From Tilletia caries (lineage: Eukaryota > Basidiomycota > Exobasidiomycetes > Tilletiales > Tilletiaceae), in assembly GCA_032718865.1 (NCBI GenBank), contig JALUTQ010000032.1, positions 310,001 through 374,000 of the forward strand: DNA of 64,000 nt. The letters run 5' to 3'. Below, in pieces: positions 1 through 64,000 of this stretch (the stretch's first letter is position 1; each line of letters begins with the position of its first letter). A program made the translations under genes and the position numbers. The notes below the pieces were generated by a model. That model made no database searches. It worked only from the letters and a program-made list of their open reading frames with translations, and had not been told where the DNA came from.

Positions 1-783
1 TTGTTTGCTCTTTGTTCATATTTTAGGATGTGGTCACTTCCTTGAACGTGTCACATGGTTGCGCATATCATGACTGCGCAGTGGTTTCGATCGGTGGAGC
101 ACGAGTCGAGAGGAGACCACAGATGCCCTGATACAGAAGGTGGAACACAACCAGCATGGACAACAGTTCTTTATCTTGAACGACGGTTTGGCGAGGACCA
201 CAGCTATACAGTATACGGAGCATTCCCTGCTCTACACTCTCTCGTAGATGTGGCAACCGTGGCTCGACCTGACGAAACAGATGCAGAGCATCCATGAAAT
301 TCATGAGCGGGGCGGTCCGCGGTAGATGCGGTCTGGACTCTGGCAATGCGTAGTCTTCGTGAGTGTCTCTAAAGAAAAGGCTGGCTATGCTCAGGAGACC
401 CTGTTAACACTCAGTCACCTTCACCAGTTCCTTGTCAACGCCGTCTCTAAGGATCTCGGCAAACTTACAGCTCAAGTACCGGACGTCTGGACGATCATCG
501 ACGCCTGCTCGCCGATTTCCACGCAAACAAGTCGCGCCCGAACCCGTGGCCGACGATAACGTTCGATGCCAGCTCACTAGGTGGCAAAGAATACGAAAAT
601 TCAAATCCTTTCTCCTCTGGGTCTCCTCTTCCTCTTTCAACTTCCAGCGGCTTACCACACTAATGACCAAACCCTCAGTCCTAGCACAGGCTAAGAGCAA
701 GACAACTTCTTCGTCGCACTTCACTCACCCAACATCGACTCCTATCTCCCACCCTCGCAGGCACCACCGGCCAACAAGGTTGA
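1..783. other. Unassigned sequence with no supported gene
   Basis: Short open frames exist on both strands but none carries a recognisable motif. The minus frame at 68-346 has a coding-like amino-acid mix (residues such as FRQVEPRLPHLRESVEQG) and could be a remnant of a decayed gene. No start context, splice pattern or second exon supports it, so no gene is called. Confidence 0.3.
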
Positions 784-963
784 GATCGTGGGTACGCAGC
801 TGAAAGAGTCGCAGGATTAGGCCGACATGCGACACAACATCAAGGTACTTCTGTATAACATGCAGGTGTTGACGAACACCGTCGAGACCCTGTGCCGCGC
901 CATCAAAGACCTCACGGGGAAAACGAAGAACACCCTGAGTTCCTCAGCCATCGTAGGTGCCTA
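784..963 (+). pseudogene. Decayed coding remnant, coiled-coil-like, cut by a MITE
   Basis: One plus-strand frame reads VEIVGTQLKESQD, then an in-frame TAG, then ADMRHNIKVLLYNMQVLTN and onward as an amphipathic, probably helical stretch to about position 963. The MITE at 964-1514 interrupts it there, and that MITE's 6-bp target duplication is the last piece of the reading frame. No protein family is recognised. A similar short stretch (MNDIRYQMKGM) occurs near 2985-3030, so both may derive from one repeated gene. The stop codon and the insertion indicate it is not functional. Confidence 0.35.
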
Positions 964-1514
964 CTAAGGATGGGCTCGGAGTCAGCCCCGGAGTGGGTTT
1001 CCCGGAGTTCCCCGACTAGTCGGGGCCTCATTCCGGGGGATTACGGATTACGGAGTGCATTTTCGAGGATTTACTGCCGCTAATTGGATTCTGCAGGAGT
1101 ACGGAGCGCAAGCCTGTCATGTCCCCGGAGTACGGAGTACGGCAAGGCCTGGCGCTAACTTTTCGCCGGAGTACGGAGTGACTAGCTCGAATGCCAGACG
1201 GAGTGCGTAGTTTCCCCGAAACTCCGGGGCGCTCCGGGGCCTTGCTTTTTTCAAAATCAGGTCGCAATTTGGAAATTTCGGTCAGAAATGGGCATATTTT
1301 GCTCTGATTTTCAAAAAATTGGCAAAATTCTTTTTCAGATTTCTCATTTGGGTTAAACTTAGCCGGAGTCCGGAGCTGGCGCAATAAGATGGGGACATTT
1401 TGTGCGGAGCGCGGGGTGGAGTTGAGGCGACTGCCTAAAAATGAGCGGAGTACGGAGCGCGAAAAAGCATCTCAAAATCAGCCGGAGTCAGCCGGAGTAG
1501 GGGCCCATCCTCAG
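964..1514. mobile_element. MITE with CTAAGG termini and CGGAGTACGGAGT motifs (551 bp)
   Basis: The element begins CTAAGGATGGG and ends CCCATCCTCAG, an 11-bp inverted repeat with one mismatch. It is flanked by the exact duplication TGCCTA at 958-963 and 1515-1520. The interior repeats CGGAGT and CGGAGTACGGAGT many times. A near-identical interior recurs at 48979-49766, including the shared GTTTCCCGGAGTTCCCCGAC. It has no coding capacity, so it is a non-autonomous DNA element. A 6-bp duplication does not match hAT (8), MULE (9-10), Harbinger (3) or mariner (TA). Confidence 0.75.
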
Positions 1515-1529
1515 TGCCTACCCTTCCTA

Positions 1530-2625
1530 CACCCCCAAAATTTTAAGAGGACCCGGGATCCTCCTGACTGAAATCCTCTCCTGTAAACTTAGGGGATTGT
1601 CAGGGATGCTCTTCAAGATGAAATTTTACAATACTGGGAATTTACATGTCCAGGAGTCTCCTGTGGATCTCCTGGGGTATCCTGAGCCAGGATTTCCGAA
1701 GAGACTCCTCCGAGACTTCGCAGCACGGTGTTGCAAATTGATCGACCCGGTGTCGCGAGAATTTCTGCCTTAAAGAATTTTCACCGTCCACACACGCACC
1801 CTGACCTCCCTCCACAGCCTCAGACCTCTACTCACCCTTCTTCATCCCCCCTTCCCATGCACCCGGGCGATTGAATGCGCATGCGTATCAGCACCCGAGC
1901 ATTAGTGTCCTCCCTGCGCTCGCCCGCAGCAGCACCAGCCTCCTCCCCACAGGTCTCACTCCCATCCGCACCCGTATCCTCCCTCTGACACTAGTACTGG
2001 CCTTTTCAGTTTTCACACCGCCTTTTGATCGCTCATCCTTCTCATTTTCACAGCAGTCAGCAGTCAGCGCAGCTTGACTCTATCCTCTTCTTTTCTGGCG
2101 TTGACTGCTGACTTCCGTCTTCCCTTCCACTCAGCTGATTTTTTCTCACACACCGTGTTCTCATGTGCACATTTCCTAATACCTTCTCTTTTTTCTCACT
2201 TTCTTCCCCTATGATCTCCATCTTCGTCCCACCTTACAGTCACAGTCCTTGATCCGACACACACGCGCTGTCCCGGATGGTCAAGTTCTCTTCTGTCCTT
2301 GTTTCTACGTTGTTGTCTGGGTTTAATGTATCATACGTCCTTCCTGTTCTTTCTCCTCACCCACAATTCCACATCATGGTATCACATACATATCATAGTG
2401 TCGTCAGTCTGATTGAAAGGTAGCATGAGGAGGATGAAGGGAAATTCTGACGCTTCTAATATAAGCCTAAGGATCATCCCTGACATGTTATCTTCCTCGA
2501 CATGTTGAGGATAGGGTCTAAAGCATGTCCAGGATGATCCTCCCGCCTATGGCCACCACTGGGGCTGAGGAGGCTCCTCAAAAATTCTCAAGATGAACTT
2601 AAAAAATCCTCAAACTCTGGGGGTG
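1530..2625. mobile_element. Probable TA-flanked inverted-repeat element (about 1.1 kb)
   Basis: The left end reads TA then CACCCCCAAAATTTTAAGAGG. The right end, reverse-complemented, reads TA then CACCCCCAGAGTTTGAGGA. Both ends are rich in GGATCCTC/GAGGATCC-like motifs. The TA dinucleotides at both borders would fit a Tc1/mariner-type duplication. No transposase is encoded; the interior is a CT-rich stretch without a convincing frame. The perfect terminal match is only about 8 bp, so the assignment is tentative. Confidence 0.4.
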
Positions 2626-2627
2626 TA

Positions 2628-2929
2628 CCGCTGGACTCTGATGAGCCAATCCCAGTCTGATGAGTTGATTCTGATGTCTTTTTGACGTCGTTTGCTGTAG
2701 AAAAACATTAAAAAAACGAAAAGAAATTTTTCAACCCGGCGAACAAGAATTACACCGACACAACAGCCTTTTGGACCGTTGTGAGGGTAAGTGTCTGCTC
2801 TTGAATATGTTCTAAAGCCCCCCCCCCCCCTCTTTGATCATGAATTGTCTTCGCCCCTCTCCGGTGCTTCCCTTTAGAAGATCTACATGCGAGAACCGTC
2901 AGGACTCAGGATTGGGCGAACACGGCCAA
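2628..2929. other. Spacer with a poly-C run
   Basis: No gene is visible. A homopolymer of 12 C residues lies at about 2819-2831, just ahead of a short open frame without recognisable content. Confidence 0.4.
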
Positions 2930-3800
2930 CACATTATCAATCATAAGTATAATGAGGCAGGATTCAGGAAGAGATGCAGTGATGGACGTTGTCGCTCGTC
3001 AGATGAACGACATCCGCTATCAGATGAAGGGGATGGTCAGTGTTTAGTGGTGCTCCATTGCGCGTTGCGAATAATGTTGCGCTGACTATGTTGTACGTTT
3101 TTTCTCAACAGCTTTGAGGCTCGATACAGAAGCGGAAAACACTGCGCGAGTTCGCGGAAGAGGTCTGTGAACGATACGGTGCCGTTCTCTCATACGGTCT
3201 CCTCTTGCGACTTGCAATGATGGTGAGCCGCTTCCGAAGGATCAAGCCTGGTCAATGGGGTTCCGTCGTTGAGATCATGAGATTGCTTTGCGGATGCTTT
3301 ACACTTCTACAGCGTCATTTGGTTCGCAGCGACCGGATCCCGCTCCGGAAGAAGAAAGCCAATGACTCTTGGGCCCCAGCTGATTCGATCGATTTGAAGC
3401 AGAGGTTCAACGTCTCGTTGATGATACGCACTCAAACGATCCGAGACGTAAGGCAGATGCGTTGGCCTAATTGCGTGACGGTAGTGCATCTAAACGATAC
3501 ATTAATGCAGATGTGCGGGAATTCGCGCGAGCACAGAGGTGTCCCTCCCAGACATTCCGCAGTGGGCTCAAGAACGAGAACAAATCTATATTCCTTCCCG
3601 TCCGAATGCGTCGTCCCAGTGAGCTACCCAGCCCAGTGGATCAGGACCGTCCTGGCCTTTTAGAGTCCAGAGGTGTTCCCCAGACTCAAGGTGTGGCCAT
3701 CTCCCAAATCCATTTATGTTGTTAGAAATCGGAACAAAGCTTGGGCAATTTCTTTCGGCCGAGAAAAGGTTTTCAAATCCAAACCTCACGTATTCCTACA
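2930..3800 (+). pseudogene. Decayed coding remnants with splice-like signals
   Basis: A plus-strand frame near 2955-3033 reads VMDVVARQMNDIRYQMKGM and then meets a donor-like GTCAGTG. An acceptor-like TTTTCTCAACAG follows at about 3099-3110. A second stretch reads LREFAEEVCERYGAVLSYG and ends at an ATG followed by GTGAGC near 3220. The frames do not join without stops, so the gene is judged broken. At 3640-3690 a minus-strand segment resembles the sequence upstream of the fragment at 62854-63111 (shared GTGTTCCCCAGACT). No family is recognised. Confidence 0.3.
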
Positions 3801-3819
3801 CAACATACTTCACACAGTC

Positions 3820-4275
3820 GGATATGATAGCTATTACAGAAAGATAGATGAGGGTGTGATAGACTAGGGTGTGCAGTTTGAAGCTCGAGAACAGCGTCGT
3901 TGTCGAGTTTTGACCGAAAATCTGCGTCGCGCGCGGGGGTCCTAAGTAGCCGCCAAGTTTGCCATTGTGGATCTCGCTCAATTCTGGCTCTTTCTCTCTC
4001 AAACCTTGACATCCATGGTCAGGAAGACTGTATCTATCATTTTTATCAATCCAAACAAAAAATTGACATAGGTCCCCCCTGTGCCGAACAACATGGTCGT
4101 GGTCGGGCAGGGGAAGGAATTGGAGCTGTCCGAGGCCACTAAGTAAGGTAGTTGTAACTTGCATTTTGCACAGATGATCGGTATCACAGACAGATGTGCG
4201 TGAAGGTTTGAAGCAGCTCCCAGCTACGCGAAAGCTCAGGGTAGCTTCGCTATCCTTCGTCCGCTTCGCCATGAA
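3820..4275. repeat. Dispersed repeat, copy 1
   Basis: Blocks here recur at 5870-6365 in the same orientation: GAAGCTCGAG[A/C]..CAGCGTCGTTGT, CTCGCTCAATTCT, and CATGGTCGTGGTCG. The right edge, CTCAGGGTAGCTTCGCTA followed by CCTTCG, recurs near 63395-63415. The open frames on both strands (for example minus 3796-4272) do not keep the same protein between copies, so they are probably fortuitous. Confidence 0.55.
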
Positions 4276-5400
4276 GCCGAGGCCGAGTCGGAAGCAGATT
4301 GCACGTAGTTACTATGATATTTTGCAGACGACCATGCTCGGCCATATGTGTATACACACGTTATCTCAGATTTGACTGCCTAAAGACGCATATAAGTATG
4401 ATAATGTACAAGGGAGAATGAGTGTCCAACCGGACGGGATCTTCGGATCGAGGGGGAAGAAAAAGGCCGAGAGAAGGATAATGCGCCAGAGGACGAGAGA
4501 GGGTCGATGCGCTCGAGGGTGGGCGGAAAGAAGGAGCAGGAGAGAAGAGGGAGGGGTGGACAGGCGAAGGACGGCTGGTGAGAGGGGACCAGAGGAATTC
4601 AGATGTGGGAGGAGAGAGAGAGAAAGGGATCAGCATTGGAAGTTGGGTCAGACTGCTAGAGAGAAGGGGACGGAGGAAATGAGATGAACGAGTTGCATCA
4701 AAAAAGGGAAAGGCATCAAAGAGGACTGGAGCAACTGCATCAGAAGGGAGGGAGAAAAGAAGATTGGGCAGAAGAGCTGCATCAGAATGTAAAGGGAGCT
4801 GTCTCGGACGGAAAGGGGAAGGGTAAGGCGGAGACACGTTTGCGCGAGGAAGTGGCGCATCCACGGAAACATTGGCAGTTTTGAGCTGTATCACATTTCA
4901 CAGAGGTGAATTTTTGAGAGGGAGAGGAAAGGAGAGAGCGAGAAAGAAAAGGAGAAAGTGGAGACTGGAGAGAGGCCAATCAGCGGAGGAAGGCACCTCC
5001 AAGCCGAGCGCGAGCCTTAACGCTAACATCATTGGCTTCGGCAGGAGGCGGGAAGGTTGCCAGAGTCTCCATGTCGTAGGACCCGAAGGGCGAAGAGAAA
5101 GCGGACGAGCAGGGGGAGGAGGGAGTTGGAGAAAGTGTGCTTCAAGTGACGCAGAGCTTCGGCCAACGTACACCACTGTCCTCAGGCGGGATGTGAAACG
5201 CGGTGACAACAGTTCCAGCAGCTGTTCCTTGTATGCAGGTGGCGAAGGCCCCCAATGGGGTGGGCGTTCTCTCCGCAAAGAGGTAGGATTTCATGCCTGC
5301 TGCGATCGGGACACCTGTAGCCAACTCTGCGTCTGGGGATTCGAAGGCCAAAGAGGAGACAAGTGTACTATAGTCATCAAACAGCTTACTGGATGTGTCC
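4276..5400. other. Purine-rich spacer
   Basis: From about 4410 to 4980 the plus strand is dominated by GA-rich runs (GGAGAGAGAGAGAAAGG and similar). This gives long open frames on both strands rich in R/E/K or in S/P/L. These look like composition artefacts. The frame at 4872-5432 has no recognised motif and no splice support. Confidence 0.4.
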
Positions 5401-5640
5401 TCTTTTTATACTATATTACACTTTCAGAGTAGTATGAAAAGAGGATGTTAGAAACATCCACAATAGGAGATCCGAGATATCTAGGATCATTGCAAAGAGC
5501 TTGTTGTATACTAAAGTATACTATTTCTGTGCTGTAGTATACTTCTAGTGCATTGTAAATGTCATACAGACATATCACATACTAGCTCTATCCTATAATA
5601 CACTTTTAGTGCCATACTAAGGCACAATTCGGCCGGAAAT
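5401..5640. repeat. AT-rich palindromic segment (AGTATACT-type)
   Basis: Repeated GTATACT/AGTATAC words (for example GTATACTAAAGTATAC at about 5512) alternate with CTAG and TATA steps. A compositionally similar segment lies at 7105-7330. Both resemble the interior of a small AT-rich MITE, but no clear termini or target duplication could be defined. Confidence 0.35.
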
Positions 5641-5869
5641 TGTCATTATATAGTGACCATGGCTTTTTTGCCATTAGGCTTTCCCAGGACTTTTTTGAGA
5701 CCTCGGAGGAATTTTCATTTTCACTCAATATTAACCGTATTCAGCCCGTTTTGTTCGACCTGCAGCCTTCACAGCCCCAAATTTTTTCTTCTCCTTACAT
5801 TATATATGTTCCTCTGAGATCGTGAGAAAATAGGAAGGGAGATATATTGATTGACAAAGTACAAGTGAT

Positions 5870-6365
5870 TTGGCGAACCACAGAATTTCTAAGCTCTCAC
5901 TGTCTTCGGGGAAAGATTCGCGCTGCACTAAAGTTTCCGCCGACTGGAATTTGAGAGTACTCGCTCAATTCTAGCTGAATCTCCCTCAAACTTTCACATC
6001 CAAGCTCAGCACAACTGTTAAACTGTATCTATCATGTCCGTCGATTGCAATTAAAAATGACATAGGTTCCTCTATAATCGGACATCATGGTCGTGGTCGT
6101 CCGCAGGAAGTGGTCAGACCTGTCCGAGTCGACTAAGTAAGGAAGATCGCATTTCTCAGACCTAGTCAATATTTCAGAAAGATGCGTGATGGTGTGATTG
6201 AGTAGCGTGTGTAATATGAAGCTCGAGCGCAGCGTCGTTGTTGAGTTATGGCGAGATATGGGACTCGCGCTGAGCCGATCTTTCCGCCGACTGAAAACTG
6301 ACAGTACTCGCTCAATTAGGCGTTCAGACATACCACAAATTCGCCTGAACTCAGTTATCCTCATA
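5870..6365. repeat. Dispersed repeat, copy 2, with partial tandem structure
   Basis: This shares blocks with 3820-4275. Within this copy, TTTCCGCCGACTG followed by CTCGCTCAATT occurs twice about 350 bp apart (near 5935 and 6283). This suggests a tandem unit of about 350 bp in which copy 1 is a shifted slice. No coding capacity is conserved between copies. Confidence 0.5.
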
Positions 6366-7104
6366 TGCTGGGTTTTAGGTTAATACACATATCAACTCAG
6401 CTATCATTGTCTATAAGACTCGCCAGAGGAAGAGGATATCAAAGACGCTGCAGACTGAAAAGACCAAAGAGAGATAGTAAGCAGTGCAGAGGCCAGAGGA
6501 GATACTCACCTTGATGTGGTTTCTTGCTGTGGATAGAGAGCACAGCAGAAGAAGAGGCAGCGATGAGTGATCAGTGTGTAATGACGACGAACAGAACGAT
6601 GAACAAAGTGGAACTCCGAAGTCCTGGACTTGCGCACCGTTGCGGACCTAATCAAAACGGGGTAAGCGCCTACATCTACGACGAGGAGCGGTCAGTTGAT
6701 CAGCAAGTGTGCAATACCGAGGCTCGACTGCATATCATCAAGGACTTGTATGGAGGGGAGAGGTGGGCGGGTGCGCCGGGCAGTTGTGTGCTCACTGCTC
6801 TCAGCTCTGTATCGATTTCGACTCTCGAGATAGTGAGGGTCGAAATCGATCACGTGAGTCCAGAAAATCCACCGGAGATAGTTCCTAGTGATTACCTTAT
6901 CAGGCGCTGCGACGGAAAGGCTCCAGCACCATCAAAAGACGTCCGTTGGAGCCCATATTTTGGGAGTAGGAAGAGGATGCAAAACAGGGACAGAGAGGTG
7001 CGAATTTGAAGGTATTCTTCTTTTAAAAAAAAGCATGTTTGCAAGCAAAAATAAGGTTAGATTTAACGGCCGTAAGAAAACCGCTTCTAAAACCCCAAAC
7101 TATA
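6366..7104. other. Unassigned sequence
   Basis: A plus-strand open frame at 6524-7009 (161 codons) and an overlapping one at 6888-7118 show no domain, no good start context and no intron pattern. No gene is called. Nothing else is recognised. Confidence 0.3.
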
Positions 7105-7330
7105 AGTCTGGGGCATAGTATAGTTTGAGTATAGGAGACTTCAAGTGGCATACAATTTACGCCGCATACTATAGTATACTATCAGGAGATGTTGTATCCT
7201 TTTTGCATACTATGGATAGTATGTGGCTCTAAATTTAAAAAAAAAATAAATAAAAAAAATCACTATATACTATAGTATATTTTGCTTCAAAAGTGACATA
7301 CCATAGTATAACATGCACCACTGCATATAA
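7105..7330. repeat. AT-rich CTATAGTATAC palindrome cluster
   Basis: ACTATAGTATACTAT and CTATAGTATATTT-type palindromes flank an A-rich core (about 7232-7260). It may be a MITE core or a hairpin-prone segment. Termini and target duplication are not resolved. Confidence 0.35.
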
Positions 7331-8539
7331 CCATGGAGCAACTAATACCATTGTCAGGCGTCAGGAGCGTTTGTTGATTCGTCATTGATATGTCAATATT
7401 TGTTTGGTTACGATCATCAACAAGAAGAAGGATGACCAAGCAAGTGACGATAAAGTAGAGGATACAGATAGCATCAAACAGTAATGCAACTCAGAGCCAG
7501 TTAAGTTGTTCTATTCGGCGGCTGGCTGAAAAAACAGGGAGTTTAACGCGTTTTTGAATGCATTTTACCAAGAAACATGTAATCGTAGTGACACTCAGTA
7601 GGTCCCGAAAGACCTTTTGGCGGATTGGCACTTCGAACAGCAGCGACTCAAGTTCAAAGTCCGGGACAAGAAGCGGGCAACAAACGAGTAATAAGCTGTC
7701 GAGGCCTCTCCCACGAAGCGGACTCGAGGTCTTGATGTCTAGCATGTAGCTGCTGACCTCCCACTCTCTCAAAAATATTCGTAATGAATCAAAGTTCCCT
7801 GATCGAGCAGGGGAAATAGGAGAAATGTGAGAATTGGAACTTTGGAAGTATATCACACTCGGGGTCGCAGCTGTGGAGAGAACACATGTCAGATATAATA
7901 TGTAAGTGGTAAAAGGAAATAGAAGCACTTACCTTGCTGATAATTGCGGCTGTCCGAGCCTTATGTGCCTGGCTGCCACCGCGCGAGCCACGCTTCTTCT
8001 GGGCCACGGCGACGACTTGAGCGGGTCGAATTACGAGGGCGCTGCCGCTTGGGGCGGAGGGACCGGGTGCCGGGCCGAGTCGACGGGGGGAGACGGGAGG
8101 GGAGATTGCCGCATCGGGGTACCAGCCAAGTCACCGGGGGGAAGCGGGAGGGGAGGCGAGTGGGGGATCCGGGCCGAGTAGTCGCTGGGGTTCGACGGCC
8201 GGCGGAGGCGGCGGAGGTGGCAGGCCTCGGTCTAAGACCCTCTGGTGGGCGGCTGCCCGCTCCTGCCTCTTGAAGTCTTGAGATCGTTAAAGCGCTCCTG
8301 GGCTTCTTTGATTTTATGGAAGTGTCTTACATCGATCCATTCGGGCGACCAGATACTCTTGAGCTGGTCTTTCCCGGTTACCGGGTGTTGCCGGGTTGCG
8401 AAGGTGTCGATAACCTCCCAGTACTTACCTTCCTTATGCGGTCGAACGTCCATGTCGGAGAAAGGCGAGTAGGGAGGGCGGGCAAGGCGAGGAAGGAGAG
8501 GGGAGAGCGGGCAAGGGGAGGAGCAGAGGGAGAACAAGG
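7331..8539 (-). other. Unassigned sequence with possible 3-prime exon of the 8.5-9.5 kb gene
   Basis: Most of this stretch shows nothing recognisable. Between about 8250 and 8450 a minus-strand frame reads KYWEVIDTFATRQHPVTGK and SIWSPEWIDVRHFHKIKEAQ, which looks coding. It follows a strong donor-like GGTAAGTA near 8425. It may be the last exon of the minus-strand pseudogene upstream, or intron read-through. The splice structure could not be fixed. Confidence 0.3.
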
Positions 8540-9430
8540 GCTACATACATGTGTATATCTATTCAATTCACAGCCTGGTCTGACATCTGGTAGATTTGTT
8601 CGCTGTCTAACGGCCAGACAGCGAGGCATCGATGTTCTTTTCCTTAATTCTGACACTGAAAGCGAAGACCAATCACGCTCCAGTAAAGGCATCGTTGATC
8701 TCCAGGATCGCGCGATCGTTCCTGGCGAACTGCTCCAGAGAACGACCAGTGCGACGAAGCAACTGAAGCCGTCAAACCACTCATTGCCTATTCGCTCGCG
8801 CAAGGAAGAGACGACGTCTGCCATCGGGATCGGTATGGCTTTCCGGCGTCGCATATTGAGGATTTGTCGAACCCAAGTGTACGCGTGCGCCCGGTTGTGG
8901 TTCATAACTGTCTCTCTTTCTATGGAAGCTTGGTGTCCTGGAGGGCCGATCTGGATAACAACTCCATAACCTCGCATGGCGTATCTGAGAGGGAGCAACG
9001 TATCCGGTGTGAATGTGATTGATCCCAGAGCGGTGGTCGTGCCCTGCTTACTCACTTTGTCAACCGTATGGCCCTGGTCCTTTGCAGCATCCTGGTGGTT
9101 GCGTACGTATACCCGGTGAGGATGGCCCGCACCGCGCGTGGCTCCATCCACAGCTCGCAACCATCGAACCCCAATGTCACTTGATCCAGATCGAAGTTGG
9201 AAAGCACGTGTCCCGGATTCCGGAACGTCTTAAGTATGACTTGGATCTTTCAATATGGTCCGCTGTTTTCCGTTGGGATGAAGGAAACCACGCTAACTGT
9301 TCGAGTGACATCGAAGGCTGAGGCAAAGTGGCGCGGTGGCGAGCCGGAGACAGCGCCAGCATGCCCAGACCGAGAACTAGAACCGCGAGCATCCGCCGGC
9401 GATGCTTCGCATGATAGTCCATTGATGTAT
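8540..9430 (-). pseudogene. Multi-exon gene with an in-frame stop, family not named
   Basis: The minus strand reads FASAFDVTRTVSVVSFIPTE, then an in-frame TGA at 9250-9252, then KIQVILKTFRNPGHVLSNFD, LDQVTLGFDGCELWMEPRAV and RAILTGYT. An intron at 8985-9055 (GTGAGTAAG...CTCTCAG) joins in frame to YAMRGYGVVIQIG. An upstream acceptor CTTCCCGCAG lies near 9438. The pattern of a strand-rich block, then GFDG, then a tryptophan and PRAVRA, then YA.RG resembles, from memory, a family of uncharacterised basidiomycete proteins often linked to ankyrin repeats; that is not verified. The single stop inside the conserved block suggests a recent pseudogene. Confidence 0.45.
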
Positions 9431-11079
9431 TGCACTGCGGGAAGCAAAATAGAAAGTGTATTGAAAAGAGTCAGTGCCGATCGTGACGACAGCGCAGAAA
9501 GACCAGCGCTGTTACTCACAGACACCGAGAAAAGGCAGCGAGCGAGGAGCAGGAGAAGACGAGAGACGCAGGGAGCCGCGGGACGAACGAGCGTGACGCG
9601 GAGACAGAGACAGTGTAGATGCTAATGCCTATACTATAAAAGAAATAGTTGGTCAAAAATAGAAAGAGTCAGCCAGAGTTCAGAGTAGAATTGGAAAGAC
9701 AAAGACGGAAGATGTGTGCGACTCACCACGCGCAAGAAACACCGGCAGGCGGCAGGCGATGTCGCGCGCGGGGGCGGAGCCGGTAGTTGTACTGCTTTTG
9801 TTGAGGAAGAGAGGATAGAAAAAGTCAGCGTCATAAATTGGGCAGCGCGCGCGGGAGAGGAGTCAAACGCACCGGCAGCAGACGCGCAGACGAGCAGCAG
9901 ACGAGCACAGAAAAGAGCCAGTGATACGCGCTCTTGCTGTCTGCTGAATGAATAAGAAGAGAAATGAGAGAGATAGATTAGTAAGACTGTGTGTGTGGTT
10001 GCAAAGGATCTCGAGATAATCACAGATGTGGACGCAGCAACGAGAGAGGAACGAACGAGCGCGCGCGAGCGGCGGGAGAGAGCCGAGCCGCCGAACGAGA
10101 GACGAGAGCAAGGGCCGGGGGGGGCGGGGGAGTTGGCGAGGGCCGAGGGCGACGAAGCCAACAACGAGAGAGGAAGGACAAAGGCCGGGCAGCAGCAGCA
10201 CGCAGCACCAGCCGGACGCGCAGCGACGAGGGCGAAGGGGCGAGCCGGGGGAGCAGAAGGAGCTTGCAATAGGCCTGGGGCGAGCAGAGAAAAGAGTAAT
10301 ATCAGTGATGAGAGGTGCTGGAACCAGAACCAGGAAGCTACTCACCTTAGTCCTTGACCTTCGCGTGTGCGTGTGTGCTGAGGTGCGATGGCCCTGGTGC
10401 GCAGGTGCTGGCTGGATTTGAGCTTGGGAAAGTACTGAAAGCGAAGAGCAACAAAAGAGGACGATGTCTGTCGGAGAGGTGCTTCTTGGAGGGCGCTCAG
10501 GTCTCCGACGTTTCTCACTGTTTATCACTCTAGTTTTGGAATCCATCATGGATTTATCACAGCCCTGACAGTTTACCACGACACCCGTTTATCGAGCTTT
10601 GGAACTATTTACTAACGGGAAAGGCTCGTCGTCAACATCTAGAGAATTGGTAAAGCGGAAGTCCTCGAGTCTCGACGTTTCCTGCCCGAATCGCGCTTGC
10701 GCAGATGATGTCTCTTGACTCTTGCGCAGATGATTTTCATTCTTTTCCACGTTACCCTTCTTGCTCTCAGACGTCAGTAGTGGACACAGATGGGCGAAAT
10801 GGCGATGGCCGATGGCTGACAGCAACGTTCTGTGCTTTGCTTTACGATCTCGGCATCCTAGCACTGCCCCTCTATCAACGCTCAAGGAAGGGAAGAGGGT
10901 CCAAACGAAGCATTGCCCATCTCTGCCCCTTTCTGCCCCTCTATCAGCAGTCCTACCCTACAAGCACCTACAAGCAGAATCGCATCATCGGAATTTTAGT
11001 GTGTGGGCATGCATCTCGTCGGTTTCCCCATGCATGTGTCCCTGCGTTGCTGTGCGCTGATCGCTGAACCCGCGATTGC
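9431..11079. other. GC/GA-rich sequence with intron-like segments on the minus strand
   Basis: On the minus strand several donor-like GTGAGT sites (near 9520, 9727 and 10344) alternate with acceptor-like CAG sites (near 10276). This suggests spliced upstream exons or UTRs of the 8.5-9.5 kb gene. The frames between them are S/P/L/R-rich low complexity and cannot be trusted as protein. Near 10860-10955 the motif CTGCCCCTCTATCA is repeated. Confidence 0.35.
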
Positions 11080-11100
11080 TGACGTCAGAGACATATAAAA
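11080..11100 (+). promoter_or_regulatory. CRE palindrome plus TATA box
   Basis: TGACGTCA, the consensus CRE/ATF-CREB site, occupies 11080-11087. TATAAAA occupies 11094-11100. They are followed by a pyrimidine-rich stretch and an ATG at 11194, a plausible RNA polymerase II core promoter spacing. The CRE assignment is by consensus only. Confidence 0.55.
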
Positions 11101-11193
11101 GGTCGTTCTCTTTTCCCTCCCCCAGCGGGCCCCTATTCTATCAAACCCCTTTATACACGTCCTTCCTTCATCGTCTTGCCCCTCTTCTCCTTA

Positions 11194-11640
11194 ATGCCCG
11201 CTCATCGAGTCATCCCCAACGCGCCCTATCGTCGCTGGGGAGTTAACAGCATCATCGGCCACCGAATCAGTCCGACGACCCAGGAAGAAGAGCCTATCTG
11301 CGACTGGGACAACTCCTACGTATCATACGGAAAGTTTTTCGACCAAGACCAGGCCTGCCGCGACGTCGCGGCGATGAAGCGACAACGAAGACGCTCGCTC
11401 CCACATCCTTACTCCGACAGTCTGCGTCCATCCCTACAGTGAGTGAGCGTCTTCACCACTCTTTGATTGCTGATGGATGCTTAACACTCTCAACTTTGTC
11501 TGGTAAGCACAAATTCTCTCACGGCAACGTTGCTGGTGTTCGGATGCCCGAGGATACTGAGTTGGGCATTCCAGAACTAGAGCACAGCGCGAGAGACCTG
11601 CCCGGCTGAAACAATCCGAAGGGATGGTGTCTGTGCAAGC
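11194..11640 (+). CDS. Short unrecognised gene behind a CRE/TATA promoter
   Basis: The ATG at 11194 opens a frame (MPAHRVIPNAPYRRWGVNSI and onward to SLRPSL) of about 80 residues. It is hydrophilic, with an acidic TTQEEEPICDWDN patch and a basic KRQRRR patch that could act as a nuclear localisation signal. It runs into a strong donor (CA then GTGAGTGAG at 11439). A downstream segment at about 11506-11608 reads HKFSHGNVAGVRMPEDTELG and then IPELEHSARDLPG before a stop, which also looks coding. The only visible acceptor (GGTAAG at about 11505) does not join the two in frame, so the model is incomplete or the gene is damaged. An upstream ATG at 11176 is possible; 11194 was chosen as the first residue of the coherent stretch. 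No family recognised. Confidence 0.4.
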
Positions 11641-12388
11641 GATTGGGGCCTGGGGGCACCAGCAACAGAGATTGATATTGAGTTGAGTGTGCATCTACAA
11701 ATCTTAGAGCTTATTGGTCCAGAGAAGTGGATAAATTGTGTAATTGCCTAAAAAGTCGTACAGTGATTTTTTCGGTTCACAAAGACTGCTGATTTGATTG
11801 ATATCGAACAGTGTTTTGTTTGCGGGTATAGTTTCGAATGTAGCATAGAAAGAAGCGCTGTAGCCAAAATGACTGACTTGTATCATATATTTTATGCGTG
11901 TTTTCCAAATAAAGGTTGCAGAATTGTGTCGCAGTCAAGATGTGAGGGCGTTCATAAACGGCTCGGCTCACGCTTACGTACAGAAATTATCCCATTTTTC
12001 TTAAGAAATAACGCAGAACTTGAACCTTCTGGAGATTAAATCTGAATCTTACCCTGCTGTGCGAAGGCTGCTTAATTGAAACACACATGGTCAAATGCAT
12101 AAAAAAAATGGGAGTAAGCTTACTGATCGACGGCGACAATATGGCAGACAGAGACTTTGACTTTTGCGACGGTGTGTAGACATCAAGTTATACTGCAAAC
12201 TGTTTTGAGCTGTTAAGAACACCTTCTACCGCATACACACTCGATTGCTGAGATTTAAACGTATTATAGCTGGGCTATCATCGCCGAATACTGGGCGGCA
12301 CAGGTCCCCGTTGTTCGCCTCTCCCCCCAACCGTGACACGTTCCTCCCCTATCCCTCAGCCCTCTCTCACTCACAATCTCTATCTACA
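11641..12388. other. Intergenic, AT-richer than surroundings
   Basis: No supported gene. A TATA-like TATTATAG lies near 12260, about 130 bp ahead of the ATG at 12389, and could serve the next gene. Confidence 0.35.
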
Positions 12389-13077
12389 ATGGCGTACAGA
12401 CGTGATACAGACCTTCGTCGCGCCGCTCGGGCTCAACTCGCCACTTCATCATCTACGGCAACAGAGCGATCTGCTCCTCCTAGTATCCTCAATCAGCAAA
12501 TCCACTCGCACGGGGAAGGCAGCGGCGCCACTTCAGTCGGGTATGTAGCCCTACATGACGAGAAGGCAGAACTCGAGGCCCAACTTCGGGCCAAGGAAGT
12601 CGAGCTCGAAGTACTCAAGGCCAACCAAAAATCTCTCAAGGGCGAGGTCAAGGCGAGCACAACGTCAATCTGACAGTTTAACTTTCTGTTTTCGGATGCG
12701 GACAGCTGAAATCCCTGTTTACATTACAGTTCTAGTCGCACCACGGAGGCCAAGGAACTTAACAAGCTCAAAGAAGCAAAGCGTGCGCTCGAAAATGACA
12801 TCGACGACATTAAGCGGTGGGCAGCACCATCTTTCCTTTCAGTCCCTTCTAACCGTCTTCTAACTTCTTGTATTCCTTTTTTCATAGTGACAATAGCGCC
12901 GAGCGGATGACCTGGGAGACCGAATTTCAGCAACTTCAGGCCGACCTGAATCTGTTTCGGAGCGCCTTCCAGGGACCCACTCATCCTCGCCGCCGCGCTC
13001 CTAGCTCCATTGGAACTGCGAGCACTTCTCGCAAGTTCAGGATCATCCGACCCAACGCCGATGATCCTTGGGCTTGA
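12389..13077 (+). CDS. Three-exon gene for a 183-residue coiled-coil protein
   Basis: Proposed exons are 12389-12663, 12730-12816 and 12888-13077, totalling 552 bases or 184 codons, with all junctions in frame. The protein starts MAYRRDTDLRRAARAQLATS. It has a serine/threonine-rich N-terminus, then a heptad-like charged helix (LHDEKAELEAQLRAKEVELE and KELNKLKEAKRALENDIDDI). It ends with a C-terminal block (WETEFQQLQADLNLFRSAFQ) and a basic, proline-containing tail. Acceptors are strong (TTTACATTACAG, TTTTTTCATAG). Both donors are weak beyond GT (GTCAAT, GTGGGC), so the intron starts are inferred mainly from frame. The coiled coil suggests oligomerisation or a scaffold role; no named family is recognised. 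There is no sign of decay, making this one of the few credible host genes here. Confidence 0.65.
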
Positions 13078-13110
13078 TTTTCTCTTGTCCTCCATAGCAT
13101 GTAGTTGTAT

Positions 13111-13208
13111 CAAGCTCTGTCGGCATAGTAATCACAGTATGTCACTCCGCACAGGCGTGCAAGCTCTGTCGGCATAGTAATCACAGTATGTCACTCCGCA
13201 CAGGCGTG
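13111..13208. repeat. Exact 49-bp tandem duplication
   Basis: The 49-bp unit beginning CAAGCTCTGTCGGCATAGT occupies 13111-13159 and again 13160-13208 without a mismatch. It overlaps the 3-prime end of the minus-strand coding fragment described next, so it duplicates part of that frame. Confidence 0.9.
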
Positions 13209-13540
13209 ATGCTGAGAGCAACTGGACGGCGTGGTGAACCGAACAGGAGGCATCCTCTTGGATGAGCCGAATGAAGAGGAGCGACAGTATTTGTTCAGCG
13301 GCGCAGGAGATGGCGATGGGGTCTGTGGTAGGAACCGCTGACTTGAGCTTTTGTTGGACCGCATTCACCACCAACATCGCATGATATGGGCCGTAATAGC
13401 CGGTGCCGCGCAGGTCTGTGAGGGCGAAGTGTTTGGGTTGCTCGAGGAGCTCGGCGGCGAGATCGGCGAGGATGACTTCCGTGTATGATTTGTGGTCCTC
13501 GAACACACGCTGTGCGACGTCCGTCTCCGAGACGCACTGG
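13132..13540 (-). pseudogene. Coding fragment of an unrecognised gene
   Basis: The minus-strand frame is open from about 13540 and contains DQCVSETDVAQRVFEDHKSY, VILADLAAELLEQPKHFALT, GTGYYGPYHAMLVVNAVQQK and AISCAAEQILSLLFIRLIQE. The mix of helices and hydrophobic positions looks like a real folded domain. There is no in-frame ATG, and an in-frame TGA lies immediately upstream, so the 5-prime part is missing. The tandem 49-bp duplication lies at its 3-prime end. No family is recognised. It is probably a truncated copy, possibly carried here by a transposon. Confidence 0.4.
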
Positions 13541-14429
13541 TCCGTTCACAAGTAAATCGGTCCGTTCGTCAAGAAACGCTCGTATACTTAATCCTTTGAA
13601 TCATTGTGTTAACACGCTTCTCCAATTGTTGGCTCCGTTTCTTCGCCTGACATGACCAGGGAAAGGAGAAAATATACTTCCCGAAGAAGCCTTAAAGATA
13701 AATACGCTCAGAACAGAAGAAGAATGGCGCTGTCCGTGCTTAGCGCATACCCAATGTCTCCCTTTGTGTCTTGCAGCTCGAAGTTTATAAAATTCAACTA
13801 AGATGAGAAAGCGGGCTAGGCACCAGCGACTACGTCTGTAATCATTACCGTTCCTGCATATTTCATTTTGATGATGACTTTTTGCTTTGAAGCGGGGAAA
13901 CGGACCTTTTCCAGAAGACGTTCTGTAGCCAATAGGCCGGGCTAACGGAGCAAGAGAACGATGGACAAACGGACCAATCCTTAGGCTAACGTAGAAGAAA
14001 AAGGTCATTCGCCTAGCTTGCCTCCACTTCTCTTGTACCGCACTTGGGAGCGCCTCATTGACAGCGCTTGTTTGCGCGGCTCGTTCGGGCTTACTGAGCG
14101 GTGTGGCACAACCTGTGCGGTATAGGGGATCTTTTGGCAAGTTGAGGAGGGGATTTGCTGATGCCAGGCTGGCACAGCGTGCGGGGATGGTTGATGTTGA
14201 CGATTGATTGCAAAATGCTGTACCTGTAACCGTTGCGAAGCAGTAGGCAAAGGGGCACCAAAGAAGTGCAAGGGGAACCGCTGACGCGCGAGGAACCCGC
14301 AGGACAAGGAGCGTTTCGCGACGGTGACGGGGTTCTGTAGTGTTGCGAGACAAATTGAATCAGAGAGAGTACTTGCAATAGGGAAACCGTGCTGAAAGAC
14401 TGACTATTTCAACATCAGCATCGAGGGGG
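13541..14429. other. Unassigned sequence
   Basis: A 250-codon minus-strand open frame (13601-14353) is the longest item. It has an R/S/P/H-biased composition, no recognisable motif and no splice support, so it is not called. Confidence 0.3.
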
Positions 14430-14870
14430 GCCAGAGAACCAGGAGCAGTTTGTATTAGTGACCGAGTATCTGTGGCAGAGAGAGAGAACATGGATCAGGC
14501 AGGGCTCTGGAAGAGCGCGAGCTGCTATGAAAAACTGACCTTCTTGCCTATATATCGCAGGAGAGCGGATAACCCACTGGGTCGCGTGAAAATCATCCAA
14601 GCGCCCGCCAAGTACATATTCATGCATAGGTCTGATAGGCAGCTGGACAGTTTCGACGCCACAAGAAGGGCCATCCCACTCCCCGCCCTCGGCGTAGGGT
14701 ATCCATGCATTGAGAAGACGACGAGTCGGAGGTGTCCGCGACCAGTGTATCGAGGGAGGCGTTAGCCGGGACATGGTGCGCTTGAGGTGAGTCTTGACGA
14801 AGCTGCGTAGATGAGGAGCTCCTCCTGATTTTCTTGTATTTCCTCCTACTCTGACCTGATCCATATGGTG
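14430..14870 (-). pseudogene. Coding-like minus-strand fragment
   Basis: The frame contains RLTPPSIHWSRTPPTRRLLN, AWIPYAEGGEWDGPSCGVET and VQLPIRPMHEYVLGGRLDDF. It then reaches a donor-like AAG|GTCAGT near 14540. The block with conserved W, G and P residues looks like an exon of about 85 codons. The preceding and following exons were not found and no family is recognised. Isolation in a repeat-rich region suggests a fragment rather than a working gene. Confidence 0.3.
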
Positions 14871-15027
14871 CTCGAGCTGTAGAAGCGAAATGGAATGCAG
14901 CGTCCGCTGCCTATAATTTCGTTGGATTGATCACATCAAAATGATTGCAGCGACAGCCCGACTTCATACCAATCACTTTGCTCGTATTTTCTAACAGCTG
15001 CACTCAACAAGACCTGCACAATCCAAG

Positions 15028-15840
15028 GCTCGGCACGACTATGGGATTTCACAGCTATTACGACTATAGCCTCATACGACTATGACTATGACTATGCTCC
15101 GGAAAATGTAAGACAATAGTCGCCGTAGTCGCCAAAGTTCGGTTTTAAACTGAGTTTGCAACTGTAGTCGGACAATAGCTGGACTTCAAGGCTATAGTCG
15201 CAGACTCGCAGCAGTCAAGCCGCTATAGTCCGAGTACAGTATACCATGGTCTGCCTAGGGGAGTTACGCAAATCGTCGCGGCGAAAGTTTGTCCGCGAGC
15301 TCAGGCTACGGCGATAAAATTTTGTCGTCTCAATGACGTTGCGGCAAGAGCTCTAATCGTTTAGACGAGGCCTGACGGAAAAATCTGCTAGTGGACATCG
15401 AGGCACGTTTTTAGATTTACCCAGCAGTTTAGCCGTCTCCGAGGGAAAGCGCTGCGAAACGGCCACGGCATTATCAAGGCAAAAGCTGAATTGCCTTGCC
15501 GTAACCCTCTACGGCGGTTTACAAAACTCCCCTACTATAGCTTGGAGTTGCGACTATAGCCGCAGGCCCGACCGCCACCGCTATAGTCAGATTATGACAT
15601 CCATTGCCCATGAAACACTATAGCCAGTCATAGTGCGACTATTATTGTTGGATAGTCGAACCATAGCCTGACTATATCCAAATTGCGACAATAAAAATCG
15701 ACTTCCACTATAACTATTTACAGTCTGAAATGTGATCTGCAACTATAGTGCGAAAATTGTTGTCCCAAAGTCCGACTATAGTGGTGCACTGGCGTTACCA
15801 GTTTCGCTATAGTCACACTATAGTGCAAAATTTCAATTAC
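15028..15840. mobile_element. CTATAGTC-rich repeat element, copy 1 (interrupted)
   Basis: The element consists of dense CTATAGTC, GACTATAG and CATAGTC words. It matches 51145-51500 in reverse orientation over most of its length, for example the shared CCGACCGCCACCGCTATAG here and its reverse complement there. A terminal fragment is at 60641-60708. Copy 1 is split by the 275-bp MITE at 15258-15532. There is no coding capacity. The end GGCTCGGCACGACTATGGG is shared with the fragment at 60.7 kb, so it is probably a true terminus. Confidence 0.65.
15258..15532. mobile_element. 275-bp MITE with TA duplication nested in the CTATAGTC element
   Basis: The ends are GGGGAGTTACGCAAATCG and, reverse-complemented, GGGGAGTTTTGTAAACCG, with TA at 15256-15257 and 15533-15534. 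The related element at 51.1-51.5 kb lacks this segment, its sequence running straight through the equivalent site. That gives an empty site and confirms insertion. A TA duplication fits a Tc1/mariner-type MITE. The interior is GC-rich and non-coding. Confidence 0.7.
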
Positions 15841-17479
15841 CACTGTACATAAGGTGTATGTTGAATCTACGGCCTTCCTCACCTTCACGCGACACAAAAT
15901 GGCCACCAGCTTAGGACTCAGTGCCTCATAGAATGGATATATCTGAGTTGTATCCGCTTTTTAAGGATAGCGGCTACAGGGAGTCAGAGATATGAACAGA
16001 GCGCGGAGCTGTTGTTTGATGGACTGATGGAAGGGCCGAGTTTAGTGTTTTTAATCAGAATCATGGTTCCGGTTCCGATCGATGCAGGAGCAAGAGGATG
16101 TCTTGCGCGCCATTTTGCGACAGAGGCGCTTCGTCTTCTTGGAAAAACAGTCTCCGTTGCTATCGTCGTTCACATTCGCAGGTGACTCGCGCTTCTTACC
16201 AGATTGAGCGCCACGGGACGCTTCTTGACAGTCTGCTTCTTCTTCTTGATCGTTTTCTTCACCTCTGCATCGACAGTGACTTCCCGAAGGACTTCTCGTC
16301 CTCAACTACTGTCTCCTCGCCTCTTGAGCTGATATGAACCAGGGTCCGTATGACGGTGTTTTCAATATAAGAGCCTGTCTAAGCCGACCTTGCGACCGGT
16401 CCCAGTACTTGAAATTCTTGAGGCAGCCAGAGATGACGGTCAGAGTTCCGACTTCACGGCTGGGCTGGCCGAGCCGATGGCAAAATTTCTTGGTGAGCAG
16501 CCCAGCGCAGGTATGGGAACAATTGGTGATCGCGAAACACATAGCTTCTACGAATGTAAACATCTTGGTGAAGTGAGCATCAAGCCCGTGGTTTCTGCGG
16601 ATGGAGTACTTTGCCTAAGCCTCTTTCTTGACGTGAGATTCCTGAAGACTTTCAGCGGGAGAGCAGTAGTTTCACTGTGGTACGGACGTACGGTGAACGC
16701 AGGCGCGCGGATAAGAAATCAGTAGGAAAAAACTCAAGCAAGCTGGTCCAAATGACTAACGGATGGCTTTGACAGTGGACACACTGAGAAATACAGCCGT
16801 CTATTTCCAAACGTGGTGTGTCTTCTCATAAATGTTGAAGCCGGGCTCCATAACCAATTCGGCGTCCTTCTTTTTTACGGGTTTCTTGGCGATGGGATGG
16901 GTAGCGGAGAGTGGAAGCTTGCTTGCAGCAAATGTCAGAACAACGAAGAGATTCTGTCGAGCGAGGATTTGACTCAACGGACCTCACCGATTTGAGAGCA
17001 CGAGCAATGCATCTGCCTTCATGAGAACGTTGGGTGCATATTCTTATCCTTTGACCTTTTGACCGTAGTGTGGGAAAAGGCGGGAAACGACACGAGCGAG
17101 ATGCCCCAAAGGCCAAAGTCTTCCGCTTCCGTTGACTATGGAGTGAGACTGTGGGAGCATGGATAGGCCATGTCTCATTGGTACTTAGTAGTGAGTAAAT
17201 CTTTGAGCAGTCTGGAATCTGACTAATCAAGCACGCAGGCGCCTCATCGCAGCCTGCGTCTTGACTTTGGTAGCCGACCGCACGGCACACGCCTTCACCT
17301 TGCCACGCTCTCACTTCAATCGTCACTTGGTTCTTCCTTACCATCCCGGTGAAAATGCAAGGGTCCGGTTGTGCTGGTTCAATTATTCATCGGCGGCAAG
17401 AAGGAGTCAGGAAATGTTAGCAGATATGCATGGAATATGGAGATTGGAGACGGAGTTCAAAGACTAAGAGGTAGCAGCA
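15841..17479. other. Unassigned sequence with weak minus-strand coding signals
   Basis: On the minus strand a lysine-rich stretch near 16200-16290 (KKTIKKKKQTVKKRPVALNL) precedes a donor-like GTAAGAAG. A stretch near 16340-16420 reads FKYWDRSQGRLRQALILKTP. On the plus strand a 111-codon frame lies at 16390-16725. Frames on the two strands compete and none has a domain. No gene is called. Confidence 0.25.
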
Positions 17480-17507
17480 GGGAATTGAACGGAAGGGGTG
17501 ACTCACG

Positions 17508-17689
17508 ATGACTGTCGCGTATGTATATGAGGCAACGCTGTATTTGTTCGATATAAATTGGCTCGCCTCCCGATTGTAGTCGCGGAGAGCGCGGAACGCT
17601 TCAATTCCCTCGGCGGAGGGATGGAACCGCTTTACCATCGAAATCTCCTGCTGATTTGACTGCTGCTCCTGATCGCGCTGTAGGGCCAT
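17508..17689 (-). CDS. Possible first exon of an unrecognised gene
   Basis: From the minus-strand ATG at 17689 the frame reads MALQRDQEQQSNQQEISMVK, RFHPSAEGIEAFRALRDYNR and EASQFISNKYSVASYTYATV, then I. It meets a clean donor GTGAGTCAC at about 17507. Glutamine-rich followed by helical content looks like real protein. The next exon could not be identified downstream and no family is recognised. It may be a decayed or partial gene. Confidence 0.3.
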
Positions 17690-20149
17690 AACGAGGGCAA
17701 ATATTTGGGTCGGTGGAAGACGATGGGATTAGAGAGGGAAAAGTGGGTGGTGCGGGTGAATTGGGATTGCGTTTGTTCCATTGTGCTAATGCGGTTGCTG
17801 CTGGTGTTGCTGCCGGTGCTAATGCTGCCTTGGATCCATGTGTTGGCTCTGGCTTGTGATCTTGTGTATGGAGCACTGAAATTGGCTGCTGTCCTTCTGC
17901 TGTTTTCGCTGCTAGTATTAATGTTGATGTGGTCCCGTGAATCGATATGCTGATCCTAGTCTGTGTGAGGAGAACGGTGATGGCCTGATATCGGCTGCTT
18001 TTCCTGGCATCCTGCTGATGTTGATTCTGCCGTAGTTTGATATGCTGGTTCCTGGTACAAGGAACGGTGATCGGTTGGGACTGGCCTATTTCTTCTTGAG
18101 AACTGATTACTGATCTCCGGGACGATCAAACAAAGGAAGGAGTGATAAGGATTGCGGTGCGGGATTCGAATAGATGCTTCTATCCGTGACTTCCGCTCTT
18201 CCGGCCATGCGCATGTTCTTCCGGAGGTCGAGGCCACGAGGGCCGAAGCAGGAACGCGGAATCCGGCATTTTGACCGGCCAAAACCTCACACGAGTCACG
18301 ACACACGTAGAGACAACGCCCTGTCGGGAATCCTCAGTATAAACGTCCTCAAGAACTTCGACATAGTCAAAGTTGAGTCCACCGGAAAGGGATAGGCGTT
18401 AAACTGGAAAAGCAGATGCTGGCCTACGACTTTATCTCAATTCTCAACCAGTCGGTGTCACATGTCACCTCCCTTCCCAGGCATTTCAATAAGTGTAAGT
18501 ATCTAGATGCACCAAAGACTCCAGACGGATGCTTTCGTTCCCGCCTGGAGCGCTGAGAGACGATCGTACGAACGTACGGTATTGACGTCGACCTATGCTG
18601 CAGGACTTCTTGAACGGCGAGACATATATCTACTGTGAGCAATATCGTCAATGCACCCCTTGTAAGGACCGCCACTTCCGTTCTTGCCAACCAGAGAGCC
18701 TTCGATAATCTGCTATCCGACCGCTGCAGAGCTCGCCGTCCTCGCACGGATCTACGGAGGGTTCTCCGGACGTCTGTCCGATGACATCCCTACTGAGCAA
18801 TTTTTCCTGGTCATTGAAGTTCGGAAAAACGCATACGTTTGACCAGCGATTTGTCTGCCTACACGCTTCTTGGATCGACTTGACGTCTCAACTGACCGAT
18901 TCTCCAGCGCTTGTCTTTCGGTCTTTTCTTTGCCCCCTGAGCCAACTTCGGAGCGGCACGCGACCAAGATTGTGAAGGTTTTAATCCAAAACCAATTGAT
19001 CTACGCCTGGCCCGGCGTGTGATCTGTGGGCAACCAATTGAAACCGAAGAGCTGTGCTCTGCGTTGCGGATATTTAATGAAAAACCAGGTCGTGTCGACC
19101 TTCAGTCTGACATATTCGGGCCGTGGGGAAGCAAAATCGCTCCTTGCCACTTTGCCGAGTTCGAACGGTTACTTCATGACGGTGACTTTGAAGCGTTGGT
19201 CCAGCTCTACTATCATATTATTTTGGCGGCCCTTCAAAGATGGTGTTTATCGAGTAATATCCTTATTTTGGAACGAATACGACCCGAGCACAGATTCCGA
19301 GACAGAGGCCACTCAAGTCTGCGTAATCGATCAGACTTTCAAGGTCAATGTGAGCGACGACTCAACAGGAAGAGCCCGCGGATATCAGCCTGGAAGGGAT
19401 ATTGTAATTCGTAAGTATCTTCTGGGCTTACTCGCCGATATATGCAACATATCTGCCGCCTTGCACCGTTGCACGTCCCTCTCATCGCTCAAGAGTCTAA
19501 AAGCAAACTTCAGGCGCGGATAGATGCAATATTAGCCAACATCCGAGGCCGGCAGGGGTCGATGGACGACGTCCTCTTCTTCATTATTGGACAGCTACAT
19601 CAGCACAGTCCACGGAAACGCGGACTCCGAAGACGATAGGTCTTTGTCTATCGTGCTTTTGACATCAGCTGCAACACATCCCCGCTTGCGTCTACACTCT
19701 GCAGTCGCGATACGCCACCTTAAAGGCTCAAAGAGATGGCTACAGAAAACGAGCGGTCACTACCGCAGCGCCATTTCGCGCACGGCGCACCTGCACCGTA
19801 TGTCCGTATGCAATGCCGCTCACTGGGGCACAAGTGCACGACTGGGAAACACTGACACGGTGCTTCTTGGTTTCTCAAGCTCGCATTCATACTAATCGAC
19901 GGCTACGGTATCCGCCCAGATCAGTCTTATAAAACTATGAAAGTAAGAAGCGTGAACTTTGGTCTTGAATTTGGATGCACGATGATCATGTCTTTGCAGC
20001 ATGTCATCGAGGCAAGAGTCAAGAGTCGGGAAGTGCTGTGGTTGCGAGGAGGAACTGAGGAAGGTCTCTTGGCCACTTGGAGGAAGTATTGATCAAAGTT
20101 TTGGAGTCACTAATTAAGTGCAAATCAACATTTGCCTCCTACAGTCTAT
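17690..20149. other. Unassigned sequence
   Basis: Several overlapping plus frames (19019-19414, 19026-19523, 19442-19639) compete in the same stretch, for example PCHFAEFERLLHDGDFEALV. This suggests a decayed coding region with frameshifts near 19.0-19.5 kb. No conserved motif or splice pattern could be made out. Nothing was recognised at 17.7-19.0 kb. Confidence 0.25.
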
Positions 20150-20155
20150 TCCTAC

Positions 20156-20736
20156 ATAACGTTGTCCCCGGAGTAACGCAGAGCGCTCCGCCTGACAGAA
20201 TTTTGCAAAAGTTGAATTCCCAGCTCCGCGCTCCGCGTTTTTTTCTGTGCCTTTTCATGATGCGCATCCGTGCTCCGCATACACGGAGCACGGAATAGCA
20301 CGGAATTCCGTCGGAGCACAGTGCTGGTATAAGTTGCTCTCAAAATGACTCTAATACAATCAGAGCTATGCAGTTACCGTCTGACATTGTTGCGGTATTG
20401 GCTCCAGTGCTATTTTGAAGTTCTCCACGGATGACGATGGCTCTTTTATCCCCTGAGCGTCTCTCGACGATGCCTATTTTCTCAAAATTTCGCGGAAGCT
20501 CCGCCGGAAATGTCACATAATTTCGACGACTCCGCACGTTTGGCAAGTGGGCCCAGGATTGGGCTCCGCGCTCCAGGTAAATTCCAGCGGAGTCCTCCGG
20601 GCGGACTCCGTGCTTTTTTAAGATCGAAAATTTCTCAAAAGTGAGCTCCGCGCTCCGCCTCCGGCAGAGCCCTCCGTCGGAGGCGTGAGAAGTCTGCGAA
20701 ACCCCAGCTCCGCGTCAACTCCGGGGACAACCTTAG
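20156..20736 (-). mobile_element. CTAAGG-type MITE, copy A of an inverted pair (581 bp)
   Basis: The right end CGGGGACAACCTTAG and the left end ATAACGTTGTCCCCGGAGT form the inverted repeat. The exact 6-bp duplication TCCTAC flanks it at 20150-20155 and 20737-20742. The interior has CGCGGAG and CTCCGCGCTCCG-type runs. It is in opposite orientation to the related element at 20823-21613. Non-coding. Confidence 0.75.
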
Positions 20737-20822
20737 TCCTACAGTCTTACCTCTGAGCCTTCCTTAAAAACGGGTGGCCGATCGGGCCATCAGTCATTGC
20801 GGGGGATTTCTCAAGGTTGGAA
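20737..20822. other. Spacer between the two inverted MITEs
   Basis: About 80 bp of unique sequence that would form the loop if the two flanking MITEs paired. It carries the right copy of the TCCTAC duplication and the left copy of TTGGAA. Confidence 0.6.
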
Positions 20823-21613
20823 CTAAGGTTGTCCCCGGAGTTGACGCGGAGCTGGGGTTTTGCGGACTCCGCACTCCTCCGACGGAGGGCTCCGCCGGAG
20901 GCGGAGCGCGGAGCTCACTTTTGACAAATTTTTGACCTTAAAAAAGCACGGAGTCCGCCTGGAGGACTCCGCCGGAATTTGTGCGGAGGCGGAGCCCAAT
21001 CCTGGGCCTACTAGCCAAAAGTGCGGAGCGCGGAGTCGTCAAAGTTGTGTGAAAATTCCGGCGGAATTTCCGCGGAGTTCCGACGGAGCTGTGAGGTCAT
21101 GTGATGGTCGAAAATAAGGGTCACGTGACCACATTTTGGGTGCGCTCCGCCGGAATTCCGCAAAAGTTCCGCAGAAATGTGCGGAATTCCGAGAAAATAG
21201 GCATCTTCGAGATACGCGCAGGGGATAAAACAGGCATCATCATCCGTTGAGAGCTTCAAAATAGCACTGGAGTCAATACCGCAACAATGTCGGATGGTGA
21301 ATCTATAGCTCTGAGTGAATTAAAGTCACTCTGAGAGCAACTTATACCACCACTGCGCTCCGACGGAATTCCGCGGAATTCCGAGCTCCGCATACACGGA
21401 GCACGGAGGAGCATTATGAAAACGCACAGAAAAAACGCGGAGCGCGGAGCTGCGATTTCAACTTTTTGTATAATTCCGTCGGAACGCGGAGCTGGTTTTT
21501 TCCCGCTCTGTCTTAGTCTGCGGAGGCGGAGCTCGCCTCAGAAAGTCAAAATTCCGGCGGAATTTGGAAGTGCGGAGGCGGAGCCCTCCGCGTTACTCCG
21601 GGGACAACCTTAG
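20823..21613 (+). mobile_element. CTAAGG-type MITE, copy B of an inverted pair (791 bp)
   Basis: It starts CTAAGGTTGTCCCCGGAGT and ends ACTCCGGGGACAACCTTAG, a near-perfect inverted repeat. The exact 6-bp duplication TTGGAA flanks it at 20817-20822 and 21614-21619. The interior shares with copy A, in reverse complement, a unique core including CAATACCGCAACAATGTC. It also carries GGGTCACGTGACC near 21117. Non-coding. Confidence 0.8.
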
Positions 21614-21915
21614 TTGGAACTATGGTCATTGTGACCTGACCTGAGGCCAAAGGGTCTCCCAGACTCGGTGTAGACCTCTAAATCCTGTGACCTGGTGAAG
21701 AACTTCGTAGGTTTGCTCCAAAACTGACTGGGGGCGTTCGCCTCTCCCTCCCCTCCTCGGGACACAAAAAAACTGTACATAACATGAGATTACATATGAA
21801 TAAAACCAGCTGAAATTGGAACAGAAAGGAACGGAGGAATATCAGTGCTCAGTACTCAGTAAGTCGGTATTCAGTACTCAGTCGCATTCTGGGGCACCAT
21901 CATCTGGTAGGCGAA
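21614..21915. other. Spacer with a short dispersed repeat
   Basis: At about 21830-21870 the sequence GGAATATCAGTGCTCAG followed by TACTCAG repeats resembles 63905-63950 near the right edge of the window. No gene. Confidence 0.4.
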
Positions 21916-22610
21916 CTAACGATCTTCCCGGAGTGAGCCCCGGAGTAGCATTCCCCGGAGCTCTGCGGACTCCGGGAGACGCTCTGCACGGGTACGGAGC
22001 ACGAAGCGAGATTTGGGCGTTTTTTACTAGCTGTAGATTTGCGGAGCTACTCCGCGAAGGTATGGATGCACCGCCCGGGAGCACGGAGTGAGTTTGCTTG
22101 AATTGCCAAAAAAGCCCGGAGTGCGGAGCAGACCCCGGAGTCCGTCGGACTCCGGAGATGGCAAAGTGGGTCACGTGATGGCCAGAACTGAGTCACGTGA
22201 CCGGTTTTTGAGGGATTTGTCGGCCGAATCGGGTCGAAAAACTGTGTACTTCAGTCTATTTCGGGGCTGTAAGCTCTTGGAAAGAAATGATTTAGACTTC
22301 TAAAGCTGCAATTGAACTGTTTCGATGAGATTTGACCCTCTTCTGAGCCCATTTTGGACTCATTTCATAGCACCCCAGAATACCCCGGAGTCCGCGGATC
22401 TATTTTGCTGAGAACGGAGCCCACCTGTGAAAAATATACGAAGCACGGAGTAAATTCTTGCGCGCAACCGCGACTTCGACGGAGCACGGAGTGCTTGCCA
22501 GCTGATCACCAGAAATTTTGCGTAGCGCGGAGCTGGCCACATCTCAGACGAAGCTGAGCGGAGCGCCGCCCCGGAGTCCGGGCTCCAGAGATCTACTCCG
22601 AGTCCTTAAG
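21916..22610 (+). mobile_element. CTAAGG-type MITE, uninterrupted 695-bp copy
   Basis: It begins CTAACGATCTTCCCGGAGT and ends GATCTACTCCGAGTCCTTAAG, imperfect inverted repeats. Flanks GGCGAAC and GGCGTAC may be a worn target duplication. Two TCACGTGA palindromes lie at about 22173-22201. This copy aligns end to end with the copy split at 32030-32581 plus 47037-47177 (693 bp). The segment CGCGCAACCGCGACTTCGAC here (22461-22480) is therefore the empty-site equivalent for the 14.4-kb MULE insertion. Confidence 0.8.
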
Positions 22611-23126
22611 GCGTACCACGTAGCGGCGTAGGCGTGTATCTCAAACAACTTACAACTGGCACGATTTGTAAGTTATAGGCAGGTCATAGTTGAAGGTTAG
22701 TGAACGCTGGAGTAGATTGGGCAGCTGGTAGCCGCGTTCGTCAAAAATTCGAAGATCCTTCAACTTTCTCGGAGAGTTTTGATTTTTAACTATGGCTATC
22801 AACTTCCTCGGAGGGTTTTGAGTTTTGACTATGGCTATCGAAGGCGTGGGAAAAGAGGAGGTGTAAGAGACACAGAAACGGGTAAAGAACGGCGGAAGGA
22901 CGGCATCTGAACAGCAAATTGCCATCTTCATAAGGAAAACTGGGAGAAATCGAGAGCTTCGATAGATTCTTAGAACACGGACACCCAGGCGAAGTTTGAA
23001 AAGATTTCAAGGAGTTTTGAAAATCTTTATTCGAGGGATGTTGCAACATTTGTCTCGCCGTAAGATCTAAGGGGCAGATATAACCCCATACTAAAGTCTG
23101 AGGAAATGCGCAGCATTTTTCCTACA
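22611..23126. other. Intergenic; possible 5-prime region of the next gene
   Basis: A near-duplicate phrase occurs at about 22770-22820: GTTTTGATTTTTAACTATGG, then GTTTTGAGTTTTGACTATGG. The stretch ends in a strong acceptor-like TTTTTCCTACAG at 23115-23126. The next gene may therefore have an upstream exon here that was not identified. Confidence 0.35.
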
Positions 23127-24595
23127 GTTTGGCTTCAACTTCGGCTTCGACGCTGGCCACCACTTCGAGATCGCAGCCCTCTACATCACTTAATAGCGAC
23201 TTCAGCTCAGACTCCGATGAGGACAAGAAAGCCCAACTCCCCAAGAAGAAGACAAAGCCTCTGAGCCCGGTTGCAAGGCTCAACGCGCTGGCAAAATGTG
23301 AGTCACTGGTCACTACATGCATGCTACATTTCAAGATCACTAATCCTTTACTCTGTCTATGCTCTATAGCCGGTGTGGCTCCTCCTTCCGCTGGCCCGCG
23401 CATTACGATCAGGGGACAAGACTCGGCCGGAAGCAAGGGCAAGTTTGTCGATCCGGTACGCATGTATGCGCACTAATCATTAATCAACTTCTTCCATCTA
23501 CAGCATCATCGTCCTCAGCGTCTCGTCCCAAGGCCGTCTTCGCCAGACCTCCCACGACGTCGCATGCTCAACAGCAAGCAGCCAAACAAGACGTGCACAA
23601 GCTACCAAAGCCGACCATTGTCGCTTTGAAGGATGCACTCGCCCTCCGCCCCAAAAGCTTCCCCTATCACGCCCAGATTGGCGACGCGCTCAACATTCTC
23701 CAGGACGCGGTGAACTTTGGATCGGACGCGGATGGTACAGGGAAGGAGGCGTTCTTGCAGTGGCTGGTGGAGTTGGAGACGCTTCAAGAAGACCCGGAGA
23801 ACGAAGACAACCACGGGCCGAGCTTTGGCCACAATGCCATTGGAAACTTTGGTTATCGCAAGGAACTCCGCACCCTCACAGATATCGGCACCGTTCGCAA
23901 CGCTTGCCGCCTTGTGGCTGCCATGATGCGCATTTGGACGATGTCGACCTCACAAATCGAGCAGCAAGCACGACCATTCAGCACCGACTCCGACTCCGCA
24001 GTCTTCAAGCACGGCTCAATCAGCGGAACTCACCTCGTGGGAATATGCGACAAGATTACCGACATCTTCAAGATCACGAGTGCGCCTCCCAAAGTCACTG
24101 CTACAATGGGCACTACTGCTGCGAACAAGACGGGAGCAAGCAAGGTAGGAGCGAGCACGACTGCTACAAGCACGGCTGCTATCTGGACGGCGGGAGAGAG
24201 CACTGCCGATGCGACCATTGCCGGAGCGACAACGGCGGCGGCGGGAGCGAGCACTGCTGATGTTGGAGTGAAGGATGCGGCGGGAGGGCGTCGGCGCATA
24301 TCTAAGGAGCTGGAGAACGGGATTTTAACGGCTGAGGCTCTTCGTGCGAGCTCATCAGGCCTCAGAGACTCTCAATGACTCTCGAGCACTGACCATTTTC
24401 TCGCTGCGCTTTCAGTCAATTGGGAAGAATGCTATCATCCAGCTGATGAAGAGTAACGGTATGGACATGACGAAGGACCGGAAGCTACTCAAATTCCAGC
24501 TTCAAGACAAGCTGGTGGCCGCCTGGAAGAACGGCAAGATCGAGCTCGACGCGAAAGTGGTCAAGAAGGCGCGAAACGGCGACGTGGACAGTTAG
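23127..24595 (+). CDS. Multi-exon gene, family unrecognised
   Basis: Coding begins just after the acceptor at 23126, without a local ATG. Exon a runs to 23297 and reads ASTSASTLATTSRSQPSTSL and a basic KKTKPLSPVARLNALAK. An intron GTGAGTCAC...CTATAG follows, then exon b from 23370 (GVAPPSAGPRITIRGQDSAG). A third exon from about 23504 reads KPTIVALKDALALRPKSFPY, NILQDAVNFGSDADGTGKEA, FLQWLVELETLQEDPENEDN and YRKELRTLTDIGTVRNACRL. It then turns into an A/T-rich low-complexity tail (24100-24290). A last exon from 24417 reads IGKNAIIQLMKSNGMDMTKD and KLVAAWKNGKIELDAKVVKK and stops at 24595. Two junctions (b to c, c to d) do not join in frame with canonical GT-AG sites. A GC donor or frameshifts are possible. 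No domain is named. Confidence 0.45.
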
Positions 24596-26799
24596 CGGTC
24601 GGACACGGTACGTAGCATAATTGCATTCCAACCGTGAACCGCTCACAGGCCCCTCATGCTGACTTCATTCCCACTCCTACAGACCATCTGCCTGGCCACA
24701 AACGAGCCAACGAAATGCTGAGCATTCTCGCATTCTCGGATCCTCGCCAATCGCAAGTCTCCTACTTCTCAGACCTCCCTTCTCCACCTTCCGACTCTCC
24801 TCTCAGGCCCGCAGGCCTCCCCCTCAGTAGAGTCCAAGCTTCAAGCTTCCTGGCTTTTTGCTTCGTGCAGACACACACCCCTCACAAGCCTCACACCCCA
24901 TAACCATTAGCTCAGACTCATATTGACTGTGGACCTATTGGCTTCTTGTAGGGACTGAAATATAGATGTCTTCGTAGCAAGAGCAGCATGTATGCGCGTG
25001 TTACCAGCGTCTGAGCAGCGTGGTGACCCGCGTTTGCGCGCAGCAGGGTGTAAACCTACGTCTCTCTTCCGTGCATGATCCCACCACCTACCACCACCAC
25101 CGGTCCAGGTTCCATCGACCCATGCTCTCATCTCTCCTCCGCGTTCGCGCCGTTCTGAGTTTCTGACCTTCTCATCCTTCGAGCGCCGTTCGACCAATCC
25201 GCGTCGAGGTACAGGCTCAGCGTTACCGGGTGAGTAGTCAGTAGACCTCAACGATCCTCTCCCCTACTCCTTCTTTCAGCAGTACTCGTCAGTCTTTACC
25301 TCTTCGCGTCCAGCACTTCGAAGGTATGTCACGCGAACTCTCTTTCCCCTGATGGTTTTCCCCTTCAAGTGCGTGTCGATGTACCGACGCGGTCTGACTT
25401 GTGTTCTTCGCTTTGCGGTATGAGTTACCTTGCTCTCCTCATTCACTCTCACAGTCTCACCTACTGACATTGCTTGTGCGCTGATGATTGCGGCATGCAT
25501 CTGGCTCTCTGTATGCAACTCTGCAGCCATGTTCTTTGTCCGTTGCTGCTCTCCGACGATTACAAAGGTCTTTCCCGCTCACTCTGCACTCGCGCACTTG
25601 CAGTCTGTGCATGTCCTTGCTGCCTTTACTCACTTCTGCATAAGCATGCTCAGAAGAGCAGGTGAGCAACGAGCAATGAGCTGGCTCCTTGCATCATTCT
25701 CCAACGCTCCAACAGCATCCCTTCCTTTTGTTCTTCCTCCTCGCAGTGTCACTCGAGCTCCACGCGCCGTACTCCGCAGTGTGAGTGGTCCAATGTCCTG
25801 CTCTGCCAACGCATTGTTGATCATACCATCGCGTTTTCTTTCCCACTGGAATAGCCCCACAATCTACCCGCGGCCAGGCGCCATTGTCCGATGCTGTGCG
25901 TGGGCCTTCTCCCCTGTATCCTCAGTCCTGTCACTCTCTTGTATGCGCACGGTATCCATGCTGCTTTATCTGCTCTCCACTACCCGCCAGCTTTCCGCCG
26001 CCGCTGTGCTATCGCAACACGCACCTACTCAGGACGTAAGTCTGTCTCCCTTCCCGCCACTTCTGCTTTGCTCGCATACCGTCCGCACTCCGCGGTCCGC
26101 TGAAGCACCGGTTTGTCTCTCTGTTTCCTTCTGATATCAGCCGACAGCCAGTCTCAGCGTCCTAGGTCATAGGTGCAACAGTGAGTACTCCCATGCATCA
26201 ATGTATTCACTTGCTCTCGATGACCACACTGACCACTGCCTACCTCGGACAGCACATTGCAACTGATGTGAGTATCTCCTGGCTGATAAGTCCTACCTCT
26301 TTCTGACCTGTTCTATTCCTCTGCAGCTCGCCGGGCTCACATGGGTCGTTCTTGTACAGCTTTCGTGCGCGGGTCGCAGTGGGCGGGGGCCGAGGACCGG
26401 CGCTACCTGGCGGATCATCGGTGGGCCAGTAATATGTAGCGTAGCAGTGGAACAGCAGTGCATTGGCAGTGGAACAGTAGCGTGTCAGCTGCCTCATACA
26501 ACAGTATGACAAGCGTGTGTAAGCAGCGTGATAGCAGCGGGTCAGGAAATAGAGGCAGCGGCTGATACGTCCAATAATTGGGCAGGGCGTATAAGCAGCG
26601 TGTCGACCCGCTGCTGAGACGCTGGTCATCCGCGATGGAGACTCTGTTGGAGCCTCATGTCAGCAGCGTACCAGCAGCGGGTCAAGAGGGTCTCAGCAGC
26701 GTATGGCCCTGCCCATTTCTTACTGAGACTGTGCCATCCGAGGTTGTTTCTAGATGCTAAAAACCCCGTGAAAACTTTATAGTTTTCGATGCCAAAAAC
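24596..26799. other. Pyrimidine-rich region with splice-like signals but no supported gene
   Basis: A plus frame at 24634-24903 is serine/proline-rich without motif. From 25060 to 26260 the plus strand is CT-rich, with many GTGAGT and CAG sites but no frame that holds together; it may be a spliced non-coding transcript or composition noise. At 26370-26720, words such as CAGCGTGTCAGCAGCG and GCAGTGGAACAG recur as an irregular repeat. Confidence 0.3.
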
Positions 26800-26802
26800 T
26801 AA

Positions 26803-27361
26803 GGGCCTGTTCAGTAGCGGCCTCGGAGTCGCGACAGTAGGCTCGAAAGGGCACGAAAATGCGAGCTTTCGCAAATTTTGACTGCCCGGGCTCTCTCCGC
26901 TGTGGTTACCGAACGCAGGCTCAGAACAACCCGGATGTTGGTCAAAAGCGGGAATAAAAAAATCCCTTTCATGTCACTCCCTTCATCCAACATTCCCATC
27001 ACATTTGGCCCCAGGCGATGCTGCTCTTTTGTGTGCTGCTTCTTGACAAGGCTTTGCTTTCATCTGCTTAAGGGCTCTCGAGCAACCATTTAACCAAAAC
27101 GCGTCGAAACGCGTGTTGATAGTGGTTGACCTTCATGTGAACAGCTGTTTCCCATGGCAAAAGAATGAGTGCGGGTTTGGGCAAACCCGCGTTTTTTTTT
27201 TTTGCAGGCTTGGGCTTTGTATGGGCGGGCTCGGATTTTTCGAGTCCGGGCTCAAGAAAAGCAAGCCCGCAAATGTGACTGAACGCAGGCTCAAGCGAGC
27301 GCGGGCTCAACCAAACGCGGGCTTGAAATTACTTAGGGCGGGCTCGCTACTGAACAAGCCC
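26803..27361. mobile_element. 559-bp MITE with TAA target duplication (Harbinger-like)
   Basis: The left end is GGGCCTGTTCAGTAGCGGCC. The right end, reverse-complemented, is GGGCTTGTTCAGTAGCGAGC. TAA lies at 26800-26802 and 27362-27364. A 3-bp TAA/TTA duplication and GGGC-starting termini are typical of PIF/Harbinger MITEs. The interior repeats CGGGCTC and CGCAGGCTC. Non-coding. An apparently intact Harbinger transposase lies at 61.3-62.7 kb, but its own termini were not matched to these. Confidence 0.75.
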
Positions 27362-27364
27362 TAA

Positions 27365-27741
27365 AGAATGCGCAGCAGTTTTCCTGCAGGTTTTTTATGT
27401 CGAAAACCCTTTGGTGTAGCACGGACCACCTTATGTCAGCCTCCTGTAGACCTCGCCACCGCGGTGGAGTCAAGCGCTATCAACGCCTGGTCTCAAGGTG
27501 TCGCTGCCCAGTGCCCAGGCAGGGCCTGCCCGTGCCACTCGTCACATCCACACCCACCACTGACCAGTGCATGCCTCAACACAAGTAGACACAGGTAGCA
27601 ATACAATAACTCCACGGTTTTTGTCGTCGGACATGAGCATCGTTTTGGTCAGGAAGCAGCTATGAATTTTCTGAGATTGAAGCCGGTTATTTAAAAACCC
27701 TGAGACTGTTGAGCAGGGTCATGCAATTGGGGAAACCAAGA
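27365..27741. other. Spacer
   Basis: No gene. The first 30 bp (AATGCGCAGCAGTTTTCCTG) resemble the sequence at 23106-23126 (AATGCGCAGCATTTTTCCTA), suggesting another short shared repeat. Confidence 0.35.
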
Positions 27742-28309
27742 GGTCTTTGCCGGGCATGAGGTTTATTACAGGATGGTACGGTATTTTGATTTAAATCTCA
27801 GGATGGTACGCCCTCCAAAGTTATCACAGAATGGTAGGCTGTGAAATTTTTTTTTTGCCTATCCTCACTGCCTGCCGAAAGTGTCCCTCAAGGTATGCAA
27901 AATGACTGATTCCCTCCCCTCTTCCCGCGACGTGCGCCCTATGAGAGACGTAGATTCGGCCTGAGGACTTGTTATTGCGAACTGGAGAGAGTGCCATACA
28001 TATTGACATTATGTAAGACGTGTACTTCCGTAAATAAAGGCCTAAAACGTCTTACGTCTTTGACGGCCCTAGACGAGGTATAGCTCTCGTCGGTAGGCAC
28101 CCGGCGCGGCATAAGCCTGCGGAGACGCCAATGCTACAGATTTTCGAGAGACTAAGTATCATCCTTGACGTTGAGGACGGGAGTGAGGAGATTGGGAACA
28201 AATAACTTTGCCAGTGTACCATCCTGTGATCTTTTTGCTTTCCGTACTAACCTGGGATAATAATCAAAACACCGTACCATCCCGTGATAAACCTCGTCCG
28301 GCATCGACC
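27742..28309. mobile_element. 568-bp element with about 50-bp inverted termini
   Basis: The left terminus runs GGTCTTTGCCGGGCATGAGG, then TTTATTACAGGATGGTACGG. The right terminus, reverse-complemented, runs GGTCGATGCCGGACGAGGTT, then TATCACGGGATGGTACGGTG. The two agree over about 49 bp with a few mismatches and a one-base gap. Long termini of this kind fit a MULE-like or foldback MITE. No convincing target duplication was found. The phrase ATCACAGAATGGTA recurs inside and resembles short stretches near 45020 and 60955. Confidence 0.6.
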
Positions 28310-28440
28310 TCCCAGACTCGCTTCAAGTTTCCAAGTACCGAAAACCCTTCGAAAACTGCACAGTATTCGGATCCAACGAAAACTGCCGGAAAACTGGTTC
28401 ACTTCCCAGCGCCATGAAAATCCCATGGAAACTGCGGATT
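28310..28440. other. Spacer
   Basis: Short unique sequence between two repeats; nothing recognised. Confidence 0.4.
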
Positions 28441-28940
28441 TCCAATAATTTCCACCAACTGGAAACTACTTCATTTGGCACAGTGCTCGGCTGATATAGC
28501 CACTAGATAGACACTATGTAGTAGCTCCAGCTACTGATAGCCACATATAGTCACTATCTCAGCTACTCATAAGCACATATAGTCCCAATTTTACTCAAAT
28601 GTGATTTTGTTTGTTGGACAAGGGCTGGCTGAAACAGCTGCTGGATCTTTACTATGTGGTAGCTCCAGTCACTTATAGACACATATAATGACTATGTCGA
28701 TCTAACTTCGCACCTGACTAGTCACAGGTAGCTGCTGGAAGTGACCATAGTGACTCTTTTAGCGAAAGGCCAACCAAAATTTCGCATGGCTGAAATGGTA
28801 ACTATCAGTTTTAACAGTAGCTATATCTCACCTGACCACACTGTTTCCCGCCGAGGTGACCACTACTATATTTTGACTATACTATTTTGCAGGAGAGTGG
28901 GAACTCTAGTAGCTTGTCGAGCCTTGCCTGTGGCCCTGTA
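28441..28940. repeat. CTATAGCC/CACTATGTAG-type repeat element
   Basis: Short words CACATATAGTCACTAT, AGCTCCAGCTACT and ATAGCCACTAGATAG alternate. The right part (28803-28935), with CTGTTTCCCGCCGAGGTGAC and then AACTCTAGTAGCTTG, recurs in the same orientation at 44875-45005. Left CGGCTGATATAGCCACTAGA and the reverse complement of the right edge share an imperfect match, so this may be a roughly 450-bp MITE. Confidence 0.45.
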
Positions 28941-29033
28941 GCCGCTTTGGATATTCGCCCCTGAAAGCCCTTTCTTTCCGGCGTGTTGATAGTTGATAGA
29001 GCCTGTGGTAAGACATATAGAATTTTAGCCTAA

Positions 29034-29678
29034 GAGCGTGTCCTGCTGCCACTTGCTTTGGATTTTCCCCATATGAAATTTCGGAGCACGCTTTAAAATT
29101 TATGAAGCAAAGCACGCCCGAAAAATTTTGTCCTGCTGCACGTCAAAATTGCGCTTTGCTTTGGAATTCCAAATCAAATCGGCCTTCCAAAGCACGAAAT
29201 CCAAAATCGACCTCCGGAGGTCGCTCTGACTATTTGCTTTGCTTTGAAATTCTCCACGCGAGCTAACCACATGGCGATTACCATGGAATCCAGCCATACC
29301 ACAGCTCACCGTCGCATCTTTTCCCTCTTCTTTCGTATCGATATCAGCCTTGGAAAGGCTAGCTTCCGCGTCTGTAAGGTCAGCGAGGAAAACGGTGAGA
29401 AAGAATGACAAATTTGAAGTGCTACGTGTGCAATGGAAGACTCCCTATTGAGGGTGACTACGGCGCCTGATTTTTTTTCTCCCACGTGGTTTTTGCTCCA
29501 CTGTAAGGTCGAGCCGAAGCCTGGAGCAAAGCACGCTCGCAGAGCTCGCTGCTTGTCCTGCAGGGTTTGCTTTGGGAAATTCAAAACAAGGCTTTCAAAG
29601 CGGGGGAACAAAATTTTGTCTCTGCGCTGCTTTGCTCTGGAATTTCAAAGCACAGCAACTTTGCAGCAGGACACGCTC
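29034..29678. mobile_element. 645-bp MITE with TAA target duplication
   Basis: The left end is GAGCGTGTCCTGCTGCCAC and the right end, reverse-complemented, is GAGCGTGTCCTGCTGCAAAG. TAA lies at 29031-29033 and 29679-29681. The interior is dense in TTTGCTTTG and CAAAGCACG words. As at 26803-27361, the TAA duplication points to PIF/Harbinger-type mobilisation. Open frames inside (for example minus 29100-29411) are not conserved elsewhere. Confidence 0.75.
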
Positions 29679-29720
29679 TAAGACTTGGGACATGGACACG
29701 CTCTAAGACTTGGGACATGG
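29671..29720. repeat. 25-bp tandem duplication at a MITE end
   Basis: The unit starting ACACGCTCTAAGACTTGG and ending GACATGG is present twice without a mismatch, at 29671-29695 and 29696-29720. The first copy spans the right terminus of the MITE, so eight bases of the terminus and the TAA are duplicated with it. Confidence 0.85.
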
Positions 29721-32029
29721 GACTTTGTCTCAGCCTAGTGCATACCGTATCACGTCCTCTCTTCGGACCACGTTAGTCATCATCATCTCCTTCCTCTGTT
29801 CCTCTGCTCATGTTGTCTTGAAGGGCCCGAAGCAAGCACGGTCCAAAGTGGCAAGGCCGTGGGTGCTGTGGGAAGGCAAGAAAAGCACGTGCACATTGTG
29901 TTGTTTGGCAAGCTTCATCATTTCGAGAGTGAAGTGCGGCGTGTGGCCATTTTGCGTGTTTGATCCGCAAACAAAAGAGTAGGGATTTAGAGCTCAAAAC
30001 CTTGGAGACACTGCTGCATTGCCTTGCCTCTCACTATGATTAACAGCCGATGGACTTCTTTACCCGAAAGTTTCTCGCTCTCGGGCAAGAAGACCCTTTA
30101 AACCACTCGTGACCGCCCAGCGTATAAGTCTAGCCAGGTCTGTCGGCTCAGAGAGTAGCCGCGGACAGAGTTTAGGTCCAGTTGTGGTTCCCTAAGCAGC
30201 GGCTCAAGCTTGTGGATTGCCCTTCGGATCCGGTTTTCCTCCGCCTGAGCTTCCGCAAGTAGATTTTCTTGGGGAATGGGGATATGGGAATGCGGCTACG
30301 CCAACGCCCCGGCGACACTTGGCATGTCGCCGTGTCACCCATTCTGAGAGGAAATGAGGGGATGGGAAGCGAGCATGCTAACCGTAAGTAAAACGGTATG
30401 CATTTCTCATCTCTCACCCAGAGGCGAGCGGCCAGCAGAGTATTCTAGAGACTGAGGCTGAACATCCAATTGTATTCATCTCATTTCCCACGACCCATTT
30501 TACCCATTACCCGATTCAACAGCCAAGCCTGCGCAAGTCAACCTTTTTCACTACGGTTTGCCCTTCCCCTTGAATGGAAGTCCTGCTCAGGCCGGAAGAA
30601 GACGCGCGGGGCCCACAATGAATATGCAGATACGCGGTCTTGCGCTATGGGTCAGTCATCTTTGCACCGTCATCAAGCTGGCGCACGGCGCACGCCAGCT
30701 TCGAACGATTGCCGTGTTTGTCCATCCAGATTTGCTAGACGCCATGCTCCCGCCGAGTTCTTCTTCACACAGAAGCGTCAGGTGACAGGTCCGTCTTCTT
30801 GCACTTGAACACGTAAACCGGCGGGAGGGCAGCTCCTCCCGCACCGATGCATTCGAGCACCGTGGTCAATTTTTGTGACCCATCTATCAGACATTGGGAT
30901 GAGAACACGTGAGATGCAGTAAATAGGCAATAATAACCTTGTTATGTTTGTGGACAGAGTACATACCCTTCCGTGCAGCAGGCGCGTCTTTCCGCCCGTG
31001 AGCGCCCACCACATAGTGGAACCTCTTCTTGATCAAGCCATGCTGGACCCCGGTCTCATCTATTTGTTGAAATCGTAGCTAGTTGCCGGTCCCACGTACC
31101 CCTGTGCTGCTGCTGGTGCTGCTGGTGCTGCTGATGAGTCCCACGGACGGACTTGGTGCAGCCAAGCACAAGGCACTGGCGCGCGCACGAGGGCGATGCC
31201 GCCGCCGGACTACTCCTGCGGTAGTTGTTGGTGGTGATGTCGGAATGCCAGGCACAAGGCGCTGATATGTGCTGGTTCCGTAAAACTGTCCCTGCGGACG
31301 AGCTGGTATGGATGTCGATGGCGACGCGGTCGGTGGTGGTGAGGGCAACGGAAGAGACTGGGCACAAGGCGCCAATCGGTACGGTGATGTGTGATGCGGT
31401 CTGCGGACGATGATGATGTGCCAGTGATGTGATGCTCAATTGCTTGTGGGTGCGGACGATGGTGGTAGTGAGCATACAGGATGGTGGTGGGAGGACAGGA
31501 GGGGAGCTGGCTATTTATAGGGGTGATGTGGAGAAGTTCGCCCAATGGGTGAAGATTCTCTGCGGGTAGTGATCATCGGACAGTGATCACTCACGTGATG
31601 GTAAGAGTGTGGGAAACGGAAGTGAGAAGTGGAGCAGAGAGAGTAGAACAAGGATCGGCCGAGATAACGAATGAGTGTGGAAATGGAGGTCACGTGACCT
31701 GCCATAGTGTGTGCGGACAAAGGGAAAGTCACAGCATATGCTGGAGCACCATTGCTGGTCGCTCGCAGCTGGAAAAAATCAACACCATTGAGAAAATAGC
31801 CGCGGGTGCAATGTTATATTTCTCTATAGTTTCACGAAGCTGAAAGCGAGTCGTGTGTCAGCTTCCATCATATATACGCTGGCAGAACAGGAAGGAGATA
31901 GCAGAGAGAAGGCAGAAAGGGGGGAAAAGGGGGGGGGGGGCGCACCAAGTCAAAGAAGGGGCTCGTGTTTGCCTCGGAAAATCCGTGCGTCTGAAACGTC
32001 CCCCCCCCGCGTCGGGCACGCCTTCCGAG
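29721..32029. other. Region without a supported gene; CAG/CTG-rich patch
   Basis: At 31105-31140 the plus strand carries TGCTGCTGCTGGTGCTGC-type trinucleotide repeats. Minus frames across 31056-31545 are T/H/S/P-rich and look like composition artefacts. A plus frame at 31853-32030 (RLKRPPPASGTPSE at its end) runs up to the left edge of the split MITE. It could continue in the sequence beyond its right edge at 47178 (GVVQELKNAAESKLTDADA), but this is only suggestive. A poly-G run lies at 31930. Confidence 0.3.
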
Positions 32030-32572
32030 CTAAGGATCTCCTCGGAGTAGGCCCCGGCGTAGCATTCCCCGGAGCTCCGCGGACTCCGGGGGACGCTCTG
32101 CACGGGTACGGAGCACGGAGCGAGATTTGAGCGTTTTTTTTTTTTTTTTGGCTTTATATTTGCGGAGCTACTCCGCGAAGGTATGGCTGCAACGCCCCGG
32201 AGCACAGAGTGAGATTGCTTGCATTGTCAAAAAAGCTCCGGAGTACGGAGCAGACCCTGGAGTCCGACGGACTCCGGGGATGGTAAAGTGGGTCACGTGA
32301 TGGCCAAAACTGAGTCACGTGACCGGTTTTTGAGGGATTTCTCGGCCGAACCAGGTCGAAATACTGTGCATTTCAGCTTTTTTGGGGCAGGAAACCCTTG
32401 GAAAGAAATGAGATAGACTTCTGAAGCTGCGACTGAACTGTCTCGATGAGATTTGACCTTCTCCTGAGCCCATATTGGACTCTTCATGACACCCCGGAGT
32501 CCGCGGAGCTATTTTTCGGAGCACGGAGTCCGCCTGTGAAAAATATACGGAGCACGGAGTAGATTCTTGCGC

Positions 32573-32606
32573 GTAACCGTGGGACAATTCTATATACCGC
32601 GCCCCC
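32573..32606 (+). repeat. Left target duplication and terminal inverted repeat of the MULE
   Basis: GTAACCGTG at 32573-32581 is the left target copy. The 25-bp terminus at 32582-32606 begins GGACAATTCTATATACCGC and ends GCCCCC. It matches the inverted right terminus at 22 of 25 positions. Confidence 0.85.
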
Positions 32607-32639
32607 ATGAAAAAGCGCGGTAAAATTCTACGAACCGCA

Positions 32640-33655
32640 TGATGCCGAAGTTTTTCTTAGCGTCAAAATACAGTTACTTCCAACTCTTATCTCCGTTTAC
32701 CTTCCTTGTTTTCCGGAACGCCTGTCCGTCTTCCGGGCACACTACTTCCGCTCGGACCCTCTGTCCATATCTGGACTATCTTCCGTCTATCCAACTTTTA
32801 TCGATCTCACCGGCTTCACATACATACAGCAAAGCGACCTCGTTGCCAGCGTCCTGTAAGTACAGCGCCATGTCATACCCTGCTCCTTGCACGTCGCTCA
32901 TGTATCCTTTTCTTGTTCTGTTAGCCTTCCCGTGGTCCCGCCTCGCTGCTCGCATCCTCGGTCAAAGGACTGTTGCTTGTCGCGGCTACCCGGCTACGGT
33001 GCGTCCATTGCGGGCTTCCTTCTCTCCCACCGTAAGCTGACCATGCGCACTCGTCTGCGCCACCATCTTTCACCCCTCCGCAACTGACTCCACACCATTT
33101 CTTCCATTCTCAGGTCCACATCACGTCGAGGCTTGCTCGTCGAGACGGCGCCCCGCTTCATGGACGACGCGGACCCTGGACTCTGCCCGCGCTCTTCGCT
33201 GCGGGCTGCCGACTACGCTCAGCTTCCATTTTCTCGGCGTGAGACGTGAGTATCGCACACCCAGACCCACATTCAGCTGCAGCGTACTTGGCGGAGCCTC
33301 TCGCTGATGCATAATTGTATTTGTTCCCTTGCCCACTTCACAGCGTTTACATCCTTCCTCAAGCACGCGCGACCATGAGCGCGCGCTCGATGGCGAAGAC
33401 GAAGCGCATATGGTCGTGATCTCAGTGCTCGTACGTGCCATGATTACACCTTCCAAGTCTGCAGACTCCACAAAGTTATTGATGACTATTTCCTGCTCCT
33501 CGTCTCCCGCAACAGTGATCCTCAACTCATTATGGCGCACCCTAGGCTGACGAGTGTGAGTACTGATTATAGCTTATGTGCATACACGCCGGCTGCCCAC
33601 ACGCAGCTCACTGGACGCTGACATAAATCCATCGATCCGATTTCTTCTGCTACAG
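32640..33655 (+). other. MULE left arm: exon-like segments without an identified family
   Basis: An acceptor-like CCATTCTCAG at 33104-33113 is followed by an open segment reading APRFMDDADPGLCPRSSLRA and ADYAQLPFSRRE. This ends at the donor GTGAGTATC at 33246. A second segment near 33460-33545 reads KVIDDYFLLLVSRNSDPQLI, then MAHPRLTS, and meets GTGAGTACT. A third frame reads AHMVVISVLVRAMITPSKSA across the same bases. These look like pieces of captured or decayed genes; no product can be named. Confidence 0.35.
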
Positions 33656-33899
33656 CTCGATTATCGCAAAGTCGCTCGGATCTGCCCAAGCGGCCAAGAA
33701 CATCAGCCCGGAGCGGACGATTGTACTCATGACCGTCACCGAGAACACCCTGCTCGTCGCCGCCCGCTACGAAGGCGTGTCCATCATCCACAATGCCAGT
33801 CCCAAGTATACGGTTCAGGATATGTGCTTCTTCCTGCAGGACCTTGGTGTACAGATCGAGGGCATTGGTACTATGACCCTGAGGGATCGAATGCCATGA
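33656..33899 (+). pseudogene. MurA / EPT-RTPC-like gene fragment carried in the MULE
   Basis: After an acceptor-like TTCTGCTACAG the frame reads SIIAKSLGSAQAAKNISPER, TIVLMTVTENTLLVAARYEG, VSIIHNASPKYTVQDMCFFL and QDLGVQIEGIGTMTL, stopping at 33897. The order T.TEN.L.AA...G...I.NA......D...FL..LG..I.GIGT is the signature of one inside-out alpha/beta repeat of UDP-GlcNAc enolpyruvyl transferase (MurA) and related EPT/RTPC-like folds, around the middle of a roughly 420-residue enzyme. Only about 80 residues are present. The catalytic cysteine loop and the rest of the enzyme are absent, so it cannot be active. Related EPT/RTPC-like genes are, as I recall, annotated in basidiomycetes. Placement between a MULE terminus and its transposase suggests capture. 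Confidence 0.5.
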
Positions 33900-34110
33900 G
33901 CCTCATCTCGTTACCGTGAAACCTTCCATCTGCTTTCGAGTTCTCCTCCCTGTTGTGCCTAAGTCCTCTCATCACCAGAATGACTTACACTTTCCCTTTG
34001 CGCAGGCAAGATATAAAGAGGGCAGGTCGCCCATCGCTCGCTGATGTTTCTTTCCCTCAGCAGCGCAACATCAGCACTCAAGTATCCCGACTAACCACTC
34101 TTCAAATACA

Positions 34111-34168
34111 CCAAGCACTCCCATTCCAAGCACTCCCATTCCAAGCACTCCCATTCCAAGCACTCCCA
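34111..34168. repeat. 15-bp tandem repeat, nearly four units
   Basis: The unit CCAAGCACTCCCATT is repeated at 34111-34125, 34126-34140 and 34141-34155, with a partial fourth unit to 34168. It lies just ahead of the heat-shock-like fragment inside the MULE. Confidence 0.85.
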
Positions 34169-34189
34169 ACTACAGCCAGCTCAGCATCA

Positions 34190-34772
34190 TGTCCGTCTTC
34201 ACCGATGCCTTCTTCCGCCCCTTCGCATGCCTTGCCCTCCTTCTTCAGCACTGAGAGGACTCGGACGGGACCAAGAACACCGCCGTCTCGATTCGCCCAA
34301 GCAACTGAATGAATGCCAGCAAACTGTTCCATGGCCCTCCCAGCGTGAGTACCTTGATCGGTCTGTATCTTCCCTCTCTCCCTCTTTCACGGAGCTGACC
34401 CTCTTCCTTCGTTTCTCAGGACATCTACGAGCACAGCGAGCACTACTCGATCACCGCCAACTCGCAGGCGCGAGGAAGTACACCAAGACTATAGGTGCCG
34501 ACGACGCCAGCAAGAAGGCCCAGCCCGGCAAGAAGATGGCCGCCAAGTCAACGCAGGCGGAGAATGTGGTCAGCGTCACGAAGGCCGACGTCAAGAAGGA
34601 GCCGCCCGACCAGCACCACGACCACGACCCACCCCCGATCATCACGGAGCGTATCTTCGGCGCTTTTTCGTGCTCTTTCATCCTGCCCAAGGCAGGCGGT
34701 CGAACGAAATTCAAAGTTTCTCGCATAGGAGACTGGCCGACTGGGGACGACGTGGATGTTGAAGGTTTCTAG
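34190..34772 (+). pseudogene. Small heat-shock protein (Hsp20)-like fragment in the MULE
   Basis: An intron at 34345-34419 (GTGAGTACC...TTTCTCAG) leads into DIYEHSEHYSITANSQ, which resembles the start of an alpha-crystallin domain (D.YE....Y.ITA.). A lysine-rich linker follows, then IITERIFGAFSCSFILPKAG, which resembles the Hsp20 strand motif ER.FG.F.RSF.LP. The two halves are in different frames, and the domain ends in a stop at 34770-34772 before the usual C-terminal strands and IXI motif. The copy is therefore broken. An upstream ATG (34194) starts SVFTDAFFRPFA and hits a stop after about 20 residues. Similarity is judged by eye. Confidence 0.4.
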
Positions 34773-34963
34773 CTTGTGCTCAAGGACAGTCTATGCCCGA
34801 CCGAGATCCCGGGTGCTTCCAACCCTCAGTGGAGACACCGCCAGGCGCCATTTGCCCAATTGGGAGAATGAGTGATGATAATTGAGATATGTTATTGGCT
34901 ACAACACGATCCTGAGTGCCAAGTCACCCGCAACTCTCCGTCAAGCGCCAACTTCTTTTCCGC

Positions 34964-37900
34964 TCAACGATGCCCTTGTTCTCTTTGACCCTTGGAGGGC
35001 GTAGACGGGTGGGGCCGAGCCCGTTTGGAGCTGTGAGTGGCCTGAGTAGACGGCTCGCTCGGTCCTTGACCTGGTGGCCTTGCGCGTGAGGTAGGAGAAT
35101 GAGGTCTTGCTCGTTTGAGGCTCCGAGTAGCCTGAGTAGACGGTTGGCTCGGTACTTGATCGGCAGACGTCGTGCCGCCCAGCTTCTGACCAACACGGGA
35201 AGAATATTTGCTTTGTCCTTGCCGTCTTCGTTTCCCTGCGTCTGAGACTCGACGCGGCTCGGCGGGATCCTTTTTACGTGCGGAAGGAGGACGACCCTTA
35301 GACCGAACGAGATGCGGGTCTCGGACAGGAGGCAGGGAGTCTTGACCCTCCCACTCGTCTCTGAAGAGCGGATGAAGACGCAGAGTGAGAAGGCAAAGTC
35401 AGGACGGTCCTTCAGCGTGTCGTGACTCGTGACAGTGATGAGGGCTTCATGCTCACCTGTACCCAGCTAACGTCCTCTCAAATTCTTCGGCTCATGTCTC
35501 TGTGGTCATCACGGCTGCTACCGCGCGGGCAGCCGTGCTCACCCTCCGGAATGATTCGGCGGGAGAAATCTTGGTCCTGGTGCTTGATCCTAGACCGAGC
35601 TTCGTCCCTGCATCATTCTTCTGTCGGACCTCGCCTTTTGTGGACGGCAGATCGTGCGTATCGGGAGAAGCATCCTCCTTTGCCCACTTGTCTCTTCGAG
35701 GAACCCAACAGCAGATACCGAAAGGATGAGTCAGTCGAGGAGTCACGAGTCAATGGATGATGAGACCTCAGCTGACATCTCACCTTTGATCAGCCAACAT
35801 TTGCTCAATTTCCCTGGATCGTTCCTCCGTGTTAATGACAACCGCAATGCTTCGAGCGCCTGCTGCGGCCCGCCCGTACGAATCAGAAACGCGGATCTTG
35901 CCCTTCGCAGCATATTCTGGCCTGAAGTCGTCCTGTTCGCCGGGGAGTCTGACGGGGATGGTTTTTTTGGGGAAGGGAACTGTGAGAATCGGAACCTTGA
36001 GTTGTACGGGCTTCACATCCACCGCTGCAAGACGGTCAAGGTGCCATCTGAGAAGGCACGATGATCAGTATAAAAGAACGTTCAACTGGCCAACTACAGA
36101 AATGAGAAACATAACGGCTGCTGCTCGACGCACCTTGGGTTGACCTGCTGCAGTTGAAAGTACTCGCCATCGCCGATCGCAGCCCACATATGCCGGCATG
36201 GGATGCCCGTTGCAATCCCTTCTGCACATGTGCAGTAGAACTTACCGTCATCTGCTACGAGCAGGATTCGTGAGGCAGGCGTTCCTCGTCGCCTGATGTC
36301 GTATGCTCGTAGCAGTGTCGTCCCAGATGCTTCGACCATAGCCGCCAGGTAAGAAGGGTCAAATTCATACTGCTGCTCGTTTTCTTGGACTGGTTCGAGT
36401 TCGCTTTGAACCTCAGCATTGTCGCCGTCGTCGCCGTCACTGTTGTTGGCCCCGTCCCAGCTCATGACCGACTCGTCGTCGTCGTCGTCGGTCATATCTG
36501 GCGTTGGGACCTCCACAAATCGTTCTGGGCTCGGGGTGGGCTTCGGGTCTTCATTGGCAAGTTTGGAAGGAAGCTTTGTGGTCAAGTCACAAGTGTCAGT
36601 GCAGCATATCTGAGAATTACGGATACAGAACTCGTGCTTGGCACTCACCTCCACGGGAGTGACACGATAAAACATCGCCTGTTTCATCGCCTTCATCGAT
36701 ACCACTATGGCGCCGATCGTGCAGTGCTTTCGCAGGATGTCCACGACGTCCTGAAAATATGACTCTGTCTCGTCTGGGTTACCTTGTAAGTACTATGGAT
36801 CACACATCTGAGTAAGCTACCATCACCAACTGATCGTCTGAACCACGTCTTCAAGCTTCGTACTCACAACAGGAGTGGCTTCGCTGGCATCACTTTGCTG
36901 ACTCGCTCTCTCCAACAGTCGAGGGAAGAGTTCGGAAAGGGTCGTCTTGCGGTTGGAGAAAAGCTTGTTGACCCCGTTTTCGGACTCGACCCGACCGGTT
37001 GTTCGTGTGTTGGCGGTAAATTGCGTACGTGTCCACGCCGCCGCCCAGCTTCTTCTGTTTGGGTATTGAATTGATTCCAGATAGTCGTGTGCTCTAGGGA
37101 ACTGTTGAAGCATGTTTCTCCAACGCAGTTCGAAGGCGACCGGGCTGGGAGATTGATACACCGACCAAAAAACGTTACAGAAGGTTGGCCATTCTTGCCT
37201 AAGTTTCGAAAGCAAATTACGGCGGACGTTCTTCCAAAGGTGCCATAGGCACAACAGGTGTCGGGATGTCGGAGAGACCTTGCGCACCGCACTGATAAAG
37301 GCAGAGTCCTGATCGGACATCACCACCGACGGCTCAAAGCCTGAAGTGATGATGAGCTGTTCGAGGGCCCATTGATGCGCCTCTTTATCTTCGCGATCTT
37401 GAACGACGTAGACAACATTCCTCGTCCTTCCGGCGCCGTCCACGACGCAGAAAATGTTGAGCGGCATTTGGTAGATGTTCCGTCCCTGTGCTACGTCGGC
37501 AATAATCACGTCCCCAAATCGTTGAAGGGCATTGACCATTTCTGCACTGCAAACAAACAAGCGTCGTAAGGCTCCTGTTTCCTTGTGAACCTGGCACGCA
37601 TACCTGAAGCCCTGATCCTTGTCCTTCTGAGCGGCGAGCCAGACCAACAACGACGCCGCATCGCCTCCCTTCTTCGCATACTCGACCTGTCGATCGTTTT
37701 TTGCCGTATTGATAATGTTGGAGACCTGCTGGAGCTTAAGCTTGGTGTCAGGAACGATCACCCGCACACATTGTAGAGCTTGGGATCTGCTGATGTTGCC
37801 TGCATTTCCGGAAACCAATCGGCGGATCAGATCCTTCTCGACCTGTGTGGGATGGTGAGGCTTGGACTGCGACTGGAGGAGAGGGTCTGGGTCGTGGTTG

Positions 37901-40067
37901 TGCGTCCAGTCGACCTTGGTGATGTGCCATTCGGGACCTTTTCCTACGAGGCGAAGGTTGATCATGGCAGGACATTTTTTAGGCGCAGTCTTGGTTCGAC
38001 GAGTGTTGGCCGGGTCGATCGTCTTTGACTTCCTAGTCTCAGCCACCGCAGAGTTCCAATTCTTGCAACGCAATCGTTTCCAAATCATAACCGTCTCTCC
38101 TTCCACAACGCCCATCTGGGATGAGTCTCGGTGCAGGACAAAGCCGTCTCGAGTCGCTGCGGCACAGCACGAAGCGATGGCCGCTTCCAGATCGTCGAAC
38201 TCGCGAGATGCCAAGCGGGTCAAGCTGGAAGGCAAAGAGGAGATCAGGCCTGACTCCGAAGAGCCGGGCGAGGAAGAGAACTCAGAGGAAGGCTCGTCGC
38301 TGGTGCTGATGGTGCTGAAGCGGTCGTCCTCTTCAAAGAGAAACGTTGATCGTAACGATTGATTGTCGTCGCTCTGCGAAGTGCGAATGAAAAGACGTCA
38401 GCTGGTGTTTGTTAAACTCGCCTTCATCCTGAGACCTCAACTCCCGGCACACTACCATTGCTCACGATGCTGGTTTTATTTATCGGCACATTGGTGTTCT
38501 TGTACCAATCCCCAAGCTGCGACAATCCTGGCAGGCTGTCAACGGACACAGCAGGAGAAGGGGCGAGGTTGGTCTTGTCAAATTCCGTTTCGTCGGACGT
38601 GGTAGGCGACGAGACGAAGGCCTGTTTGGGAGCGGTCCTCGTCTGCTCCGGCCATAGACGGGCCAACCAACAACAAGAGGCAGAGAGATGGGTCAACCCT
38701 CTTAGCTCGCGCAGCGGGGTCAAGGAGAGACTCACTGGTCCAGTCGGGGAGACATCTCTGAGGGTGTTGGTCTGCTGCTGAGAGGTCAGATTTGAGGGCG
38801 AGCAGACCACAATTTCGTCGTTTTTGATGGGAGAGTTGACGGACTGTGCATCACAAGGTTGAAACAGAAAGGGAGAGGCAAGAGGGTCAATACTGGAATC
38901 TCTAAGAATGGCTACGGCCTACGCCATGACCCTTCTTGGCTTACTTCGGGGAGTACGTGGAATGACAAGATGCACTCATCGAAAATCTGATCCCGATACT
39001 GTTCCGTTGTGGGGTATGTCCATCGCGCTTCGGTGTTGACTGTGTGAGTGATATCCAGCAGGCCATGAATCAGCATACTGATAGCAGCCAGACCGCACGA
39101 GACGCCGTCGTACTGGATGTCTGTATGAAGAGAGTCGAGCTGCAGAGGTGTTCCGTCCTGGTCAAACAACCAGTCGATGTGTGTTTTGGCTACCTTGCCA
39201 ATCTTGCCGCCCAGTGAGCAGCCGTAAAAGAGAGCGTGTTTTGAGCGGTCGACGAGGACAGTTGTCCAATGCATTGGCTCATAGTGGACCCAACCCACAA
39301 AACGCGCAGTACCGATTCGATCCAGTCGTGTACGCTCTGCAGGGACCGCCCCTCCTTTCTGGAAGGCCAGTTCCAAATCTCTGTTGAAACCTGCGCTGAG
39401 GATGATCGTGTCTGCGAGGAAGAGTTTGCGAACCTGGAAGAGATAAAAGTCGATGATGGTATCGCTGAGCTGTTGAAAAGGGCGGAGTACCTCAAAGTCT
39501 GGATACGAAACTGCGGTAAACGCTTCACCGCGCTCAGAAAACATCGACTGGTGGTTGATGGTATCCATGGCGTCGGCCAGCCGACCACGAGATGCGCGCA
39601 CGTCGAGATGGGCCACAACTTTGCGGGCATTCTCAATGCGACGTGCGTGCGAGGCGTACTCGTTCCCGATTCGAACCTGCCAAGGGCCGAGGCCCACGTG
39701 TTAAGACGTCATCGAAACGAAATCAACACAATTGTTCCACGCATGACGCAGCTAACGGGATCAAGCACTTCAGACAACTGACCTTCGTCAACGACCAAAC
39801 ACGCGTCACTCTGGGTTGTGTTGATAACCGGAATGAGACGAAGATGTTGCCTGCGTCCCGTTCCTTCTTGGATTGCTCGTAGAGGCTCTGTAGATCCTCT
39901 CGTCTCGGGACGAGTTCCGTTGGAAGGAAGGCATCTTCAATGCCTGCGGCGGTCTTGAGCCAGCGAGTACTACTGGGTTGAATGTCCGTAGCATCCGGAA
40001 ATTGAGTCTGGGCGAAGTTGCGCACTGAGATGGTTTCGAACCACGCGCGACTGTACAGCGGAACCAT
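34964..40067 (-). CDS. Ulp1 protease-MULE transposase fusion (about 1398 aa, 10 exons)
   Basis: Predicted exons (minus strand): 39783-40067, 38945-39676, 38736-38843, 38466-38642, 36868-38373, 36649-36792, 36134-36573, 35784-36047, 35543-35693 and 34964-35353. They total 4197 bases, an exact multiple of three, with all nine junctions in frame. Residues about 1-340 form a Ulp1/C48 cysteine protease: histidine in HYEPMHWTTVLVD and the Q..DGVSCG catalytic cysteine. SUMO-type isopeptidase activity is the family inference. After a low-complexity linker come a zinc-binding FAR1/WRKY-GCM1-like block (KKCPAMINLR...THNHD), then the MULE DDE domain: IIADVAQGRN (about D727), VVMSDQD (about D788/790), CLWHLWKN, and VESENG (about E899). 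A SWIM finger lies near 1098-1113 (FYCTCAEGIATGIPCRHMW). The C-terminal tail has VRSKGRPP and a duplicated PSTQAT..KRARPH basic unit. The last junction (intron 35354-35542) is least certain; an alternative would need a frameshift. Intron 38643-38735 has no stop and keeps frame, so it could be retained. No disabling lesion seen. Confidence 0.75.
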
Positions 40068-40143
40068 GGCGGCCACTGGGACTTGGTGTCTACTGTGATG
40101 ACGGATCTGAATGACTGAAACTCTCCATTGCAATAGGTATCAA

Positions 40144-40152
40144 GATATATAA
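40144..40152 (-). promoter_or_regulatory. TATA-like element of the Ulp1-MULE gene
   Basis: On the minus strand TTATATATC lies about 80 bp upstream of the ATG at 40067, an ordinary spacing for a fungal TATA box. No experimental support. Confidence 0.45.
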
Positions 40153-40159
40153 GAGTTCA

Positions 40160-41432
40160 GAGGGGGAGGAGGGTGGATCTTTCATAATCTGTCGCGTCGC
40201 AATCACCTCGATCTTCAAAGTAGTAGCATCCGCAAGATGAGAAAGGGAAGAGAGATGATCTTACGCAATGTGTCGCGGCGCAATCGCTCGGGTCTTGGAG
40301 TCATCAGAAAGGCGGAGATGATGAAGGCTTCAGTACTCTGTAGTGCCTTGCAGCGCCACAGCCCACAGGCCACTGCGCCAATATCAGTGACTCTGTTTTA
40401 AGTGTTGACTGTTGTTGAATGTTGTCTGTTGAGGGTTGAGTGAAAGGTGATTCTTTCTTGTTCATCATTACTCATCACGGGACACGGATGCAGATTGCAG
40501 TCTGCAGAGCAACTTTAGTCGTTAGACGTGTGACTACAAAGTTCTTTTGTTCTTAGTTCTTACAGCAGTCTATACGCATCGGCATGGTCGCACACTCGCA
40601 CTCGCACGATAGCAGGAGCAAGGGGGTTAGGATTGTTTGGAACAACAGCTATACAACAACTATGTTATTGGGGGAAGGAAGGAAGGAAGAAAGTGTATTT
40701 CACGTCGCCAAAAAATCCACTGAGAGCGTGGTAAGCGACCGACAACTGCACGCTCCACCAGTCCACCTCCACCACCAAACAGGCAGTGCCGTAGTGAAGC
40801 TGGGCGCACGGGAGGAGCGTTGGCCTCGGGTGCCAAAGGGGAGCGTTCAAAGAAGAGAGACATGGTGAAAGAGAAGATCGACGTCCAGAGAGAGACCCAG
40901 TAATCCCAAACTTCTCGCTACTGCCGAGAGGCCATCCTCACGTCTGCCAGCTCATATTCCCGAGAGATGGTGGTGGGTCCAACAGCCTTGTCATTGAGAG
41001 ATAAGCCTGACAAGCTGGTGTAAGATCCCAATCCCTTTAAATTGAAACTGGTTTTTGACGCTAAAAAGTTTCAGAGTCTCAATCCTAATCCGCTCCCCTT
41101 TTCTGGAGGCGATCTGGATGAGTGGCGGTCGTCTGGTAACCTGCCTCGGCTCGTGGAGGATGCTGACGCTGGGAGCGTGGCCACACAATGAGTGTGCCAC
41201 CCCCCGCCCTGCAACTCCGCGAGGAGAGTATATCAGGCAAGCGCTCTTCAATGGGCCTATGCCCGCGGTGATCCTGCCGCGTTTGGGCCCGAGCATCTGT
41301 AAGGTCAAGACTCAGGACTGAGCACGTGACTTGAAGTGTCGTTGCGTCAATGATACTCCAAACACGGGTGAGTTGAGACTCGTCTGGTGGTCTTCTACGC
41401 TAAAATAGGTTATAAATCCCTGAACCTACAGG
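40160..41432. other. MULE right arm, upstream of the transposase gene
   Basis: No supported gene. Two related phrases, TCTGTCGCGTCGCAATC (about 40190) and TGTGTCGCGGCGCAATC (about 40269), form a short direct repeat in the promoter region that might be a transposase binding site. Open frames at 40584-40868 and 41055-41321 have no motif. Confidence 0.3.
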
Positions 41433-41714
41433 CTACCATAGATACGACAATACCCTTAAGGTATCGGCGGAGAGGGAACAGACCAGCCTGGGGATCTGGA
41501 GGCGGAAGGTGGGAGCAAACGTTTCGTCGTAGTCGACTCCGTGGATCTGTGTGAAGCCGCGAGCGACCAGCCTGCCTTTGTACTTTTGGATCGTAGCGTC
41601 AGCGTTTTGCTTGATGCGGAGTACCCACTTTGATGTCACAAGATTGACTCCCTCTGGCACCTTAACCATCTCCCACGTCCCTCGTTCTGCATGCGACTGC
41701 AGTTCCTTCCGCAT
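41433..41714 (-). pseudogene. copia reverse transcriptase, N-terminal part only
   Basis: The frame reads MRKELQSHAERGTWEMVKVP, NLVTSKWVLRIKQNADATIQ and KGRLVARGFTQIHGVDYDET, then FAPTFR. This is the conserved opening of the RVT_2 domain (GTWE...KWV.R.K....KGRLVARGFTQ..G.DY.ETFAP). The sequence then loses similarity and stops near 41433, so the palm motifs with the catalytic aspartates are missing. Confidence 0.8.
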
Positions 41715-42261
41715 CGCGGCGTCTCATTCCGGCCAATCTGATCTCGCCATTGCTTAGCCTACCGTGCGCGGGTCGCCGTACGGCACATCGCTGGGGTCCA
41801 ATACCGCATAGCAGACGTCGCCTGGCTCCTTTCGCTTCCTACCCGGCGGCAGCTCCATCAGCTCCATGACCAGCTCCGCTAGTCTCGCACTACTCCTCTC
41901 CTTCCCACCCTGAATCCCAGTACTAGTCTGAGCGACGGCGTCTGCCGCCTATCGCCTCGCCCCTCTGCCTTCGTTCCGTGCCACTGTGGGCTGGGCCGAC
42001 AGCGCCTCCCACTTCGCCCTCCTACGTACCTCCGTCTCCTCCTGCTGACGCGTCAAACGTCTGCTTGTGTGGTAGTCGCCCTTGTCGCGCTCGTTGCTGC
42101 CGAGGCTCGCAGGAGCGTGATCGCCTGGCCGAGCACGGCTATCCAGCCTTGGGCCAGAGACTCCATCGTCGCCCGCGCCGGCTCTGGGAATGTGCCATGG
42201 TTCAGAGCGGCTTGAATGCGGCTGCGGAGGGGAGACCCTGCTCGAACTGTGGTGGTGGTTG

Positions 42262-42960
42262 CTACTTGCTACAGGCATCGTCACCGTCGACCGTCGTCGC
42301 TGCTGAGCCGCCAGGCACAATCGGCGGCGCGGTCTCCTCATCAAATGCGGAAAGTTCTCGCTCGCGCTCGGCTGCACGATCGTCACTCGCGTCGCGAATA
42401 AGGGCGGGGCCATCGCCGTCAACATCGAATACCACTGAATACTCGACCACCTCAACTGGCTTGAAAGGGTCCCACAGGCGAGAGGCGCCCTTGAATGCGG
42501 GACCGAGGTAGATGCATGGGCGTGATTTGGGAGAGAACTTTCCATTATGTTGGGGGGTGGGGATCATGGCCCATGCATGATGCAGTACATCCGAAGGGCT
42601 CTAACTCGGTTCTTTTTGGTGGCGTGCCGTACACGGTATATTCGTGCAGAGCCTCAGGTGGCGTCTGACTGTTGGGCAGGCCCGTCGCTGGTAGCATATT
42701 CTTGATCCGTGCTGCCGGTGCCGCTGCTGCAGGCCAGAAGAACATGGGCAGGTCCGCTGCAATCAACATCGTTCTCGTCATCTCCGTCACCGTGCGCACT
42801 GCTCGCTCCGCGACACCGTTGCTCTGTGCGGCATATCGAGGTGAGGTTTCGTGCTTGACCCCATTCTTCCGCCAGTGCTCCTGCACTTCCTGAGCCCCCA
42901 GTTCCAACGCACCGTCCGTCCTGATAGATGTGACCGGCTTGCTCGGGAACCCCTTGGTGC
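42262..42960 (-). pseudogene. copia integrase core and SH3-like C-terminal region
   Basis: The second catalytic aspartate lies in SIRTDGALELGAQEVQEHWR. The glutamate lies in SPRYAAQSNGVAERAVRTVT, followed by MTRTMLIAADLPMFFWPAAA. A frame change near 42550 leads to NGKFSPKSRPCIYLGPAFKG and PVEVVEYSVVFD, the SH3-like domain seen after copia integrase. The DDE residues are present but the frame is broken. Confidence 0.75.
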
Positions 42961-43071
42961 ACTACGTATGAAACGCCATCAGATGCTTCGTGGCCTGGGC
43001 CTTTGAGGTCAAACCCTTGAACCCAGAATCATACGTGGTGGGAGTAGTCGCAGTTGATGACCAAGCCGAAC

Positions 43072-43811
43072 TTAATCCTGTCGAGCGACTCCTACAGGTT
43101 GCTGGTTGACAGGCCCGAAGATGTCAGCATGGATCTTCTTCCCAGCCCGGTCTGCTCGCTCGCCGATCTCCAAGCGGGGGTGTCTCGTTCGGGCGAGCTT
43201 ACCTGCTGCACAGGCGGAGCAGAAGCCGAAGCTCCCTATCGTCGAGGGCATGCCAATGACCCTCCCCGACTTGGCCAGGGTCTCGAGTTGCTTCTGACCG
43301 CAGTGACCGGTGCAGTTGTGGAAGTATGCTGCTTGAGGGTCGACCTTGACTGTGCCCACGATGAGTGCGTTGTCGGCAGCGACTGGCGACAGAGAGACGA
43401 CCCAGTTTTGTCCGTTGTTCTTGGCCTTGAGGATTGTCTTGCACGAGACCGTGTGGACGACGCTTGCTTCTCGATCCTCGAAGGTGATACGGACGCCGCT
43501 GCTCGTCAACTTCTTTCCACCAATCAGATTCCGAAAACTGACGGGCAGTGCGCCACGTCCCGAAGCTTGATGCGCTCGCCGTTGCTGTTGAGCACGGCCA
43601 GGTCGCCGTAGCCCGTGACCGGCATCAGGGATCCGTCCGCACAACAGATCCCAGCGTCCTTGGGTGCCTTCTTGAAGCCGACGAGGTGGGAGACGTCAGA
43701 CACAATGTGCTGAGAAGCTGCTGTGTCGAGGTTGAAGTCGTTGCTGCCTACTAAGTCTGGGCTGGCTGTGATGAAGGCGTAGTCGAAATCGACGTCGGCT
43801 GCGTCAATCAC
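43072..43811 (-). pseudogene. copia protease and pre-integrase region
   Basis: The protease is marked by FNLDTAASQHIVSD, matching D-[ST]-[GA]-A-[ST]-x-H around the catalytic aspartate, and by LRDVAHCP further on. A frame change then leads to GVRITFEDREASVVHTVSCK. The pre-integrase zinc region FHNCTGHCGQKQLETLAKSG...CSACAAGKLART follows, then HADIFGPV with the first integrase aspartate. The break between the two overlapping frames near 43530-43640 is a frameshift. Confidence 0.7.
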
Positions 43812-44757
43812 GACGGGAGCGAGTACCGGTGGCGCGAAGCCAGAGAAGGCGTCCGGTGCTGCTGCTGCTGTGTCTTGTGTTTGTTGCGGGTTCGCCTTTC
43901 TTCCTGAGTGCGGCGAGCTGTTCCGCGTAGGGGCACTCTGCCTTCGTGTGGCCCTTCTTCTCGCAGTCCCGGCACTTGTACGGAAAGGGACTGCTAGTTG
44001 CTACTGTCTGGGGAGGACTTTGCACCTCCGGGCTTGGACCCGCAGGGCGCTTGCTGGCTCTGAAAGCCCGCAAAGGCGGCGTCTTGCCGATCTTTCGAGT
44101 CTTGTTCTTCTTCGCGCATGAGGGCGCGCTCTTCTTCGTAGATGCTGAGCCGCAGATCGTCCCACTTGCTCGTCGTTCGCTGCGTCCGGACGACGTGGCG
44201 GAACTGGACGGGCAGGTGCTGCAGGATCTGAAATTCTGAACGCAGCGCTGCTGCTCGCTGAGGCCGTGCTCCGTGTCTTCGGGCCGGTCGTGCATCTCCT
44301 CGACCTCCCCGATCCAGTTGCGTATGGGCGAGGTCGGCTTCTTGAGGAGGCCTTCGTACTGCCGCTCGGCCTCGAGGATCGTAGGGAGAGACTTGCTGAC
44401 GAGTGACGAACTCCGTCCGCAGGTACTCGAAGACCGCTTTGGCCGTGGCCCGTGGTGATCTTGTGGAGTCTGTTCCGACTTCCGGGTCCTCTTGGTGCAG
44501 GAAAAGGCGATGACGCCGAAGGTGCGGTCGTTCCAGAGCTCCCAGTCGGCCTTGGCTGCGTCGTCCCCGCCGTCTTCCGGGGGGGGGGGCGGGTTCGACG
44601 GGCTTCCAGCACCCGTCGCCCTTGAGGGTCGTCCGGACGGAGAAGGCGAAGTCCTTCCAGATGGTCCCGTCGAGCTCGGGGAACGCCTTGCGCATGGTCT
44701 CGACCCTCGACGGAGGTAATCTTGCTGTCGGTCATCTTGAAGGTGAGTCAGGCTCAT
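43804..44757 (-). pseudogene. copia gag, frameshifted, with CCHC zinc knuckle
   Basis: The coherent protein switches between frames. MTDSKITSVE starts at 44735. FPELDGTIWKDFAFSVRTTL follows in a second frame and AKADWELWNDRTFGVIAFSC in a third. Then come AVFEYLRTEFVTRQQVS and RNWIGEVEEMHDRPED. The frame ending at 43804 carries YKCRDCEKKGHTKAECPYAE, a C-X2-C-X4-H-X4-C knuckle that binds nucleic acid in the capsid. The W.......FG.I..S pattern near the N-terminus is typical of copia gag. Multiple shifts show that it is dead. Confidence 0.7.
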
Positions 44758-44874
44758 CCGCTCATAACCTGTGGAATCTGACTTGGTAGTTCATGGCTAG
44801 GAAGAAGGAGAAGGGTTTACGACGATAAGGACACGCTGCACCGTCGATCCAACGGAGCGGTTCTCCACAGTTTT

Positions 44875-45010
44875 ATAGTAGCTATATGATATATCTCACT
44901 TTACTATACTGTTTCCCGCCGAGGTGACCACTCACTTATCACTATAACTTGACTATATTATTTCGCAGAAAAGTGGTAACTCTAGTAGCTTGCCGAGCCT
45001 TGGACTTGGT
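44875..45010. repeat. Partial copy of the 28.8-kb repeat
   Basis: It shares GTAGCTATAT, CTGTTTCCCGCCGAGGTGAC, then CACT and TTGACTATA, then AACTCTAGTAGCTTG and CGAGCCTTG with 28803-28935. It lies immediately beyond the 5-prime side of the copia remnant. Confidence 0.6.
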
Positions 45011-46994
45011 TTCCTTTGAGCTCATCACAGAATGATCAATGAGAATGGGTGACTAGGAGAGTTACGGATTTGACTGAATAGTGAGAGGAGAGCGTGTGAA
45101 ATGGTTTGATTCGTGCAGACTGCAGCTGGCAGCGCCAAAGAAAAGAGAGAACAGATACGGTGATACGGAATACCGGAAGCGGAGATAAGATACTGGGCGC
45201 GTGGCTCGCGTGGCCGAGCCACGCGGTGCTCGATAACAGACTGGTGAAGAACAGAGTCTGGTTTTCTTTCACACTGCGCAATGACCCGTCACGCAGTTAC
45301 ACAGTTAGTTAGACTATTTGGGTTTGGAAACCAAAACTCACCTGGGGTTGGAAGGGTCTCCTATGTCTGTCTCGGGTAAGTTGTGGGGTCTATGTACTCT
45401 CGGCACTGGGACTAGTAGGCTTGGGTTGTACTGGCCACCTGTCGAAGACAAGGCTGGAGTAGCGAACCACGCTGCAGAGCCCCCGTAAGACCATAGGGGG
45501 CTGGCGCTGCAGAAAACACTGTTCATCCCAGGTTCCCCCCGTTCCACTGATGTCCCGTGCCAGCACCTGAGCTATTGCTATGTTCGGTCAGATGTCCCAG
45601 GGACGGGAACGGGGGTCAAACCGCAACTCGCCCACAACTTACCCGAAGAGGTGTCACTAGCTTGGCCTAAGCCGCACAACAGACGAGACACCTTCCGCAT
45701 GAGGAACAAGAAAGGGGAAAGGGAAGGAAGAAGCAGAAGCTTTAGGTTCTTTGTTTATATAGCCTCTCCCTTGATCGATCATTGATTTGTTGGGGTCAAA
45801 GCACTGACCACGACACACTTCACCCTCCCCTGATTTGTTGAGCACTTTTCCTGCCTCCAAGTAGATCAGTGCGCTGGCCGCTGAGCCGCTGACCCACTTC
45901 ATAACGGACCAGGGCACGCCGCACGGTCGACTCGCACAGTCCACGCCTCACACAAAGCATGAGCGATCCGAGCCCCGGATAAACAGTACTCAGTAGAGTT
46001 CATTTATGTAGACATGTATAAGATTTATTCTAACCCCCAAACTTCCACATTATGGTCAGAAGATGAACGATGACGATGAACGATGAACGATGAACGATGA
46101 ACGATGAACAGGTGCAGAACAGTGCCAAGCGACCTTCCATAATGACTACTGTTTGTATCGAAATGAGTTAGTATTTGCGAAGTGAACTTTAGCGTTGGAA
46201 GACTGCGCCCAATTTTGAGAACGATGTGTCAGGCGTGTCAGGGTCCAATCCCAGGTTACTCCGCCTCAATAACGCTTAACGTGATGCCTGAGATATATTA
46301 TTGTTTAGCGATCCACGCTTTGACACTTCCAAATGCGGCCGATGCGAGGTAACGGGCAGATGAGTCCTTGATTTATGACCGAGAACTAACTTTGACCGAA
46401 GGTAGGCAGGTGGGCCCGCTACATATACCCGCCCACCCAGCCGGCAGCAGTCAGCGAGCGAGTCAGCTCCCCGGCATCGGCCCCCGCTTCTTCGCTGAAG
46501 CGCTCAACCTCGACTCATTGACTTGATTATGTTACCATTCATAAAATAGTAGGCCATTGTGGACCGAGCTGGCGAAGGCCGGGTGAAGGCGGACATAGGG
46601 ATATATTCAATATATCGAGCGCTGATGGATGGGGCAGAGCATTAAGCGTTCGTCTTTCTACTGCGGATGCGAGCAGGGTCGATACCGGGCGGGGCTGGGC
46701 GCTGGGGAGGAGAGTACATGCATGATGCTCATTCCTCGCGGTCCCTACCTTGTGTTGTTGCTTGTCAGTACCTTGCTCATGCATGCGGCTCCCGCATGAC
46801 CGGGCAGCGGGCATCCGAATGGGTGTATCCTCGGAAAGTTTGTTGCAGCGAAAAACAAGAAAGCTTACGGGTTCAATCGGAGCTAACAGCCGTGGGAAGG
46901 TCCAAGCGTGAAGCTTGTTCACGTGACGACGTTGGGATGTAAGGCGCGGTCTTCAGAAAGTTCCCTTTGTTACCCGCGGGTGCGGTCAATCCCG
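45011..46994. other. MULE right arm distal part; includes a 7-bp minisatellite
   Basis: No gene is supported. At 46062-46109 the unit GATGAAC is repeated about six times with one interruption. Minus frames at 45657-45944 and 46539-46922 lack motifs. Non-coding cargo or old insertions are likely. Confidence 0.35.
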
Positions 46995-47002
46995 GGAACC
47001 GC

Positions 47003-47036
47003 GGGGGCGCGGTAAATAGAATAATCCGCAACCGTG
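47003..47036 (-). repeat. Right terminal inverted repeat and target duplication of the MULE
   Basis: The 25-bp terminus at 47003-47027, read inward on the minus strand, begins GGATTATTCTATTTACCGC and ends GCCCCC. The right target copy GCAACCGTG follows at 47028-47036. A GC-rich palindromic patch (CCCGCGGGTGCGGTC, CCCGGGAACCGCGG) lies just inside the terminus. Confidence 0.85.
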
Positions 47037-47177
47037 ACCTCGACGGAGCACGGAACGCTCGCCAGCTGATCACCAGAAACTTTGCGGAGCACGGAGCTGG
47101 CCAGATCTCAGACGAAGCTGAGCGGAGCGCCGCCCCGGAGTCCGGGCTCCGGGGATCTACTCCGGGAAGATCCTTAG

Positions 47178-47561
47178 AGGGCGTTGTGCAAGAGCTGAAG
47201 AATGCGGCAGAGAGTAAGCTCACGGATGCTGATGCGGTGAGAGTTCTGATTCATGCGCGTGTCAAGGACTGCAGATGCTCATCATATATTGTTTTCAAGG
47301 TCGCCATTCAACGCATGATAGCCAGCGTCTTCTTCAGTGCGAACGTTCAGACATGCAGCGAGAAGGGAGATCTTCCCAGGGTGACTTCAGTGAGTGGACG
47401 ATCAGCTGTCAGCATTCACCTGCCCTTGATGAATGCGCTCAGTTAGACTTTTTCATCGCAGATTTGCCTCGAAGGCTCGAACGCAACCCTGATCTCGTCG
47501 GCCCCGCTTTTGCCGAGCGGTACAATACCGGGGAGGTGCACTTTCTGGCACTCGTCTCATC
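47178..47561 (+). pseudogene. Coding-like fragment between two MITEs
   Basis: The frame reads GVVQELKNAAESKLTDADA directly after the split MITE. Downstream a frame reads DQLDFF-like FFIADLPRRLERNPDLVGPA, FAERYNTGEVHFLALVSS, and stops at 47563-47565, inside the start of the next MITE. A donor-like GTGAGAGTTC at about 47236 could open an intron. No family is recognised. The MITE insertions on both sides make a working gene unlikely. Confidence 0.3.
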
Positions 47562-48336
47562 TTAAGAATGAGCACGGAGTAACTAGTAAGCCCCGGAGCG
47601 GCTTTGCCGGGGCGCCCCGGTTATCCGGGTCGCACTCCGCGGGAGCCGGGAGTACGGAGTGAGAATCGAGAGGTTACCTCACCGTTGCCGGAGTACGGAG
47701 CTGACGTTTAAGTAATGTAGGAAGTTCTCCGGAGTACGGAGCTGATCTCTGGGCGTTGCAGAAAATTCCCCGGAGTACGGAGTAAATACCTGTGAAATGT
47801 GACGGAGTACGGAGTTACCCCCGGAGTCCGGGGCGCTCCGGGACCTCCACATTTTTCTCATAAGTAGGGTATTTTGCTATAAACATGGGTATTTTGGGTC
47901 AATTTTCAAAATTTTGTTTTCACAAATCTCATCTCGCAGTCTAAATCTGACCAAAACAGCTCTTCAAGCGCTCTCAGACTGTTCTCTTAAGCACAGCTGC
48001 TACAAGCTTGATCACGAGCATACACATTTCTGAAATCATACCATATTTTGGGATTTATGAGATCATCTCCCGGAGTACGGAGCTCCCCCGGATTAACCGG
48101 GCTCCGTAGCTACGTAGTACGGAGTAGACTTTCTGAAACACTTCATAATTTGACGGAGCACGGGGTAAGTTTTCCCTGGCGCTCCTCATCGTGACGGAGT
48201 ACGGAGTAAGATGCTGGACGCTGGTGTGACTCTGAAAAGAGACGGAGCACGGAGCACCACAGAAAGTCAGCGGAGCGCCCCGGAGTATGGGCTCGAGAGT
48301 ACGGAGCACTCCGGGGCGCCCCGGGCTCATCCTTAA
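47562..48336. mobile_element. CTAAGG-type MITE (775 bp), worn
   Basis: It starts TTAAGAATGAGCACGGAGTA and ends GGCTCATCCTTAA, with many CGGAGTACGGAG motifs and the GGCGCCCCGG boxes seen in its relatives. The termini are less well conserved, and no matching 6-bp duplication was found (CTCATC left, TGCAAA right). It may be an older copy. Confidence 0.65.
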
Positions 48337-48386
48337 TGCAAATACATTTGCATAGTCCCTACTCCCTACTGCCCCCAAGCCTCAAG

Positions 48387-48978
48387 ATGTCGTCGGATCG
48401 TCCTCTTACTGAGTTGGCACTCAGTGCCAGTAGCACCTTTAGGACTCTAGACGGGTTCAAGGACGCGGTGCGCCTCTATGCCCTTCAACAAAACTTTACT
48501 TGTAAGTCGGAGGCATCCAAGTCGACGTGGGTCATTGCCGTCTGCGCCAACAAGAAGGAGTGCGATTTTCGAGCACGGGAACATCTGGACGCTTCCGACA
48601 GCGGGAAGGTTGTGGTTTCTACGTTCAAGGAAGGGCATGTCTGTGCTGGAATAGCCACGGTTAAGCGACGATTTTTCGCTGACCACTCTTTCCTGCTGCG
48701 TCTGGTGAGTGTGCTCTCAAATGTTAAAGCCGAGTGCGCCAAGTGTGCAGCTGGTGCTACTGGACACTACTGGTTCCCCTCAGGGCTCAGGTCTCAGTAC
48801 TCAGTAGTGTGCCTATTGAGGGCCTGGTCGCCAATGGAACCTGGAACAAATTAATGATAGTTATTTTCCCTATCGAGATCCGAGACTGTATGGTTGTCGA
48901 CTACAGCACGAAGGACGTCCAGATTGCTGCCCAGCTCAAGCAGACGTACGGGATCGATCTGGCTTTGTCGACGGTGAA
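48387..48978 (+). pseudogene. 5-prime part of a second FAR1-type MULE transposase gene
   Basis: The ATG at 48387 starts MSSDRPLTELALSASSTFRT. The frame then gives GFKDAVRLYALQQNFTCKSE and VIAVCANKKECDFRAREHLD, ending VVVSTFKEGHVCAG. This is a FAR1/MuDR zinc-finger N-terminus (C...C...H.C). A donor GTGAGT at 48703 and an acceptor CCCCTCAG near 48783 follow. A second exon reads DYSTKDVQIAAQLKQTYGID, then LALSTVNKD, typical of the region before the MULE catalytic core. The MITE at 48979 then cuts the gene. A short continuation, AQRGLNRELERAD, follows the MITE and stops at 49805. No DDE domain is present. Confidence 0.6.
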
Positions 48979-49766
48979 TAAGGATGTGCGCGGAGTAAGC
49001 CCCGAAGTGGGTTTCCCGGAGTTCCCCGACTAGTCGGGGCCTCACTCCGGGGGAGTACAGAGTACGGAGTGCATTTTCGAGGATTTACTCCCGCTGATTG
49101 AATTCTGCAGAAGTACGGAGCGCAAGTCTGTCATGTCCCCGGAGTACGGAGTACGGCAAGGCCTGGCGCTAACTTTTCGCCGGAGTACGGAGTGACTAGC
49201 TCGAATGCCAGACGGAGTGCGTAGTTTCCCCGAAACTCCGGGGCGCTCCGGGGCCTTGCCTTTTTCAAAATCAGGTTGCAATTTTGAAAATTTTGGTCGG
49301 AAATCGGCATATTTTGCTCTGTTTTACAAGATTTGGCAAAATTCATTTTCTGATTTCTCATTTGGGGTTCATATTGTGTGTTGGTGAGCTCTTCGACCGC
49401 CAGCGATGATTCTGCCGAACAAAAACATGGATGGAAGGGCGGCAATCAATGGAAGGGTCCACATTTCCCAAGTTTTGCAGGACCTCTGCGAACTTTTCCC
49501 GGAGTACGGAGTTTCGGGGGAGTAGTCACGCTCCGTTACCCCGGAGTATGGAGTGGAATTCAAAATTTTACTAATTTTAGCCGGAGTACGGAGCTGGCGC
49601 AATGAGATGGGGAGATTTTGTGCGGAGCGCGGAGTGGAGCTGGGGCGACTGCCTGAAGATGAGCGGAGTACAGAGCGCGAAAAAGCATCTCAAAATCAGC
49701 CGGAGTCAGCCGGAGTAGGGGCCCCGGAGTACGGAGCACTCCGAGGCCCTCCGCGCCCATCCTTAG
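48979..49766. mobile_element. CTAAGG-type MITE inserted in a MULE gene
   Basis: It starts ATAAGGATGTGCGCGGAGTA and ends CTCCGCGCCCATCCTTAG. It shares most of its length with the element at 964-1514, including GTTTCCCGGAGTTCCCCGAC, TGCATTTTCGAGGATTTACT and GCCTGGCGCTAACTTTTCGC. It has extra sequence near 49370-49560 containing further CGGAGTACGGAGT motifs. The flanks CGGTGA and CGCAGA could be a worn 6-bp duplication (4 of 6). Confidence 0.7.
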
Positions 49767-49805
49767 CGCAGAGAGGCTTGAATCGTGAGCTTGAACGAGC
49801 TGATT

Positions 49806-50120
49806 GAGTAAATGGAGAGCAAAGGAAAACTAAGCAAGTTAGCGGAATGTCCCCCAGACCTGTTCGCTCACTCGGCTGTCAGACCTTTGGCCCGATAACC
49901 CCCTTGTCCCACAAGCCTGTAAATAATATCCACTTGCCCTGTAACCGTCATCCGGTGAACTTGAAAAGAGCTCTAGTATATCCACCGTTCCCCATTAAGC
50001 ACACTCTCTACTCGACACAAAGTCACAGACCTCAAACAGAAAGTTTCCCAGACAATTTATAACGTTCTCATCTTGATTCTTGCTCGTACCAGTAATGAAG
50101 GTTGAGGCAGGAGCAACTTA
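49806..50120. other. Spacer
   Basis: No gene or repeat recognised. Confidence 0.4.
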
Positions 50121-50141
50121 CTACGTAATCGTTCCAGAAGA

Positions 50142-50378
50142 GTGTCCGAACGTCACGGCGGCGCTGCTCCCCTCGAAAAGCCGCGTGATAAAACCGTCGC
50201 CGTCGGCGGTGTATTTGGCCGATTTGAAAATATAATGCTTCGCGTATAACGCAGCCGCAATGGCAACAGCGGCGAGAGTAGCGTGGCGGCGACGACGACT
50301 AGACGCAGGAGACGCAGGAGACGCAGGAGACGCAGGCGAGCAAAATGCAGCGTTGTTATTTTTATTAATCATCTGCAT
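50142..50378 (-). pseudogene. N-terminal fragment of a second Harbinger transposase
   Basis: From the minus-strand ATG at 50378 the protein has SPASPASPASPAS repeats, then RRRRHATLAAVAIAAALYAK and HYIFKSAKYTADGDGFITRL, then FEGSSA. This parallels RRRRRVILATFGLTAAIYAK, RFMFKEAKYTANGETFLQNL and LDGSSA of the gene at 61344. The copy ends there, losing the whole DDE domain. The SPA repeats are encoded by a 9-bp minisatellite (GACGCAGGA, four units at 50302-50337) absent from the intact gene. Confidence 0.65.
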
Positions 50379-50699
50379 CGATATGAGAGAGGTTTAATCA
50401 TGGGCCATGGCGGAGCCTTGATTGACAGAAAAGAAAAAAAACTCACGGACGACAACGGCGAACGGACGGAAAAGCAGGAAAAAAGGAACCGAGAGACGCG
50501 CAGACTTGATGCTGGAAGAGAAAAGATATTTGAATTCTGAAAGTATCAATTGAATCAGTGATGTGAACAATGTGTCAATAATGCGTGGTGAAAAGGGATT
50601 AAGTAGACCGGTAGCAAAACTCAGAACGCAGACGCCAAAAGATGCCCGAGAAGGTCCCAGCCAAGCCGCACAGCAAGGTAATTATATGGGGGAGAGATT
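50379..50699. other. Unassigned sequence upstream of the Harbinger fragment
   Basis: A-rich and purine-rich sequence with short, motif-free open frames. Nothing supported. Confidence 0.35.
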
Positions 50700-51122
50700 C
50701 CTACTCCTCGACCAACGCTCTTCTTCCGCGGCAAGCTGGTGGTGAACAAATACATGACCATTCGTGCAAGTCGAACCGAATCCAAGGAGGCGCGAAAGTC
50801 GAGCCGCTTTGCTGCTACTGACGGCGACGGCAATACCTTCTATGGCGAGGCGATCCACTTCTTCTTCTTTGAGGACGAGAACGGTCACGCGAATGCCGAA
50901 GACGACGTTCCAGTAGCGCATGCCTTCGTCATCTTGCGTGTGATTAGGAACGTCCTGTCTGCGGGTGGAATTATCAGAGGAACTTGGCTGGAACGCTATG
51001 GGATCATCCGGGTGGATGCAATTCGGGAGCCTATTGCGATCATGGAGCTTTGGGGGATACGTGTACATATTGAAGAAGCAGACTTGGCTATGACAGACGT
51101 AGCTGTGGGCTTATTAGTGTAG
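50700..51122 (+). pseudogene. C-terminal coding fragment, probably transposon-derived
   Basis: A plus-strand frame open from about 50700 reads PTLFFRGKLVVNKYMTIRAS, RTESKEARKSSRFAATDGDG and NTFYGEAIHFFFFEDENGHA, ending DLAMTDVAVGLLV at 51122. The layout (a basic patch, then GNTFYGE, then an acidic strand-rich region) looks, from memory, like the C-terminal region of large basidiomycete cut-and-paste transposase genes. This was not verified. The stop lies just before the CTATAGTC element at 51145. Confidence 0.35.
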
Positions 51123-51144
51123 GTCGCCTTCCATTGTCTAAAAT

Positions 51145-51500
51145 CGGATATAGTCAGGCTATGGTTCGACTATCCAACGATAATATTCGCACTATGACTG
51201 GCTATAGTGTTTCATGGGCAATGGATGTCATAGTCTGACTATAGCGGTGGCGGTCGGGCCTGCGGCTATAGTCGCAACTCCAAGCTATAGTCAGACCATG
51301 ACATGCTATAGTCGGACTATAGCCGAATTGTTTGCTGCGACTATAGCCTTGACGTCCAGCTATTGTCCGACTATAGTCGCAAAATCAAATTTAGACCAGA
51401 TTTTTAACGACTATGGCGACTATTGTCTTACATTTTCTGGAGCATAGTCATAGTCATAGTCGTAAGTGTGACTATCAGGGGCTATGGCTATAGTCGCTCA
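51145..51500. mobile_element. CTATAGTC-rich repeat element, copy 2
   Basis: It is the reverse-complement relative of 15028-15840 without the nested MITE. Shared stretches include CGACTATCCAACGATAATA and AGTGTTTCATGGGCAATGG. It ends in CATAGTCATAGTCATAGTCG, CATAGT repeats also seen, inverted, at about 15085. Non-coding. Confidence 0.65.
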
Positions 51501-51639
51501 CAAGTCTTTTGAGGAGCCTGCGGCCCGCCCAGTGAGTCAGTGAGGTAGTTGAGAATCAAACCGAATTTTCAAATTTCACAATTTCGAAACTTCAATTTCC
51601 AGATTTCGGCAGGTTGTGGAAAGAGCTTTTTTGGAAAAA

Positions 51640-52640
51640 GAAGAAATTACTCGCGCTGGGGTGCAGAGCCACTGCCATTGGCACCCAGATTGGATGTGGA
51701 GGTTGAAGCGGCCCGCGATGATGAGGAGCTTGGAGAGGACGGGGAGGAAGAAAACTTGCGCTTGCCTAGGAAAGAGCGTTTGTTGGGGGTGTTGCCCGTT
51801 GTGGGCGAGCTGTTTGAGCCGGAAGATGTGTTGCCTGAGATCCAGGCAATGTCGTCCAAGATGATGCTGAACTTGGCGGAGACGGGGTCCTGTGTATGCA
51901 GTGGGCCGATGATCGTGGCGAAAGCATTGAGCGGAGGCCAGGGGACCCGGTCCCAGCGAGGATCGGCGCGAATGATGACAAATTCTGATTGCTTCCTTAT
52001 GTTGTCCTGCGTCATTCGTGAAAGGGTGTAGCCGGAGAGAGAATGTTAGATGGTGAGATAGATTGATATGTAGAAATAGAGGAACTAAGAAAAGGAGAGA
52101 GACTCACAGAACGATGGTAGCCGATGCTCCTTGCGCGCATGTTTTTATCCCGCTCGTTGATATGGACGATCTGCGCCGTGCCGGACAGGACTGGCGTCGG
52201 GGCGTTGAAGAGGGGGGGAGGACCGTCCGGAAAAGGATTTTCGAAAGAGTGAATGGTGAGGTGGGGCGGAGATGTGCCGATCCAAGATGCTGTAGGAACC
52301 CAGAAAGTGGGATCAGAAAAGAGTGAGGAAGTCAGGCTGGATGTCCGGGGAGTGAGGAGTTGGAGTTGGGAAACTGACCTTTGATGAACTACAGCTGCTC
52401 GGTCAGCGGCTGGGAAGGGGAGTAGAGAGTGGCGGTGGCGGACGTGATGGCGTCGTCGCTCACACCGAGGGCGAACTGCGTAATGAGAACAGTGGTTGAG
52501 AATTGGATCGCCATCGTAAAGCATGCAACATCGGGATTACTTACGCAAATCTCTATCGTCCAGTGTTTCTTGCTGGCTTCCTTAGTGACGGAGTCGAACT
52601 GGACGAAGCCACTGAAGTTGCAGTTCAGCAAAGCGTCCAT
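51640..52640 (-). CDS. Second ORF next to the Helitron, OB-fold-like (inferred)
   Basis: The ATG at 52640 begins MDALLNCNFSGFVQFDSVTK (32 codons). An intron at 52476-52544 (GTAAGTAA...TTACGCAG) joins in frame to FALGVSDDAITSATATLYSP. Later segments read SWIGTSPPHLTIHSFENPFP and VLSGTAQIVHINERDKNMRA, then RSIGYHRS, ending at a donor GTGAGTCTC. A final segment reads QDNIRKQSEFVIIRADPRWD and LNAFATIIGPLHTQDPVSAK, then a serine-rich tail to 51647. The strand-rich F.GFV opening and V.G.A.IV hint at a single-strand-binding OB fold, as in RPA-like genes carried by some Helitrons; that is inference. The middle junctions (52320-52390) do not resolve cleanly, since an in-frame TAG follows PLTEQL. It lies 500 bp downstream of the Helitron replicase gene in the same orientation. 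Confidence 0.4.
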
Positions 52641-53141
52641 CGCGAGAGCAGAAGGAGAGTGAAGAGCAGAGTAAAGAGTCAGTGATGAGTGAGGACCGAG
52701 GGAAGAGGAGGGGATAGCCAGGTGGATGATGGACGACAGCGAGGCTGCGGTGGGGATTGGGGACCTATATACCTTTCCTTTGGAGACTGGATGCGTTGGA
52801 GACCGCGTAGGAGTGGAGCTGGATTAAGGAGACGGCAGGAAGAAATGAGCTGGGACAAACGATCTGTTGGGGTGTTAGGGGTGCGAGATTGGAGGAGCGA
52901 GCCAGGCGCACCTTGTGTTGGGGAGAGCAACGGTGGGAATGGAAGCGCACGGTGTGCAGTGCTCATTCTCCGACGGGCGACAGGCCGACGGCAGATGGTG
53001 AATGGGATGCTGGCCGCTGGGATCTGCGGGCTGGGTGGCACAAAATGAGGGCATGAGGCTTGCAATGTGCTGTGGAGGAGATTGGGCCTTGCTAATTGAT
53101 ATTACAGAGTAAGGGAGAAGATGGGAGAGGTGTAGAAAATA
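52641..53141. other. Spacer between the Helitron ORFs
   Basis: GA-rich on the plus strand. Open frames on both strands lack motifs. A Helitron 3-prime end (hairpin then CTRR on the minus strand) was looked for but not located with confidence. Confidence 0.35.
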
Positions 53142-56100
53142 TCAATCGTCAAGCTGAAGAGTTACAAAGGGTCGATACACGATGTTGTTGACTTGCGTCG
53201 GGGTTTCGGGAGGAGCGTATGTCTGAGTGTGTGTTCGAAGGCGCGTCCGCGAAAGAGCGGCGTACCGTTGGCCGTGGGTGAAGACTGGAGTGGTGGTATC
53301 GATGATTGATTGGTCGAGAGTGAGGCCCTGGCAGGAGTGAAAAGTTGATGCGTAGGCCGGGCGAAGCGGAAACTGTTTGCGGACGATGCGGAAGGGAGAT
53401 GAGTGCGGGCGGAACTCGAAGCTGACTCGGGGAAGTGTGAAGGTTCGACCGGTGGCGAGCAAGCGGATGGAGATCGAGGCTGTATTGACGCGAAGAACGA
53501 CCACGCGTGCGTGTTTAACTAATCCAGCATTTATATTCAAGTTGCGCATTATTGCGCAGACCTGTCCTTCTTTGATGCGAAGCTCGTGCGGTGAGACGCA
53601 AGGGTGATTGATGAAGGCGAGAGTCTCGAGCGCGGCAGCGATTTCGACTGCGTGAATGCCGGCCTGATCGGCCTCTTTGATTGCGTCGCGAGAAAGCTTT
53701 GTGTCTGTGACAGAGATCGTGATAGTGTAAGTGCGCAATGCGATCCAGGAATCGAGGACGGAGGGTAGGGGCTGTACTCACGGAACGGCGTTGGAAGGCT
53801 ATCAAGGATCATGTCATTGAACGTGTCCACGTTGTAGTTAAGCGGTGTGAGAAAGCACCTTTTGACTGTCTGTCTGGGATCGGAAAGCACTTCAAGAGGA
53901 AATAGGAAGTCTTTCGCGTCCGCCAAGGTCTCCACTGTGTTGAACATGTCCCATAGTTCAACTGGATGTCGCGTGTAGTCGTCGCCAATGGTGTCTACCC
54001 ACGCAGAAAATTGCTCGTCACCTGCTTGTCGCTGCGGGACTTCCAGCTCATGAACGGTAAAGGAAGGGAAAAGGGCGGAAGAGAGAAACGATGCTTCGAT
54101 GGTCGATTGTTCTGAGTTCTCCTTCGTGACAGGAGCCGTCTGTCTGGGGTCTCCTACCCCGACCACCACCTTTCCCCCAAAGGGCTGCTCGGATTGCAGC
54201 AGGTCTTGGAGGAAGGTGCTCACAGCCTCAAGAACCTCGGCAGGAAACGCCCAGATCTCGTCAATGATGACGACCGATGACTACCGGAGGAAGTCTGCCT
54301 GCTGTGATTGGAGATGGAGTGTGCTGCGAAGGGGAAGTCGAACGTGATTGTTTTCGTCGTCTTCGATTACCGGAATGGCAAACCTCTTGTGGACAGTCAT
54401 GCCGCGTGTGAAGGCGGAAGATGCCAGCCCGGTGGCAGCACAGACTGCAACGATGTGGCCGTTACCGCGAAGCTCGTCCACGATGGTCTTCACCACGAAC
54501 GTCTTCCCCCGCCCTGCCCGAGCCTGAATGAGGTGGAGCTTCGAAGTCTGTGGGCCTGGATCCAAGATCGCTTGTAAAACAGCAGTTCTAACGCCACGTT
54601 GCTGTTCAGTGAATAGACCGCGAGCTTGGGCTGCTTGAGTGCGCAGTCGGTGTTGCTGGGGAACGAAAAAGTCACGATCATCCTGAGCGAGGGGACTGTG
54701 GGCAGGGACAGCGGGCAAGCCGACCATGGCGTTGCTGAGGCCGAATGAGAGTAGCACACTGTCGATTGCCGTCAACGTCGCCCGCTCTGCGAGTAGCCTC
54801 GTCTCTTGTGGGGCGTCGGTCGACGTTCAGGGTGTTGAACGCGAGCGGGAGGAAGTCCCGGCAGAAGACATCCTTGTGGTTGTTCCACAGGTGCAAGGGC
54901 TGTGGTGCTCCTTCCTTGATGAGGAGCGCGAAGAGAAAGCGGAGGTCTGCTGGAGAGATGTGCAGGTTGGTGGCCTCCACCAAGACCGCATTTGCCTCGT
55001 CGTCATGCTCGATCAAACCCTCATGGATCGCAGCGTCTCTGAACGTTGCATGGATTTGTCCGTCGGGTGTTGTGCGTAGGTCCAGCCACGATCGAACCGG
55101 TCGATGGAGAAGGATGGCTTTAATGTAGAACGCATCACCGGCAGAAGGGCGGACGATGTTGATCCTGGCGACAACTGTGCCACGCTGACGGCGACGTATC
55201 AGCATCGGAGGGAAGTTCAAGCCAGGCTCGGTGGCTTCAAGGAAGGCGCCCGCAGGGATGAGGTCTCGATGCTCCTGTTCTTCGGGGGTCGCGGTCCGGA
55301 CTGGCGTGATGGACTCGTAATATTCCGTGTATGTCAAGGCCGCAAAGACGGCGGGCCGGAGAAGGTACCTGAGCAGCGTGCTTGCCTCTGATCCCCCGTC
55401 CCGTCCCCTCGATATTGACCGCGGTTGGCTTGTGGGCCATGTATCGATAGGCGAATGACAGCCGGAGTCTTCGATGTCAACGTGTTGCCGTAGATGCGCC
55501 ACATGGCTTCCGTGGCAGAGAGGTATCTCGCATTGATGTAGTCCGAAGCTGCAGACTGTGCCGTTTGGAGTATGTTCTGGCCTTGAGGATGATTGACTCT
55601 GTAGGCGGCGTAGTCGGGGCCTTTAGCAATGTATTTGAACATGTAGAGGAATGTGTGAGGCGATACTGCGATATCGATGTGACAATGGCCTTCCCACAGC
55701 AGCAGCAAGGCGGGAGAATACTGCGCAATCATGGTGTCATCCTCGGAGCGTCTTCGGTATACGATTCGTTGAGTGTTTGCGTCGAGGTGTGTTTCCGCTG
55801 CAAGCGGTTGAGGAAAGCCATACACACACTGCCCATCTCGTTGACAACGGGAGCGAGTGTTTAAAGATCCATCAGCATTGAAGATATGAGTCTGGGGATG
55901 TATCATGTATTTGAGTATTAGTTCTCGTAGTCGTGGCTGATCGAGCCCGGGAACTTCAGCAGACACCACTGCATCAATGCTAGTGATCGGTAGCTCGTCT
56001 TTAGTCTGTCATTGACGGACGTCATGATAATGTGTGAGCGTTGGACACTGGATAGAAAGGGCTGAAGGGAGGATGAAGAACTCACCGCAAAGACGATATG

Positions 56101-57904
56101 GGCATGAGGTAAGCCACGCTTTTGGAACTCGATGACCTGAATGAGGTAGGCGATCTTGCTGAAGAGCGCCTTAAACTTGCGCATGAGCTTGTGTAGGCGC
56201 GAAGAGAATACCCTGCAGGTGATCTGAGGCACAGAGGTTGCAGACTGGCCTCGGCGGAGGACCGTCTTGATTTCCGGCCAGTCTGGGTTCGTTGTGACGG
56301 TGAGCATCCCGTGAGGACGTCCATAGACTCTTGAGAGCGCAAGAGCGTCGGCGACGTGCTCTGCTCGGTTTGCCCTCGAACCGACAAAAGAAGACGGAAG
56401 CGCGGCGTGCTGGTGACGATCGGCGTCGTTGTCGTTCACGTCTAGCTGAGCGATCTCATGAGGAGGCGGCAAATTTTGGTCCGCGGCGGCAGCGGTGCTG
56501 TCGGTGATGAACCGCAGTCGATTCTCCTCCAGGCGACAGACAATGTCGAGCATGTAGAGGTTGCCGACTCTCCAGAAGTTCTGAAAGCGGCTTTCGGTAA
56601 GAAGAAGCATCCGAGCAATCTTGCGGAGGGTCCAGCCTGGGTTGATCTCGAATGCGGTTCCATGAGGAAAGAGGACTGGGTAGGCGAGGGCGTCGTAGAG
56701 GCTGTGTGAGGACTGAAGTCGGAACGCGCCTTGTTCTTCGCGGACGTGTATGTAGATCGATCTTGGGTTTCTGCGGGCGATTGCCCCGTAATGCCGCAAC
56801 CTCGTTGGCGGGGCCTTCATATTGGAGTTCAAGCGTTGCAGATGGAACGTCGGCGTGGACTTCGGCGAGCGACCGGAAAGCTGCTGCTAGTGGGTTGAAC
56901 AGACGAAGCTCATTCTGCAGAGCGGGGATCCATGCATCCGGCATTCCGTTTCCGCCGTGCAGAGCCGCTTGCTGTTCCGGGTGGTAGATGAACATGTTCA
57001 GGGGAGATTGGTGCTTATCCACCGGAAGGAGACGTTGGTAGATGGTTCCCTGGATTGCCATCGCTGGTGGACCGGGGCTGAGCTGAAAGCGTGTGCCGGA
57101 GTAGCCTTGGGCGGTAAAATGAACGGCTTGATTCAGCCTCAGAGAGAGTTCTCCGCCTCTTGGATGAAGCTCAATGCTAGCGAGGGACGGAGGTAGAGGA
57201 GGAAGAGGCGGTAAAACGTCCCGACCGTTTGCGCAACAGAAGGAAAGGGCCTCGGAGTCGAGCAGCAGTGCTCCACAATGTTGACATGGCTCGGGTCGCC
57301 AATGAGATTGAAGGGGATCTGCCTCTTTGGCGAGCAGGCGATTTATCGCATCCGCATGCTTGGTCCACCATGGTCGGTTTCTTCGTGGGACCCGAGGGTT
57401 CAGGAGGGGAGGGGACTGTCGAGCTTGGTTGACCGGGTTTGGTGCTTGGAGGGGTTGGTTTGGTGGTGGGATGTCGGCGACCTCGGCAGCAGCCTCATAA
57501 GGGACAGCCAGTATTGCTTCGGCGAGGTGAGCGAGTTCGTTCTGAAGCACTCAACAGAAGCATGAGCGGTGAGCCATGCTGTAAGAGGAAAGTTGGGAGA
57601 GTAACCATTCGGCGACGAACTCACGGGCGCTAAGACACGTCCTCGAGCTGGCTCGCGCACATGCTGTGAAGGCACTACCGGAGCTTCCAAAACATTGGCA
57701 AGTGGATCACGCCTGCGGAGCTGTGATGGGACGACGGGAGGATGATTTAGCTGGATATGGTTGTGATCTCGAGCTTGCGAAGGCACAATTGGTGGCTCCG
57801 GAAGGCCGTTGGGAATCTGAGTAGAGCGCGCCAGAGAAGTCAGTGGAGTGTTAGAGCTGGTAATGGTAAGGGGATGTTAGTTGTGTTCTCACCGGGTTCG
57901 CCAT
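53142..57904 (-). pseudogene. Helitron Rep-helicase gene with several lesions
   Basis: From the minus ATG at 57904 (MANP) two introns, 57817-57892 and 57542-57624, lead in frame to WWTKHADAINRLLAKEADPL and a C..CG...FCC zinc cluster. Near 56800 a frameshift moves to GAIARRNPRSIYIHVREEQG. The Helitron-like N domain follows: TVTTNPDWPEI, HUH motif LPHAHIVFA, intron 55994-56085, and the tyrosine motif FLYMFKYIAKG. Next comes DYINARYLSATEAMWRIYGN, a further shift near 55400-55450, then the linker FYIKAILLHRPVRSWLDLRT. The Pif1-type helicase has Walker A AGRGKT, Walker B VVIIDEIW preceded by an in-frame TAG at about 54280, GDPRQTAPV, intron 53705-53781, and HSCQGLTLDQ...HGQRYAALSR. It ends at 53142. 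Rolling-circle replication and transposition are its family role. Two frameshifts and one stop make this copy inactive unless corrected. Confidence 0.8.
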
Positions 57905-58117
57905 GTAGACAATGATTCCGAGAAGGAACAGCCTCAAGGTATTGAAGCGCATTGCTGGTTGGCGGTGATTGCGGTCATGCTGATGATGTCGGCTTGAAGC
58001 AAGATAGAGAGAGGATAATGCTCGGAATACGCGGAATCATAAATGAAAAGGTCAAACCTGGAGGGGCGGGCCGCGGTTCTACATACGAAACATTGCCTGA
58101 TGAAGAAGTGATATGTG
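57905..58117. other. Upstream region of the Helitron gene
   Basis: No gene. It would contain the Helitron promoter and possibly its 5-prime TC terminus, neither of which could be fixed. Confidence 0.35.
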
Positions 58118-59599
58118 TTATCTCATATGTATAGTAGCCAAAAGGACACCGACCGTCCTGCACGATATCGTAACGTCCCCGCCCATGGCGGGTTCCTCGG
58201 GTGGGGCAAGCTCGAGGAGGGTATGAATGCGTCGACTCTCAGACCTGTATGCAGAGCGAAGTCCGGTCCACCGACGGAGCTGGTCGTTATATCGTCGGCG
58301 AGCACGCCGGAAGAGGGCGTGAGGTGGTCCTTTGCCACGGTGCTGATGACTGATGCCTCGTGAGGAGGTCATGGCGCCGCTGTGGCTGCGGTCAGGTTGA
58401 GGGTGGGGCAGAGGTTGCGATGTTGTGTCGTCTGTGGAAGAAAGACACGGTCAATCCATTGGTATGCCCTAGGTGCAGCAATGTATGTTGGACAGGACTC
58501 ACCACCGACTTTGAAGCCAGAGATTTGGACCAAGGTGTCCAGCCCCGTGGGGCGAGGTCGAGGTCGAGGTAGTCCGAGGGCGTGAATGCGTTGACTCTCT
58601 CGACGGTGCCGTCCTCGTGCTTCTTGACAATGCCATAGCGCTTCCAGGAGAACATGGCGCGTGTGCGGCCGTAGCAGACGGATGCGCGCACCACCTGTGA
58701 TGGAGATAGACTTCGAGAATGAAAGCCAAGGTCAGCATGTCAGAAGAAGTGCTTCTCTGCATGAGAGAGACTCACTCTGTGACGGGTACCTTGGTCCTGA
58801 GGTTGCAGTAGTGGGTAACCTGTTCTGCGTGCGGCTTGGATGCGTTCAAAGAAGGACACGGCCGTGGCGATGGGGCCAAGGTTGTTGTCGTGAGTGCCGT
58901 CGAAGTAGATGTCGGCGCACGCATATGCGTTCCCGTATACCACTTGCCACGTCGTTGGCACAGCCATACAGTTGCCACTCCTCAGTGAAGGCACGGCAAA
59001 AGCCGGACTTCTACGTCGGAGTCGTCGAAAGCCCTTGCAATCTTGATGTTGGTATCAGTGTCCGTTGGCGAACTGTTCACCCTTTCCTAGCGCGATGAGG
59101 GACAGAGAGAGCTGTGTCAGTTGGGTGCTGGTATCTCGGTCCAAGCGACGTACTCACCACGTAGCGTGCTCTCGATGATCTTGAACTTGGACCCCTCGGA
59201 GACGACGTCGGAGTAGCCGGTAGCGCATAGGCTGTGTGGCATGCTCGAGGACGCGTGCAGCGCGAGCCTCGACGGCAACGTGTGTGTAGCTGACGTCACC
59301 GTTGGGTGCCGCGATCTAGTCGCAGTCGCACATGGCTGGGGCTTGTGTGCAGGGTGAGAGAGTGCTGTGCTGTGGCCTGTGGGTGTGCTGTGTGTTGTGG
59401 AAGGACCGATCCAGCCATTGACCGTCCACTCTGGCAGGAAGCGTTGCAGGTCGGCTTCGCGCGTGGCTAGAAGACTCGGCTGTCTGATCCAGAGAATCCG
59501 GCGTGAGCGGCGCTGCTGCCTGTGCTCGCTGCTCCGAGTCGTTTGCGTGGTGCGAAAGTGGTCAGGCCGGATGGAGCGATGGACCGACGGCGGGCTCAT
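58118..59599 (-). pseudogene. Decayed multi-exon gene of unknown family beside the Helitron
   Basis: Coding-like blocks on the minus strand: GYSDVVSEGSKFKIIESTLR ending at a donor GTGAGTACG (about 59155). After an acceptor come TNIKIARAFDDSDVEVRLL, then, in another frame, PSLRSGNCMAVPTTWQVVYG, NAYACADIYFDGTHDNNLGP and IATAVSFFERIQAARRTGYP. Next is VRASVCYGRTRAMFSWKRYG and ERVNAFTPSDYLDLDLAPRG, ending at GTGAGTCCT (about 58502). The order of blocks makes one gene read right to left, but at least one frameshift (near 58990) breaks it. The family is not recognised. Its position directly upstream of a Helitron makes capture possible. Confidence 0.4.
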
Positions 59600-60124
59600 G
59601 GTTCAGTCCCGGTAGAGGTGACTGCAGAGAGAGGTGAGGCGGAGAGAGAGAAAGCGCGCTGCACAGTCGGTACTCGGTGTAACTGTTGAAAAGTCAGCAG
59701 ATGGGCACAGGACAGGTGGGTGGGACTGTGAGAGAGACGCACCGACTGTTGTCGTTGGAATCGAGGGCCGAGGCGCAAGAGAGAAAGAGCTATGGTAGAA
59801 TGGTGGTTGCTGGTCGTGACTGCAGGACCGCTGGTGGTGACTGCGGGTGGCGGCGGCCGGTGGGTGGGAGTTGCGGACTTGCGGTGGTGACTGGTGGTGG
59901 ATACGGAGTAACGGAGGTGACTACTGGTGAGCTCTCCGGAGCCTTTCAAAATTTGTCACCCCGATTCAGCGAAATTTGTCACCCCGATTCAGCCACACGG
60001 ACCACCGCTGCAGTCACTGCAGAGCAGCCGCACAAAGCAGGAGCAACATATGGATTTGAGATAACAATAACGTTTGCTCCCCATCGAGTATTGGTTCAAA
60101 AAAATTCGCCCGCGAATTGGAAGT
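59600..60124. other. Unassigned sequence
   Basis: A short direct repeat, AAATTTGTCACCCCGATTCAG, occurs twice in tandem at about 59949-59992. The rest has motif-free frames only. Confidence 0.4.
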
Positions 60125-60161
60125 GAGCCCTTCGGGCAATAAAAGAACGCCCAAAGGGCTC
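60125..60161. repeat. 13-bp stem hairpin GAGCCCTTCGGGC
   Basis: GAGCCCTTCGGGC (60125-60137) faces GCCCAAAGGGCTC (60149-60161) across an 11-bp AATAAAAGAAC loop, pairing at 12 of 13 positions (one T-A to C-A change). The same 13-mer occurs inverted at 61274-61286, about 60 bp ahead of the Harbinger gene. It could be a transposon end or a terminator-like hairpin. Confidence 0.5.
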
Positions 60162-60249
60162 CCCCAATTCTCCCCAACCCTCATGGTTCATGATGACCAC
60201 CTATGGTTAAGCCACCAATTCCCATGCAATGCCATTTTTCACAATCATT

Positions 60250-60335
60250 TTTGATTGCACCGGGGCTTGAACCCCGGACATCTGTCTGTCTGCAGAAAAG
60301 CAAGGAAGCGTCCAACCCAACTAAGCCACAGAACA
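60250..60335 (-). repeat. tRNA-derived sequence (pseudo-tRNA or SINE head)
   Basis: On the minus strand TGGCTTAGTTGG (60317-60328) matches the polymerase III A box. CCGGGGTTCAAGCCCCGG (60260-60277) forms a perfect T-arm containing a B box. The spacing fits a tRNA body. The last seven bases before the expected CCA (TGCAATC) do not pair with the 5-prime side, and the anticodon arm is not clear. It is therefore not called as a working tRNA. A SINE head or decayed tRNA is the better reading. Confidence 0.5.
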
Positions 60336-60640
60336 GATCTAATGTACACCCTTCGCTCCCGCATTGCTGTTCTTATACACTGATGTGGTACCGTAGATGT
60401 TGAGCAAGCATTGGCTGTGGCAACTGAAACTGATGACGGGGGAGCCGAAACCTTAAAAAGCGCTGCTTGCCTCCCTGTCGGGCTCACCCGGACCGGACCC
60501 ATCCGAAAAAGTGAGATGAAGAGGAAGCAGGCGGAGAGAAGGGAGAGCTCACCCGGACCGGACTGAATGAAGAGGTGGGAAATGAAATGAGATGAGGCGG
60601 CGACGATATGAGGCGAGAGACTCGACTACAGCTTTAACAT

Positions 60641-60708
60641 ATCTAGGATAGTCGTATGAGGCTATAGTCGTAATAGTCGTAAAATCCCATAGTCGTGCCG
60701 AGCCCTGC
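60641..60708. repeat. Terminal fragment of the CTATAGTC-rich element, copy 3
   Basis: GTATGAGGCTATAGTCGTAA and CCCATAGTCGTGCCGAGCC are the reverse complement of the left end of copy 1 at 15028-15080. Only about 70 bp remain. Confidence 0.6.
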
Positions 60709-61343
60709 CTCCAACACTCCTCCTGTTCCCTCTTTCTGCAGGAAGTGCGGAGAACCCTCCCACACTGCTAAACAGTGCCGCACCTTTCACTTCCTCAACC
60801 GTGCTTGAATACCGCTCTCTTGACTCTTCTATCATGTTTTCCCTCGTTCAATCAAAGGTGTTCTTTCCTTTCTTCCAATTGCATGTCTGCCCGTCCCTCA
60901 TAAGGCTGACATAAGTCAATACAATCTCGGCCGAAAGATCAATACCATTCTGTGATAATTTGAAAAGCTATCCCCATCTGTGATTTGCGGCCAAAATCTA
61001 TCCTGCACAAGTGAGTTATGAATCATGATCCTGACTCGGGCCTCGTCCGATCAAGGAAAATGGAGGGGGATATGCTGGATTTTTTTCTTCTTGATTTTTG
61101 GGAAGTGGGAGGGGTTAGGAATTAAGTATCATTCATACGTGCTGATGACGTCCTGACAAAAATATCCCTCTTGCCCACAGAATCAGCAACAAAACGAACT
61201 CCTTTCGTCTCCTCATCTCCCACTTCCCAGCCAGATTCGTTGTCGTGGACTTGGTGAGATATTCTCAACGAAGGCCCGAAGGGCTCGCATTTTTAAAACT
61301 GAGCGACTGGCTGATCTAATGAACGATATTCCGTCACACAGCA
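60709..61343. other. Spacer ahead of the Harbinger gene
   Basis: A short stretch at about 60735-60790 reads FCRKCGEPSHTAKQCRTFH on the plus strand, which looks like a stray CCHC zinc knuckle (C-X2-C-X4-H-X4-C) of a retrotransposon or host origin, with no larger frame. Nothing else is supported. The Harbinger element's left terminus should lie in this stretch but was not identified. Confidence 0.4.
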
Positions 61344-62732
61344 ATGATACACAAGTTGAATCACATTGGTCTTGGTCGTCAACGTCGTCGGCGCCGCGTG
61401 ATTTTGGCGACCTTTGGTCTCACCGCGGCAATATATGCAAAACGATTCATGTTCAAGGAAGCCAAGTACACAGCCAACGGGGAGACATTTTTGCAGAACC
61501 TGTTGGACGGAAGCAGCGCTCGGTTTAGAGAGGTTCTCGGATTACGTCCAGCGGCATTCCGGGCTCTACTCGCGCAACTATGCGAGAAGAGCTCTTATGG
61601 TCCGACAAAGAATATTTCTGCCCAGCAGCACCTCGCAATTTTTCTTTACATGTCACGGTGGGCGGGTACATGTAGGCTACTGGCCAGCCCATTTGGACAC
61701 AGTCAGACTACCATTTCGCAGTGAGTATCTCGTGGTCGGTTAGTCGGTAACATGGTTTTACGTGTCCATTAAAGCTATTTACACCAGATTTCTCTCCCTC
61801 AGATCGTTCAAGCGCACTGTTCAAGCCCTTCTGACTCCAGTAATGTACAACGCCTTCATAAAGATGCCCACCGACAATACGCCTGTCCCAGAAAGAATCC
61901 GCACCGATCCCAGCGTGCGAGCCTTTTCTTCCGCGGTTGGTGCGGTAGACGGAACCCATCTCCCATCTCGACCACCGGCCGCAAGTCGACAGCGCTTTCG
62001 CAATCGAAAAGGAACACTCTCCTTCAACGTTCTCGCAGCATGCTCGTTTGAATTACTCTTTCAATACATCTACACGGGTTGGGAAGGCAGTGCCGCCGAC
62101 TCGATGATCTATCATCGAGCTCGGCAGCTCAGCTGGAGGGTTCCGGAAGGGAAGGTTTGGCTCGGAGATGCCGGTTTTCCGTCGTGTGACTCCTTGTTGG
62201 TGCCCTACCGAGAGGTCAGGTACCACCTGAAGGAGTGGGGATCGGGATCTGAGCTGTGAGTATATCTGATCTATTCTCCCTTGTCTCTCACAATAGACCT
62301 ACTGACTCAACGGCATGTTTTGCTTCCTCGTTCTGACTTCTGTCTAGGCCACGCAATGCACACGAACTATACAATAAGAAGCATGCATCATTGAGAAGCG
62401 TCGTGGAAAGGATCTTCGGAGTGCTACAAGAACGGTTCAAGATTCTGGTTGCGGGATGCGACTTTCACATGAAGGTCCAAGCCAACGTGTTCCCCGCCCT
62501 TGCAGTCATCCACAACTTCATTCGCCTCTTCGACCCTTCGGACACCCTCCATCCTGACGATCTTGATCTCTGGGTCTCCGACGCTCCCGACCCGCTCGAC
62601 AACGACGGAGACCTCAACAGGACGACATCGACTTCCAGGGCAGAGAAGAAAAGGGGAGAGGAAATGCAAGAGAAAGTTGCTCGCAGTCTTTGGGCATCTT
62701 ATAAGATCAAACGTGCAGCTTTAAACGCTTGA
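61344..62732 (+). CDS. PIF/Harbinger DDE transposase, apparently intact (404 aa)
   Basis: Exons 61344-61720, 61803-62255 and 62348-62732 total 1215 bases and join in frame (GTGAGTATC...CCCTCAG; GTGAGTATA...GTCTAG). The N-terminal part has a basic RQRRRRRV stretch and a helical region with SARFREVLGLRPAAFRALLA. The DDE_Tnp_4 core shows D at about 175 (AVGAVDGTHLP), D at about 248 (VWLGDAGFPS) and E at about 297 (HASLRSVVERIFGVLQERFK). The usual N-terminal strand block and a charged C-terminal tail are present, and the length is normal for the family. It catalyses excision and insertion at TAA/TTA targets. No stop or frameshift was seen. The Myb-like partner gene of Harbinger elements was not found. 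A truncated relative lies at 50142-50378. Confidence 0.8.
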
Positions 62733-62853
62733 CATACATATCAATGGAACACGCTTCATTTGCATTGGCATCAACGTTGAAAGAGAGAAGAAAGGGAATG
62801 GAGCATGGAAGAGTCTGATACATGAAAGCAGGAAGACATGAAAGCAGGAAGAC
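62733..62853. other. 3-prime flank of the Harbinger gene
   Basis: It contains a short direct repeat (ATGAAAGCAGGAAGAC twice, about 62821-62852) and no gene. Confidence 0.4.
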
Positions 62854-63150
62854 TCAGACTGAAAGGCTGGCAAGAACTTGCTGAAGATAGGCAGCGCGAA
62901 CCTCGAGAGCACTCGCCTTTACGAGTGTCACGTAAGCACGAGCACTCCCTTCGTTCAAGCTGAAGAAACCGATCAGCCTGGCCACCTCCTCGGACGCCAA
63001 GGCAAGGCTCTTCTCTTCCAGGAGAGCCTGGGTGGCTCCTTGAATCGGGTTGTCCGCTCCAGAGGCTTCTGCGCTGTCGGCAGCGGCCAGATCGGACAAG
63101 ACCTCAATCATCCCACCGGCCTGGCTTTTGAGCCAGAGTGTTCCCCAGAC
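62854..63150 (-). pseudogene. C-terminal exon of an unrecognised gene
   Basis: The minus frame from about 63150 reads VWGTLWLKSQAGGMIEVLSD, LAAADSAEASGADNPIQGAT, QALLEEKSLALASEEVARLI and SARAYVTLVKASALEVRAAY, ending LQQVLASLSV at 62854. Alanine- and leucine-rich helices are plausible for a real C-terminal domain. The 5-prime sequence is missing, and related scraps at 3640-3690 suggest a repeated, mobile or duplicated gene. No family recognised. Confidence 0.35.
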
Positions 63151-64000
63151 TTTTTGAGGCCATGAGTTTATAGAAATTAGAACATGAACGGGAGATGAAC
63201 ATTAGCAAGAGACTGCATGCCTTGTGGACTGATGTTGCTTAATGCTTGGTCTGAATATCTTAGACTCGAATTCTCAAAAGACGTGCTCAATGCTGTGACC
63301 TGTCAGATGTGGATGGCATACCCAAACAATGGTCCAGAAGCACTTGGCACAGTCAATCATCCAAATGACATAGACGCCCTACGCGCCTCGCTCTCAGGGT
63401 AGCTTCGCTACCCTTCGAGCTCTCCGCCATGATTTTCCACACAACATAGATGATGAGCAGATAGGAGATAGATCTCCCCAAAGTTGGAAAGTGACATGTC
63501 TATGTACGTACCTGAATTCCTGATAGGTGACCCACGGGCCACAGTCAATCATCCAAATGACATAGACGCTCTCCGCCGTGAGTTGTCACACATGACGTAT
63601 ATGATGAGCGGATGAGCCCATGCGCAGATAAGCTGATGAGCAGATCAGTATCTCATTCATCTGATAGAATGGCGCTCAGTGTGTGAGTGCATTCGTTCTT
63701 GCAAGAGGGTTCTGAGAAGTCAGAACATAAGCAATGCTGCCCGCGATGATGCATGCAGCATGCAGCATGAATGCATATGACAATGGGTCAATATTGTAAG
63801 GCCAAGTCCGTTAGAACGTAGGAGATTAAAATAGAAGCGATGAAGCTGATCAGGACCCCGGACTACCATCTACCAGCAGCAAGAATAAAATCGGAATAAA
63901 AAGAACGTAGGAATATCAGCACTCAGACAGTCAGACCTCAATAATCCTAGTCAGTAGTCAGTAGTCAGTAGCCAGTACCAGTAGTCAGTACTCAGTAGTC
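63151..64000. other. Right edge: short repeats, no gene
   Basis: A 30-bp sequence starting CACAGTCAATCATCCAAATG is exactly repeated at 63348-63377 and 63540-63569. TCAGGGTAGCTTCGCTACCC, a near-palindrome at about 63397, recurs near 4225. CAGTAGT-type minisatellite repeats fill about 63950-64000 up to the window end. Open frames have no motif. Confidence 0.55.

What the first reader, a model, noticed from the sequence alone, without database searches (positions are those of the whole stretch)
32573..47036. A 14.4-kb MULE with complete borders and an empty-site paralogue in the same window
Seen directly: 25-bp inverted termini (22/25), a 9-bp target duplication (GTAACCGTG / GCAACCGTG), and flanks that rejoin into a 693-bp MITE matching the intact MITE at 21916-22610 end to end. 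Known: 8-11-bp, usually 9-bp, duplications mark MULEs. At over 14 kb, with cargo and a protease-transposase gene, it is far larger than typical fungal MULEs.
Basis: partly seen in the sequence, partly recalled or inferred. Interest (0 to 1): 0.9.

Follow-up and report, generated by a model that had tools for sequence, protein, structure and literature searches.

The report
Giant fungal MULE with protease-fused transposase
In what is almost certainly the genome of the wheat bunt fungus Tilletia caries, a 14-kb DNA transposon sits in two nearly identical copies at unrelated sites with target duplications, so it likely jumped at full size; it carries a broken copy of part of a heat-shock gene, and its transposase is predicted to be fused to a SUMO-protease-like domain.

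Summary
The window carries a 14,446-bp element with 22/25 terminal repeats and an 8/9 target duplication, inside a MITE whose rejoined halves align to two empty paralogues. A second copy (15,704 bp, contig C39) matches it over 14,131 aligned bases with 117 substitutions, lies in flanks with no detectable similarity, and has a perfect 9-bp duplication; so a unit of about 14 kb likely transposed. The same kind of ends bounds seven complete 610-697-bp MITEs.

The core is a ten-exon gene predicted to encode 1,429 residues: an Ulp1-like cysteine protease domain, FAR1, a MULE transposase domain, SWIM and a long tail. The protease-MULE pair recurs at eight further loci in three more lineages. The protease has Cys where Ulp1 has Asp in 10 of 10 readable copies. 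I found no intact cargo gene: the cargo is a pseudogene fragment of a host Hsp20 gene, a MurA-like fragment, and truncated Copia and other repeats, carried in both copies.

Neither copy has an uninterrupted gene. Fusion, SUMO link and mobility are inferred. It is a new variant of a known kind: plant MULEs with Ulp1 domains exist, also with TIRs; a fungal one with a predicted N-terminal fusion was not found in my searches.

The parts
32582..47027 (.). whole MULE, 14,446 bp; second copy at C39:1020015-1035718 (inverted, 15,704 bp)
   Evidence: 14,131 aligned bases, 117 substitutions, 21 gaps
32573..32581 (.). left target site duplication GTAACCGTG
47028..47036 (.). right target site duplication GCAACCGTG
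32582..32606 (+). left terminal inverted repeat
47003..47027 (-). right terminal inverted repeat; the last 130 bp (46898-47027) are 81-85% like the MITE ends, and the first 58 bp of the element are 86-88% like them (from base 1 in one MITE of six, from base 15 or 16 in five)
32030..32581 (+). left half of the interrupted host MITE (includes the left target duplication)
47037..47177 (+). right half of the interrupted host MITE
21916..22610 (+). intact MITE paralogue (empty site)
33680..33882 (+). 203-bp fragment from the middle of a host MurA-like gene (C7; 85.6%)
33924..34692 (+). captured 5' part of a host Hsp20 gene (C7; 83-88%): upstream DNA, exon 1 with two in-frame stops, the predicted intron, part of exon 2 with broken frame
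34964..40067 (-). predicted ten-exon protease-transposase gene, 1,429 codons plus terminal stop; one in-frame stop at codon 1286 in this copy
   Evidence: guided by gene models P0001, P0009; P0010 agrees for exons 1-2 of a sister lineage
38945..39676 (-). exon 2: Ulp1-like protease domain
38466..38843 (-). linker exons 3-4 (38843-38736, 38642-38466) joining protease and transposase
36868..38373 (-). exon 5: FAR1-like (below cut-off) and MULE transposase domains
36134..36573 (-). exon 7: SWIM zinc finger
40609..41464 (.). truncated copy of a dispersed repeat (31 other places listed) with a 293-bp interruption
41465..44870 (-). truncated Copia retrotransposon (88% to C19 and C35 copies; gag-side LTR kept, other end lost), present in both long copies
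45365..45714 (+). 350-bp segment also found at three loci that hold related MULE genes (C4, C19, C38; 92%)
46156..46828 (+). segment resembling DNA upstream of a kinase-like ORF at C10 (80-88% in three pieces, 75% over the longer piece); capture or shared repeat undecided

Best explanation
This is a MULE DNA transposon of about 14 kb that sits in two copies, each with terminal repeats and a target duplication, in unrelated flanks, and it likely moved at that full size by its own (or a sister copy's) transposase, which is predicted to be fused to an N-terminal Ulp1-like protease domain. Shown: the ends, the duplications, the empty sites, the second copy, the shared internal contents, and MITEs with the same kind of ends. 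Inferred: the FAR1-like and SWIM zinc fingers bind the terminal regions, the DDE domain cuts and joins with a 9-bp stagger, and the same protein moves the MITEs in trans. Before the two copies split, the element took up a DNA-level copy of part of a host Hsp20 gene with a piece of its MurA-like neighbour, and suffered a Copia insertion that was then truncated; all of this was carried along as passive cargo. Untested: the Ulp1-like domain would act on SUMO or SUMO-modified host proteins, perhaps to counter silencing, and the invariant Cys at the place of Ulp1's Asp suggests altered catalysis or SUMO docking.
For: Two long copies, 117 substitutions in 14,131 aligned bases, no detectable similarity between 2 kb of flank on each side of the window copy and the 515 and 582 bp of flank held for C39, each with a duplication. 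Of nine copies with both ends, seven have perfect 9-bp duplications, one a perfect 10-bp, and the window copy 8 of 9. PF10551 1.3e-14 and SWIM above cut-off. A profile of six protease relatives hits yeast Ulp1 first at 8.2e-8, then more weakly SENP2 (0.0017) and SENP1 (0.03). Protease with MULE at eight further loci. Between the four lineages protease pS is 0.68-0.77 while pN is 0.35-0.53 (window included; without it), so the protein was constrained. Linker conserved in C12 and joined to both sides in the T. caries model P0009. A sister TIR family has its own MITE and ends beside the C12 and C4 MULE genes. The Hsp20 donor at C7 is intact (PF00011 1.5e-18), the captured copy is broken.
Against: No transcript or activity was examined. 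The window copy has an in-frame stop at codon 1286; the C39 copy has a 1-bp frame break and a 782-bp insert in exon 5, so neither need be active now. Since the two split, the coding exons changed like the rest (36 substitutions in 4,290 bp, 12 synonymous, 24 not). Pfam's C48 model is not reached by the window protease and only sub-threshold (E 0.044) by 1 of 4 proteins scanned. The single-sequence AlphaFold model was useless (mean pLDDT 33). P0001 starts inside exon 5. Only one end was found for the C12 and C4 elements. The MITEs share only the ends with the long element.
Confidence: 0.85

Rival explanations
1. An ordinary smaller MULE that grew after insertion: the window copy jumped as a short element and was inflated in place by nested insertions, so its size says nothing about transposition.
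For: About 4.3 kb are nested repeats, and the C39 copy did gain 782 and 636 bp that the window copy lacks.
Against: The Copia fragment, the dispersed repeat and the Hsp20 fragment are all in both copies at unrelated sites, so they were inside before the copies separated.
Confidence: 0.06
2. The two long copies arose by segmental duplication or ectopic gene conversion, not by transposition.
For: Both copies carry broken transposase genes.
Against: The flanks held share nothing detectable; the similarity stops at the TIRs; each copy has its own duplication, and the window copy interrupts a MITE that is intact elsewhere.
Confidence: 0.05
3. Protease and transposase are two neighbouring genes, not one fused protein.
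For: 571 bp separate exon 2 from exon 5; P0001 starts inside exon 5; no full-length fusion record was found, P0009 is a partial gene model.
Against: P0009 splices protease to linker to FAR1 region in frame; the linker is protein-like in C12 too; a ten-exon model in frame apart from one stop exists.
Confidence: 0.25
4. The Ulp1-like domain is not a SUMO protease but a structural relic or binding module.
For: The place of Ulp1's Asp is Cys in 10 of 10 readable copies.
Against: His, Gln and the nucleophile-place Cys are invariant in the 6 aligned rows, and the region was under purifying constraint between lineages.
Confidence: 0.45

Closest known systems
Hop (Fusarium oxysporum) and VdMULE1-3 (Verticillium), fungal MULEs
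   Same: MULE transposase, TIRs, 8-bp (VdMULE1) or 9-bp (Hop) duplications
   Different: VdMULE1-3 are 3.4-3.6 kb (PMC3441728 passages); Hop has 99-bp TIRs and an 836-aa transposase (PMC5014426 passages); no protease domain was mentioned in the passages seen
Mutyl (Yarrowia lipolytica)
   Same: imperfect 22-bp TIRs, 9-bp duplications, fungal MULE
   Different: 7,413 bp, second gene MudrB of unknown function; no protease mentioned in the passages seen (PMC5014426)
Plant MULEs with Ulp1 domains: KI-MULE/KIU of Arabidopsis, and MULEs of melon, rice and grapevine
   Same: MULE carrying an Ulp1-like domain; examples in direct orientation are described in melon, rice and grapevine, and in TIR-MULEs in melon and grapevine (PMC2528002 section 10)
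   Different: KI-MULE itself is non-TIR with the domain in reverse orientation; in grapevine the Ulp1 sequence lies downstream of the transposase ORF. Here it lies upstream, is predicted to be the N-terminal part of the transposase protein, has Cys at the Asp place, and the host is a fungus
Plant CACTA elements with Ulp1 (rice proteins with Tnp2 and ULP1 domains)
   Same: transposase-type and Ulp1 domains in one protein (PMC2528002 section 10)
   Different: CACTA superfamily, not MULE; plant
Pack-MULEs (rice and others)
   Same: DNA-level copy of host gene fragments between MULE TIRs
   Different: here the element keeps its transposase gene; a review states that no Pack-MULE of one study exceeded 7 kb (PMC6431247 passage)
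hAT carrying histone H3 in Pseudocercospora fijiensis
   Same: fungal DNA transposon that took up a housekeeping gene piece
   Different: hAT superfamily, 8-bp duplications, about 9.5 kb (PMC6710886 passages)
Abermu MULEs (plants)
   Same: unusually large MULE; the maize example spans about 14.9 kb by its listed coordinates and is marked as nested by another element
   Different: plant; the passages seen do not mention Ulp1 (PMC9168764)

Membership tests
Mutator/MULE superfamily | MULE-type DDE transposase domain | tested here: met
   PF10551 1.3e-14, 54.9 bits over cut-off 27.6; Transposase_mut 23.2 over 21
Mutator/MULE superfamily | 8-11-bp (mostly 9) target duplication | tested here: met
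   nine copies: seven exact 9 bp, one exact 10 bp, one 8 of 9
Mutator/MULE superfamily | terminal inverted repeats shared by autonomous-type and non-autonomous copies | tested here: met
Mutator/MULE superfamily | catalytic activity of the transposase | not testable with these tools
   no assay; both copies carry gene-breaking changes
Pack-MULE | captured host gene fragment between the TIRs | tested here: met
   Hsp20 and MurA-like fragments from C7
Pack-MULE | non-autonomous, transposase provided in trans | tested here: not met
   a transposase gene is present, though broken in both copies
KI-MULE / KIU | Ulp1-like domain in a MULE | tested here: met
   profile hit to Ulp1 8.2e-8
KI-MULE / KIU | non-TIR ends | tested here: not met
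   25-bp TIRs; but TIR-MULEs with Ulp1 exist in melon and grapevine
KI-MULE / KIU | Ulp1 domain in reverse orientation to the transposase | tested here: not met
   same strand, predicted single gene
Peptidase C48 (Ulp1/SENP) | sequence relation to Ulp1 | tested here: met
   but Pfam C48 not over cut-off in any of 4 proteins
Peptidase C48 (Ulp1/SENP) | His-Asp-Cys triad with Gln (recalled definition) | tested here: not met
   His, Gln and Cys invariant in 6 rows; the Asp place is Cys in 10 of 10
Starship giant elements | tyrosine-recombinase captain (recalled definition) | tested here: not met
   no such domain among the 20 element ORFs scanned (of 35 ORFs of 120 aa or more listed for the region); TIRs and 9-bp duplications instead

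The most novel reading that the evidence does not exclude
A fungal MULE lineage has welded a re-tuned SUMO protease onto its transposase: the Asp-to-Cys Ulp1 module docks on or strips SUMO from host silencing or repair factors at the element, which lets very large copies, loaded with host-gene and retroelement cargo, go on transposing.
Probability: 0.25. Interest if true: 0.8.

Novelty: new variant of a known kind. Interest (0 to 1): 0.57.

Why it matters
Cut-and-paste elements are thought to lose efficiency with size (PMC6431247 passage). Here the same 14-kb content, with a fossil retroelement inside, lies at two sites under target duplications, so a unit this long very probably transposed. 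It shows capture of a host gene fragment by a fungal MULE, and a protease-MULE arrangement kept across four diverged lineages in one fungal genome. Plant MULEs and CACTA elements took up Ulp1 domains, MULEs perhaps several times (PMC2528002); a fungal case suggests that transposons have turned to the SUMO system more widely. The published T. caries repeat table shown has no Mutator row, and the words Mutator and MULE do not occur in that paper's text, although PF10551 has 97 matches at E <= 0.001 in this genome (94 over the curated cut-off).

Tried and rejected
Post-insertion inflation and segmental duplication were tested and rejected (see rivals). The possibility that the cargo holds a working accessory gene was tested by Pfam on 20 ORFs of the element (one search lists 35 of 120 aa or more in 32000-47300, and shorter ones were not scanned) and on two more: the only families at E <= 0.01 were transposase-related (MULE, ZSWIM RNaseH-like, FAR1, Transposase_mut, SWIM) and Copia-related (gag_pre-integrs, Pol_BBD); two further rows (E 0.16 and 0.76) are noise. 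The C10 match was first taken for a second capture; C10 holds two inverted copies with 75-88% similarity in pieces, so it stays undecided. The 40609-41464 repeat was first taken for a complete element ending at 41464; the five other copies that I read run on past that point, so it is truncated there, directly against the truncated Copia. A single-sequence fold of the protease failed (pLDDT 33), so no fold search was run. I did not send the family alignment to the fold tool, because its rule names the sources it accepts and loci from the fetch from genomes are not among them. Left ends for the C12 and C4 elements: not found with up to 3 mismatches. DNA searches of the genome are lower bounds (one search scored 38 of 228 candidates and listed neither the C39 copy nor the window itself).

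Literature: nine searches. No title or abstract beginning that they listed was about a fungal MULE with an Ulp1-like domain or a Tilletia MULE; several lists were cut (15 of 24, 12 of 747, 10 of 82, 10 of 458, 8 of 12), so this is weak evidence of absence. Papers were seen as passages and one as a whole section. On re-checking, one search showed that plant MULEs with TIRs and direct-orientation Ulp1 exist and that rice has proteins with Tnp2 and ULP1; I lowered my interest score a little for it.
Full report
What was checked. The terminal repeats are 32582-32606 and 47003-47027, 22 of 25, flanked by GTAACCGTG and GCAACCGTG. The left 25-mer, reverse-complemented, has no other match better than 16 of 25 on the window's + strand. 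Removing the element joins 32030-32581 to 47037-47177, and this MITE aligns straight across the junction to 21916-22600, 603 of 693 columns. A second intact paralogue lies at C33:718383-719058.

Where it is from. I take it as that assembly (inference from two exact numbers).

A second full copy. The TIR pattern occurs 20 times, 10 on each strand, against 0 and 1 for the control pattern. Sixteen sites pair up: the window element, a 15,704-bp element at C39:1020015-1035718, and six MITEs of 610-697 bp. The four others are three MITEs with a lost or decayed end (C22, C28, C34) and a 52-bp scrap (C3). A seventh complete MITE, with more diverged ends, is at C4:2156484-2157154, 91%. Of the nine copies with both ends, seven have a perfect 9-bp duplication, one a perfect 10-bp, and the window copy 8 of 9. 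The two long copies align over 14,131 bases with 117 substitutions (0.83%) and 21 gaps. Flanks of 2 kb on each side of the window copy have no match in the 515 and 582 bp held around C39. The C39 copy also has a 782-bp insert with an 8-bp duplication and a 636-bp insert that the window copy lacks. The parsimonious reading is that a unit of about 14 kb transposed.

The gene. On the minus strand, ten exons from 40067 to 34964 read in frame as 1,429 codons, with one in-frame stop at codon 1286 in the window copy. The C39 copy has no stop there but has a 1-bp frame break and the 782-bp insert in exon 5. The model was guided by P0001 (T. controversa, 859 aa: MULE to the C-terminal end) and P0009 (T. 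caries, partial: protease, linker and FAR1 region in one frame); P0010 (T. controversa, partial) joins protease exons 1 and 2 in a sister lineage in the same way. Domains: PF10551 1.3e-14, SWIM above cut-off, FAR1 just below cut-off. Whether protease and transposase are really one protein is inferred; P0001 starts within exon 5, and no transcript was seen. Between the two copies, exon and non-exon DNA differ alike, and 24 of 36 exon changes are non-synonymous: both drifted since the split.

The protease. A profile of six relatives (alignment A1) finds yeast Ulp1 first in the PDB at 8.2e-8, then SENP2 (0.0017) and SENP1 (0.03). Pfam's C48 model is sub-threshold in one of four proteins scanned and absent in the window protein. 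His-Trp, Gln-x5-Cys and a further Cys are invariant in the six rows. In the alignment to Ulp1 that further Cys stands where Ulp1 has Asp (that it is the catalytic Asp is recalled knowledge). It is Cys in all 10 copies where I could read it: window, C39, C12, C36, C32, C35 twice, C34, C5, C15. Protease hits accompany MULE hits at eight loci besides the two long copies, which fall into three further lineages by identity. Between lineages protease pS is 0.68-0.77 and pN 0.35-0.53 with the window included (without it gives 0.70-0.85 and 0.41-0.49); within recent copies there is no clear sign of constraint, as usual for transposons. In the large protein database only Tilletia proteins were found for the protease, one and two hits.

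A sister family. Ends reading GGACAATTCTAACCGCCGCGCCCG occur at six places, three on each strand, control 0 and 0. One pair bounds a 741-bp MITE with a perfect 9-bp duplication; the same ends lie beside the MULE genes at C12 (protease present) and C4 (72% relative, no protease hit). So the link between this type of end and this type of gene is seen twice.

The cargo. In a search with 32640-34760, the stretch 33680-34692 matched, besides the two long copies, only C7. C7 holds two tandem Hsp20 genes (one scanned: PF00011 1.5e-18; the other has the same exon 2 translation) next to a MurA-like gene (PF00275, full length). The element's copy contains upstream DNA, exon 1 with two in-frame stops, the predicted intron, and a broken part of exon 2, plus 203 bp from the middle of the MurA-like gene. 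The intact donor, the retained intron and the broken copy point to DNA-level capture from host to element. Window 41465-44870 is a Copia copy (88% to longer copies at C19 and C35; at C19 with 100-bp LTRs and, by eye, a GGTGT duplication) that lost one end, lying directly against a truncated dispersed repeat. Both are in both long copies. Nothing but transposase- and Copia-related Pfam families came up at E <= 0.01 in the 20 element ORFs scanned.

Against known kinds. Fungal MULEs whose sizes I saw are 3.4-3.6 kb (Verticillium) and 7.4 kb (Mutyl); arthropod MULEs run from 1.4 to 10.0 kb; after removal of nested insertions over 95% of maize and rice candidate coding MULEs are 2-10 kb. Larger plant examples with nested insertions exist (maize Abermu, about 14.9 kb by its coordinates), so size alone is not unheard of. 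Ulp1 domains are known in plant MULEs: KI-MULE is non-TIR with the domain reversed, but melon, rice and grapevine have others in both orientations, melon and grapevine also in TIR-MULEs, in grapevine downstream of the transposase ORF; and rice has proteins with Tnp2 (CACTA) and ULP1 domains. Pack-MULEs capture genes but are moved in trans. This element is therefore a MULE (member), works partly like a Pack-MULE and partly like the plant Ulp1-MULEs. What I did not find elsewhere is a fungal host, the N-terminal predicted fusion, and Cys at the Asp place.

Limits. No activity, transcription or population data; genome searches give lower bounds; the structure prediction failed; the donor status of C10 for 46156-46828 is open; the literature searches saw capped lists.

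Noticed in passing
L055:2175-3626 (C7:390674-392125), minus strand: A full-length EPSP-synthase/MurA-like gene with a sub-threshold N-terminal HTH_3 match in a fungus: a bacterial-looking gene beside tandem Hsp20 genes. Contamination seems unlikely, since the element carries a fragment of the same gene.
   Followed up: partly
C39 copy: inserts in L029 and L030: Two insertions absent from the window copy: 782 bp with an 8-bp duplication CCTGAAGT and ends TAAGGAAGAGCACGG, and 636 bp with ends TACACCGCC at a TA (by eye).
   Followed up: partly
L054 (C12:20492) and L063 (C4:1025114): The 9 bp next to the sister-family ends at C12 and C4 are reverse complements of each other (TTTATATGC and GCATATAAA), perhaps a target preference.
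   Followed up: no
C33:709000-734500 (L043-L045) against the whole window: Many stretches of the window flanks (20.8-21.6, 30.7-32.0, 47.6-49.7, 51.1-51.5 kb) recur in this 25-kb locus at about 82-96%, together with an empty MITE and a relic of the transposase C-terminus: two related repeat-rich regions.
   Followed up: no
window 41464/41465: Two unrelated repeats are both truncated exactly at this junction, in both long copies: a recombination or deletion scar inside the ancestral element.
   Followed up: partly
left ends, window 32596 and C39: The C39 copy has 30 bp more at this end, between two ACCGCGCCCC repeats; the window copy likely lost them by slippage or recombination.
   Followed up: no
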